From Mesorhizobium sp. (lineage in GTDB: Bacteria > Pseudomonadota > Alphaproteobacteria > Rhizobiales > Rhizobiaceae), in assembly GCA_022833215.1 (NCBI GenBank), contig JAIPUZ010000018.1:1-48009 (forward strand): a stretch of DNA of 48,009 bases. Direction: 5' to 3'. Both the position numbers and the translations under genes were made by a program. The notes beneath the pieces are model-generated. The model ran no database searches. It was not told the origin of the DNA and saw only the letters and a program-made list of their open reading frames with translations. Numbering within the stretch: position 1 is the stretch's first letter; each line of letters begins with the position of its first letter. Shown here piece after piece: positions 1-48,009 of this stretch.

Positions 1-117
1 AGCGTCAAAGAACCGCCGCCCGTCACTGCGAGGACCGCGCTTGCCTTTACGCCCGCCGGGTACAAATGGCTTGATTTGCTCCCATTGATCGTCGCGAAGA
101 ACCTCACCTTCCATCAT
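1..117 (-). CDS. IS5-family transposase, N-terminal fragment cut by window edge
   Basis: The first 39 residues of a transposase are encoded here and run off the left edge. The readable part (a start MMEGEVLRDDQWEQIKPFVP, then a basic GGRKGKRGPRSDGRRFFDA-like stretch) matches the N-terminal domain of IS5/IS427-group transposases, the first ORF of insertion sequences common in rhizobia. Two adjacent ATG codons (115-117 and 112-114) are possible starts. The gene points out of the window, so the DDE catalytic part cannot be seen. I infer that the element continues to the left; whether it is intact is unknown. Confidence 0.8.
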   Translation of the reverse strand, partial: MMEGEVLRDDQWEQIKPFVPGGRKGKRGPRSDGRRFFDA

Positions 118-175
118 AACCTCCAAAGGCAAGAATAGAATCTGATTTGCAACCAAATGGGAATCCCAAGACGTT
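1..175. mobile_element. Right-hand end of an IS5-type insertion sequence
   Basis: The transposase start lies at 117, and the non-coding stretch after it (about 118-170) should hold the terminal inverted repeat. A likely terminal segment is 139-168, rich in short inverted motifs (ATTTG...CAAAT, GGGAATCCC). The boundary is a guess because the partner repeat lies outside the window. The element would end only about 20 bases from the stop codon of the next gene (192), which appears intact. Confidence 0.45.
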
Positions 176-191
176 AAATCGTCACTGCAGC

Positions 192-629
192 TTAGAGAAG
201 TCCCAGTTCGGCAAGCTCCCGCCGAAGACCGGGGGGCATTTCAGCCAAACCTGCGCCACCCTTGCCAAGATCGGCGGGCGCATCCTCTGCCTTGAGATAG
301 CGCCATCCCTGAAAGGGCCTGCGTGGCTGCCAATCCGTGCGGATGATCTGCGGATCGAGAACGATCCGACAACGACCGATGCCCTGATCGTCGGTGAAGG
401 GGCGGATTTCGGTGATGAGCTGACGGCATTGCACGCTGCCCTTGATCACCCAGTACAGCGAGCCCCCATCCGTTATCTCTGCGCCGCGCGTCGGAACCAT
501 GCGTGTCGTGTGCCAGTGCTCGGCTGGCTCGCCATTGCGGCGACGCTCGTCGAGCTTGTGGGCAACCCACGCTTCCAGGTCCTCGACGCTGTCGCAGCCA
601 ACGCACAATTTGAGAATATTGAGTGCCAT
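192..629 (-). CDS. DUF1489 family protein
   Basis: This 145-residue soluble protein has the layout of the DUF1489 family (COG5458) of alphaproteobacteria: a start MALNILKLCVGCDSVEDLEAW, a central HTTRMVPTR segment, and a conserved ending with W-R-Y-L followed by a proline-rich tail. The family has no established function. No signal peptide or membrane segment is visible. It is the first intact gene beside the IS end, and its TAA stop lies close to the element. The gap to the upstream sdaA is 83 bp, so it may be read from the sdaA transcript or from its own promoter. Confidence 0.85.
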   Translation of the reverse strand: MALNILKLCVGCDSVEDLEAWVAHKLDERRRNGEPAEHWHTTRMVPTRGAEITDGGSLYWVIKGSVQCRQLITEIRPFTDDQGIGRCRIVLDPQIIRTDWQPRRPFQGWRYLKAEDAPADLGKGGAGLAEMPPGLRRELAELGLL

Positions 630-712
630 GGGTGGAAACTAGCGACTGGCAGCCATGCATTCAACGCGACATAACGTTTTGCACACTGCCTTTTCCACAT
701 GCGCCGCCGCTG

Positions 713-2116
713 TCAGCACTCCACCACATTGACGGCGAGGCCGCCCAGGCTCGTTTCCTTGTAGCGCTCGTTCATGTCGGCGCCGGTCTGACGCATGGTT
801 TCGATGGCCGCATCCAGCGGGACAAAATGCTTGCCGTCGCCCTTTATGGCGAGAGAGGCCGCCGTCACCGCCTTGACCGCGCCAAGCGCGTTGCGCTCGA
901 TGCAAGGCACCTGAACGAGCCCCGCGACCGGATCGCAAGTCATGCCGAGGTGATGTTCCAGCGCGATCTCCGCCGCATTCTCGACCTGCTCCGGCGTACC
1001 GCCCATCACGGCGCACAAGCCCGCAGCGGCCATGGCGGAAGCCGACCCAACCTCGCCCTGACAACCCACCTCGGCACCGGAAATCGAGGCATTGGTCTTG
1101 ATGATGCCGCCAACAGCCGCCGCAGTCAGCAGGAAGTCGCGAATCGAATCCTGATCGGCCTCCGGGTGGAAATGGAGCCAATAGCGCAGCACCGCCGGCA
1201 ATGTGCCGGCCGCGCCGTTGGTCGGAGCCGTGACCACGCGTCCGCCAGCCGCATTTTCCTCGTTCACCGCCATCGCGTAGATCGACAGCCAGTCATTTGC
1301 CAGCAACGGATTGGGACGGTTGCGGCTCCATTCCTCCTGCAACTTGTCATGCAGCTGGCGCGCACGGCGACGCACCTTGAGCCCGCCCGGCATGATGCCT
1401 TCCTGCGTGAGGCCGCGGTCGATGCATCCCTTCATGGCGGCCCAGATGTCGTCCAGACCGGAATCGAGCTTCTCGCGCGACATGTGAGTCTCTTCGTTGA
1501 CGCGCTTCATCTCGGCTATGGACAGTCCGCTCCTGGCCGCCATCGCCAGCATTTCCGCTGCATTCTTGAACGGATATGGCACCTTCTTGCCTTCGGTGGT
1601 GACGGAGCCCCGCTGCTTCATGATCTGCAGCTCTTCCTCCGACACGACAAAGCCGCCGCCGATGGAATAATAGATGCGCCTGAGAAGTATCCGGTCGTTT
1701 GCATCGTATGCATAGAACGCCATGCCGTTGGCATGGCCGGTGAGCGGGGTCTTCTTGTCCAGCACCAGATCACGGGCCGGATCGAAACGATAGGGAGGGT
1801 GGTCTGGCGGTGAAACGCGCTTATCCGCCTTCACCTTCGCGATGATTTCATCGCTCTGGTCCGGATCCACCGTGACCGGTAAAAGCCCGGTCAGGCCCAG
1901 AATAACCGCACGGTCGCTGCCATGACCGACACCCGTGTAGGCCAGTGAACCATGCAGGCTTGCGCCGACGCGATCCACTTTCACGCCTGCGGGACGCGGC
2001 CAGTCGTTTGACAGGATTTCCTTCAGGAATCGCGCGGCCGCCGTCATCGGCCCCATGGTGTGGGAACTGGACGGACCTATGCCGATCTTGAAAAGGTCGA
2101 AAACCGAAAGAAACAA
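713..2116 (-). CDS. sdaA: L-serine ammonia-lyase (L-serine dehydratase)
   Basis: This enzyme deaminates L-serine to pyruvate and ammonia in the cytoplasm using an oxygen-sensitive [4Fe-4S] cluster. The 467-residue protein is a single-chain type: it opens with [20 protein letters not shown], the conserved start of the beta domain whose SSSHT motif is diagnostic, and continues into the alpha domain. The cluster cysteines are visible as GCQGEVG and, further on, GMTCDP and VQVPC. Length and start agree with family members. A perfect TATAAT lies on the minus strand at 2166-2171, about 50 bp upstream of the ATG, but no good -35 box accompanies it. The next upstream gene is divergent. Confidence 0.96.
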
Positions 2117-2275
2117 GAACCCCTACCTCCACGACATCAGCCGGCACGCCTCGGCGCTGTTTCTCATTATATAGTGGCTTCCGTTACGGTTTTCCGCATT
2201 TTTCGATAAGGCCACGCTGCATCTGCCGACCTTGCCTGCTCCTTGCGCGACATAGCCTGTGGTAATGAGGAAGCC

Positions 2276-3037
2276 ATGATCGATTCATTGCATCTTTCGG
2301 CAGCGGATTTTGCTGCGCTGGCTTTCTTCCTGCTTGCCTGGGGCCTGCACACACTGGCCTCCGACGGATGGATATTCCACCGTCCGTCACTCACCATGGC
2401 CATGAACCGCCAGCGCGAAATCTGGATGGAGCGGATGGCGGAACGCGAAATCCGCATCGTGGATACCGCCATCATGAGCGGGCTGCAGCAGGGCACGGCC
2501 TTTTTCGCGTCAAGCTGCCTGATCGCCATAGGCGGCGGCTTCGCCTTCCTCGGAGCATCGGATCAGGTGGTCGGCGTACTTTCCGATCTGCATCTGCAAG
2601 GGGCGGCGACCCGCACGGCTTTCCAGCTCAAGGTTGTCGGGCTGATCATCATCCTCGCCTTTGCTTTCTTCAAGTTCGGCTGGTCATACCGGCTGTTCAA
2701 CTATTGCTCGATCCTGATCGGCGCTGTGCCGGTGGCCTATGGCGAACAGGCGCACAATCCGCAAACCCGCAGCGCCGTCATGCGTGCCGCAAAAATGAAC
2801 AAGCTGGCCGGCAAGCACTTCAATTCCGGCCTGCGTGCCGTGTTCTTCTCGATTGGCTATCTCGGCTGGTTCGTCGGCCCGGTGGCCTTCGTGCTGTCGA
2901 GCGCACTGCTTGCGGTCGTTCTGCTGCGCCGGCAATTCTTCTCGAATGCACGCGAGGCGGTTCTGGCGGAAACGGAGGAAATCGTTCAGTCGGCCGGTCC
3001 GGGCAGCAGCGAATCGATACGGCCCGACAGCCAGTAG
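2276..3037 (+). CDS. DUF599 family membrane protein
   Basis: This 253-residue protein belongs to the DUF599 family of integral membrane proteins of unknown function. About four hydrophobic segments are visible: near the N-terminus (ADFAALAFFLLAWG), around the IAIGGGFAFLGA stretch, at VVGLIIILAFAFFKFGW, and near the C-terminus (GPVAFVLSSALLAVVLL). The ATG at 2276 is preferred over an upstream in-frame ATG at 2243 because a GAGGAA ribosome site precedes it and it matches the usual family start. The last 52 bases overlap the end of the convergent YdcF-like gene. Nothing in the neighbourhood suggests a specific role. Confidence 0.85.
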   Translation: MIDSLHLSAADFAALAFFLLAWGLHTLASDGWIFHRPSLTMAMNRQREIWMERMAEREIRIVDTAIMSGLQQGTAFFASSCLIAIGGGFAFLGASDQVVGVLSDLHLQGAATRTAFQLKVVGLIIILAFAFFKFGWSYRLFNYCSILIGAVPVAYGEQAHNPQTRSAVMRAAKMNKLAGKHFNSGLRAVFFSIGYLGWFVGPVAFVLSSALLAVVLLRRQFFSNAREAVLAETEEIVQSAGPGSSESIRPDSQ

Positions 3038-3786
3038 GCGAAAAGGCCCACCCACTCACGGATGCCGACGGTCAGGTTCTGAAGCGAATCCTGAACGTTG
3101 TCCTGCGCCAGTCCGACATGCTCGTTTCCGGCAGTGCGATAATCGGCCGGCCATGGCACGACATCGAACCCTGCCTTGCGGAAAAGCCCCATCGAGCGCG
3201 GCATGTGAAAGGCTGACGTCACCAGAAGCCACACTTCCCCCGGCCGCGGCTCCACTATTTCGCGTGTGAAGACAGCGTTCTCGTGGGTATTTCGCGATCT
3301 CTTCTCCAGAACAAGCCGATCCGCCTCGACGCCGAGCGCCGTGAGCAGGCGGGGTGCGGTATCTCCATCGCCCTCACCTTCCAGCATCAGGCTGCCGTTG
3401 CCGCCCGTCACCACTACGCGGGCGTCCGGATAGCGGCGCGCAAGTATCGCGGTCTCGACGAACCGGTCGCCGCTCGAATTGAGCTCATAGCCGCCGCGAA
3501 CGAGGTTCACGCCACCCTCGAAGCCGCCGCCGAGCACGATGATGCCGGCCACCTCGGCAGGCGCAGGGTCCGGGCGCTGGAAACGGTCTTCCAGCGGATG
3601 CATCAGCAGCGCCCCGGTAGAGGTCCAGGCGCCGATGGCGATTATCAGGAATGCGGCGAAGGAGATGAAGATCGACAGCCGACGCCAGCCGGCAAAGGCC
3701 AGCACGATGCCGGTCAATACCAGCAGTCCGATCAGATTGATCGGCTGCGCGACGAACCAGAACAGCTTGGAGAGATAGAAAAACAT
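2986..3786 (-). CDS. YdcF family protein (DUF218 domain)
   Basis: The 266-residue product has two N-terminal membrane segments (roughly residues 15-35 and 38-58) followed by a DUF218 domain facing the periplasm. Visible family motifs are GIIVLGGG, the VVVTGGNGSL strand-turn, S-x-N-T-H-E-N-A and the TSAFHMPRS motif. This domain order matches ElyC/YdcF-like proteins, of which some members affect envelope carbon metabolism and peptidoglycan synthesis; the biochemical activity here is unknown. It starts 23 bp after the gatA stop, on the same strand, so it is probably the last gene of the gatC-GNAT-gatA transcript. Its 3' end overlaps the DUF599 gene on the other strand. Confidence 0.85.
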   Translation of the reverse strand: MFFYLSKLFWFVAQPINLIGLLVLTGIVLAFAGWRRLSIFISFAAFLIIAIGAWTSTGALLMHPLEDRFQRPDPAPAEVAGIIVLGGGFEGGVNLVRGGYELNSSGDRFVETAILARRYPDARVVVTGGNGSLMLEGEGDGDTAPRLLTALGVEADRLVLEKRSRNTHENAVFTREIVEPRPGEVWLLVTSAFHMPRSMGLFRKAGFDVVPWPADYRTAGNEHVGLAQDNVQDSLQNLTVGIREWVGLFAYWLSGRIDSLLPGPAD

Positions 3787-3809
3787 CTTCTATCCCTCCA
3801 TCCGCCCGG

Positions 3810-5312
3810 CTACCACCATTTCTGCGGCTGGAACGTGCCCGCCGCCAGTTCGATAGCGTGAGCGGTGCGGAACAGCGTCTCTTCATCGAATGGCCTGCCG
3901 ATAAGCTGAAGGCCAAGCGGCAGGCCCTGAGCGTCAAGGCCGGCCGGAACCGAAATTCCGGGCAGGCCGGCCATGTTCACCGTCACCGTGAAGATATCGT
4001 TGAGATACATCTTGACCGGATCGCTCGCCATCTCCTTATCGGCGATGCCGAAGGCAGCCGACGGTGTCGCCGGCGTCAGGATCACATCCACGCCCGCAGC
4101 GAAGGCATCGTCAAAGTCCTTCTTGATCAGCGTGCGGACCTTCTGGGCTTTAAGATAGTAGGCATCGTAGTAGCCCGCCGAAAGCACATAGGTGCCGATC
4201 ATGATGCGGCGCTTCACCTCGTCGCCGAAACCGGCGGCGCGGGTGTTCTCGTACATCTCCACAATGTCCTTGCCCGGCACGCGCAGGCCATAGCGCACAC
4301 CATCATAGCGGGCGAGGTTGGAAGACGCTTCGGCCGGCGAGATGATGTAATAGGTGGGCAGCGCATATCGGGTATGCGGAAGCGATATGTCGACGATCTC
4401 GGCGCCTGCCTCCTTCAGCCAGGCGATGCCCTGCTGCCACAGCGCCTCGACCTCCTGCGGCATGCCCTCGACCTCCTGCGGCATGCCCTCGACGCGGTAT
4501 TCCTTCGGAATGCCGACCTTCAGCCCCTTTACCGACTGGCCAAGGGCGGCTTCATAGTCCGGCACAGGCCGGTCGACGGAGGTTGTGTCCTTTTCATCCA
4601 CCGAAGCCATCGACTTCAGCAAAATAGCTGCATCGCGCACGTCGCGCGCAATGGGGCCGGCCTGATCGAGCGACGACGCATAGGCAATGATGCCCCAGCG
4701 CGAGCAGCGTCCATAGGTTGGCTTGATGCCGACGGTGCCGGTGAATGCAGCCGGCTGGCGGATCGAACCGCCGGTATCCGTCGCAGTCGCACCCGCACAG
4801 AGAAATGCGGCGACGGCGGCGGCAGAGCCGCCGGAGGAGCCACCCGGAACGCGGTCAGCGTTCGAGCCCGTGGCGCGCCACGGGTTCTTCACCGGACCGT
4901 AGTGGGATGTCTCGTTGGAAGAGCCCATGGCGAACTCATCCATGTTGAGCTTGCCGAGCATCACCGCGCCGTCCGCCCACAGGTTCGAGGTAACGGTCGA
5001 CTCATAACGCGGCCTGAAGCCGTCCAGAACATGACTGCAAGCCTGCGTGTGGACGCCTTCGGTGGCGAACAGGTCCTTGACGCCGAGCGGAATGCCTTCC
5101 AGTGCCCCGCCCTGCCCCGACGCGATCCGTGCATCGGACGCCCTGGCCATGTCGCGCGCCTTGTCGTGCGTGACGGTGACATAGGCGTTGAGAGCCTCGT
5201 TGGCCGCATCGATGGCGGCCAGATAGGCATCCGTCAGCTCAACGGCGGAAATCTCTCTGGCGCGCAGCTTCTCGCGCGCCTGCGAAATCGTCAGTCTGGT
5301 CAGGTCGGTCAT
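3810..5312 (-). CDS. gatA: Asp-tRNA(Asn)/Glu-tRNA(Gln) amidotransferase subunit A
   Basis: GatA is the glutaminase subunit of the GatCAB complex, which converts Glu-tRNA(Gln) and/or Asp-tRNA(Asn) to the amidated forms. The 500-residue protein shows the amidase Ser-cisSer-Lys triad: Lys79 in GVKDLF, Ser159 in [11 protein letters not shown] and Ser183 in [10 protein letters not shown]. The start at 5312 gives the usual [15 protein letters not shown] beginning, and its ATG overlaps the TGA of the GNAT gene (TGATG). A longer reading to 5411 lies inside the GNAT gene and is rejected. Oddity: residues 277-290 contain a 7-residue unit (MPQEVE plus G/A) twice, encoded by a 21-bp tandem repeat. The catalytic region is intact, so the protein is probably functional. 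Confidence 0.97.
4445..4493 (-). repeat. 21-bp tandem duplication inside gatA
   Basis: Two identical 21-bp units lie head to tail (4446-4466 and 4467-4487), followed by the first six bases of a third copy. On the coding strand each unit encodes a GMPQEVE-type heptapeptide, and the duplication keeps the reading frame. It lies in the surface region after the KEYR strand of GatA. I infer replication slippage, because the copies are identical. Confidence 0.9.
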
Positions 5313-5779
5313 CAGGCAAACTTCTTTTCGTAAAATCGCGAATAGCCGGAATCTGGATAGTCGAGGACAGCGCCGCACACCTGGAAACCACCGCGCTCGT
5401 AGACGCGCCAAGCGGGTTCGAAACCCTGCGCCTCGCCGGTTTCGAGCACGAGATGCACGATTCCCTTCTCGCGCGCCAATTCCTCTATGCGTGCGAGGAG
5501 CTGCGCGCCGACGCGCTGGCCGCGCAGATCCGGCAAGGTGTACATGCGCTTGACCTCACCGAGCCCGTCACCGTGCTCCTTCAGCGCCGCCATGCCAACA
5601 GCGCGCATCGAGGCGTCGCGTGCGATGAACAGGGTGAGAGTGGCCTCGGCCATCTCCTCAACCGTCATCTGGAACTGGAACTCGGGCGGCGTAAGCGGCA
5701 TCAGATAGGCGTTGAGCTCCGCCACGAGCGTGCGTACATCGTCCTGCAGCGGCGTCTCCGCGGCGATGGAGACGGTCAT
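5312..5779 (-). CDS. GNAT family N-acetyltransferase
   Basis: This 155-residue protein is a GCN5-related acetyltransferase. The acetyl-CoA binding motif A is seen as [24 protein letters not shown] (R-x-x-R-G-x-x-x-G-x-x-L), followed by the VLETG strand and the YERGGF motif of the C-terminal fold. The substrate cannot be read from the sequence; N-terminal residues of proteins, small amines or antibiotics are all possible. It sits between gatC (gap 5 bp) and gatA (1-base overlap of stop and start), so it is clearly co-translated with the amidotransferase genes. Whether it has a role in tRNA or aminoacyl metabolism is open. Confidence 0.88.
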
Positions 5780-5784
5780 GGCAG

Positions 5785-6072
5785 CTACTCCACGACCTTC
5801 GGCACAAGGAAGAAATTCTCTTCCGTCGCAGGTGCATTGGCGACGATATCGTCGGCCTTGTTGCCGTCGGTCACCGCATCGGCGCGCTTCTTCATGTCCA
5901 TCGGGATCACCGAGGTCATTGGCTCGACGCCGGACACGTCCACCTCGTTCAGCTGTTCGACGAAGCCCAGGATGGAATTGAGCTTGCCGGCCATGACAGT
6001 CGCCTCCTCCTCGCTTACCGCAATGCGTGCGAGGCGCGCGACGCGCTTGACCGTATCCAGATCGACCGACAT
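5785..6072 (-). CDS. gatC: Asp-tRNA(Asn)/Glu-tRNA(Gln) amidotransferase subunit C
   Basis: GatC is the small subunit that stabilises GatA and wraps around GatA and GatB. The 95-residue length is typical. The protein starts with [20 protein letters not shown], the conserved N-terminal helix, and carries the [21 protein letters not shown] segment and the later P-M-T-S-V motif found across the family. It is the first gene of the gatC-GNAT-gatA-ydcF run. gatB is not in this window, which is common in alphaproteobacteria. A good promoter lies about 40 bp upstream. Confidence 0.96.
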
Positions 6073-6111
6073 GTGAAAGTCCGCTTCAAAGCCTGTTTTG
6101 AACCTGCCTGC

Positions 6112-6140
6112 GCTATAGCGGGCGAGGCAGGCAGGTGCAA
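6112..6140 (-). promoter_or_regulatory. Probable sigma-70 promoter of gatC-GNAT-gatA
   Basis: On the minus strand a TTGCAC -35 box (6135-6140) and a TATAGC -10 box (6112-6117) are separated by 17 bp, which would start transcription near 6105 and leave a leader of about 33 bases. The -10 box lies inside a perfect 10-bp palindrome (6111-6120), itself flanked by 9-bp inverted arms (6102-6110 and 6128-6136). The assignment is by eye. Confidence 0.5.
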
Positions 6141-6153
6141 CATCAACTGCCGA

Positions 6154-6861
6154 TCAGATGTCTGTCGGTTCGCCTATCTTCGGCAAAGCGACCCTGACGC
6201 CAGAGCCTTCCATGCCTTCAACGAACCTGTCGGCCGTCTGGTCGAGAAGCGGGAACGTGCCGAAATGACAAGGCACAACGGTCTCGAAATTGAAGAAGCG
6301 CCGGCAGGCAAGCGCCGCCACCGCCCCGCCCATGGTGAAACGATCGCCGACCGGCACGATACCGATCTTCGGCTCGTGCAGCTCGTTGATCAGCGCCATG
6401 TCGGAGAAAATGTCGGTATCGCCCATGTGATAGAGCGTCGGCGCATCCGGGAAATGCAGCACAAGCCCGCCCGGATTGCCGAGATAGGTGTTGCCGCCGC
6501 CATCCGCCGATGCCGAAGAGGAATGCAGCGCCTGCACGAAGGTGGCCGTGAAGCCGCCGCAATCGACGGTTCCGCCGATATTGCCGGGATTGATCCTGTC
6601 CCCGCTGACGCCCTTGCCGACCAGATACATGCAGATCTCGAAATTGGCGACCAGCATGGCGCCGGACTTTTTCAGGATCTCCACCGCACCGCTGATATGG
6701 TCGTCATGGCCGTGGGTGAGCAGCACATGGGTCACGCCCTCGGCGGGATCTTCCCAGCCACCCTGCCAGACGGGATTGCCGACGAGATAAGGATCGATGA
6801 GGATTTTGGCATCGCCCGCCTCGATACAGAATGCGGAATGGCCATACCAGGTCAGTTTCAT
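6154..6861 (-). CDS. UPF0173 family metal-dependent hydrolase
   Basis: The 235-residue product is a metallo-beta-lactamase-fold hydrolase of the UPF0173 family. The start [20 protein letters not shown] is characteristic, and the metal-binding motif [12 protein letters not shown] (H-x-H-x-D-H) is intact, with further metal-ligand regions at YHMGDTDIF and near VPCHFGTFP. The true substrate of this family is not established. It is divergent from ruvX (74 bp between starts) and lies upstream of gatC on the same strand, but the promoter in front of gatC suggests separate transcription. Confidence 0.92.
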
Positions 6862-6935
6862 ATCGTGCGTCCTCGATTTTTTCTCGCGGCGAGGATAGAA
6901 GCCTCGTCACGCATGTCAAAGGAAAGCCGGCCGTC

Positions 6936-7412
6936 TTGAACGTCATCGAAGTGGAAGAGCTGGCGACACGCCTGCAACCGGGCCAGACGATTGCCGGGCT
7001 CGATCTTGGCGACAAGACCATCGGCGTGGCGGTTTCGGATGCCCGGCTTTCCTTCGCGCACCCTCGCCCCGTCATCATGCGCAAGAAGTTCACGCAGGAT
7101 GCCACAATGCTGCTTGCCCTGCTTGCGAAGGAAAACGTCGGCGCCATCGTCATCGGTCTGCCGGTGAACATGGACGGATCGCACGGACCCCGTGCGCAGA
7201 AATCGCGCGCTTTCGTGCGCAACATGGCCTCGCTGACCGCGCTGCCCTTCGTGTTCTGGGACGAGCGCCTATCGACCGTGGCTGCTGAGCGCACCCTGAT
7301 CGAAATGGACTTTTCCCGCGCGCGGCGTGGGGAGAAAATCGATTCGGCCGCCGCTTCCTTCATCCTGCAAGGCGTTCTCGACAGGCTGCGCAAGCTGCGG
7401 AACGACGACTGA
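6936..7412 (+). CDS. ruvX: Holliday junction resolvase RuvX (YqgF)
   Basis: RuvX is an RNase H-fold nuclease linked to Holliday junction resolution and, in E. coli, to processing of 16S rRNA precursor ends. Diagnostic motifs are [16 protein letters not shown] near the N-terminus, [16 protein letters not shown], and the [11 protein letters not shown] segment, which supply the acidic active-site residues. No ATG gives a sensible N-terminus. The TTG at 6936, preceded by AAAGGAAAG, gives a 158-residue protein of normal length; the ATG at 6831 would overlap the divergent hydrolase gene. The 3' end overlaps the convergent DUF6105 gene by 144 bp. Confidence 0.9.
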
Positions 7413-7700
7413 ATCCGTCTCCGGCCCCCGCTTTGTCCTGATCCATGCGGCGATTTCGCGCCGGCGGCGGAACGCCCAGAATGCGAGAAGCAGGCCGGTG
7501 TCGATGATGCAGGCCCGCGCCACAAGACCCGGAATAATCGCGGGATCGATGCCCAGAGTTTCGCCGTAAAGATTGAACACGAAATCATGCAGCTGACGGC
7601 TGAGCATTACATAGCCGAAGTTCATGTCGTTGAGGGACAGGAAGAACCATCCCCAGAACAGGATGAGCGGAGCCGCCCACAGCGCGAATATATAGCGCAT
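7269..7700 (-). CDS. DUF6105 family membrane protein
   Basis: This 143-residue protein resembles the DUF6105 family of Rhizobiales: [20 protein letters not shown] forms the first membrane helix, followed by a conserved [19 protein letters not shown] segment and a second hydrophobic stretch ([19 protein letters not shown]). Function is unknown. The conserved part ends near residue 95. The last 45 or so residues have low-complexity character and are encoded antisense to the 3' end of ruvX, so the C-terminal tail may be a read-out extension. A longer alternative start in another frame is not supported. Confidence 0.75.
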
Positions 7701-7900
7701 CAGAACGGGCTCCCCGTTTTTGCAGCGGCGCCGGCCCTTTCCGGTCTTGAAGTCGGCATGGCCCGGTCATCCTGCCCGTTAACGATCTGGTAACCATAAT
7801 CTTTAAGCGCACAGCCGTGCCACGCAACGGATTCCGCTAACTATGGTTAACGGCGCGCGGAAACCCGCCATTCGTGGGATGTCGGCAAGGCGGTCGGGCG

Positions 7901-9532
7901 TCAGCTTGCCGGCGGATAGAGGGTGTCGATGATGAGGCGCGCATCGTGTCTCGAATCGAGCAGGCCATAGGTGGTGCGCCATTGCCCGGCCAGACGCGTT
8001 TCCACGAAAGCGTCGGCGATGCGCCCTGCACCCAGCCTGCGCAGTTCCGCCGCCGCCGCGGCGAGCGCAAGCTGCTCGGTGAGGATGCGGGCCGAGCCTT
8101 CGTCGCTGGATGCGACCTGCATCGCGGCCTTCAGCACGCCAACCGTGCCATGTCCGCTCGCGCCGAGATCGCGATCGATTCCCGCCAGAACATCGTCGAA
8201 CAGTCCCGGTGCGCGGCCAAGCACACGCAGCACGTCCAGCGCCATGACATTGCCCGAACCTTCCCAGATCGCATTGACCGGAGCCTCGCGGTAGTAGCGG
8301 GCCAGCGGCGCTTCCTCGACGTAGCCATTGCCACCGAGGCATTCCATCGCTTCATAAAGCAGCGCGGGCGCGATCTTGCAGGCCCAGTATTTCACAACCG
8401 GCGTCATGGCGCGTGCGAAAGCCGCCTCGCCCCTGTCACCGGCCGCCTCGTCGAACGAGCGCGCCAGCCGGAACGAGAGCGCGGTCGCCGCCGCAGCGTC
8501 CAGCGCCATATCGGCCAGAACGCGCTGCATCAGCGGCTGATCGACGAGCTTCTTGCCGAACACATGACGGTGACGGCAATGATGCACGGCTTCGGCCAAT
8601 CCGGCGCGCATCAGAGCCGCCGACGCAATCGCGCAGTCGAGCCGCGTCAGCGTCACCATGTCCATGATGGTGCGAACACCCGCCCCCGGCTCGCCCACCA
8701 TCTCGCCGATGGCGTTTTCGAACTCCACTTCCGACGAAGCGTTGGAACGGTTGCCGAGCTTGTCCTTCAGCCGCTGGAAGCGGAACCCGTTGCCGGTGCT
8801 GTCGCCCAGCAGGCGCGGCACGAGGAAACAGGACAGACCTTCCGTCGCCTGCGCCAGCACGAGAAACGCATCCGACATCGGGGCAGACATGAACCATTTA
8901 TGGCCGGTCAGCCGGAAGAAGCCCGTCGAGCCCGCACGTTCGGCGCGCGTGACATTGGCGCGCACATCCGTGCCGCCCTGCTTTTCCGTCATGCCCATGC
9001 CCAGCGTGAGACCGGTCTTTTCCACCGGGGGCTTCTGGGTCTGGTCATATTTGCGGGTGGTCACGCGCGGCGCCCATTCGCGGAAAATCTTCGGGCTCGC
9101 CATCAGCGCCGCCAGAGAAGCGCTGGTCATGGTGATCGGGCACAGGTGGCCGACCTCGAGCTGGGCCGTCAGATAGAATCGCGCAGCGCGCACCTGATGG
9201 CGGCGTCCGATCTCGGCATCGCCGTTTTCCCATATGGATGAGTGAAGCCCGCCGGCCACGGAGCGGCGCATCAGGGCATGGTAGGCCGGATGGTATTCGA
9301 CCAGATCCATCCGCCGCCCCTGACGATCATGGGTGCGAAGGCGCGGGGTTTCCGTGTTGGCGAGCCGCGCCAGATCCTGCGCTTCATGCGTCAGCACGAA
9401 ACGGCCAAGGCCATCGAGTTCCTTGCGAACCGGCTCCGAAAACTGCTCGGCAAGCTGGATAAGGAGCGGATCGCCTCTCCAGGCATTGGCGCCGGTAAGC
9501 GGCGGCGGCTGGTTCGTCACGTCGTCTGTCAC
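7901..9532 (-). CDS. AidB-like acyl-CoA dehydrogenase family protein
   Basis: This protein belongs to the acyl-CoA dehydrogenase superfamily, FAD-dependent, in the AidB/isovaleryl-CoA-dehydrogenase-like branch. Visible features are LTGHKWFMSAP (FAD/substrate loop), GMGMTEKQGGTDVRAN, and the C-terminal YEAMECLGGNGYVEE and REAPVNAIWEGSGNVMALD motifs typical of AidB. A GTG at 9532 preceded by AGGGA gives 543 residues, the usual length; the longer reading from 9679 adds unrelated sequence. AidB is linked to the adaptive response to alkylation in E. coli, but many relatives in this branch act on fatty or branched acyl-CoA, so the substrate is uncertain. It stands alone, divergent from pyrB. Confidence 0.88.
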   Translation of the reverse strand: MTDDVTNQPPPLTGANAWRGDPLLIQLAEQFSEPVRKELDGLGRFVLTHEAQDLARLANTETPRLRTHDRQGRRMDLVEYHPAYHALMRRSVAGGLHSSIWENGDAEIGRRHQVRAARFYLTAQLEVGHLCPITMTSASLAALMASPKIFREWAPRVTTRKYDQTQKPPVEKTGLTLGMGMTEKQGGTDVRANVTRAERAGSTGFFRLTGHKWFMSAPMSDAFLVLAQATEGLSCFLVPRLLGDSTGNGFRFQRLKDKLGNRSNASSEVEFENAIGEMVGEPGAGVRTIMDMVTLTRLDCAIASAALMRAGLAEAVHHCRHRHVFGKKLVDQPLMQRVLADMALDAAAATALSFRLARSFDEAAGDRGEAAFARAMTPVVKYWACKIAPALLYEAMECLGGNGYVEEAPLARYYREAPVNAIWEGSGNVMALDVLRVLGRAPGLFDDVLAGIDRDLGASGHGTVGVLKAAMQVASSDEGSARILTEQLALAAAAAELRRLGAGRIADAFVETRLAGQWRTTYGLLDSRHDARLIIDTLYPPAS

Positions 9533-9668
9533 GCAATATCCCTGTGTGTCATGGCGGCTTGTGTTCCGGCAGCCTGTCGAATCCGCAGCCGTGGCGGCCT
9601 TATAGCCGATGGCTGCATGTGCGGCGATGAAAATAGGGGAAGATGCCACCGGAATGCAAAGCGGGTCC

Positions 9669-9697
9669 TTGCAGGTCACTTCCGCTGGCCGTATAGC
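9669..9697 (+). promoter_or_regulatory. Probable promoter of pyrB, placing the start almost at the ATG
   Basis: A TTGCAG -35 box (9669-9674), a 17-bp spacer and a TATAGC -10 box (9692-9697) match the alphaproteobacterial sigma-70 pattern and mirror the gatC promoter. The expected start (about 9703-9705) lies only 4-6 bases before the pyrB ATG at 9709, and no Shine-Dalgarno sequence is seen there. I infer a nearly leaderless mRNA. Confidence 0.45.
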
Positions 9698-9708
9698 ACC
9701 CCGCTGAG

Positions 9709-10677
9709 ATGACCCATACAGACGCGCCCCTGCCGCTCTTTCCCCACCGCCATCTGCTTGGCATCAGGGACCTTTCTCCCCCCGATATAGAGATTTTGCT
9801 CGACCGGGCCGACCGGGCCGTCTCCATCTCGCGACAATCCGAGAAGAAGACCTCGACCCTGCGCGGGCGCACACAGATCAACCTCTTCTTCGAATCCTCG
9901 ACCAGAACCCAGTCGTCGTTCGAACTTGCCGGCAAGCGCCTTGGCGCCGATGTCATGAACATGTCCGTGGCAAGCTCTTCCGTGAAGAAGGGCGAAACGC
10001 TGATCGACACGGCCATGACGCTCAACGCCATGCGCCCCGACATACTCATCATCCGCCACCAGTCTGCCGGAGCGGCCGCCCTTCTGGCGCAAAAGGTCGG
10101 CTGTTCGGTGGTGAATGCGGGTGACGGCACGCACGAGCATCCGACACAGGCGCTGCTCGATGCGCTTACCATTCGCCGTGCCAAGGGACGGATCGGCGGA
10201 CTGACGGTCGCCATCTGCGGCGATATCCTCCACTCGCGCGTCGCCCGGTCCAACATCATCCTGCTCAATGCGCTGGGTGCACAGGTTCGCGTGGTTGCGC
10301 CATCGACCCTGATGCCCTCCGGCATCGAACAGATGAGCGTCAACGTCTTCCGCAGCATGGAAGAAGGGCTGAAAGGCGCAGATGTCGTGATGATGCTGCG
10401 CCTGCAACGCGAGCGCATGGCGGGCAGCTTCGTTCCTTCGGTGCGCGAATATTTCCGCTATTTCGGTCTCGATGCCGAAAAGCTGAAAGCGGCGAAGGAA
10501 GATGCGCTGGTCATGCACCCGGGCCCCATGAACCGGGGCGTCGAGATCGCCTCAGAGATCGCGGACGGGCCGCAAAGCGTCATTCAGGAACAGGTGGAAA
10601 TGGGCGTCGCGGTGCGCATGGCGGTCATGGAGGCGCTGCTCGATCCGCGCCGCAATCCGGAAGGACCGGACGCATGA
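9709..10677 (+). CDS. pyrB: Aspartate carbamoyltransferase catalytic subunit
   Basis: This enzyme joins carbamoyl phosphate to aspartate, the committed step of pyrimidine synthesis. The 322-residue protein contains the carbamoyl-phosphate motif F-E-S-S-T-R-T, the [15 protein letters not shown] loop (with the Ser/Lys reaching the neighbouring active site), the [13 protein letters not shown] motif and the C-terminal [12 protein letters not shown] motif. Catalytic residues appear intact. Its TGA overlaps the pyrC-like ATG (ATGA), showing translational coupling with a dihydroorotase-like partner, as in the PyrB-PyrC-type complexes known from other proteobacteria. No pyrI regulatory gene is seen nearby. 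Confidence 0.97.
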
Positions 10678-11960
10678 GCATCACCATCTTCAGCCACGCC
10701 CGCATCGTCGATCCCTCGCGCGGACTGGACGAGACCGGCAGCGTCGTGATCGAGGACGGCAGGATCGCGGCAGCCGGCAGGGATGCGCTCAATCAGGGCG
10801 CACCGGAAGGCGCGGCCATCATCGACTGCGCAGGCAAGACGATCATTCCCGGACTGATCGACAGCCGCGTGTTCATCGGCGAGCCGGGCGGAGAGCATCG
10901 CGAGACCATCGCCTCTGCCAGCCAGGCCGCTGCCGCAGGTGGTGTTACCTCAGTGGTGATGATGCCGGACACCGATCCGGTCATCGACAATGTCGCACTG
11001 GTCGAGTTCGTTCTGCGCACCGCGCGCGATACCGCCTGCGTCAACATCTTCCCCGCCGCCGCCATCACCAAGGGCCTCGAAGGCCGCGAGATGACCGAGT
11101 TCGGCCTGCTGCGCGAAGCCGGAGCCGTCGCCTTCACCGATGGACGCCACACCGTCGCCAACTCGCTGGTGATGCGCCGCGCGCTCACCTATGCACGCGA
11201 TTTCGGCGCTACCATCGTCCACGAGACGCTGGATGCCGACCTCGCCTCGTCCGGCGTCATGAACGAGGGGCTGTATGCGAGCTGGCTCGGCCTGTCCGGC
11301 ATTCCACGCGAGGCGGAAACCATTCCTCTTGAGCGCGATCTGGCGCTGGCCCGTCTGACGCGCGGCAACTATCACGCCGCAAAGATTTCGACCGGCATGG
11401 CCGCCGACGCCATCCGCCGCGCCAGGGGCGACGGCGCGAATGTGAGCGCCGGCGTGGCAATCCACAATCTGGCGCTCAACGAGCACGATGTCGGCGAGTA
11501 CCGCACCTTCTTCCGGCTGGCGCCGCCATTGCGCGCCGAGGAGGACCGCCTCGCCATGATCGAGGCGCTGAAGGACGGTACGGTCGACCTGATCGTCTCC
11601 TCGCACGATCCGCAGGATGTGGACACCAAGCGGCTGCCCTTCTCCGATGCGGCCGCAGGCGCAATCGGTCTGGAAACGCTGTTGTCGGTCGCGCTGCGGC
11701 TGCATCACAATGGCGAGGTCCCGCTCATCAGGATCGTTGAGGCGCTTTCAACGGCCCCTGCCCGCCTCTTCGGCCTGCCCGGTGGCACGCTGAAACCGGG
11801 CGCGCCCGCAGATCTGGCGCTTGTGGATCTCGATGAGCCATGGGTGGTGAACGAATCCGGCATCCGCTCGCGGTCCAAAAACACCTGCTTCGAGGGCGCG
11901 CGATTGCAGGGCCGGGTCTTGCAAACCATGGTTGCCGGTCGCACAGTGTTCGCCGTCTAG
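10674..11960 (+). CDS. pyrC: Dihydroorotase-like protein, probably catalytically inactive (PyrX-type)
   Basis: The 428-residue product has the dihydroorotase/amidohydrolase fold: N-terminal beta sandwich, KTIIPGLID, the [20 protein letters not shown] segment, the KISTG stretch and the C-terminal [21 protein letters not shown] region. The metal ligands are lost. Where an active enzyme has D-x-H-x-H, this one has DSRVF (His to Arg65 and His to Phe67), and the conserved TDHAPH motif is replaced by SSHDPQ, removing the catalytic Asp. I infer a structural partner of PyrB, like the inactive homologue of Pseudomonas, with active dihydroorotase encoded elsewhere. It overlaps pyrB by four bases. Confidence 0.9.
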
Positions 11961-11991
11961 GACGGAGCCAACCGGCCAGCCAGGGGGAAGC

Positions 11992-12579
11992 ATGACCTTC
12001 ATCACCATCGCGGCGCTGATCTTCGGCTATCTGCTGGGCTCGATTCCGTTCGGACTGCTTTTGACGCGCGCGGCCGGGCTTGGCGATGTGCGCTCAATCG
12101 GCTCGGGCAATATCGGCGCAACCAACGTACTGCGTACCGGCAACAGGAAGCTCGCTGCCGCAACGCTGCTGCTCGATGCGTTGAAAGGAACCGCGGCTGT
12201 CCTTCTCGCCAGCCACTATGCGGCGGAACTCGGCTTGTGGGCCGGCTTCGGCGCGTTTCTGGGCCATCTGTTTCCGGTGTGGCTGGGCTTCCGGGGCGGC
12301 AAGGGCGTGGCCACCTATCTCGGTGTGCTTATCGGTCTCGCCTGGCAGGTCGCGCTTATCTTTGCCGCCGTCTGGCTGCTGGTGGCGGTCCTGTTCCGCT
12401 ACTCGTCGCTCGCGGCGCTTTGCGCCGCCATAGCTGTGCCGATAGCGTTGTGGTTTCTCGCCACTCCCCAACTGGCGGCCCTGTTCGCGGTCATGAGCGT
12501 GATTCTTTTCATCAAGCACCACGCCAATATCCGGCGTCTTGCAGCCGGAACCGAAGGCAGGATCGGGGCTAAGGGGTGA
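11992..12579 (+). CDS. plsY: Glycerol-3-phosphate acyltransferase PlsY
   Basis: PlsY transfers an acyl group from acyl-phosphate to glycerol-3-phosphate, the first step in phospholipid synthesis. The 195-residue membrane protein shows the family's three motifs: [15 protein letters not shown]-like sequence after the first helix, [18 protein letters not shown] in the middle, and [16 protein letters not shown] at the end. Several hydrophobic helices separate them. The ATG at 11992 is preceded by AGGGGGA. An in-frame ATG at 11932 inside the preceding gene is rejected. It lies 31 bp after pyrC and overlaps dprA by four bases (GTGA). Confidence 0.95.
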
Positions 12580-13706
12580 GTTCCCTCACACCCGGGCTGA
12601 GCGACAGGCAAAGGCTTGCCTGGCTGCGGCTGATCCGGACGCCGAATGTCGGGCCGTCCTCCTTCCGGCAGCTCATCAATCGGTTCGGGTCCGCCCAGAC
12701 GGCACTTGAGATGCTGCCGGAGCTGATGCAATCCGCCGGCTCGCGCCGGGTTGCACGCATACCCGACGAATCCGAAATCCTTGAGGAAATGGACCGTGCC
12801 GCCGGATTCGGCGCGCGCTTCATATGCATCGGCGATCCGGACTATCCGCCTCTGCTGAAGCAGGTCGATCATCCTCCACCGGTGCTGGCTGCGATTGGCG
12901 GCGAATCAGTCTTGCAGCGCCCCGCCATTTCCGTGGTCGGCGCCCGGAATGCATCGATTGCCGGAACAAAGCTTGCCGCTTCCCTGTCGCAAAGAATAGG
13001 ACGCGAAGGCTATGCCATCGTCTCGGGCCTTGCGCGCGGCATCGACACGGCCGCCCATCGCGGCAGCATCGAAACGGGCACTGTAGGGGTGCTGGCCGGC
13101 GGGCTCGACATGCCCTATCCGCCTGAGAACGCTGCCCTGTGCCGTGAGATCGTAAGCCATGGGGGCGCCATCGTCTCGGAGATGCCGTTCGGCTGGCAAC
13201 CGCGCGCGCAGGATTTCCCCCGCCGTAACAGGCTGGTGGCTGGAATGGCGATCGGCCTTCTGGTGGTGGAGGCCGCAAAGCGCTCAGGATCGCTGATCAC
13301 AGCAAGGCTGGCAGGTGAAATGGGCCGCCTGGTTTTCGCCGTGCCCGGCTCGCCGCTCGATCCGCGCGCAGGCGGCACCAACGGATTGCTCAAGGACGGC
13401 GCGATATTGACAACCGAGGCCGGCGACGTGCTCGATGCCATCAAGCCGCTTTGTGGCGGGGGCAGCCATAAGGCACAGCTTCCGCTTGAGGAATCGGCCG
13501 ATCTTTCCACTGCCCCGCCACCGCAGGAGGATGAACGAATGCGCGTGGTCGAAGCACTCGGCCCCACTCCGGTGGAGATCGACGAGATTATCCGCCATAC
13601 GGGTCTGGAACCTGCGCAGGTGCAGATGGTTCTGCTGGAGCTCGACCTCATTGGAAGGCTTGAACGCCACGCAGGCGGACATGTCTCGCTGCTGGCTTCT
13701 CAATAG
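12576..13706 (+). CDS. dprA: DNA-processing protein DprA
   Basis: DprA binds incoming single-stranded DNA and loads RecA during natural transformation; it is also widely conserved in non-competent bacteria. The 376-residue protein has an N-terminal SAM/HhH-like part, then the Rossmann-like core with [59 protein letters not shown] and [18 protein letters not shown], and a C-terminal winged-helix part (residues ~310-370). The start is a GTG that overlaps the plsY stop (GTGA), so it is co-translated with plsY. The gene ends 21 bp before the tRNA on the opposite strand. Confidence 0.96.
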
Positions 13707-13727
13707 AAGAAAATGCGTTGCGAAGGA

Positions 13728-13802
13728 TGGTGAGCCGGGAGGGGATCGAACCCTCGACCACATGATTAAAAGTCACGTGCTCTACCGCTGAGCTACCGGC
13801 CC
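13728..13802 (-). tRNA. tRNA-Lys (anticodon TTT)
   Basis: The minus strand folds into a 75-base cloverleaf including an encoded CCA (13728-13730). The acceptor arm pairs GGGCCGG with CCGGCTC (one G-U). The D arm is GCTC...GAGC, the anticodon stem is CGTGA/TCATG around loop CTTTTAA, and the T arm is GAGGG/CCCTC around TTCGATC. The anticodon is TTT, so it decodes AAA and AAG as lysine. It lies between the dprA end and an intergenic region of about 300 bp. Confidence 0.95.
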
Positions 13803-14122
13803 ATCCAGAGGCGGGGAGGAATCATTATTCCTGTCGTTGAAACCACTTGCAGGGCCAGCCAGGCCGGCAATCTTCCTGCGCGCAGTTTCGCAGAGTTGCC
13901 TGCCGCGAAATTGCGCCGGAACATAGGGAGCGTGGCCGGGTCGGTCAACCGGAAAAAGAGCCTGTTCCCGTGGTTTCCCAATTAACTGCAAAGTAGCGGG
14001 AACAATGGGGAAACCGGACGCAGGACATCCTCATCGCGCCCGCATAAAATTGCTGTGCTGGAACATTTCTGCCCTGAATCTATTATATCTCCCAAAGGGA
14101 CCAGATCGCAGTTGAGGAGACC
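13803..14122. other. Intergenic region between tRNA-Lys and the BA14K gene
   Basis: No supported gene is seen in these 320 bases. Next to the tRNA is a small inverted repeat (13817-13832, AGGAAT/ATTCCT with a 4-base loop) in the position of the tRNA promoter. At the right end, TATTATAT (14081-14088) is a possible -10 element for the BA14K gene, without a convincing -35 box, and GAGGAG (14113-14118) is its ribosome site. The rest appears featureless. Confidence 0.6.
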
Positions 14123-14647
14123 ATGATGAAACGCATTGTCGCAGGCTTGCTCGCATCGGCGATATCGCTGTCCTTTGTGGCGGTCGACATTTCGATGGCT
14201 AACGCGGCGCCGATATATGTCCCTGCCCAGGTGCAGTCTTCGGTGAACGATGTGCAGCAGGTTGACCATCGCCCGGGGCATCGAGTACGCCCCAAATACA
14301 AGCGCCCCGACCGGCGACAGGTGGACCGTCGCGATTTCAACCGGCGTGAATTTCGCCGGCATCAAAATGGCGACGTGTACTGGCGCGGCCATCGCGGCTA
14401 TCGGGAGCACAGGCCGGGTTATCGCCGGCATGGCGACTACTGGTTCCCGCTCGCCGCATTCGCAACCGGCATGATCATCAGTGGTGCTATCGCCAACAGC
14501 GCGCCGCCACCTCCGCCCCCGGCCTATAGCGGCGGAAACGCCCATGTGAACTGGTGCTATAACCGCTATCGCAGCTACAGGACGTCGGACAATACGTTCC
14601 AGCCCTATAACGGGCCGCGCAAACAGTGCATCTCGCCATACTACTAA
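14123..14647 (+). CDS. BA14K-like secreted protein
   Basis: This 174-residue protein has a signal peptide ([20 protein letters not shown], cleavage likely after ANA near residue 28), an arginine- and histidine-rich middle, a hydrophobic segment ([15 protein letters not shown]), a run of six prolines, and a C-terminal domain [14 protein letters not shown]...CISPYY typical of BA14K proteins. The family was named for a Brucella immunoreactive 14-kDa protein, and some members are reported to bind sugars. Two conserved cysteines could form a disulfide. The basic central part (residues ~50-105) is compositionally unlike the rest. The gene ends at a strong terminator. Confidence 0.85.
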
Positions 14648-14654
14648 GAAACAC

Positions 14655-14685
14655 AAGAAAGCCCGCGAATTTCGTGGGCTTTCTT
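14655..14685. terminator. Bidirectional terminator between BA14K gene and glpK
   Basis: A 14-bp stem (AAGAAAGCCCGCGA paired with TCGTGGGCTTTCTT, one G-U pair) with a three-base loop lies between the convergent genes. The A-rich left arm and T-rich right arm give a T tract in both directions, so it can end the transcripts from both sides. Confidence 0.85.
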
Positions 14686-14727
14686 ATTCCACATCAATTG
14701 GTTACAATATCTTTTCCATAATTTGAA

Positions 14728-16251
14728 TCAACGGCTTCGACTGCGTCCTGCATCCACTGGACGAGTTGTTAGCGTACGCCGCACCGCTTCGCGCCATCCC
14801 TTGAGCTTCGCAGTGCGCGTTGCGCCATCCATCTCAGGCTCGAAGCGCCGATCGAGCGCCCAGCTCCTGGCGAATTCCTCCATGCCCGGCCACACGCCTG
14901 CCTTCGATCCGGCCAGCCACGCGGCACCGAGAGCCGTTGTCTCCAGAATGGTGGGGCGGTCGACGGGCGCGTCGAGCATGTCTGCAAGCCTTTGCATGGT
15001 CCAGTCGGAGGCCACCATGCCGCCATCCACCCGCAAGACAGTGTCGGCCCCGTTCGACTTCCAGTCCTTGTGCATGGCGTCGAGCAGATCGCGGGTCTGA
15101 TAGGCAACCGACTCAAGGGCGGCCATCGCAAATTCCGCCGGCCCGGTGTTGCGCGTGAGCCCATAAATGGCCCCCCGCGCCTCGGCGTCCCAATGCGGCG
15201 CACCGAGCCCGACAAAGGCCGGCACGAGATAGACGGACTGTGCCGGATCGGCCTGCCGCGCCAGCGGGCCGGTCTCGTCGGCGCGGCTGACGATCTTCAA
15301 CCCGTCGCGCAGCCATTGCACAGCCGCCCCGGCGATGAAGATCGACCCCTCCAGCGCATAGGTCGTCTCGCCGCCAAGACGGTAGGCGATGGTGGTCAGC
15401 AACCGATTCTTCGAGCGTACGAGGTCGCCGCCGGTGTTGAGCAGCGCGAAGCAGCCGGTGCCATAAGTGGACTTCATCATGCCCGGCTGGAAACAAGCCT
15501 GCCCGATGGTCGCCGCCTGCTGGTCGCCGGCAACGCCGAGAATGGGGATGGCGGCTCCGAACAATCCTTCATCGGTCACGCCGTAGTCGTCCGCGCAGTC
15601 TTTCACTTCGGGCAGGAGCGAGGACGGAATTTCGAGAATACGAAGAAGCTCTGCATCCCATTCGTTCTTCTCGATGTTGTAGACGAGCGTGCGTGAGGCG
15701 TTGGTGGCATCGGTGGCGTGAACCTTGCCGCCGGTGAGCCGCCAGATCAGGAAACTGTCGATGGTGCCGGCGAGCAGTTCGCCTTTCTCGGCGCGCTTCC
15801 TTGCGCCCTTCACCTTGTCCAGCATCCAGGCGATCTTGGTGCCGGAAAAATACGGATCGAGAAGCAGGCCGGTCTTGCGGGTGAATTTCGGCTCAAGCCC
15901 CTTCTTCTTCAGCTTTGCGCATATCTGAGCGGTGCGACGATCCTGCCAGACGATGGCATTGTGGATCGGCTTGCCCGTTGCCTTGTCCCAGATGACGACG
16001 GTTTCGCGCTGATTGGTGATGCCGATTGCTGCAACATCGCCGGCGCGGCACTTGCCCTTGTTGAGAGCTTCCCTGACGGTCGCGACAACCGTCTCCCAGA
16101 TTTCCTCCGGATCGTGCTCGACCCAGCCGGATGCGGGATAGTGTTGGGCAAATTCCTTCTGGCCGACACCGACAACCTGTCGTTTCCTGTCGAACAGGAT
16201 TGCCCGGCTCGACGTGGTTCCCTGGTCGATGGCGAGGATGAATCCGTCCAC
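14728..16251 (-). CDS. glpK: Glycerol kinase
   Basis: Glycerol kinase phosphorylates glycerol to sn-glycerol-3-phosphate, trapping it in the cell. The 507-residue protein has the FGGY kinase layout: [18 protein letters not shown] at the N-terminus, [33 protein letters not shown], and the C-terminal [18 protein letters not shown] and ALGAAWLAG motifs. The GTG at 16251, preceded by GAGAG, gives the usual start; a longer reading to 16317 is rejected. It is the last gene of the glp run, 142 bp after glpV and behind a stable hairpin, so it may be expressed below the transporter genes. Confidence 0.97.
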
Positions 16252-16350
16252 GGCGTTCTCTCGTCGTTGCTGCAAATCGGTAGCGGCATCCTTTCCGGTT
16301 TGGCGGCGAGGATGCAAGGCTGTGTTTTGAATGACTTATCGAAGATGCAG

Positions 16351-16377
16351 GACGGGGGCGGCTGAACCGCCCCCGTC
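16351..16377 (-). other. Stable intercistronic hairpin between glpV and glpK
   Basis: A perfect 11-bp GC-rich stem (GACGGGGGCGG and its complement) with a 5-base loop lies 17 bases after the glpV stop. No T tract follows on the coding strand, so it resembles an mRNA-stabilising or partially terminating hairpin rather than a full terminator. Such structures often follow the abundant binding-protein gene in transport operons; that role here is inference. Confidence 0.65.
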
Positions 16378-16393
16378 GCCTCTGCGTGAAGGA

Positions 16394-18118
16394 TTATTCC
16401 TGCCAGCTCTTGACCAGTTCGTCGTAGTTGACGGTCTGAGGCTGTTCCTTCTCGTTCTCGATCTTGAGCTGCGGCGCGATGTTGCCCTTCGCCACAGCAT
16501 CCTTGTTCCAGTATTCGAGGTCGTGCTCTTCGGCCATCTTCGGCCCGAAATCACCCTGCACGCCCGAACGCTCCAGACGCTCCATCACCTTTTCCTGCTC
16601 GGCGCAGAGCGAGTCCATGGCCTCCTGAGCGGTCTTGGCGCCAGAAGAAGCATCGCCGATCGCCTGCCACCAGAGCTGGGCAAGCTTTGGATAGTCAGGA
16701 ACATTGGTGCCCGTGGGCGACCACTGCACGCGGGCCGGCGAGCGGTAGAACTCGACCAGACCGCCGAGATTCGGCGCGCGCTCGGTGAAGCTTTCGTGGC
16801 GGATCGTGCTTTCGCGGATGAAGGTGAGGCCGACATGGGCCTTCTTCACGTCCACCGTCTTGGAGGTGACGAACTGCGCATAGAGCCAGGCGGCCTTGGC
16901 GCGGTCGTCAGGCGTCGACTTCATGAGCGTCCACGAACCCACGTCCTGATAGCCGAGCTTCATGCCTTCCTTCCAGTAGACGCCATGCGGCGACGGAGCG
17001 AAACGCCACTTCGGCGTGCCGTCCTCGTTCACGACCGGCAGGCCCTCCTTCACGAGGTCGGCGGTGAAGGCGGTGTACATGAACATCTGCTGGGCGATCT
17101 CGCCCTGCCCCGGAACCGGGCCGGATTCGGAGAAGGTCATGCCCTGCGCGGCCGGCGGTGCGTAAGCCTTCAGCCAGTCCAGATACTTCTGGATGGCATA
17201 GACCGAGGCGGGGCCGTTTGTGTCGCCGCCGCGCGCCACGCACGAACCGACCGGCCGGCTGTTTTCGTCGACCTTGATGCCCCACTCGTCGACCGGCAGG
17301 CCGTTCGGCAGACCCTTGTCGCCATTGCCGGCCATGGACAGCCAGGCGTCGGTGAAGCGCCAGCCGAGCGACGGGTCCTTCTTGCCGTAGTCCATGTGGC
17401 CATAGACTTTCTTGCCGTCGATTTCGCGGCCGGTGAAGAACTCGGCGATGTCCTCATAAGCCGACCAGTTGACCGGAACGCCAAGGTCGTAACCGTACTT
17501 CTCCTTGAAGTCGGCCTTGTTCTTCTCGTCGTTGAACCAGTCATAGCGGAACCAGTAGACGTTCGCGAACTGCTGGTCGGGAAGCTGGTAGAGCTTCTTG
17601 TCCGGGGCGGTCGTGAACGAAAGGCCGATGAAGTCTTCGAGGTCGAGGTTCGGATTGGTGACATCCTTGCCTTCGTTGGCCATGAAATCGGTCAGGTTGC
17701 GCACCTGCTGGTAGCGCCAGTGCGTGCCGATCAGGTCGGAATCGTTGACCCAGGCATCGTAGAGGTTCTGACCCGTCTGCATCTGGGTCTGGATCTTCTC
17801 GACCACGTCGCCTTCCTGGATCAGGTCGTGCGTCACCTTGATGCCGGTGATGGCTGAGAAGGCCGGGGCCAGCACTTCAGACTCGTAAGAGTGCGTCGTG
17901 ATGGTTTCCGAGACGACCTTGATCTCCATGCCCGCGAAAGGTTTGGCGGCGTCGATGAACCACTGCATCTCGGCTTCCTGATCGGCACGGGAGAGCGACG
18001 AGACGTCCCCGATCTCCTTGTCCAGGAATGCCTTGGCTTCGTCCATGCCCGCATAGGCGCTGCCGGCGCCAAGCAGGAGGACGAGCGCTGTCGTCGATGT
18101 CAAGAGCTGCCGTCGCAT
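16394..18118 (-). CDS. glpV: Glycerol ABC transporter, periplasmic substrate-binding protein
   Basis: This 574-residue secreted protein is the binding component of the glycerol ABC importer described in Rhizobium leguminosarum (glpSTPQUV). It has a classic signal peptide (MRRQLLTSTTALVLLLGAGS, cleavage near AYA-GM), followed by a family-1-type extracellular binding fold: the VVSETITTHSYESEVLAPAF segment and ITGIKVTHD are visible. It is longer than common sugar-binding proteins of about 400-450 residues. The start at 18118 follows GTGGAGGA. An in-frame reading extending to 18535 lies in the upstream genes and is rejected. Ligand assignment rests mainly on the operon. Confidence 0.92.
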   Translation of the reverse strand: MRRQLLTSTTALVLLLGAGSAYAGMDEAKAFLDKEIGDVSSLSRADQEAEMQWFIDAAKPFAGMEIKVVSETITTHSYESEVLAPAFSAITGIKVTHDLIQEGDVVEKIQTQMQTGQNLYDAWVNDSDLIGTHWRYQQVRNLTDFMANEGKDVTNPNLDLEDFIGLSFTTAPDKKLYQLPDQQFANVYWFRYDWFNDEKNKADFKEKYGYDLGVPVNWSAYEDIAEFFTGREIDGKKVYGHMDYGKKDPSLGWRFTDAWLSMAGNGDKGLPNGLPVDEWGIKVDENSRPVGSCVARGGDTNGPASVYAIQKYLDWLKAYAPPAAQGMTFSESGPVPGQGEIAQQMFMYTAFTADLVKEGLPVVNEDGTPKWRFAPSPHGVYWKEGMKLGYQDVGSWTLMKSTPDDRAKAAWLYAQFVTSKTVDVKKAHVGLTFIRESTIRHESFTERAPNLGGLVEFYRSPARVQWSPTGTNVPDYPKLAQLWWQAIGDASSGAKTAQEAMDSLCAEQEKVMERLERSGVQGDFGPKMAEEHDLEYWNKDAVAKGNIAPQLKIENEKEQPQTVNYDELVKSWQE

Positions 18119-18198
18119 GAGTTTTCCTCCACTGTTAAAAGGTTTATGCGTAAGCCCGGAGCGGCCGCCTTCCGGCGAACGCGCCAACAGTTCCCCCT

Positions 18199-18486
18199 CT
18201 ATACGTAGCGAAACACCAGAATGGCGTAGACCACGGAGAGAGCGAGAGCCCACCACAGGTTGGGACCGACGAGCCCCAGCCATGCGAGATGGATGAATGC
18301 GCTGCCGAGCAGCGATATGAAGAGGCGGTCGCCGCGCGTCGTCTCGAAGCGCAGCACGCCAACACGCGGGTTTCCTCCCGGCGAGACATATTCCCACACG
18401 CTCATGCCGGCGAGCAGCAGGGCAATCACGATGAAGAAGGTGGCGGTCGGCCAGGTCCACGCCATCCAGGACAGATCGAGGTTCAT
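18199..18486 (-). CDS. glpU: DUF2160 membrane protein of glycerol transporter
   Basis: This 95-residue protein has three or so hydrophobic segments (about residues 11-32, 56-74 and 76-93), a conserved WEYVSPGGNPR loop between the first two, and GDRLFISLLGSAFIHLAWLGL. It matches the DUF2160 family, which is found inside rhizobial glycerol transport operons between permease and binding-protein genes. Its job is unknown; a small accessory membrane subunit is a reasonable inference. The start at 18486 lies 2 bp after the glpQ stop, so the two are coupled. Confidence 0.85.
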   Translation of the reverse strand: MNLDLSWMAWTWPTATFFIVIALLLAGMSVWEYVSPGGNPRVGVLRFETTRGDRLFISLLGSAFIHLAWLGLVGPNLWWALALSVVYAILVFRYV

Positions 18487-18488
18487 GA

Positions 18489-19406
<918 letters not shown>

Positions 19407-19407
19407 A

Positions 19408-20274
<867 letters not shown>

Positions 20275-20275
20275 A

Positions 20276-21373
20276 TCAGGCCCCCTTCCCGCCATGGCTC
20301 GCCGGCCCGCCCTGCATCTCCACCCGCCACGAATCGGCATAGATATTGATGCCGGCGGGTTCGAAACGGATGCGCGGCTCCGCCGGAATCTCCGCATCCT
20401 CACCCACGATCGCCGCTATCGCCTGCCCCTCGAGATCGGCGCGCAGCACCTTGTGGCGGCCGACGTCATCGATCCGCGTGATGGAAACCGGCATGCCTTC
20501 CCTGCCCACACGCACATATTCGGGGCGGATGCCAAGCTCCACCTTGCCGCCGTTCAGGGCTGGTGCGCCGGGCAGCTCGATGCGCTGCGCGCCGATCCTC
20601 GCTGCCCTGCCCTCGATCTCGGCGGGCAGGAAATTCATGCCGGGGGAGCCGATGAAGTAGCCGACGAAGGTGTGACGCGGCTGTTCGAACAGTTCGGCCG
20701 GCGTGCCGATCTGCACGATCTGGCCGTCGTACATGACCACCACATGTTCGGCGAAGGTCAGCGCCTCGGTCTGGTCATGGGTGACATAGATCATCGTGTG
20801 GCCATAGCGCCGGTGAAGCTGCTTGAGCTGAGAGCGCAGCACCCATTTCATATGCGGGTCGATGACGGTCAGCGGCTCGTCGAACAGGATCGCATTGACG
20901 TCGGAGCGCACCAGCCCACGGCCCAGCGAAATCTTCTGCTTCTGATCGGCTGTCAGGCCGCGCGCCTTGCGCTTCGCCCAGTCGGCAAGGTCGATCATAT
21001 CCAGCGTCTCGCGCACCTTGTGATCGACTTCCGCCTCCGGCACGCCGCGATTGCGCAGCGGGAAGGCCAGATTGTCGTAGACGGTCATGGTGTCGTAGAT
21101 GACGGGGAACTGGAAAACCTGCGCGATGTTGCGCTCCTGCGTCGACAGCCTGGTAATGTCCTTGCCGTCGAACAGAAGCTTGCCATGCGAGGGTTTGAGC
21201 AATCCGGAAATGATGTTGAGCAGCGTGGTCTTGCCGCATCCGGAAGGCCCGAGCAGCGCGTAGGCGCCGCCATCCTCGAAGGTGTGATGCACTTCGCGCA
21301 GCGCGAAATGCTCTTCCAGTGTCGCATTGGGCAGGTATGAGTGGCGGATGTGATCGAGATCGATGCGTGCCAT
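20276..21373 (-). CDS. glpT: Glycerol ABC transporter, ATPase with degenerate signature motif
   Basis: This 365-residue protein is one of two nucleotide-binding subunits of the glycerol importer. Walker A is GPSGCGKTT (residues 42-50), the Q-loop is FQFPVIYDTMTV, Walker B is AILFDEPLTVID (161-172) and the switch histidine is His199 in YVTHDQTEA. The expected LSGGQ signature is replaced by LTADQKQ (140-146). A C-terminal regulatory (TOBE/OB-type) part follows from about residue 240. The ATG at 21373 is chosen because AGGAG precedes it by 8 bases; a GTG at 21382 is the alternative. It follows glpS after 11 bp. Confidence 0.93.
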   Translation of the reverse strand: MARIDLDHIRHSYLPNATLEEHFALREVHHTFEDGGAYALLGPSGCGKTTLLNIISGLLKPSHGKLLFDGKDITRLSTQERNIAQVFQFPVIYDTMTVYDNLAFPLRNRGVPEAEVDHKVRETLDMIDLADWAKRKARGLTADQKQKISLGRGLVRSDVNAILFDEPLTVIDPHMKWVLRSQLKQLHRRYGHTMIYVTHDQTEALTFAEHVVVMYDGQIVQIGTPAELFEQPRHTFVGYFIGSPGMNFLPAEIEGRAARIGAQRIELPGAPALNGGKVELGIRPEYVRVGREGMPVSITRIDDVGRHKVLRADLEGQAIAAIVGEDAEIPAEPRIRFEPAGINIYADSWRVEMQGGPASHGGKGA

Positions 21374-21384
21374 GTCGCGCACTC

Positions 21385-22464
21385 CTATGCCGCCTGCCGC
21401 GCAGCCGCGACGGAACGGCCGGCGGCATCGAAAACCAGGACGTGGCGGGGATCGATGAAGACCTCGATCTCCTCGTCCGGTTCGAACTGATGGATGCCAT
21501 GCGCCAGCATGACCCAGCGTGCATCCGCGAAATCGAGATGGACGAAGCTCTCCGAGCCGGTGATTTCAGTAACCGACACCTTTGCGCGCACCGGTACTGA
21601 AGCGGCATCCGTCCGTTCCAGCGACAGATGGTGCGGCTGGAAGCCGATCGTGTAGTTGCCATCCGCTATAGAGGCGATATCGGCTGGAACGGGCAGGCTG
21701 ATGCCTCCATCGAGAAGGAAGCTCTCGCCCTTCTTGACCAATACGATAGTGTTGAGGGGCGGATCTGCGAAGGTTCGCGCGGTCAACAGATCGACCGGCT
21801 TGCGGAACACTTCCACCGTCGGTCCGAATTGTGTCACTCGCCCCTGCGAAAGGGTCGCCGTGTTGCCACCCAGCAGCAGCGCCTCGTGCGGTTCCGTTGT
21901 GGCGTAGACGAAGATCGTGCCGGCCTCCGCAAAAATGCGCGGCAGTTCAAGCCGCAATTCCTCGCGCAGCTTGTAGTCCAGATTGGCCAGCGGCTCATCG
22001 AGGAGCACGAGGCTGGCGTTCTTGACAATGGCGCGGGCAAGCGCCGTGCGCTGCTGCTGGCCACCGGAGAGGTTGAGCGGCATGCGATCCAGATAAGGCG
22101 TAAGCTTGAGCAGTTCGGCAGCCCGGCGCACCTCGCGGTCGATTGTGGCCCTGTCCCTGCCGGCCACCCGCAGCGGCGATGCGATGTTCTCGTAGACGGT
22201 CATCGCCGGATAGTTGATGAACTGCTGGTAGACCATGGCGACGTTGCGCTTCTGCACCGGAATGCCGGTCACATCTTTGCCGTCGAACCAGACCGAGCCG
22301 GAGCCTGGTGTATCCAGGCCCGCCATCAGCCGCATCAGGCTTGTCTTGCCGGAAAGCGTTGGCCCCAGCAGCACGTTGAGCGATCCATGGACAAGTGAAA
22401 GCGACACATCATCGATGTGAGTTTCGCCTCCTACCACCTTTGAAACATTACGCAATTCAAGCAT
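21385..22464 (-). CDS. glpS: Glycerol ABC transporter, ATPase lacking the switch histidine
   Basis: This 359-residue protein is the second ATPase of the importer. Walker A is GPTLSGKTS (34-42), the Q-loop includes YQQFINYPAMTV, the signature is the canonical LSGGQQQR (132-139), and Walker B is LVLLDEPLANLD (152-163). The H-loop reads YATTEPHEA, so the switch histidine is replaced by Thr190. This is the mirror image of the defect in GlpT. A C-terminal TOBE-like domain follows. The start at 22464 follows GGGAGGGG and lies 13 bp after the glpD stop. Confidence 0.93.
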   Translation of the reverse strand: MLELRNVSKVVGGETHIDDVSLSLVHGSLNVLLGPTLSGKTSLMRLMAGLDTPGSGSVWFDGKDVTGIPVQKRNVAMVYQQFINYPAMTVYENIASPLRVAGRDRATIDREVRRAAELLKLTPYLDRMPLNLSGGQQQRTALARAIVKNASLVLLDEPLANLDYKLREELRLELPRIFAEAGTIFVYATTEPHEALLLGGNTATLSQGRVTQFGPTVEVFRKPVDLLTARTFADPPLNTIVLVKKGESFLLDGGISLPVPADIASIADGNYTIGFQPHHLSLERTDAASVPVRAKVSVTEITGSESFVHLDFADARWVMLAHGIHQFEPDEEIEVFIDPRHVLVFDAAGRSVAAARQAA

Positions 22465-22477
22465 TGGACCCCTCCCG

Positions 22478-23998
22478 TCACTCTGCCGCGGCCGAATGCC
22501 GGCGGCCAAGGCCCTTCATGAATTCATCCAGTTCCGCGGCCTCGGCGGATGTCAGCCTGAGGCCACGCTTGGTCCTGCGCCACAATATGTCCTCGGCCGT
22601 CATCGCCCATTCGCTGGCAATCAGATAACGCACCTCCGCTTCGTAGAGGTCGGCGCCAAAATGGCGGCCGAGATCGGAGAGAGATCTTGAAAGGCCGAGC
22701 AGATCGCCTGCCCGCGTGCCGTAGAGACGCACCAGACGGCGCGCATGACGAAGCTCCAGGAAAGGATAAGCCGTTTTTAGCTTTTCCACCTGTGCGTCAT
22801 AAGCCGTAGCCGGAAAGTCACCGCCCGGAAGCGGCGCCTTGACCGTCCATGGCTTGCCCTTCTTGCCGAGGATATCCCCGATCTTGTCGAGCATGGCCTC
22901 CGACAGACGCCGGTAGGTGGTGATCTTGCCACCGAATGCGTTGACGATCGGCCCCTCGCCTGGCTCTACGCGCAAAACATAGTCACGCGTGGCTTCCTGC
23001 GCTTTCGACGCGCCGTCATCATAGAGCGGCCGAACCGCAGAATAGGTCCAGACGATATCGGAACGCCTTACCGGTTCCGTGAAATACTCGCTGGCGGCGG
23101 AGCAGAGGTAATCCACCTCGTCGTCCGTGATTTTCACGCCGTGCGGATCGCCGGTGTAGTCCTGATCGGTCGTGCCGATGAGGGTGAAATCTTCCTCGTA
23201 GGGAATGGCGAAGATGATGCGACCGTCGGCGTTCTGGAAGAAATAGGCGCGCGGATCGTCGAACTTCCTGGCAACGACAATATGGCTGCCCTGCACAAGC
23301 CGCACATTGTGAACGTTATTGCGGCCGAGCGCCTGCGACAGCACATGATCGACCCACGGGCCAGCGGCATTGACGATCAGCCGCGCCCTGACCTCGTAGT
23401 GGGTTTCGCCGGTGCGATCGTGCAGCAGGACTGTCCACACGCCATCCTCGAAACGGGCGTCCTCGACCTGCGTGCGGGTGCTTATCTGCGCACCACGGTC
23501 GGCGGCGTCGCGCGCGTTGAGCACCACCAGACGCGCGTCATTGACCCAGCCATCGGAATATTCGAAAGCCTTCCAGAAAATCGGCTTCAGCGGCTTTCCG
23601 GCCGGATCGGTGCGCATGTCGAGCGTGCGCGTGGGCGGCAGCAGCTTGCGTCCGCCTATGTGATCGTAAATGAACAGGCCGAGCCGCAGCATCCAGGCAG
23701 GCCGCAGGCCCCTGGCATAAGGCAGCACGAAGCGCATCGGCCAGATGATATGCGGCGCGTTGTGCCAAAGCACTTCACGCTCCATCAACGCCTCGCGCAC
23801 CAGCCGGAACTCGTAATGCTCGAGATAGCGAAGCCCGCCATGGATCAGCTTGGTGGAACCGGAGGACGTGCCGCTGGCCAGATCGTCCATCTCGGCCAGA
23901 AAGACGGAATAGCCCCTTCCGGCCGCATCACGGGCGATACCGCAGCCGTTTATGCCGCCACCGACGACAAGAATGTCATAAATCGGGGTGTGGTCCAC
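22478..23998 (-). CDS. glpD: Aerobic glycerol-3-phosphate dehydrogenase
   Basis: GlpD oxidises glycerol-3-phosphate to dihydroxyacetone phosphate at the membrane, passing electrons to quinone. The 506-residue protein has an N-terminal FAD-binding fold (DILVVGGGINGCGIARDAAGRG, with ELAxxxxSGTSSGSTKLIHGGLRYLE-like sequence), the NAAGPWVDHVL motif, IFAIPYEEDFTLIGTTDQDY and AFGGKITTYR. A C-terminal helical DAO_C domain follows. It is the first structural gene after glpR (112-bp gap with CGAA repeats) and is followed by glpS. Confidence 0.96.
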   Translation of the reverse strand: MDHTPIYDILVVGGGINGCGIARDAAGRGYSVFLAEMDDLASGTSSGSTKLIHGGLRYLEHYEFRLVREALMEREVLWHNAPHIIWPMRFVLPYARGLRPAWMLRLGLFIYDHIGGRKLLPPTRTLDMRTDPAGKPLKPIFWKAFEYSDGWVNDARLVVLNARDAADRGAQISTRTQVEDARFEDGVWTVLLHDRTGETHYEVRARLIVNAAGPWVDHVLSQALGRNNVHNVRLVQGSHIVVARKFDDPRAYFFQNADGRIIFAIPYEEDFTLIGTTDQDYTGDPHGVKITDDEVDYLCSAASEYFTEPVRRSDIVWTYSAVRPLYDDGASKAQEATRDYVLRVEPGEGPIVNAFGGKITTYRRLSEAMLDKIGDILGKKGKPWTVKAPLPGGDFPATAYDAQVEKLKTAYPFLELRHARRLVRLYGTRAGDLLGLSRSLSDLGRHFGADLYEAEVRYLIASEWAMTAEDILWRRTKRGLRLTSAEAAELDEFMKGLGRRHSAAAE

Positions 23999-24060
23999 CA
24001 GATGCCTCCCACGGTTTCGCAGCGCAGCAATTTAACCCCCGCCGCGACCGTAAGAGAATT

Positions 24061-24103
24061 ATTTCGAACTAAATACGAATGTCAAACGAAATATGACGAA
24101 AAT
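24061..24103 (-). promoter_or_regulatory. Candidate GlpR operator array upstream of glpD
   Basis: Within the AT-rich 112-bp gap in front of glpD, CGAA half-sites start at 24076, 24087 and 24097, an interval of about one helical turn, and an inverted TTTCGAA lies at 24062-24068. DeoR-family repressors bind repeated half-sites of this kind. Similar CGAA/TTCG half-sites occur in front of glpR, which supports a shared regulator. Binding is inferred. Confidence 0.55.
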
Positions 24104-24110
24104 CTGACGC

Positions 24111-24893
24111 TCAACCACGCGGCCTGTCAGTCTCGATCAGGCTGACATCGGATTCCGCGCAGATCCTGCGCACGGAATCGATATCGCAACGATCGGTAAT
24201 GAAGGTGTTGACCTGCGAGAGATGCCCGATCCGAACCGGGGCGGTACGCTCGAACTTGGTGCGGTCCGACACGAGAATGACATGGCGGGCATTGGCAATA
24301 ATAGCCTGCGCAACTTTCACCTCACGAAAATCGAAGTCCAGAAGAGCCCCGTCATGGTCGATGGCGGAAGCGCCGATCACCGCATAATCGACCTTGAACT
24401 GCCGGATGAAGTCCACCGCGGCCTCGCCGACCACGCCCCCGTCCGACCCCCGCACCACACCGCCTGCGATTACCACCTCTATGGAAGGATATACACGCAT
24501 CCTGTTGGCAACATTGATGTTATTGGTAATCACCATAAGACCGGAGTGATCGAGAAGCGCCTTGCTGACGGCCTCCGTGGTGGTGCCGATGTTGATGAAC
24601 AGGGAGGCGCTGTCCGGAATGAGGGCGGCGGCGGCCTTGCCGATGGCATCCTTTTCGTCAGCCGCGATCTTGCGGCGGGCCTCATACTCCATGTTCTCGA
24701 TGCCCGACGGAAACAAGGCACCGCCATGGACGCGGCTGAGCAGACGCCGGTCGCACAGCTCGTTGAGATCCTTGCGAATGGTCTGGGGCGTCACCGCGAA
24801 ATGGGCGGCAAGGTCGTCAACCAGCACCCTGCCCTTGTCTTTCGCCATCTGGAGGATCTCGGCGTGGCGTGGCGGCAGATACACATCCAGCAT
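24111..24893 (-). CDS. glpR: DeoR/GlpR family transcriptional repressor
   Basis: The 260-residue product has an N-terminal DeoR helix-turn-helix (residues ~5-60; VDDLAAHFAVTPQTIRKDLN is the recognition helix region, followed by RRLLSRVHGGAL) and a C-terminal sugar-phosphate sensor domain (INIGTTTEAVSKAL, ITNNINVAN, and the conserved DFREVKVAQAII and ILVSDRTKFER motifs). In known GlpR proteins glycerol-3-phosphate is the inducer; the location in front of glpD supports the same role here. Candidate operators flank the gene on both sides, suggesting autoregulation. Confidence 0.93.
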   Translation of the reverse strand: MLDVYLPPRHAEILQMAKDKGRVLVDDLAAHFAVTPQTIRKDLNELCDRRLLSRVHGGALFPSGIENMEYEARRKIAADEKDAIGKAAAALIPDSASLFINIGTTTEAVSKALLDHSGLMVITNNINVANRMRVYPSIEVVIAGGVVRGSDGGVVGEAAVDFIRQFKVDYAVIGASAIDHDGALLDFDFREVKVAQAIIANARHVILVSDRTKFERTAPVRIGHLSQVNTFITDRCDIDSVRRICAESDVSLIETDRPRG

Positions 24894-24906
24894 GCTGCTT
24901 CAGCTC

Positions 24907-24946
24907 CGTTTTCGTTTTTTTCGTTTTTAAACGAATACGAAATCGA
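24907..24946 (-). promoter_or_regulatory. Candidate GlpR operator upstream of glpR
   Basis: A 14-bp palindrome TCGTTT-TT-AAACGA (24921-24934) lies 28 bp before the glpR start. It is surrounded by further CGTTT and CGAAA half-sites (24907, 24913, 24938, 24944), forming an extended inverted array. It lies between the end of the Anbu gene and glpR. Autorepression by GlpR is the simplest reading. Confidence 0.55.
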
Positions 24947-24966
24947 TGAACAGCAAAAAGCTTACG

Positions 24967-25704
24967 TTACGGAGCCTCGTCCGGAAAATCCGGAAGTTGC
25001 TGGAAAGCAGCCTTCAGGGCGGCTGACCACCCGTCCGAAACGGTGCGGTAATAGGTGTCGTCCTGCCCGATGCGCTTCTTCAGGCTCACCCTGAAGCTGT
25101 CGCGCCCGTAGAAAAGCAGATCCAGCGGCAAGCCGACCGACAGGTTCGACTTCAGGGTTGAATCGAAGGAAACGAGCATGAGCTTCGCGGCTTCCGCGAA
25201 AGTCATCTGCCGGTCGTAGGCGCGGATGAGGATCGGCTTGCCGTATTTCGTTTCCCCGATCTGGAAGAACGGCGTATCGTCCGTCGCCTCGATGAAATTC
25301 CCTTCCGGATAGATCATGAAAAGGCGCGGCTCGGAGCCGCGAATCTGGCCGCCCAGAATAAAGGATGCTCCGAAGGCGTCGGCATTCTGCCCGGCGGGAG
25401 CAGATCCTGCGATCACCTCCTTCACCGTATCGCCAACCAGCCTGGCGGTCTGGTACATGGACGGGGTTTCCATAACCGTGGAATGACGGTCGGGAACGGC
25501 CTTGCTGCGTTCCTCCAGCAAGCTGACAACCGCCTGCGTGGTGGCGAGGTTTCCGGCAGACATCAGCACGATGACACGCTCTCCGGGCTCTTCCCACACA
25601 TGCATCTTGCGAAAGCTGGAGATGGAATCCATGCCTGCATTGGTGCGCGTGTCCGACATGAACACGAGCCCGCGATCGATCTGCAATCCTACGCAATAGG
25701 TCAT
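24967..25704 (-). CDS. Anbu-type proteasome-related peptidase
   Basis: This 245-residue protein is a member of the Anbu family (COG3484), an ancestral relative of proteasome beta subunits with an Ntn-hydrolase fold. It starts MTYCVGLQ, so removal of Met exposes the catalytic Thr1; Asp17 (FMSDTRTN) and Lys32 match the proteasome active-site Asp17 and Lys33. The start at 25704 is chosen to expose this Thr; a longer reading to 25749 would bury it. No ribosome site is convincing. Anbu proteins assemble into open helical or ring-like oligomers; substrates are unknown. It follows a rhizobial palindromic repeat and the transglutaminase gene on the same strand. Confidence 0.92.
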   Translation of the reverse strand: MTYCVGLQIDRGLVFMSDTRTNAGMDSISSFRKMHVWEEPGERVIVLMSAGNLATTQAVVSLLEERSKAVPDRHSTVMETPSMYQTARLVGDTVKEVIAGSAPAGQNADAFGASFILGGQIRGSEPRLFMIYPEGNFIEATDDTPFFQIGETKYGKPILIRAYDRQMTFAEAAKLMLVSFDSTLKSNLSVGLPLDLLFYGRDSFRVSLKKRIGQDDTYYRTVSDGWSAALKAAFQQLPDFPDEAP

Positions 25705-25782
25705 GGAATCTGTTCCGGCGGCGTTATGAAGCGTGTCGCGATCTTCCAAATCGCTCCTTACGCTTTAAGTTCTTGTTGTTGC

Positions 25783-25827
25783 GCATGTCGTTGTCCCGAA
25801 ACCGGTTCCCACTTTCGGGCGACATGC
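25783..25827. repeat. Rhizobial palindromic intergenic repeat (motif-A/RIME type)
   Basis: A 45-bp imperfect palindrome has outer arms GCATGTCG/CGACATGC and inner arms CCCGAAA/TTTCGGG around a CCGGTTCCCAC loop; a TTGT bulge lies on the left side. The sequence closely resembles the dispersed palindromic elements of Rhizobiaceae and relatives, which carry a GAAACCGGTT-CCACTTT core. It lies in the gap between the transglutaminase and Anbu genes. I saw no second copy in the window. Confidence 0.8.
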
Positions 25828-25838
25828 TTCAGGCGGCA

Positions 25839-26633
25839 TTACTGCTCCACTGTGATCGCAACCGCAAGCCGTTCTTCCGCCTGTCCCAACCGTATGCCGG
25901 AGATGGGCATGGCATCCTGATAGTCACGTCCCACGGCAATGCGCACATAGCGCTGGTCCGGTGAAATACCGTTGGATGCATCGAACCCCACCCACCCCAG
26001 CTTCGGCACGAAGGCTTCGGCCCATGCATGGCTGGCCGTCTGCTCGACGGTTCCCTCCATCATCAGATAGCCGCTGACATAGCGTGCAGGGAATCCCATG
26101 GCACGGGCGGCCGAGACGAAGACGTGGCTGTGATCCTGACAAACGCCCGCCCCCTGGGCAAGCGCCTCCTCGGCGGTCGTATGCGTCGTGGTCGTTCCCG
26201 TCGTATAGCTGACGCGGTCGCGGATCAGCGCCATCAGGCGGTGAAGCCTGTCCAGTTCCGAACCCTCCCCGGCCATGACGGCAAGCTCCTCAACGCCTTT
26301 ACCCGGCCGGGTCAGAGGCGTTTCATGGCAAAACAGCCATAAAGGAGCGAAACCGCAGCGCGTGCCGTAGACGCCCGCCGTATCGAGCGTATCGACCTCG
26401 CCGCTGACCTGAACGACGATGCGGTGCGGTGCGCCTTCCACGCTGACCAGCCTCGTTTCATTCTCGAACTGGTCACTGAAACAAACTTCCTCTCGCGCGC
26501 CTTCTATATCCAGCGACCATGAGCAGACGATCTGCGTCGGTCCGCTTGCAGGGGTAAGACGCAGGCGCTGCAACGCATAGTGCAGCGGGGCGTCGTAGGC
26601 ATATTCGGTCCGGTGAACGATCTTCAGCCTCAT
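25839..26633 (-). CDS. Transglutaminase-like protease
   Basis: This 264-residue protein carries an N-terminal bacterial transglutaminase-like domain (residues ~1-80, MRLKIVHRTEYAYDAPLHYA) and a papain-fold core with an intact Cys-His-Asp triad: Cys165 (GAGVCQDHSH), His202 (ASHAWAEAF) and Asp218 (WVGFDASNG). In this family the core usually acts as a cysteine protease or amidase rather than a cross-linking enzyme. The ATG at 26633 follows GAGG. Eight bases separate it from the alpha-E gene stop. Its recurring partners (Anbu, alpha-E, ATP-grasp) suggest action on a peptide or peptide-tagged substrate. Confidence 0.92.
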   Translation of the reverse strand: MRLKIVHRTEYAYDAPLHYALQRLRLTPASGPTQIVCSWSLDIEGAREEVCFSDQFENETRLVSVEGAPHRIVVQVSGEVDTLDTAGVYGTRCGFAPLWLFCHETPLTRPGKGVEELAVMAGEGSELDRLHRLMALIRDRVSYTTGTTTTHTTAEEALAQGAGVCQDHSHVFVSAARAMGFPARYVSGYLMMEGTVEQTASHAWAEAFVPKLGWVGFDASNGISPDQRYVRIAVGRDYQDAMPISGIRLGQAEERLAVAITVEQ

Positions 26634-26641
26634 GCCGCACC

Positions 26642-27583
26642 TCAACAGAAGCTGTAGTCGCCGGCGATTTCGTCGCCCAGCCGTGTGTTGTCCCGGATGA
26701 AGTCGACCAGAAATTCATGCAGGCCGGAATCGAATATGTCCTTGATCGAACCGGCCTTCAGCAACGACCGTGTCTTGTGCGCCGTCTCGTGGCAGGCATG
26801 GCGCTGGCCGTAATCCCCGGCCAGCAGTTCGAGATGCTCGTTGATGAAACGGTAGCAGAAAGCGAGCGAACGCGGCATGCGACCGTTGAGGATCAGGTAA
26901 TCAGCGATATTGGCCGGCCGGTAGGTGGCCTCGTAGTTCCAGCGGTAGGACCGGTGCGCCGAAACCGACCGCAGGATCGACTCCCACTGGTAATTGTCCA
27001 TGGTCGAACCGACCCATGAAATCGACGGCAGCAGCACATAATATTTGACGTCGAGAATGCGTGCGGTGTTGTCGGCGCGCTCCACATAGGTTCCGAGCTG
27101 TGAAAAATCGAAAATCTCGTTGCGCAGCATGGTTCCGTAAAAAGCGCCGCGGATCAGGGCTGTCTCGCGCTTGATGCGATCCAGAACGGCCGGCAGCTCA
27201 CGGTCGTCAATCGGGGCGGCAAGCATGCGCTTCAGCGCCATCCAGGCTTCGTTGATGCTTTCCCAGGTCTCGCGCGTCAGCGCCGTGCGCACCATCCGCG
27301 CATTGTTGCGGGCGGTTTCGATGGACGACATGACCGAGGAAGGATTCGAGGTGTCCCGCAGCAGAAAATCGGTAACGGTAGCGGCGCTGTACTCGGTATT
27401 TCTGTTTGCGAATGCGGCATCGGAACCGGCGCTCACAACGACCGAATGCCATTCCCCGGACGCGTCCTCGGTGCGGGTAAGCGCCATACGCAGTCCCGCA
27501 TCGACAAGCCGCGCCATGTTCTCGGCTCGCTCGATATAGCGGTTCATCCAGTAGAGTCCGTTTGCAGTGCGGCCGAGGAGCAT
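26642..27583 (-). CDS. Alpha-E domain protein (COG2307)
   Basis: The 313-residue product consists of one mainly helical alpha-E domain. Visible motifs are LLGRTANGLYWMNRYIERAENMARL at the N-terminus, the NPSSVMSSIETARNNARMVR motif, TRETWESINE and the YVERADNTARILDVKYYVLLP segment. Its activity is unknown; the domain occurs with, or fused to, circularly permuted ATP-grasp proteins and is thought to form part of the same peptide-forming machinery. The ATG at 27583 gives the family start; a TTG reading to 27619 is possible but less likely. Confidence 0.9.
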   Translation of the reverse strand: MLLGRTANGLYWMNRYIERAENMARLVDAGLRMALTRTEDASGEWHSVVVSAGSDAAFANRNTEYSAATVTDFLLRDTSNPSSVMSSIETARNNARMVRTALTRETWESINEAWMALKRMLAAPIDDRELPAVLDRIKRETALIRGAFYGTMLRNEIFDFSQLGTYVERADNTARILDVKYYVLLPSISWVGSTMDNYQWESILRSVSAHRSYRWNYEATYRPANIADYLILNGRMPRSLAFCYRFINEHLELLAGDYGQRHACHETAHKTRSLLKAGSIKDIFDSGLHEFLVDFIRDNTRLGDEIAGDYSFC

Positions 27584-27688
27584 GAGGTTTACCCGCAACA
27601 AGCTGACATTGGATGGCAAACGGGGCTCCGGCGCGGTTTCATGTCTCCTGTTCCGGCAACATGCTGCATCGGTTTCGCCATCCTTTCG

Positions 27689-29128
27689 TCAGTCATCCAG
27701 CACCCAGGTGTCCTTGGTGCCACCGCCCTGGGAGGAGTTGACCACCAGCGATCCTTCCTTCAGCGCCACCCGCGTCAGCCCGCCCGGCACGATACGGATG
27801 CGATCCGAGACCAGCACATAGGGCCTCAGGTCGACATGACGCGGCGCCAGCCCCTTTTCCGTCAGCACGGGGCAGGTCGAGAGCGCCAGCGTCGGCTGGG
27901 CGATATAGTTGCCGGGATTGGCGGCGAGCTTGGCGGCGAAGGCTTCCCGTTCGGCTTTGACGGCGGCCGGCCCCACCAGCATTCCGTAACCGCCGGAGCC
28001 GTGAACCTCCTTGATGACGAGTTCGGCAATGTGCTCGAGCACATATTTCAGGCTGTCCGGTTCAGAGCAGCGCCAGGTCGGGACGTTGCCGAGGATCGCC
28101 TTGCGGCCGGTGTAAAACTCCACGATCTCGGGCATATAGGAATAGATGGCCTTGTCGTCGGCAATGCCGGTGCCGGGTGCATTGGCGATGGTGATGTTGC
28201 CGGCCCGGTAGATGTCCATGATGCCGGCCACGCCGAGCACGGAATCCGGCTGGAATGTCAGCGGATCGAGGAACGCGTCATCGACCCGGCGATAGAGCAC
28301 GTCGATCTGCTTGTAGCCCTCGGTGGTGCGCATGGCGATATGGCCGTTTACCACGCGCAGATCCTGCCCTTCGACCAGTTGCACGCCCATCTGGTCGGCC
28401 AGGAAGGCATGCTCGAAATAGGCGGAATTGTAGCTGCCTGGCGTCAGCACTGCGATGGTGGGCTCGCCGCCCGCTCCGGATGGAGCCACCCCCGCAAGCG
28501 ACTGGCGCAGCAATTGCGGATAGTTCTCGACAGGGCAGACCCGGATTTTCTGGAAAAGCTCCGGGAAGAGCTGCATCATCGTCTCGCGGTTCTCCAGCAT
28601 ATAGGAGACGCCGGACGGAGTGCGGGCATTGTCCTCCAGCACGTAGAATTCATCTTCGCCGGTGCGCACGATGTCGACGCCGATGATATGCGTGTAGACG
28701 CCGGCCGGCGGCCGCACGCCGATCATTTCCGGCAGGAAGGCCGCATTTCTGGCAATCAGTTCCTTCGGAATGCGGCCCGCGCGCAGGATTTCCTGCCGGT
28801 GGTAGATGTCGTCCAGAAAAGCGTTCAGCGCCTGCACGCGCTGCTCGATGCCCTGCGTCAGGCGGCGCCATTCGCGGCCGGAGATAATGCGCGGAACGAT
28901 ATCGAAGGGGATGAGGCGCTCAGATGCCTCCTGCTCTCCGTAGACGGCAAAAGTGATGCCGGTCTTGCGGAACACCCGCTCGGCATCCTCCATCTTCTCC
29001 GTCAGTCTTGCAGGATCCTGTTCCCTGAGCCAGCGCTCATAGGCCGTGTAGGGCTTTCTAGGTCCGGATGATGCATCCGGAAGCATCTCATCGAATGCCG
29101 CCAAGCGCGTTCTCCCCATCGGCATCAT
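27689..29128 (-). CDS. Circularly permuted ATP-grasp protein (COG2308)
   Basis: This 479-residue protein is a circularly permuted ATP-grasp enzyme, a fold that typically makes peptide or amide bonds through acyl-phosphates. Visible family motifs are IPFDIVPRIISGREWRRLTQG-like sequence, the VYTHIIGVDIVRTGEDEFYVLEDNARTPSGVSYMLENR segment (ATP/Mg binding, E-D-N), the DAFLDPLTFQPDS loop, ADDKAIYSYMPEI and VIKEVHGSGGYGMLVGP with the ATP-grasp glycine-rich loop. Several ATG codons lie at the start (29128, 29125, 29119); the first is used. It is the promoter-proximal gene of the four-gene cluster. The substrates are unknown. Confidence 0.92.
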   Translation of the reverse strand: MMPMGRTRLAAFDEMLPDASSGPRKPYTAYERWLREQDPARLTEKMEDAERVFRKTGITFAVYGEQEASERLIPFDIVPRIISGREWRRLTQGIEQRVQALNAFLDDIYHRQEILRAGRIPKELIARNAAFLPEMIGVRPPAGVYTHIIGVDIVRTGEDEFYVLEDNARTPSGVSYMLENRETMMQLFPELFQKIRVCPVENYPQLLRQSLAGVAPSGAGGEPTIAVLTPGSYNSAYFEHAFLADQMGVQLVEGQDLRVVNGHIAMRTTEGYKQIDVLYRRVDDAFLDPLTFQPDSVLGVAGIMDIYRAGNITIANAPGTGIADDKAIYSYMPEIVEFYTGRKAILGNVPTWRCSEPDSLKYVLEHIAELVIKEVHGSGGYGMLVGPAAVKAEREAFAAKLAANPGNYIAQPTLALSTCPVLTEKGLAPRHVDLRPYVLVSDRIRIVPGGLTRVALKEGSLVVNSSQGGGTKDTWVLDD

Positions 29129-29265
29129 TTGACATGACCTGCGGGGAGAAAATCAAGCGCAATCGCAACTTAGCCGGCACGAATGGGCAAAACAGGAGAA
29201 TACCGCCCGCGCGCAAGGCACGACAGCAGCTTTCAGGGCAACACCTGCCGCAAAAAACGATCAGA

Positions 29266-29502
29266 TCAGAAAGCGCGGAAGGTCACCGTCGTGAAGGTGT
29301 CCTTGATGCCGGGGATGATCTGCACCCGCTGATTCACGAAGTGACCGATGTCCTCGTCATCGTCGACATAGAACTTGGCCAGCAGATCGTACTGGCCGGC
29401 GGTGGAATAGATCTCGGACGCGATCTCGGTATCGGCAAGTTCGCTTGCAACCTCATAGGCTTTGCCGAGGTCGCACTTGATCTGCACGAAAAACGTCTTC
29501 AT
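29266..29502 (-). CDS. Stand-alone Lrp/AsnC-type ligand-binding (RAM) protein
   Basis: This 78-residue protein is one RAM domain (beta-alpha-beta-beta-alpha-beta) without a DNA-binding helix-turn-helix. The family signature MKTFFVQIKCDLGKAYEVA at the start, the STAGQYDLLAKFYVDDDEDIGHFV core and a terminal DTFTTVTFRAF strand are clear. Such proteins may bind amino acids or hetero-oligomerise with full-length Lrp proteins; this is family knowledge. The start at 29502 is preferred over the longer reading to 29574. It lies 81 bp after the tgt stop and 137 bp from the ATP-grasp gene. Confidence 0.85.
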   Translation of the reverse strand: MKTFFVQIKCDLGKAYEVASELADTEIASEIYSTAGQYDLLAKFYVDDDEDIGHFVNQRVQIIPGIKDTFTTVTFRAF

Positions 29503-29583
29503 CGCCTGTCCAGTCCGCATTCCGTTGTGATCATCTGTTGTCGCAGTTTGGCTGGCGGCTTGCAAGCCGGCCATCCGGGAGCC

Positions 29584-30714
29584 CTACAGTGCCGGGATGT
29601 CGCCTCTCGCCCAGCCTTCGGTGATCGCAGCAGCCCGATCGGCGAACTGTCCGGCTTCGATGGCGTCGCGGATGTCCTGCATCAGTCGCTGGTAGTAGGC
29701 GAGGTTGTTCCAGGTCAGCAGCATGGCGCCCAGCGCCTCCTGCGAGCGCACCAGATGGTGCAGATAGGCTCTGGAGTAATCGCGCGCCGCGGGGCAATCG
29801 CTCTCCTCGTCCAGCGGGCGATGGTCATCGGCATGGCGGGCATTGCGCAGGTTGACCTTGCCGCGCCTCGTATAGGCAAGTCCGTGGCGTCCTGCCCGCG
29901 TCGGCATCACGCAATCGAACATGTCGATGCCGCGCGCCACGGACTTCAATATGTCGTCCGGCGTGCCGACGCCCATCAGATAGCGCGGCTTGTCCGCTGG
30001 CAGCTCGGGACAGGTGATTTCCAGCATTTCGAGCATTACCGCCTGCGGTTCGCCCACGGCAAGCCCGCCGACCGCATAACCTTTGAGGTCCATCACCTTC
30101 AGCGCCTGCGCGGAACGCTCGCGCAAACCGGCATCGTCACCGCCCTGCACAATGCCGAACATCGCCTTGCCGGGCTGGTCGCCGAACGCCGCCTTGCAGC
30201 GCTCCGCCCAGCGCAGCGACAGTTCCATGGCGCGCTCGATCTCGGAATGCTTCGCCGGCAGCGCCGTGCATTCGTCGAGCTGCATCTGGATGTCGGAATC
30301 GAGCAGGCCCTGAATCTCGATCGAGCGCTCCGGCGTCATTTCATAGGGCGCGCCGTCGATGTGCGAGCGGAAGGTCACGCCATTTTCCGTCAGCTTCCTC
30401 AGCTTCGACAGCGACATCACCTGAAAGCCGCCGGAATCGGTGAGGATCGGCCATGGCCAGCGCGCCAGCTCATGCAGGCCGCCCAGCCGCGCCACCCGCT
30501 CCGCACCCGGCCGCAGCATGAGGTGATAGGTATTGCCAAGGATGATGTCGGCCCCGGTGCCGCGCACCTGATCCATATACATGGCCTTGACGGTGCCGCC
30601 GGTGCCGACCGGCATGAAGGCGGGCGTGCGCACCGTGCCACGCGGCATGGAAACTTCGCCGCGCCGCGCACCGCCATCGGTGGCGATCAGCCGGAAGGAA
30701 AAACTCGTGGTCAT
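29584..30714 (-). CDS. tgt: tRNA-guanine transglycosylase with altered zinc site
   Basis: Tgt exchanges guanine-34 in tRNAs for Asp, Asn, His and Tyr with preQ1, leading to queuosine. The 376-residue protein shows [10 protein letters not shown] (Asp93, general acid/base), GIVQGGDD, the GGLAVGE substrate motif and [10 protein letters not shown] with the nucleophilic Asp. In E. coli the zinc ligands are C302, C304, C307 and H333. Here the matching positions are Ser305, Cys307, Ala310 and Asn336, so three of four are replaced. The active site appears complete. The ATG overlaps the queA stop (ATGA), which ties it to the queuosine pathway. Confidence 0.95.
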
Positions 30715-31787
30715 GTCTTCTGCCTGAACAGGAGGCTGGCGTCGCCGTAGGAATAGAACCGGTAGCCCGTCGAAATCGCGTGCGCATAGGCTGCCCGCAT
30801 GGTGTCCAGCCCCGAAAAGGCGGAAACCAGCATGAACAGCGTGGAGCGCGGCAGGTGGAAATTGGTCATCAGCATGTCCGCCGTCCTGAAACGGTAGCCG
30901 GGGGTGATGAAGATGTCCGTGGCTCCGGACCATTCCCTCACGGTGCCGTCTTCCGCCGCGGCGCTTTCCAGCAGGCGCAGCGAAGTTGTGCCAACCGCGA
31001 CGATGCGACTGCCCCGTGCCCGCGCCGCGTTCAGCGCAGCGGCCGTTTCCGCCGAAACGGCGCCGCTCTCGGCATGCATCCTGTGTGCGTCGGTATCGTC
31101 GGCCTTCACGGGCAGGAAAGTGCCGGCACCGACATGCAGGGTCACGAAACGGCTCTCGACACCCATGGCGTCAAGTGCAGCGAACAGGTCCGGCGTGAAA
31201 TGCAGGCCCGCCGTGGGCGCGGCCACCGCGCCCTCCTCGCGCGCATAGATGGTCTGATAATCCCGGCGGTCGCGCTCGTCATCGCTCCGCTTCGAGGCGA
31301 TGTAAGGGGGTAGCGGGATATGGCCGACGCTGTGCAGCGCCTCGTCGAGGAACGGCCCGGAAACGTCGAAGCCCAGCAGCACCTCGCCACCGTCTCGCTT
31401 TTCCAGCACGGTTGCATCGAGCTGGCCGAGGAAGCAGGAGTTCCCGTCATGGCCGAAGTGGATGCGGTCGCCCTCGGCAATGCGCTTGCCGGGGCGCACA
31501 AAGGCCAGCCAGCGGTCGGGACCGACGCGCATATGCAACGTCGCGTCGACCTGTGCGACCGCTTCTGAGCGCCGGCGCATTCCTTTAAGCTGTGCCGGTA
31601 TGACCTTGGTATCGTTGAAGACAAACACATCGCCTGCCCGAAGCAAGGACGGCAGATCGCGCACGGTCAGATCTTCAGGCGGCGCACCGGGCAGAATCTT
31701 CAACAGCCGCGCACTGTCGCGCGGTTCGGCGGGGCGCAAGGCGATGCGCTCCTCAGGCAACTCGAAATCGAACAGATCGACACGCAT
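30711..31787 (-). CDS. queA: S-adenosylmethionine:tRNA ribosyltransferase-isomerase
   Basis: QueA builds epoxyqueuosine on tRNA from SAM, the step after Tgt. The 358-residue protein has the typical start [19 protein letters not shown], followed by [15 protein letters not shown]-like spacing regions, the APTAGLHFT motif and [11 protein letters not shown], and ends with [18 protein letters not shown]. Length agrees with the family. Its stop overlaps tgt by four bases, and its ATG overlaps the stop of the YdcZ-like gene by one base (TGATG). Confidence 0.96.
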
Positions 31788-32236
31788 CAGAGATAGCGCA
31801 CCATAACGGCGCCGACGATCAGCAGGCAGGCACCGCCGAGACGGCCGATGGAAATCTCACGCACCGCGATGCCCATGAATCCGATACGGTCGATGATCAT
31901 GCCCGCAATGAGTTGCCCGGTGATCAAAAAGGCTATCAGCGCCGCAGCGCCAATACGCGGAATGAGGAGGATATTGGTGGTGACATAGACGGCACCAAGC
32001 ACGCCGCCGGCTACGAACAGCCAGGGCTCCGGCTCGCGCCAGCCGATGGAAACGCCCTGAAAGCGGGTGGCAATGAAGGTCACCACGCCCAGAACGATGG
32101 CCCCGGAAAGGAAGGAGATGGCGGCGGCGGCCAGCGGAGAGCCGAGGCTCCGCGCCAGATCCGCATTGATAGGCGCCTGAATGGCAACGAAAGCGCCAGC
32201 CATGACGCCGAGCAACGCCCAGAAAATACCCGCCAC
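31787..32236 (-). CDS. YdcZ-type DMT family transporter (DUF606)
   Basis: This 149-residue membrane protein has five hydrophobic segments starting with [20 protein letters not shown], a conserved [19 protein letters not shown] region, and a glycine-rich last helix. It is a half-length drug/metabolite superfamily member, probably acting as a dimer; the substrate is unknown. The start is a GTG at 32236. It is coupled with queA through a one-base stop/start overlap, and lies 19 bp after the cytoplasmic PPIase gene. A link with queuine or queuosine precursors is possible but unproven. Confidence 0.85.
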
Positions 32237-32255
32237 CGCTCTTAATCCTTCAGCT

Positions 32256-32771
32256 TCAGGCGGCGATGTCCGCCGCCACCTTCATCGATACGATCTTGTC
32301 GGGATTCTGCACCGGCTCGCCGCGCTTGATCTTGTCGACATTCTCCATGCCCTCGATGACCTGACCCCAGACAGTGTACTGACGGTTCAGGAACGAGGCG
32401 TCCTCGAAGCAGATGAAGAACTGCGAGTTGGCGGAATTGGGATTCTGGGCGCGGGCCATGGAGCAGGCGCCACGGCCGTGATTGGCATTCGAGAACTCGG
32501 CCTTCAGGTCCGGCTTGTCGGAGCCGCCCATGCCGGCGCGGCCCGGATTGAAGTCCTTTGAATCGGTCTTGCCGAACTTCACGTCGCCGGTCTGCGCCAT
32601 GAAGCCGTCGATGACGCGGTGGAAGACGACGCCATCATAGGCCCCTTCGCGCGCCAGTTCCTTGATGCGGTTGACGTGCCCCGGAGCCAGATCGGGAAAG
32701 AGTTCGATCACCACCTGCCCTTGCGTGGTTTCCATGATGAGCGCGTTTTCACGGTCCTTGATCTCGGCCAT
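32256..32771 (-). CDS. Cytoplasmic cyclophilin-type peptidyl-prolyl isomerase
   Basis: This 171-residue cyclophilin isomerises prolyl peptide bonds. Visible core motifs are VVFHRVIDGFMAQTGD, GSDKPDLKAEFSN and SMARAQNPNSANSQFFICF. There is no signal peptide, so it acts in the cytoplasm. The start at 32771 is preferred over a longer reading to 32855 that runs into the upstream gene. It lies 25 bp after a paralogue with a signal peptide. Confidence 0.95.
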   Translation of the reverse strand: MAEIKDRENALIMETTQGQVVIELFPDLAPGHVNRIKELAREGAYDGVVFHRVIDGFMAQTGDVKFGKTDSKDFNPGRAGMGGSDKPDLKAEFSNANHGRGACSMARAQNPNSANSQFFICFEDASFLNRQYTVWGQVIEGMENVDKIKRGEPVQNPDKIVSMKVAADIAA

Positions 32772-32796
32772 GTCAAAAATCCTTTCCTGGAAATGA

Positions 32797-33381
32797 TCAG
32801 TTGTCAGCGGCGATGCGCGCCTTGACGATGCGGTCCGGGTCGGCCACCGAGCCATTCTGCGCGGCGGAGCCCTTCTTGATGTTATCCACCTTGTCCATGC
32901 CGCTCTCGACCTTGCCGATCACGGTGTAGCTGCCGTTCAGCGACGAAGCCGGCGCGAACATGATGAAGAACTGCGAATTGGCGGAATTCGGATCCTGCGC
33001 GCGGGCCATGCCGACGATGCCGCGCTCGAACTTCTCGTTCGAGAACTCGGCCGGCAGATCCGGCAGGTCCGAACCGCCGGTGCCGACGGCACGCGGATTG
33101 AACCCGTCTTCCATGTCCCCATATTGCACGTCGCCGGTCTGCGCCATGAAACCGTCGATCACGCGATGGAAGGCGACGTTGTCATAGGCGCCGTCGCGTA
33201 CCAGCTTCCTGATCTGCTCGACATGCTTCGGCGCAAGATCGGGGCGCAGCGCAATGGTCACGTCGCCGTCCTTGAGGGTAAGGACCAGCGTATCCTCCGG
33301 TTCGGCGGCGAAGGCCGGGAACGCGGCAGCGGCAAGGCCGCCGACCACGATGGCTAAGGCCGCGAGCTTCTTGAGAATCAT
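32797..33381 (-). CDS. Periplasmic cyclophilin-type peptidyl-prolyl isomerase
   Basis: This 194-residue protein is a secreted cyclophilin: an N-terminal signal peptide (MILKKLAALAIVVGGLAAAA, cleavage near AFA-AE) is followed by the same core as its neighbour (VAFHRVIDGFMAQTGD, GSDLPDLPAEFSN, GMARAQDPNSANSQFFIMF). It should help fold envelope proteins. It lies 13 bp after coaD and 25 bp before the cytoplasmic copy. The two probably arose by tandem duplication with gain or loss of the signal peptide. Confidence 0.95.
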   Translation of the reverse strand: MILKKLAALAIVVGGLAAAAFPAFAAEPEDTLVLTLKDGDVTIALRPDLAPKHVEQIRKLVRDGAYDNVAFHRVIDGFMAQTGDVQYGDMEDGFNPRAVGTGGSDLPDLPAEFSNEKFERGIVGMARAQDPNSANSQFFIMFAPASSLNGSYTVIGKVESGMDKVDNIKKGSAAQNGSVADPDRIVKARIAADN

Positions 33382-33394
33382 TGGGTGTCTCCAG

Positions 33395-33895
33395 CTATTT
33401 CGCGAATTTGGCGGTCAGCGGTTCCACGACCGCAGCGGGCACGAACGGCTCGATATTGCCGCCCATCGAAGCGATCTGGCGCACGAGTGTGGCGGTAATG
33501 GTTCGTACCGACGGACTGGCCGGCAGGAAGATGGTCTGCAATTCCGGCGTCATGACCTCGTTCATGCCCGCCATCTGCATTTCATAGTCGAGATCGGTGC
33601 CATCGCGCAGGCCACGGATCATGATCGAAGCGCCGTGTTTGCGCGCCGCATCCACGACCAGTCCGTCGAATGCGACCACAGATATGCGCCTGGCATCGTC
33701 TCCGAACTCCTGCGCGGCCACGGTCTCAATCAGGCCAACGCGCTCCTCGAAAGAAAACAGAGGCTTCTTGCCGGGATGAATGCCGATCGCCGCATATATC
33801 CGGTCGGCGATGGCGAGCGACGCCTTCAGCACGTCCAGATGTCCGTTGGTGAGCGGGTCGAACGACCCTGCGTAGATGGCGATGCGTTCGGTCAT
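33395..33895 (-). CDS. coaD: Phosphopantetheine adenylyltransferase
   Basis: CoaD catalyses the penultimate step of coenzyme A synthesis, adenylating 4'-phosphopantetheine. The 166-residue protein has the nucleotidyltransferase motif [19 protein letters not shown] (T/H-x-G-H), [19 protein letters not shown] and the SxxxR-type motif [16 protein letters not shown]. The start at 33895 gives the normal length. It is the first gene of the coaD-PPIase-PPIase-ydcZ-queA-tgt run. Confidence 0.96.
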
Positions 33896-34081
33896 GGCAT
33901 CCGCTTCTAGAGACAGCCGAGGCCAAACGCAACGCATTGGCCTGGCCAAAAAGGTTTCCGGCAGATGAACGCAGGATGAACGGAAGTGTCAGAAGCCATT
34001 CAAGCCGAATCGCCGACCTTGCCCGGCAACAGGATGAAACCAAAGCCGCACCCGTGCGTTACAACCGCAGGAGATACGCTC

Positions 34082-34228
34082 ATGATCATCTATATGCTTG
34101 CCGCCGCCATGACCATCGCCATGCTGATCGCCACGGTTTTCGGATTGCATCAGGAAGCCGAGCGCAGCCGTTCCCCTCGCCGCAACCGTGGCTTTCCCCT
34201 GCGCTCGCGCAATCCCCACCAGATGTAG
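34082..34228 (+). CDS. Possible small membrane protein (48 residues)
   Basis: A short reading frame starts at 34082 after an AGGAG ribosome site spaced by 8 bases. It encodes one hydrophobic helix (IYMLAAAMTIAMLIATVFGL) followed by a strongly basic, arginine-rich tail, a layout usual for small single-pass proteins. I do not recognise it. The gene is convergent with gyrA and divergent from coaD. The ribosome site and amphipathic layout are in its favour; conservation is unknown. Confidence 0.5.
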   Translation: MIIYMLAAAMTIAMLIATVFGLHQEAERSRSPRRNRGFPLRSRNPHQM

Positions 34229-34252
34229 GGGAGCGCGTTGAGCCGCAGCGGA

Positions 34253-37063
34253 TTACTCCGCCTGCGGCCCGTCCTCTGCGCCTGAGCCCTCTGCGCCGGA
34301 CACGGGAGCCTCGGCGCCTTCGCCCTCCCCGTCACCATTGTCCTCATCGGAACCCGGCTCCGAAATGCGCTCGACCGACACCACCTTTTCGCCTTCGGCC
34401 GTATTGAAGATGGTAACGCCCTTGGTGGCGCGGCTGGCGAAACGGATTCCGTGCACCGGTACGCGGATGACAGTTCCGCCATCGGACACCAGCATGATCT
34501 GATCTTCGTTGCCGACCGGGAACGCCGCCACCAGCGGGCCGATTTCATCGACCTTGGAGACATCGGTGGCGCGGATACCCTTGCCGCCACGATTGGTCAG
34601 CCGGAAGTCGTAGGATGACGAGCGCTTGCCGTAGCCGAGTTCGGTGACCGTGAGCACGAACTGCTCGTGCATCTTGAGGAATTCGTAGCGTTCCTCGGAA
34701 AGCTGTGCATCCTCGCCAACATCCTCATTGGTGAGCGCGATTTCCTCTTCATCACCATTGCCGGACAACATGCGACGCTCGGCAGCCGAGCGCTTCAGAT
34801 AGGCGGCCCGCTGCGACGCATCGGCATCGACATGCTCGAGAATGGTCATGGAAATGGCGCGGTCGCCCTCCGCCATCGAGATGCCCCGCACGCCGACCGA
34901 ATTGCGGCCGGCGAATACCCGCACGTCCGAAACGGAGAAGCGGATGCACTGACCCGACGCCACCGTGAGCAGCACGTCGTCGTTTTCGGTGCAGGTCTCG
35001 ACGCCGAGGATCTCGTCGCCCTCGTCGAGCTTCATGGCGATCTTGCCGTTGCGATTGACCTGAACGAAATCCGACAGCTTGTTGCGGCGAACCGTGCCGC
35101 GCGTGGTGGCGAACATCACGTCCAGTTCGCCCCAGCTTGCCTCGTCTTCGGGCAGCGGCATGATGGTGGTGATGCGCTCGCCCTGCTGCAGGGGCAGCAT
35201 GTTGATGAGCGCCTTGCCGCGCGACTGCGGGCTGCCCACCGGCAGGCGCCACACCTTCTCCTTGTAGACGATGCCGCGCGAGGAGAAGAACAGCACCGGC
35301 GTGTGGGTGTTGGCCACGAACAGCCGGGTGACGAAATCCTCGTCCTTGGTCGACATGCCCGAGCGGCCCTTGCCGCCGCGACGCTGTGCCCGGTAGAGCG
35401 ACAGCGGCACGCGCTTGATGTAGCCGGAATGGCTGACGGTGACGACCATGTCCTCACGCTGGATCAGGTCCTCGTCGTCCATGTCCGCGCCGCCATCGGC
35501 AAGCTCGGTGCGGCGCGGCGTGCCGAATTCGTCACGAACCGCAGCCAGCTCGTCCTTGACGATCTGCTGGATACGCGCGCGGGACGACAGGATATCCAGA
35601 TAATCGCGGATTTCCTCGCCGATGGTGTTCAGCTCGTCGCCGATCTCGTCGCGGCCGAGCGCGGTCAGGCGCTGGAGGCGCAGTTCGAGGATGGCGCGCG
35701 CCTGCTCCTCGGAAAGGTTGTAGGTGCCGTCATCGTTGATGCGGTGGCGCGGATCGTCGATCAGGTGGATCAGCGATTCCACATCCGCGGCCGGCCAGCG
35801 GCGCTCCATCAACTGCTCGCGCGCCGTCTGCGGATCGGGCGCGTGGCGGATAAGCTTGATGACCTCGTCGATATTGGCCACCGCGATGGCAAGGCCGACC
35901 AACACATGGGCGCGATCGCGCGCCTTGCGCAGCAGATATTTGGTGCGCCGGCTGATGACCTCCTCGCGGAAGGTCACGAAAGCCTTCAGCATGTCGATGA
36001 GGGTCAGCACTTCCGGCTTGCCGCCGTTCAGCGCCACCACATTGGCCCCGAACGACGTTTGCAGCGGCGTGTAGCGGTAGAGCTGGTTGAGGATCACCTC
36101 GGCATTGGCGTCGCGCTTCAGCTCGATGACTACACGGTAGCCCTGCCGGTCGCTCTCGTCGCGAATGTCGGAGATGCCCTCGATGCGCTTGTCGCGCACC
36201 AGTTCGGCCATCTTCTCGATCATCGAAGCCTTGTTCACCTGGAAGGGAACCTCGGTGATGACGATGGCTTCGCGGTCGCCGCGGATCGGCTCGATATCGA
36301 CCTTGCCGCGCATGACGATGGAGCCGCGCCCGGTCGAGTAGGCATTGTAAATGCCCGAGCGGCCGAGAACGATGCCGCCGGTCGGGAAATCCGGACCGGG
36401 AATGATCTCCATCAGGTCGGTCAGTTCGATGGCGGGGTTGTCGATGATGGCAATGGCGCCGTTGCACACCTCGGCCAGATTGTGCGGCGGGATGTTCGTG
36501 GCCATGCCGACCGCGATACCGCCGGAGCCGTTGACCAGAAGGTTCGGGAACCGCGCCGGAATGACGCGCGGCTCCGCCCCCGAGGCGTCGTAGGTGTCCT
36601 GGAAATCGACAGTATCCTTGTCGATGTCCTCCAGCAGCTCATGCGCGACCTTGGCGAGGCGCGCCTCGGTGTAGCGCATCGCCGCCGGCGGATCGCCGTC
36701 GATGGAGCCGAAATTGCCCTGCCCGTCGATGAGCGGCACGCGCATCGACCAGTCCTGCGCCATGCGCACCAAAGCGTCATAGATCGAGGCATCGCCATGC
36801 GGGTGGTATTTACCCATCACGTCGGCAACGGGGCGGGCCGACTTCACATATTTGCGGTTCCAGTGGTAGCCGCTCTCATGCGAGGCGTAGAGAATGCGCC
36901 GATGGACAGGCTTGAGGCCGTCGCGAACGTCAGGCAGAGCGCGGCTGACGATCACGCTCATGGCGTAATCGAGATAGGAGCGCTGCATCTCCTCGACGAT
37001 GGAAATCGGTTCGATGCCGTTCGGATCGCCGTCGGCACCGCTCGGTGTTTTATGGTCGGTCAA
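34253..37063 (-). CDS. gyrA: DNA gyrase subunit A
   Basis: GyrA is the DNA cleavage and religation subunit of gyrase. The 936-residue protein starts with [16 protein letters not shown] and [21 protein letters not shown], carries the active-site tyrosine in AMRYTEARL (Tyr131), the [18 protein letters not shown] helix, and a C-terminal beta-propeller with a GyrA box ([10 protein letters not shown]). The tail ends in an acidic, Gly/Glu-rich stretch. At the position of E. coli Ser83 it has Ala92, while the Asp87 equivalent (Asp96) is kept. It is preceded by a good promoter and transcribed alone. Confidence 0.97.
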
Positions 37064-37097
37064 ATCAGGTCACACGTGTTGGGAATCATTTCCGTCT

Positions 37098-37125
37098 TAT
37101 ATAGGAACGGGGCCGGATTCTCCAA
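37098..37125 (-). promoter_or_regulatory. Probable promoter of gyrA
   Basis: On the minus strand a TTGGAG -35 box (37120-37125), a 16-bp spacer and a TATATA -10 box (37098-37103) lie 35 bp before the gyrA ATG. Transcription should start near 37091. The rest of the 242-bp gap to marC is AT-rich without a clear gene. Confidence 0.5.
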
Positions 37126-37305
37126 CATCGAACGATCTTTTCCAGAACTGATTTTCGACGTTATTTCAAATGGATATGCGATTTTTGGGGAAATCGTCAC
37201 GACAGCCGCTGCCGGGCTGGGTCCCAAGTGCCCGAATAAGCCTGCCCGGCAACTGGCGCCAGCGACAGCATTGCGGTAGCCTGAAATAACAGGGGACATA
37301 TCCAG

Positions 37306-37935
37306 ATGCCAAATTTCGACAGTCTTTTCAATGCGTTCGTCACCCTTCTCGTGACGATCGACCCGCCCGGACTGGCGCCTATCTTTCTGGCGGTAACGCG
37401 TAACATGAACCGCGCCGAGCGCAAGCAGGTGTCCATCCGCGCAAGCGTGATCGGCTTTGTGCTGCTCGCCGTTTTCGCGGTGGCGGGTGCGGCGATTCTT
37501 TCCGTGTTCGGCATCACGCTGGCAGCCTTCCGCGTCGCTGGCGGATTTCTGCTGTTTTTCATCGCCTTCGAGATGGTTTTCGAAAAGCGGAACGATCGCA
37601 AGGAGAAAATCTCGGATGTCGCCATCACCCGCGACCACATTCACAACATCGCAGCGTTCCCGCTTGCCATTCCGCTGATCGCAGGCCCCGGCGCCATTTC
37701 CGCCACCGTTCTGCTGTCCGGCTCGTTTCACGGATTTGCCGGTCAGGCAGCGCTTGTCGGTATAATCTTCGTATGTCTGGCCGTCACCTATCTGGTGTTC
37801 CTGCTTGCCGAGCGCATCGACCGCATTCTGGGCGAAACCGGCCGCTCCATTCTCACTCGCCTGCTCGGCGTGATCCTCGCGGCGCTGGCCGTGCAATTCG
37901 TCGCCGACGGCGTGAAGGTCCTCATCGCCGGCTAA
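37306..37935 (+). CDS. MarC family integral membrane protein
   Basis: This 209-residue protein has the six-helix layout of the MarC/UPF0056 family. The conserved start FNAFVTLLVTIDPPGLAPIFL (IDP-x-G-x-x-P), a second-helix AFRVAGGFLLFFIAFEMVF motif and the central AFPLAIPLIAGPGAISATVLL motif are all clear. Despite the name, a role in antibiotic resistance is not supported, and the transported substrate is unknown. It is followed by a perfect 16-bp GC palindrome (37947-37962) without a T tract. Confidence 0.93.
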   Translation: MPNFDSLFNAFVTLLVTIDPPGLAPIFLAVTRNMNRAERKQVSIRASVIGFVLLAVFAVAGAAILSVFGITLAAFRVAGGFLLFFIAFEMVFEKRNDRKEKISDVAITRDHIHNIAAFPLAIPLIAGPGAISATVLLSGSFHGFAGQAALVGIIFVCLAVTYLVFLLAERIDRILGETGRSILTRLLGVILAALAVQFVADGVKVLIAG

Positions 37936-38036
37936 CGCAATATTCCCCGGGCGCGCGCCCGGATGCGGCAAGGAAGCAAATTCTTAACCCTCATTGCGGA
38001 GTTTCTCCCCGAAGTCAGCACGTCTGGAGAAACGAT

Positions 38037-38240
38037 ATGAGCAGGATTTTGATCATCTCTCTGGCCGCTCTGTCGCTGTCCGCCTGCGGTTCCTCGCAGG
38101 CGATGAGGACGGCCAGCGGCGCTGCCATCGGAGCCGGATCGGGTGCGCTTGCCGGCGCGGCGGTAGGCGGAACCGGCGGCGCAGTGGTAGGCGGCCTTGG
38201 CGGGGCAGCGCTCGGAGCCGTCATCGGTTCGAACCACTAG
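38037..38240 (+). CDS. Small glycine-zipper lipoprotein
   Basis: This 67-residue product begins MSRILIISLAALSLSACGSS: a lipoprotein signal peptide with the lipobox LSAC, so Cys17 should be lipidated. The rest is almost entirely a glycine-zipper (repeated GAxxG and GGxGG units) typical of small outer-membrane or inner-membrane associated lipoproteins. Start and ribosome site (GGAG, 8 bases upstream) are convincing. Function is unknown. It lies 101 bp after marC. Confidence 0.8.
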   Translation: MSRILIISLAALSLSACGSSQAMRTASGAAIGAGSGALAGAAVGGTGGAVVGGLGGAALGAVIGSNH

Positions 38241-38286
38241 ACATTTCCGCTCCGGGACGCCCCCCATAAGCGGTGCGGGCAGCCCG

Positions 38287-38318
38287 AAAAAGCAGCGCCC
38301 CGCCAATCAGGCGGGGCG
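38287..38318 (-). terminator. Terminator of the MHS transporter gene
   Basis: A perfect 9-bp GC-rich stem (CGCCCCGCC / GGCGGGGCG) with a 5-base loop is followed, on the minus strand, by a run of five T after four bases. It lies 24 bp after the transporter stop codon. Confidence 0.75.
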
Positions 38319-38341
38319 GCGCGGAATTTCCTGCGTCGATG

Positions 38342-40231
38342 TCAGTCGTTGGCGGACAGGTTGGTTCCCAGCGTATCCTTCACGAACAGCAGGCCGACGA
38401 TCAGCGACATGGCAGCAATCGCCACCGGATACCACAGACCGAAGTAGATATCGCCCTTGTAGGCACTGAGCGCGAACACCGTGGCCGGGAGCAGACCTCC
38501 GAACCAGCCATTGCCGATATGGTAGGGCAACGACATGCCGGTGTAGCGGATGCGGGTCGGGAACATTTCGACCAGGATCGCCGCAATCGGCCCGTAGACC
38601 ATCGTCACGTAGATGACGAGGATGAACAGGATGCCGATGGTCAGCGGCCAGTTCACCTTGTCCGGATCGGCATACATGGCGAACGCACCGGAGTTGGGAA
38701 TGCTGTAGGCCGTAACCTCGGTGGCGCCACCCGCTTCTTCCGCGGTGATCACCTTGTCGACAATGGCCTGCGCGACCGCAAGCGTCTTCGCCTCCCCGGC
38801 ACGGATCGCCGCAGCGTCGAGGTTCAGTTCCGGATTTGCCGCAACGAAAGCGTCGAGCTTCTGGTCGGGAACCACGCTTGTGGCACGCCGCATGGGATAG
38901 CCGCCGTCCAGAAGGGCGATGTTGATGCCCTTGGCGAAAGCCACCTCCCTTGCCTTGGCGTCATCGCCCGCCGCGATGGCGTCGAAGGACTCCACGGTTT
39001 CGTCGCCGATCGTGACTTTGGCCGCAGTGCCCGGCGCGGCACTTACCACCACGTCATAAGGCACCGAGTTGCGGGTCAGGAACGAGGTGGCGATATCGCA
39101 CGACGTTGTGAACTTGGCCGTTCCGACCGGGTTGAACTGGAACTTGCAGTCGCCGGGGGCTGCCGTCACCGTAGCACGAACGTTCTGCTGTGCTGCGGCA
39201 AGCGTGGGGTTGGCGGCCCAGGTCAGCGCCTTGAACAGCGGGAACGTCGTCAGGATGGCCAGAACGAAGCCGGCCATGATGATCGGCTTGCGGCCGATCT
39301 TGTCCGACAGCCATCCGAACACAACGAAGAAGATCGATCCCACGGCAAGAGCTGCGGCGATCATGATGTTGACCGACCACGCGTCGACCTTGAGCACATT
39401 GGTGAGGAAGAACAGCGCATAGAACTGGCCATTGTACCACACCACCGCCTGACCGGCGGTGAGGCCGAGCAGCGCCAGCAACGCGATCCGGGCGTTCTTC
39501 CACTGGCCGAAGGCTTCCGAGAGCGGAGCCTTGGAGGTCTTGCCTTCCGCCTTCATTCGCTTGAACGTCGGCGATTCCGAGAGAGAAAGCCGGATCCAGA
39601 TCGAAATGCCGAGCAGCAGGAACGACACGATGAACGGAATGCGCCAGCCCCATGCGGCATAATCCTGAGCGCTGAGCGAAGCCTGCACGATCAGGATGAC
39701 GATCAGCGACAGGAACAGGCCGAGCGTCGCAGTGGTCTGGATCCACGACGTATAGAAGCCGCGGCGGTCGTCCGGCGCGTGCTCCGCAACATAGGTCGCA
39801 GCGCCGCCATATTCGCCGCCGAGCGCAAGGCCCTGCAGCATGCGCAGGAAGATCAGGATGACCGGCGCGGCAATGCCCCAGCTTGCATAGCCGGGCAAAA
39901 TGCCGACGAGGAAGGTCGACAGGCCCATGATGATCATGGTGACGAGGAAGGTGTATTTGCGCCCGACCAGATCTCCCAGACGGCCGAACACCAGTGCGCC
40001 GAACGGCCTCACCAGAAAGCCGGCCGCGAAGGCAAGCAGCGCGAAGATGTTGCGTGTCGCTTCCGGAATTGCCGGACTGAAGAAAGTCGAGCCGATGAAG
40101 ACGGCCAGCGAGCCGTAGAGATAGAAATCGTACCATTCGAACACGGTACCGAGCGAAGAGGCGAAGATGACTTTCTTCTCCTCCCGCGTCATGCCACGGC
40201 TTGAGCCGCCGGCAGTGGATGCCATTGCCAT
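38342..40231 (-). CDS. MHS-family MFS transporter with large periplasmic insert
   Basis: This 629-residue protein is a major facilitator of the metabolite:H+ symporter (MHS) type. Diagnostic motifs are GTVFEWYDFYLYG, FGRLGDLVGRKYT (residues 82-94), RMLQGLALGGEYGGAATYVAEHAP and GWLSDKIGRKPII (306-318). Ordinary MHS proteins are about 430-550 residues. Here some 190 residues (about 337-530) lie between helix 9 and helix 10, on the periplasmic side, with two cysteines (362, 378) able to form a disulfide. MHS members carry organic acids, betaines or acetate; the substrate here is unknown. The gene stands alone with a long AT-rich leader. Confidence 0.92.
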   Translation of the reverse strand: MAMASTAGGSSRGMTREEKKVIFASSLGTVFEWYDFYLYGSLAVFIGSTFFSPAIPEATRNIFALLAFAAGFLVRPFGALVFGRLGDLVGRKYTFLVTMIIMGLSTFLVGILPGYASWGIAAPVILIFLRMLQGLALGGEYGGAATYVAEHAPDDRRGFYTSWIQTTATLGLFLSLIVILIVQASLSAQDYAAWGWRIPFIVSFLLLGISIWIRLSLSESPTFKRMKAEGKTSKAPLSEAFGQWKNARIALLALLGLTAGQAVVWYNGQFYALFFLTNVLKVDAWSVNIMIAAALAVGSIFFVVFGWLSDKIGRKPIIMAGFVLAILTTFPLFKALTWAANPTLAAAQQNVRATVTAAPGDCKFQFNPVGTAKFTTSCDIATSFLTRNSVPYDVVVSAAPGTAAKVTIGDETVESFDAIAAGDDAKAREVAFAKGINIALLDGGYPMRRATSVVPDQKLDAFVAANPELNLDAAAIRAGEAKTLAVAQAIVDKVITAEEAGGATEVTAYSIPNSGAFAMYADPDKVNWPLTIGILFILVIYVTMVYGPIAAILVEMFPTRIRYTGMSLPYHIGNGWFGGLLPATVFALSAYKGDIYFGLWYPVAIAAMSLIVGLLFVKDTLGTNLSAND

Positions 40232-40424
40232 TCGGGGTCTCCTCCATTTTTGCAGCCTTCATGACAACCCTCCTGTCGTCGTCGAAGGCGAATGGACGCG
40301 GACTCAAAAGTGAGCGCCATCACGCAAAAAGTGACAGAAACCCGCGAAAAGCGGCACCAATCCTTTGGAATTATGACTTTGGTCTAATAAAGCGAAAGCG
40401 AATAAACACCATTTCGCCCTGCGC

Positions 40425-41210
40425 TCAAAGCGCCTGAAGCAGCGCCGCGGCCGCACGGAAATCGCGATGGCGTTGCGAGCGGCGGGCCACGGCTTCGGCA
40501 TCCTGCCCCCAGTGCGCGACCTGCCAGTCCTCATCGACATGCGCGGCAAGCCATGCGGCATCGGCATCGAGTTCACGCGCCTCGACCGCCAGCGCCAGCA
40601 GGGCCGACCCCGTAAGCGAGGTCATCACGTGCAGGCAAGCCAGCCGGAAAGCATCGTTGCGGCGTGCAAGCCATGCTCCGAGAACGGCTATGGACTCGCG
40701 TGGCTGTTCGACATGCATGACACCTTCGGCAAGGTTCAGGCGTGCCCCGATTGCGGACTGCGCCCAATCCAGGACCGGGTCCCAATGCGTGTTCTGGCGC
40801 TCGATAAGCCCCTGCGGACCCTCGGCGCGATAACAGAGCATATCCGAAGAAGCGAAGCGCAGAATGTCTTCCAGCACGGCCTGCGGATCGCTCGCCACGC
40901 CGTCGATTGCGGTGTTGACCAGCCGCAGCGCCGGCATGCTCACCGGATCGATAGTCTCGCCCTGCGCCTCGAACTCGCCGGCAACCAGCTTCGCTGCCGC
41001 CTGTGTCGGAAGCATGAGCAGATTGCGGCCGGGCGTGCGCACCGGCTTGCCGTCGAGTTGGACGGCAAAGCCCTCCGCCTCCTGAACCACGCCTGCCTCG
41101 CTGTAAAAGCGCTTCGGCAAGGGCGTGCGCATATGTATCTGGGCGCGCCGGGTGGGATCGGGGTCCGAAAGATGTGCGCCGGCCTCGATGTCATTCAGCA
41201 TGTCGCGCAT
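40425..41210 (-). CDS. ATP12-type F1-ATPase assembly chaperone
   Basis: This 261-residue protein matches the ATP12 family, which binds the F1 alpha subunit and aids assembly of ATP synthase, best known from mitochondria and alphaproteobacteria. Visible family features are KRFYSEAGVVQEAEGFAVQLDGKPVRTPGRN near residue 35, the PALRLVNTAIDGV helix, and the SSDMLCYRAEGPQGL motif near the middle. The start at 41210 gives an N-terminal extension; a later Met is also possible. It is downstream of rluA on the same strand after 146 bp. Confidence 0.9.
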   Translation of the reverse strand: MRDMLNDIEAGAHLSDPDPTRRAQIHMRTPLPKRFYSEAGVVQEAEGFAVQLDGKPVRTPGRNLLMLPTQAAAKLVAGEFEAQGETIDPVSMPALRLVNTAIDGVASDPQAVLEDILRFASSDMLCYRAEGPQGLIERQNTHWDPVLDWAQSAIGARLNLAEGVMHVEQPRESIAVLGAWLARRNDAFRLACLHVMTSLTGSALLALAVEARELDADAAWLAAHVDEDWQVAHWGQDAEAVARRSQRHRDFRAAAALLQAL

Positions 41211-41315
41211 GTCGATCTCCTGTCTCGCCCGAAGGGCATGACGCGTAGTCCCGGTCTCGAGCAGCGGGAGTTCTGACGAACGCTGCCGCCGCCGCTATAG
41301 CTTCTTTTCCTTGCC

Positions 41316-41355
41316 GCATTTTGCAGTCAGACGACACCGTCTGACTGCGGAATGC
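41316..41355 (-). other. 18-bp hairpin directly after the rluA stop codon
   Basis: Bases 41316-41333 pair with 41338-41355 to form an 18-bp stem (two G-U pairs) with a 4-base loop. It begins one base after the RluA-type gene's TAA. No T tract follows on the minus strand, so it is not a classical terminator. It may protect the mRNA 3' end or act as a Rho-assisted stop. Confidence 0.7.
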
Positions 41356-41356
41356 T

Positions 41357-42337
41357 TTAGTCCTCGCCGCTCTGCTCGTCCAAACCGAGCAGGTTCCAGC
41401 TCTGGCGCATATGAGGCGGCAGGGGCGCGGTCACGTCGATTTTGCCGCCGTCGGGGTGCGGAATGACGATGCGGCGCGCATGCAGATGCAGACGATTCTG
41501 CATGCCGCCCGGGAAATCCCAATTGGTGTCGGCTTCGAAATATTTCGGATCGCCGATGATCGGGCAGCCGATATGGGCGGCGTGAACGCGAAGCTGGTGC
41601 GTGCGCCCCGTATAGGGCTCCATCTCCAGCCAGGACAGCGACTGCGCAGCCTGCTCGATGAGGCGGTAGAAGGAGACGGCATGATCCGCGCCCTTCTCGC
41701 CATGTTTCGCGACCCGCATCCGGTCTCCGTCCGGTGTCTGGTCCTTGACGAGCCACGTTGAAATCTTGTCTTCACGCTTGGGCGGCACACCCTTGACCAG
41801 CGCCCAATAGGTCTTTTTCGTTTCGCGCGCACGGAAGGATTCCGACAGCTTCATCGCCGCCAGCCGCGTGCGCGCCACGACGAGAACGCCGGAGGTATCC
41901 CGGTCGAGCCGGTGGACCAGACGCGGCTTCTCGCCCTTCTTGTTGCGCAGGGCTTCCAGCATGTCGTCGACATTGCGGGTCACGCCCGAACCGCCCTGCA
42001 CAGCCAGTCCGGCCGGCTTGTTGAAGACGTAGACCTTCGGATCCTCGTGCAGCAGCATGCGCGCCAGCACATCGCCATCATCCTGATTGCGGATCGAATA
42101 GCCGGTCATCTGGTCGCTTGCCTTGCGATCGACCTCGAGAGGCGGAATGCGGATGACATGGCCGGGCTCGACCCGCGTGTCGGCCTTGGCGCGGCCGCCA
42201 TTGACCCGGACCTGCCCCGACCGCAGCAGCTTCTGCAGATGGCCGAAACCAAGTCCCGGATAGTGAGCCTTGAACCAGCGGTCGAGCCGCATGCCGGCCT
42301 CGCCGGCCTCAACCGTTATCTGTTCTACGCCTGCCAT
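41357..42337 (-). CDS. RluA-family 23S rRNA/tRNA pseudouridine synthase (RluC-like)
   Basis: This 326-residue enzyme converts uridines to pseudouridines in RNA. It has an N-terminal S4 RNA-binding domain (residues ~15-70, LQKLLRSGQVRVNGGRAK), then the RluA catalytic domain with the HRLDRDTSGVLVVAR motif holding the active-site Asp, and the TGRTHQLRVHAAHIGCPIIGD motif. Domain order points to RluC or RluD; the exact target uridines cannot be told from sequence. The start at 42337 follows ACAGG; 42349 is an alternative. Confidence 0.93.
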   Translation of the reverse strand: MAGVEQITVEAGEAGMRLDRWFKAHYPGLGFGHLQKLLRSGQVRVNGGRAKADTRVEPGHVIRIPPLEVDRKASDQMTGYSIRNQDDGDVLARMLLHEDPKVYVFNKPAGLAVQGGSGVTRNVDDMLEALRNKKGEKPRLVHRLDRDTSGVLVVARTRLAAMKLSESFRARETKKTYWALVKGVPPKREDKISTWLVKDQTPDGDRMRVAKHGEKGADHAVSFYRLIEQAAQSLSWLEMEPYTGRTHQLRVHAAHIGCPIIGDPKYFEADTNWDFPGGMQNRLHLHARRIVIPHPDGGKIDVTAPLPPHMRQSWNLLGLDEQSGED

Positions 42338-42420
42338 GAGCCTGTCCATTGATCCCGGCTGCCAGATAGCACCAAGCGCCCGCCAATGCGAGCCGTGCGC
42401 CGCCCGGGAAAATTCCTGTG

Positions 42421-43728
42421 TCAGCCGCGTTCCTTGCGCAGCTTGGCCCAATATTCAAGGCGCTTCCTGATTTCGCGCTCGAAACCACGCTCTGGCGGAT
42501 CGTAGAACGTCTGGCGGCCCATCTTCTCGGGGAAGTAATCCTGCCCGGAAAAGGCATCCGGCTCGTCATGATCGTAGCGATAGCCGGCGCCGTAGCTTTC
42601 TTCCTTCATCAGCCTGGTCGGCGCGTTGAGGATGTGCTTGGGCGGCAGCAGCGAGCCGTGTTCCTTCGCCGCCCGCATAGCCCCCTTGAAGGCGGTGTAG
42701 ACAGCGTTCGATTTCGGCGCCGTGGCGAGGTAGACGCAGGCCTGCGCAAAGGCCAGCTCGCCCTCGGGTGAGCCGAGATAATCATAGGCATCCTTGGCGG
42801 CATTGGCGACGACGAGCGCCTGAGGATCGGCAAGGCCGATGTCTTCCACCGCCATGCGCACCAGCCGCCGGCCGAGATAGAGCGGGTCCTCACCCGCGTC
42901 GAACATGCGCGCGAGGTAGTAGAGCGCCGCGTCCGGATCGGAGCCGCGTACGGATTTATGAAGGGCCGAAATCAGATTGTAGTGACCGTCCTGCCCCTTG
43001 TCGTAGATCGGCGCGCGCCGCTGCACCACGGCAAGCAGGCCCCCGGCATCGAACACTTCGCCCGGCCCCGCCGCGCGCCATACCTCCTCGGACAGCGTGA
43101 GCGAAGCGCGGCCATCGCCGTCCGCCATGCGTATCAGCGCCGCCCTCGCCTCCTCATCGAGCGGCAGGGGCTTGGCTTCGGCTTCCTCGGCACGCGCCAG
43201 AAGCTTGGCGATGCTTTCCTCATCGAGCGAACGGAAGGTAAGCACGCGCGCCCGGGAGAGCAGCGCCGCATTCAGCTCGAAGGACGGGTTTTCGGTCGTC
43301 GCGCCGACGAGAATGACGGTGCCATCCTCCATCACCGGCAGGAAGCTGTCCTGCTGGGCCCGGTTGAAGCGGTGGATCTCGTCCACGAACAGCAGGGTCT
43401 GGCGACCGTTGGCGCGGCGCAGACGGGCGGTCTCGAAGACCTTCTTGAGGTCCGCGACACCGGTGAAGATCGCCGAAATCTGCTCGAACGCGAGGCTGGT
43501 TTCGCCCGCCAGAAGCCGCGCCACGGTGGTCTTGCCCGTTCCCGGCGGCCCCCAGAAGATCATGGAGCCGAGCGAGCCGGAACGGATCATGCGCGTCAGC
43601 GCCCCGTCGGGCCCGGTCAGATGCTCCTGCCCGACAACCTCGGAAAGGCTCTTCGGCCGCAACCGGTCGGCGAGCGGCTGACCGACCGGCCCTCCCTCCG
43701 GTTTGCCGGAACTGAAAAGGTCCGTCAT
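42421..43728 (-). CDS. rarA: Replication-associated recombination protein A
   Basis: RarA (MgsA) is an AAA+ ATPase acting at stalled replication forks. The 435-residue protein has Walker A GPPGTGKTT (near residue 60), Walker B LLFVDEIHRFNRAQQD, the sensor GATTENPSFELNAALLSRARV and C-terminal tetramerisation part with VEDIGLADPQAL and the PLRLAPTRLMK-like HILNAPTRLMKEESYGAGYRYDHD ending. It ends 83 bp before the rluA-type gene and lies 10 bp downstream of the DegP-type protease gene on the same strand. Confidence 0.96.
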   Translation of the reverse strand: MTDLFSSGKPEGGPVGQPLADRLRPKSLSEVVGQEHLTGPDGALTRMIRSGSLGSMIFWGPPGTGKTTVARLLAGETSLAFEQISAIFTGVADLKKVFETARLRRANGRQTLLFVDEIHRFNRAQQDSFLPVMEDGTVILVGATTENPSFELNAALLSRARVLTFRSLDEESIAKLLARAEEAEAKPLPLDEEARAALIRMADGDGRASLTLSEEVWRAAGPGEVFDAGGLLAVVQRRAPIYDKGQDGHYNLISALHKSVRGSDPDAALYYLARMFDAGEDPLYLGRRLVRMAVEDIGLADPQALVVANAAKDAYDYLGSPEGELAFAQACVYLATAPKSNAVYTAFKGAMRAAKEHGSLLPPKHILNAPTRLMKEESYGAGYRYDHDEPDAFSGQDYFPEKMGRQTFYDPPERGFEREIRKRLEYWAKLRKERG

Positions 43729-43738
43729 GCCTCCGAAC

Positions 43739-45226
43739 TCAGTAGCGCAGCACCTGACGCATCAGCTGGCCATCGCGCTCTATGGTGAAACGCCACCAGC
43801 GCGCATTCTGCTGCGATGCGTCAGACAGCTTGCGGGCACTGTCTATCGTCTGACCGTTGACCTCGCGCACGATGTCGCCGGGACGCAGGCCAAACCCGCC
43901 AGCGGGCGAGTTGCGTTCCACCTCCACAACCGCCACACCCTTCGTGTCGGCGCGCATGCCAAGGCGCTGTGCCAGACGCGGCGACAGATCGGCAACTTTC
44001 GCCCCTGCGAACGGGCTGCGGCCGCGCAATTGCATCTGGGCCACCGAAGCGCCTTCAGGGGCGCGAACAAGAGCGACATCGACCTTCTTTTCCTCGCCCT
44101 TGCTAAGCACGCCAAGCTCGGCCTGCGTGCCGACAGGCTGCGTCGCCAGCCGGTATCCGAGAGCGTCCACGCCCTCGATGCGGGCACCGTTGAAGGTCAG
44201 GATCACATCGCCCGGCTTCAGGCCGGCCTGCTCGGATGGACCTCCCGCCTCGACCGCCGAAACCAGCGCGCCATAGGGCGTTTCCATGCCGAGCGACTCG
44301 GCGATCTGCGGCGTGATCACATCGAAGGTTGCGCCGATATAGGGGCGCTCGAAGAAGTCGCGACCGGCCTTTGCGGCCTCCACGAAAGCGCGCACCATGT
44401 TGGAGGGAATGGCGAATCCGATGCCGATCGAGCCACCGCTGCGGCTGTAGATCGCCGTGTTGATGCCGACAAGCTGGCCACCCATATTGATCAATCCGCC
44501 GCCGGAATTGCCCGGATTGATTGCTGCATCCGTCTGGATGAAGAATCCAGAGTCGGAAATGCCGATATGGCTGCGCGCCAGCGCCGAGACGATACCGGAG
44601 GTGGTGGTCTGGCCGACACCGAAAGGATTGCCGATGGCCAGCACGAGGTCGCCCACCTGCAGGGCGTCGGAATCGCCGATGGCAATGGTGGGGAAAGGCT
44701 TGTCGGATTCGATCTTGAGCACGGCAAGGTCGAGCGACTCGTCCTTCAGAAGGACCTTGCTGGAGAATTCGCGCCCGTCGGACATGGCCACCTTGACCTC
44801 GTCCGCATCCTTGATGACGTGGAAATTCGTGACGATAAAGCCAGCTTCGTCAACCAGAACGCCGGACCCGAGGGAAGACTGCGACCGCGGCATGGATCGG
44901 CCGAAAAATTGCTCGAAGAACGGATCGCCATCGAAAGGCGAGCGCACCCGTGCAGTCTGGGACGCATAGACGTTGACCACGGCGGGCGCGGTCTGCCTGA
45001 CGAGCGGCGCATAGGAAAGCTGCACTTCCTCGCGGCCGAACGGCACGCGGCGATCGGGACCGGCGGTCGTGTCGTCGCTGCCGGACCCCTGAAGCAGATC
45101 CGTCAACACCTCGGACAGGCCGGGCGACTCCTTCTTCTCCTGAGAAACAGCCTGCGACGCCAAAGGCGTCGCAAGAAGCAGCGACAGGGCTCCGACAAAG
45201 GCAAGGGAGAGGCGCTTGGCAGCCAT
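43739..45226 (-). CDS. Do-family periplasmic serine endoprotease (DegP/DegQ-like)
   Basis: This 495-residue envelope protease degrades or refolds damaged exported proteins. A signal peptide (MAAKRLSLAFVGALSLLLAT, cleavage near ASQA) is followed by the trypsin-like domain with triad His136 (TNFHVI), Asp166 (LDLAVLKI) and Ser241 (NPGNSGGG), and two PDZ domains (roughly 290-385 and 400-485). It begins at 45226; a 45244 start adds six residues. It is divergent from msrP, with 273 bp between, and lies upstream of rarA. Confidence 0.94.
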   Translation of the reverse strand: MAAKRLSLAFVGALSLLLATPLASQAVSQEKKESPGLSEVLTDLLQGSGSDDTTAGPDRRVPFGREEVQLSYAPLVRQTAPAVVNVYASQTARVRSPFDGDPFFEQFFGRSMPRSQSSLGSGVLVDEAGFIVTNFHVIKDADEVKVAMSDGREFSSKVLLKDESLDLAVLKIESDKPFPTIAIGDSDALQVGDLVLAIGNPFGVGQTTTSGIVSALARSHIGISDSGFFIQTDAAINPGNSGGGLINMGGQLVGINTAIYSRSGGSIGIGFAIPSNMVRAFVEAAKAGRDFFERPYIGATFDVITPQIAESLGMETPYGALVSAVEAGGPSEQAGLKPGDVILTFNGARIEGVDALGYRLATQPVGTQAELGVLSKGEEKKVDVALVRAPEGASVAQMQLRGRSPFAGAKVADLSPRLAQRLGMRADTKGVAVVEVERNSPAGGFGLRPGDIVREVNGQTIDSARKLSDASQQNARWWRFTIERDGQLMRQVLRY

Positions 45227-45499
45227 GAACGAATCCTCCGGCACAGTTGCCGCGTATTGTCGTGACGATTGTGCAAAATGAAAGGCTTACAAAGCCCGAT
45301 TTTTCGACCGCTTCAAGACGGTGAAAAAGATTTCACGAATGCAGCCCTGTTCAACCGGTTTTGGGCTGGCCTTTCGTCCGGACCTGAAGCCGGACACGAA
45401 AATGTGGTCAGCCCCGTTCCTCATCACGGTCGAAACAGCACGACACGAAGGTTATATAGTCGATGTTGCAACAACGACAACGCCAGCAAGGCAATGGCC

Positions 45500-46440
<941 letters not shown>

Positions 46441-46441
<1 letters not shown>

Positions 46442-47094
46442 TGGCCCAGCTTCAGGCAGCGTTGCCGCAGGGCTTGCGAAGGGCTTCCGTCTGGGCGCTT
46501 TATGCCGTGGGCCTTGTTCCTGCCGCGTGGGGCTTCTGGCTGGGGGCTACCGGGCGGTTGCCGGGCAATCCGGTGAAGGAATTCGAGCATCTTCTGGGCC
46601 TGTGGGCGCTGCGCTTTCTCATCGCGACGCTCGCGGTCACGCCGTTGCGCGACCTTTTCGGCATCAATGCCCTGCGCTACCGGCGCGCACTTGGCCTGCT
46701 CGCCTTCTGGTATGTGCTGATGCACTTCACCGCCTATATGGTGCTCGACCAGTATCTGAATTTCGCAGCCATCGTCGAAGACATCGCCCGGCGTCCCTTC
46801 ATCACCATCGGAATGGCCGGGTTCGCCATGCTGATTCTGCTGGCGCTGACCTCGAACAGGTGGTCGATCCGCAAGCTGGGCAGGCGCTGGGGGAAGCTGC
46901 ACCAGCTGGTTTATGTCATCGCCGCCGCCGGCGCGCTGCACTACGCCATGTCGGTGAAAGTGGTCGGGCCGCAGCAGTGGTTCTACATCGCCTGCATCGC
47001 CCTGCTTCTGGCGTGGCGGCCGCTGCGCCCCATGTTCATGCGCCGCAAGCGCGCGGGGGCCGCCGGACAACACGTTACGCCGGACCGGTTCTGA
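46441..47094 (+). CDS. msrQ: MsrQ heme-binding membrane subunit
   Basis: MsrQ delivers electrons from the respiratory chain to MsrP. The 217-residue inner-membrane protein has about six helices and the ferric-reductase-like features of the family: LRDLFGINALRYRRALGLLAFWYVLMHFTAYM with conserved histidine, LGRRWGKLHQLVYVIAAAGALHY with two more heme-ligand histidines, and a basic tail. It overlaps msrP by one base and ends just before a strong terminator. Confidence 0.95.
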
Positions 47095-47100
47095 AAGCGA

Positions 47101-47131
47101 AAAGGCCGGGAGATCGCTCTCCCGGCCTTTT
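47101..47131. terminator. Bidirectional terminator between msrQ and rplQ
   Basis: A 12-bp perfect stem (AAAGGCCGGGAG / CTCCCGGCCTTT) with a 6-base loop and a following T on the plus strand lies between the convergent msrQ and rplQ. The A tract on its left gives a T tract on the minus strand. Confidence 0.9.
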
Positions 47132-47155
47132 CGATGCAATGCCCTGTTCGAAGGA

Positions 47156-47584
47156 TCAGGCTGCCTCAGCCTCTTCGACGCCTTCGGCCTCGAGGCGGGC
47201 GCGGTCGCCGGCGCCCTTGGCAGAGGTGTCACGATCAACAAACTCGATGACTGCCAGCGGGGCGTTGTCACCACGGCGGAAGCCCGCCTTCATGATACGC
47301 AGATAGCCGCCGTTGCGGGTGGCGTAGCGCGGGGCAATGATGTCGAACAGGCGCTTCACAACGTCCTCGTTGCCGATCTGCGCGATCACCTGACGGCGGG
47401 CGTGCAGGTCGCCGCGCTTGCCGAGGGTGACGAGCTTCTCGACGATCGGACGCAGGTCCTTCGCCTTCGGCAGGGTGGTCACGATCTGCTCGTGCTCGAT
47501 GAGCGAGACTGCGAGGTTGGCGAACATCGCCTTGCGGTGGCTCGCGCTGCGGGAGAAACGACGGCCTTTGAAACCGTGGCGCAT
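47156..47584 (-). CDS. rplQ: 50S ribosomal protein L17
   Basis: L17 binds 23S rRNA in the large subunit. The 142-residue protein opens with [20 protein letters not shown], the diagnostic N-terminus, then [25 protein letters not shown] and the [28 protein letters not shown] core. A Glu/Ala-rich tail follows, as in other alphaproteobacteria. It is downstream of rpoA after 105 bp, the usual end of the spc-alpha ribosomal cluster. Confidence 0.97.
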
Positions 47585-47689
47585 GGCTCTTTCCTTCTTC
47601 AGATGTTCAGGAGGCCACGGCCTCCGATGGTTTTCCGCATGGCCGTCGGACCGGGCGACCCGGTCCTTGGTACCATGCTCTATTCAGGC

Positions 47690-48009
47690 TCAGTACTGGT
47701 CTTCGTAACGCTTGGCGAGATCTTCGATGTTCTCCGGCGGCCAGTCCTGAACCTCCATGCCGAGGTGCAGACCCATGGAAGCCAGAACTTCCTTGATCTC
47801 GTTCAGCGACTTGCGGCCGAAGTTCGGAGTGCGGAGCATTTCCGCCTCGGTCTTCTGGATAAGGTCGCCGATGTAGACGATGTTGTCGTTCTTGAGGCAG
47901 TTGGCCGAACGGACCGAAAGCTCCAGCTCGTCCACCTTCTTCAGAAGCGCCGGGTTGAAGGCGAGTTCCGTCACCTGCTCGGCGGCGGCTTCCTTCTGCG
48001 GCTCCTCGA
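47690..48009 (-). CDS. rpoA: RNA polymerase alpha subunit, C-terminal part
   Basis: Only the C-terminal domain of the alpha subunit lies in the window; the rest continues beyond the right edge. The readable part holds the alpha-CTD that contacts UP elements and activators: [39 protein letters not shown] (helix-hairpin-helix) and [11 protein letters not shown], preceded by a charged linker. The gene order rpoA-rplQ is conserved. Confidence 0.96.

Follow-up and report, generated by a model that had tools for sequence, protein, structure and literature searches.

Anbu has solved structures, yet its substrate and function are unexplained, and a locus that encodes it in one row with a circularly permuted ATP-grasp ligase (AG), an alpha-E protein (AE) and a transglutaminase-like enzyme (TG) raises the question of what these proteins do together. 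In the window, the whole stretch of 48,009 nucleotides analysed here (Mesorhizobium sp., contig JAIPUZ010000018.1), reading frames and Pfam matches place AG, AE, TG and Anbu in this order on the minus strand, the same order as in the published Anbu operon (Table 1). The initial annotation had described four minus-strand genes with intact catalytic residues, which Pfam, PDB and conservation analyses confirmed, and had stated that the families recur together, which is right and already published. Its notion of an undescribed pathway was not supported, since the operon has already been published, and so has the idea of tagging (Valas and Bourne 2008; Iyer et al. 2009; both cited by PMC6376114 and PMC5666114). 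Anbu was described in 2008 (PMC5666114). The window cluster belongs to the known Anbu operons: its four families, their order and the Anbu catalytic residues are those of the copies in P. putida (PP_2685-PP_2688) and Y. bercovieri. It differs in a promoter without a scoreable NtrC box or sigma54 site and in a repeat between TG and Anbu. New here are the AG/AE co-occurrence counts, the sigma54/NtrC signals upstream of AG, the AE duplication and the residue loss in fused paralogues.

Table 1. Features of the Anbu operon locus in the window and the evidence for each.
Feature	Position	Strand	Evidence
AG: circularly permuted ATP-grasp ligase	27689..29104	-	PF14403, PDB 3n6x, conservation, start by footprint
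AE: alpha-E protein	26642..27583	-	PF04168, AF2 model, hhalign of halves
TG: transglutaminase-like enzyme	25839..26633	-	PF08379 + PF01841, conservation (145 sequences)
Anbu: Ntn-hydrolase, proteasome fold	24967..25704	-	PDB Anbu chains, alignment, conservation
Degenerate NtrC-type box, TGC-N11-GCG	29204..29220	-	footprint; gap-specific enrichment in relatives; own score 2.5
Putative sigma70-type promoter	29127..29156	-	TTGATT 29156-29151, TCAAAT 29132-29127; footprint of 23 upstream regions
Shine-Dalgarno-like GGGGAG ahead of TTG 29104	29112..29117	-	sequence + footprint
Interspersed repeat, TG-Anbu gap	25783..25804	-	own-genome matches

Anbu scored 36.8 bits against PF00227 (curated cut-off 22.4) and matches five distinct solved Anbu sequences in the PDB (E 2.9e-94 to 3e-68); its Thr1, Asp17 and Lys32, residues 2, 18 and 33 of the reading frame, are intact and kept in 99-100% of 120 sequences. 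TG, whose fold we take to be papain-like, carries PF01841 (91.5 bits, cut-off 23) and PF08379 (68.7 bits, cut-off 27), and Cys165, His202 and Asp218 are kept in 99% of 145 sequences. For AG, PF14403 reached 550 bits (curated cut-off 32), and 3n6x was the best match (E 1.3e-198) and the sole PDB entry returned by phmmer. Counting residues from the reading frame start ATG 29128, Glu165-Asp166-Asn167 is kept in 97% of 138 sequences, and K326, K373 and the glycine-rich loop are also intact; the E-D-N motif and the conserved lysines presumably have a role in ATP handling. Pfam gave just two CP_ATPgrasp families for AG, and no match to the glutathionylspermidine synthetase family was found. AE (PF04168, 316 bits, curated cut-off 20.8) consists of two tandem copies of a unit about 150 residues long, as its halves align with each other in hhalign, and its two ER motifs (E18-R19 and E168-R169) are kept in 98-99% of 110 sequences. 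The AF2 model of AE is confident (pLDDT 93.9); a search of the PDB with Foldseek alone returned no fold match, which makes AE a fold worth a structure.

The corrected starts are most likely ATG 25704 for Anbu, ATG 26633 for TG and ATG 27583 for AE. The most likely start of AG, judged from the alignment, is TTG 29104 behind GGGGAG rather than ATG 29128, because TTG or GTG stands there in nearly all of 23 aligned relatives (by eye; locus L082 is an exception). The repeat in the TG-Anbu gap has 37 matches in its own genome at up to 3 mismatches, compared with 0 for the reversed control pattern. Among three flanking genes scanned with Pfam (GlpR-type, AsnC-type and Tgt), no AAA+ unfoldase was matched. 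The AsnC-type protein (29266-29574) was rejected as a fifth member, since other loci carry genes of different length and on a different strand there. This coding stretch, located before AG in the window, does recur upstream in a number of the clade's loci.

In a sample of 100 genomes from Pseudomonadota, 59 carry both AG and AE and none carries one without the other. Of the standalone AE genes, 59/60 have AG on the same strand no more than 400 bp away, and 30 further AE copies share an open frame with AG. Anbu was found in 40 genomes, 39 of which also carry AG/AE; 20/59 AG/AE genomes are without Anbu, and one genome has Anbu without AG, AE and TG. The exact order AG-AE-TG-Anbu, found for 21/40 Anbu genes and spanning 12 families, extends the conserved neighbourhood far beyond close relatives. 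In six of the 40 cases Anbu is unlinked, and its neighbours there (MutS-like, FlhF/FlhG-like and others, by eye) vary and give no functional hint. AG and AE thus look like the core of the gene set, with Anbu as an accessory.

A sigma54-type promoter (matrix threshold 12) was detected upstream of AG in 24/59 genomes and 11/27 families, compared with 9/488 controls, and upstream of TG and AE in 0/57 and 0/56 cases. A palindrome, TGC-N11-GCA, was derived from the footprint and then tested independently with an NtrC matrix trained on P-II gene upstreams only; it occurs upstream of AG in 25/59 genomes versus 15/488 controls (p 4e-17), and the matrix gave 0/40 for Anbu, 4/64 for TG and 1/60 for AE. 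At least one signal (sigma54 score of at least 12 or NtrC score of at least 10) precedes AG in 42/59 genomes, and 17/59 have neither. The regulatory sites concentrate upstream of AG and not of the other three genes, which is the expectation for a single operon.

TGC-N11-GCA is probably an NtrC box, because the strict palindrome also stands upstream of P-II-glnA and dusB-ntrB in one sample genome (G087); its reversed control gave two sites, in 2/20 genomes. Outside AG upstreams the strict palindrome has five matches, three of which (L220, L224, L226) are not ahead of nitrogen genes. The textbook consensus TGCACC-N5-GGTGCA, which TGC-N11-GCA replaced, was not enriched upstream of AG at a level of at least 10 matches (4/61 in the phylum sample and 2/73 in the named set, versus 35/1214 controls).

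The window's own AG upstream fails both matrices, with 4.0 for sigma54 against the threshold of 12 and 2.5 for NtrC (A. defluvii, 9.9), and its box is degenerate, reading TGC-N11-GCG where relatives have TGC-N11-GCA. A TTGATT block, kept across the clade in the footprint of 23 upstream regions, may together with TCAAAT form a sigma70-type promoter. A GAFTGA loop was found at the best-match NtrC locus of 18/22 alphaproteobacterial genomes, with a sigma54 score of at least 12 in 6/18, and was not found in 4/22, all four with a score below 12; with so few genomes, a tracking of the sigma54 site by the loop is suggestive. Loss of the loop was rejected as the cause of the window's missing sigma54 site, since the window's genus retains GAFTGA.

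In nitrogen-limited P. putida, three operon genes are up 11- to 37-fold in three strains. An rpoN mutant still shows 14- to 20-fold induction of these genes, which speaks against a strict sigma54 need there, and Anbu itself was up just 1.12-fold in the wild type, with its neighbours up 11- to 15-fold, and 4.81- and 1.45-fold in the two mutants (PMC7801951). The NtrC regulon of B. cenocepacia includes a related cluster (PMC5491218), and in marine metagenomes the operon domains are associated with urea-metabolism domains (PMC3597751). A term search on mycobacterial nitrogen regulons brought up no mention of this gene set, and the Caulobacter NtrC paper yielded just a different transglutaminase homologue, hvyA.

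A second cluster with homologous domains frequently adjoins the first and consists of a fused ATP-grasp-alpha-E protein, a TG and a large transglutaminase-like protein (~1,100 residues). These fused paralogues have lost conserved ATP-grasp residues: E165, N167, D325 and K326 are retained in 0/23 and K373 in 2/23, whereas 40/40 standalone AG proteins retain all of them. Upstream of the fused gene, a sigma54 or NtrC signal was found in 0/23 cases. The window's genome has one alpha-E match and one AG match only. The model of one fused protein (locus L194) reached a pTM of 0.91 and therefore predicts a defined packing of ligase and alpha-E domains. With this predicted inactive paralogue, not the window's AG, as query, the nearest folds of the ligase domain are 3n6x, followed by (homo)glutathione synthetases, the ligase Cp1B and YjfC, with glutathionylspermidine synthetase/amidase and trypanothione synthetase further away; the characterised neighbours are small-molecule ligases. 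The match to the latter two (2io7, 2vob) is weak (E 6.5e-07, 12% identity, fused query), they have no counterpart of AE or Anbu, and the window's enzymes are separate proteins. Cp1B (9cjn; E 1.2e-07, fused query), the fungal ATP-grasp ligase of E-64 synthesis, uses ATP to couple an acid with an L-amino acid; it belongs to a fungal natural-product pathway, and alpha-E is not mentioned in the accessible part of its description (PMC12568646).

We tentatively favour, at somewhat less than even confidence, a nitrogen-starvation ligase/hydrolase module in which small amide conjugates are first formed and later cleaved. As fold and motifs suggest, AG with AE and ATP would join a carboxylate, for example an amino acid or a short gamma-glutamyl-like peptide, to an amine; TG, a cysteine enzyme, would open or transfer this amide, and Anbu would hydrolyse the leftover short amide, by which nitrogen or amino acids would be recovered. 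By analogy, this logic would resemble glutathionylspermidine synthetase/amidase, which pairs a ligase, here of the same fold, with a papain-fold amidase. A ligase of the AG fold could also act on proteins instead of small molecules.

The protein tagging put forward in the initial annotation, in which proteins would receive a peptide or amine from AG/AE, TG would trim this group or transfer it, and the tagged proteins would be broken down by Anbu, appears unlikely. It draws on the proteasome-type fold of Anbu with its intact Thr1-Asp17-Lys32 and on the two amide-forming enzyme types of the operon, and the idea is already published. However, several assayed Anbu proteins did not cleave proteasome substrates, none of the operon proteins emerged as a specific partner when Anbu served as bait in pull-downs, and the Y. 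bercovieri operon is without an AAA+ gene (PMC6376114), as are the three flanking genes scanned here; moreover, Anbu is missing from a part of the AG/AE genomes. Of the initial interpretation, the conserved gene set stands, and the AG-focused control sites agree with one operon; the novelty of the pathway is not supported, and for the degradation of tagged proteins no positive evidence emerged. The signals of nitrogen control in relatives lay outside that interpretation.

Bulk turnover during nitrogen starvation, raised as a possibility in PMC6376114, would have Anbu free peptides from protein and TG release ammonia from glutamine side chains. The nitrogen-control signals at the operons of relatives and the induction in P. 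putida agree with it, but it leaves no role for AG and AE, the invariable core, and Anbu was the least induced of the four genes in the P. putida data set, so that we regard it as quite unlikely. It is likewise improbable that Anbu and/or TG are transferases building a specific conjugate instead of hydrolases: although hydrolysis by Anbu was not seen in vitro, the gene context is amide-forming and the proteasome homologue connectase is a protein ligase (PMC8665760), connectase is monomeric in contrast to the split-ring architecture of Anbu. That the genes merely travel together without a common pathway would suit the unlinked Anbu genes and the one genome with Anbu only, but is highly improbable given the constant pairing of AG and AE in the sample, the exact four-gene order in 12 families and the control sites ahead of AG.

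Generalised, the amide-conjugate module would place the Anbu operon regularly in the NtrC regulon of nitrogen starvation throughout Pseudomonadota, where its enzymes would run a small-molecule amide cycle; Anbu would act as hydrolase or transferase on a metabolite of nitrogen salvage, and alpha-E would be a new fold and bind the substrate as partner of the ligase. We consider this possible, though we would sooner expect otherwise. Should the operon be part of the response to nitrogen starvation across much of the phylum, this would name the growth condition, the regulator and the molecule class to look for, and the Anbu question would become testable via metabolomics of simple mutants. If the small-molecule amide cycle is true, Anbu, long seen as a proteasome ancestor, would serve a nitrogen-salvage metabolite.

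The cluster in the window represents an operon that is known but unexplained, and it is an ordinary example. Four minus-strand genes on contig 18 of this alphaproteobacterial genome are transcribed in the order AG (circularly permuted ATP-grasp, PF14403), AE (alpha-E, PF04168), TG (transglutaminase-like) and Anbu (proteasome relative), and the Pfam matches of all four exceed the curated cut-offs. Their catalytic residues are intact, as the initial annotation had stated, and are also conserved among relatives. The Anbu of the window shares 99% identity with its counterpart in Aquamicrobium defluvii DSM 11603 and matches the sequences of five distinct Anbu proteins with solved structures; AG has a single solved sequence relative, 3n6x (E 1.3e-198), and AE has none by sequence (one match, E 0.72). 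PMC6376114 and PMC5666114 already describe this operon, crediting Anbu to Valas and Bourne 2008 and a peptide-synthesis or tagging role to Iyer et al. 2009. The initial annotation observed the four-gene cluster soundly, but its tagging pathway, proposed as the best candidate for an undescribed one, therefore restates a published hypothesis.

Probable gene starts, corrected from relatives and sequence
Gene	Start codon	Position	Strand
AG	TTG	29104	minus
AE	ATG	27583	minus
TG	ATG	26633	minus
Anbu	ATG	25704	minus

The TG-Anbu gap spans 134 bp, compared with 34 bp in the Mesorhizobium locus L066; an interspersed repeat at 25783-25804 (minus strand), with 37 matches of at most three mismatches in its own genome, contributes to this width. 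Just upstream of AG, 29266-29574 (minus strand) encodes an Lrp/AsnC ligand-binding domain that stands alone, no match to a DNA-binding domain having been found; this coding stretch also precedes AG in several Mesorhizobium-like loci.

Co-occurrence was analyzed in one set of 100 evenly drawn Pseudomonadota genomes, identical for all four families. AG (59 genomes over cut-off, 60 with one weak match) and AE (59) were present together in 59 genomes and never separately, while Bact_transglu_N was found in 57 and Anbu in 40. Both AG and AE accompanied Anbu in 39 of these 40 genomes. The exact one-strand order AG-AE-TG-Anbu was seen for 21/40 Anbu genes across 12 families, confirming the earlier claim that the families recur together. 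Overall, 33/40 Anbu genes were separated from AG and AE by no more than 8 kb, one lay beside a large transglutaminase-like gene only and six were unlinked. Based on these co-occurrence and linkage counts, AG:AE looks like the core, with TG usual and Anbu accessory. The named Anbu loci, being the best 80 of 595 and hence biased toward close relatives, comprised exactly the four genes in 68 cases and the same genes with overlapping frames in two more; three had an extra TG in front, three were cut off by a contig end, one was rearranged, one held Anbu alone, and in two Aureimonas loci TG was not detected.

Some loci depart from this pattern. In the exceptional genome G094, nothing matches AG, AE or Bact_transglu_N over cut-off, and its Anbu (locus L165, 6038-6784) has Thr1, Asp17 and Lys32 all present. 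In G016, a divergent Anbu homologue (L170, 9673-10575; 32% identity to that of the window), unlinked to AG/AE, adjoins FlhF/FlhG-like flagellar genes named by eye. Four Rhodobacteraceae loci carry a second, divergent transglutaminase-like gene directly 5' of AG (L102, L103, L114) or of Anbu (L138).

Upstream regions were scanned with a -24/-12 sigma54 matrix (threshold 12). In the phylum sample, a site preceded AG in 24/59 genomes and 11/27 families, compared to 9/488 other upstreams of the same loci (Fisher p 9e-19) or 6/197 when these were restricted to gaps of at least 100 bp (p 1.5e-12). No site was found before TG (0/57), AE (0/56) or the fused AG-AE paralogue (0/23), which belongs to a second cluster with TG and a large transglutaminase-like protein (large TG); Anbu had 1/40 and large TG 2/27. 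The antisense strand gave 1/61, and column-permuted matrices a mean of 0.7 and a maximum of 5 of 61. Only 2/73 named loci, a set more closely related to the window than the phylum sample is, reached the threshold, and the AG upstream of the window itself fails the matrix. Two genomes without a sigma54 site upstream of AG, G083 and G099, have NtrC-profile matches (C1:2176345-2177664 and C2:239411-240733) split in two and missing profile positions 193-226, which may contain the sigma54-contact loop.

An alignment of 23 upstream regions from the clade of the window revealed two conserved elements, a TTGATT-like block and the inverted repeat TGC-N11-GCA. Spacing 11 occurred in 19/23 of these, which as the clade of discovery are not independent, and in 22/55 other named and 28/56 other phylum loci vs 143/1223 controls; other spacings (6 to 16) reached at most 8/23, 11/55 and 11/56. 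Most Mesorhizobium-like loci contain the repeat twice, at a distance of 42 or 43 bp. In an independent test on P-II gene upstreams from 15 alphaproteobacterial genomes (29 of 32 P-II matches), spacing 11 was found in 16/29, whereas each of the others occurred in 2 to 9 of the 29. A matrix built solely from the 32 P-II sites, of which some come from near relatives and others are surely due to chance, scored at least 12 upstream of AG in 25/59 phylum genomes vs 15/488 controls (p 4e-17) and in 28/72 named loci vs 27/1223. It found nothing before Anbu (0/40) or fused AG-AE (0/23) and little before AE (1/60), TG (4/64) and large TG (2/27), and permuted palindromic matrices gave a mean of 0.8 and a maximum of 3 of 61. 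Across 20 whole genomes, the strict palindrome yielded ten sites in seven genomes, the reversed control pattern two sites in two. Five of the ten lie upstream of AG; two, in G087, precede P-II-glnA and dusB-ntrB (Pfam and NCBIfam profiles confirm these genes), and some 2 kb further along lies an NtrC gene (TIGR01818). The other three lie before or inside unrelated genes; those before uvrC (L224 site 1501, G083) and at the frame start of a CBM9-domain protein (L226 site 1501, G075) are possibly chance occurrences. As the palindrome also precedes P-II-glnA and dusB-ntrB, we conclude that it probably represents an NtrC box and that predicted NtrC control of AG is widespread. A sigma54 site (at least 12) or NtrC box (at least 10) was present in 42/59 genomes, both in 13 and neither in 17. 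The box of the window, TGC-N11-GCG, scores 2.5 and fails the NtrC matrix (A. defluvii 9.9). Since the window fails both matrices, we infer its nitrogen control from relatives, and it may be decaying.

Published expression data bear on this prediction. In PMC7801951, nitrogen limitation of Pseudomonas putida KT2440 raised PP_2686-2688 by 11- to 15-fold (wild type), 17- to 37-fold (relA/spoT mutant) and 14- to 20-fold (rpoN mutant), and its authors attribute these genes to NtrB/NtrC; Anbu (PP_2685) rose 1.12-, 4.81- and 1.45-fold, respectively. These fold changes support a nitrogen response of the operon, but neither a strict sigma54 requirement nor equal induction of Anbu. A related Burkholderia cenocepacia cluster with large TG is described as dependent on NtrC and sigma54 (PMC5491218), and for marine metagenomes an association of these domains with those of urea metabolism has been reported (PMC3597751). 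Our literature search, with subscription papers mostly outside its coverage, found no phylum-wide statement of this nitrogen control among the entries listed.

The AlphaFold2 model of AE (110 sequences) is all helical and confident (pLDDT 93.9, pTM 0.92). Aligned with each other by hhalign, the two halves of AE score 121 over 147 columns (E 2.5e-20), far above one reversed and eight shuffled controls (scores 11 to 17), which by sequence comparison identifies AE as a tandem duplication with one ER motif per half. No PDB structure passed E 0.001 in Foldseek; the best value was E 0.41, and TM-scores were at most 0.33 among the matches listed (50 of 104). Pfam entries presumably mention the alpha-E duplication, and also that ATP-grasps occur in active and inactive forms.

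In the fused paralogues, E165, N167, D325, K326 and N464 are kept in 0/23, K373 in 2/23, and the glycine loop is largely absent, whereas standalone AG retains all these residues in 40/40. AE retains its ER motifs after fusion (each residue in 22 or 23 of 23). The fusions look like inactive ATP-grasps linked to AE. Because the pTM of 0.91 for the fused L194 model (pLDDT 93.8) requires a defined placement of both domains, AE probably packs on AG similarly in the window. Fold neighbours of the L194 ligase domain are 3n6x (E 1e-31), glutathione/homoglutathione synthetases (best E 6.4e-13), Cp1B, YjfC, glutathionylspermidine synthetase/amidase and trypanothione synthetase; the characterised ones are small-molecule ligases, and Cp1B uses ATP to couple an acid with an L-amino acid (PMC12568646).

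We tentatively favour a reading in which, under nitrogen starvation, the operon enzymes would cycle amides of small molecules. The data show the genes with their residues and co-occurrence, the control sites of relatives, the AE duplication and the degraded fused paralogue; from these we infer substrates, the order of steps, what Anbu does and that AG and AE are in contact. The published alternative, protein tagging, ranks second and appears unlikely: the operon has no unfoldase, published peptidase assays of Anbu were negative, the characterised fold neighbours of AG ligate small molecules, Anbu looks accessory rather than core, and relatives show predicted nitrogen control. Neither the rpoN result nor the fused-paralogue counts concern enzyme chemistry, so both leave the standing of amide cycle and tagging unaltered. 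The contribution of this analysis is thus regulatory and structural, and it now names a condition and a regulator for testing the function of Anbu.
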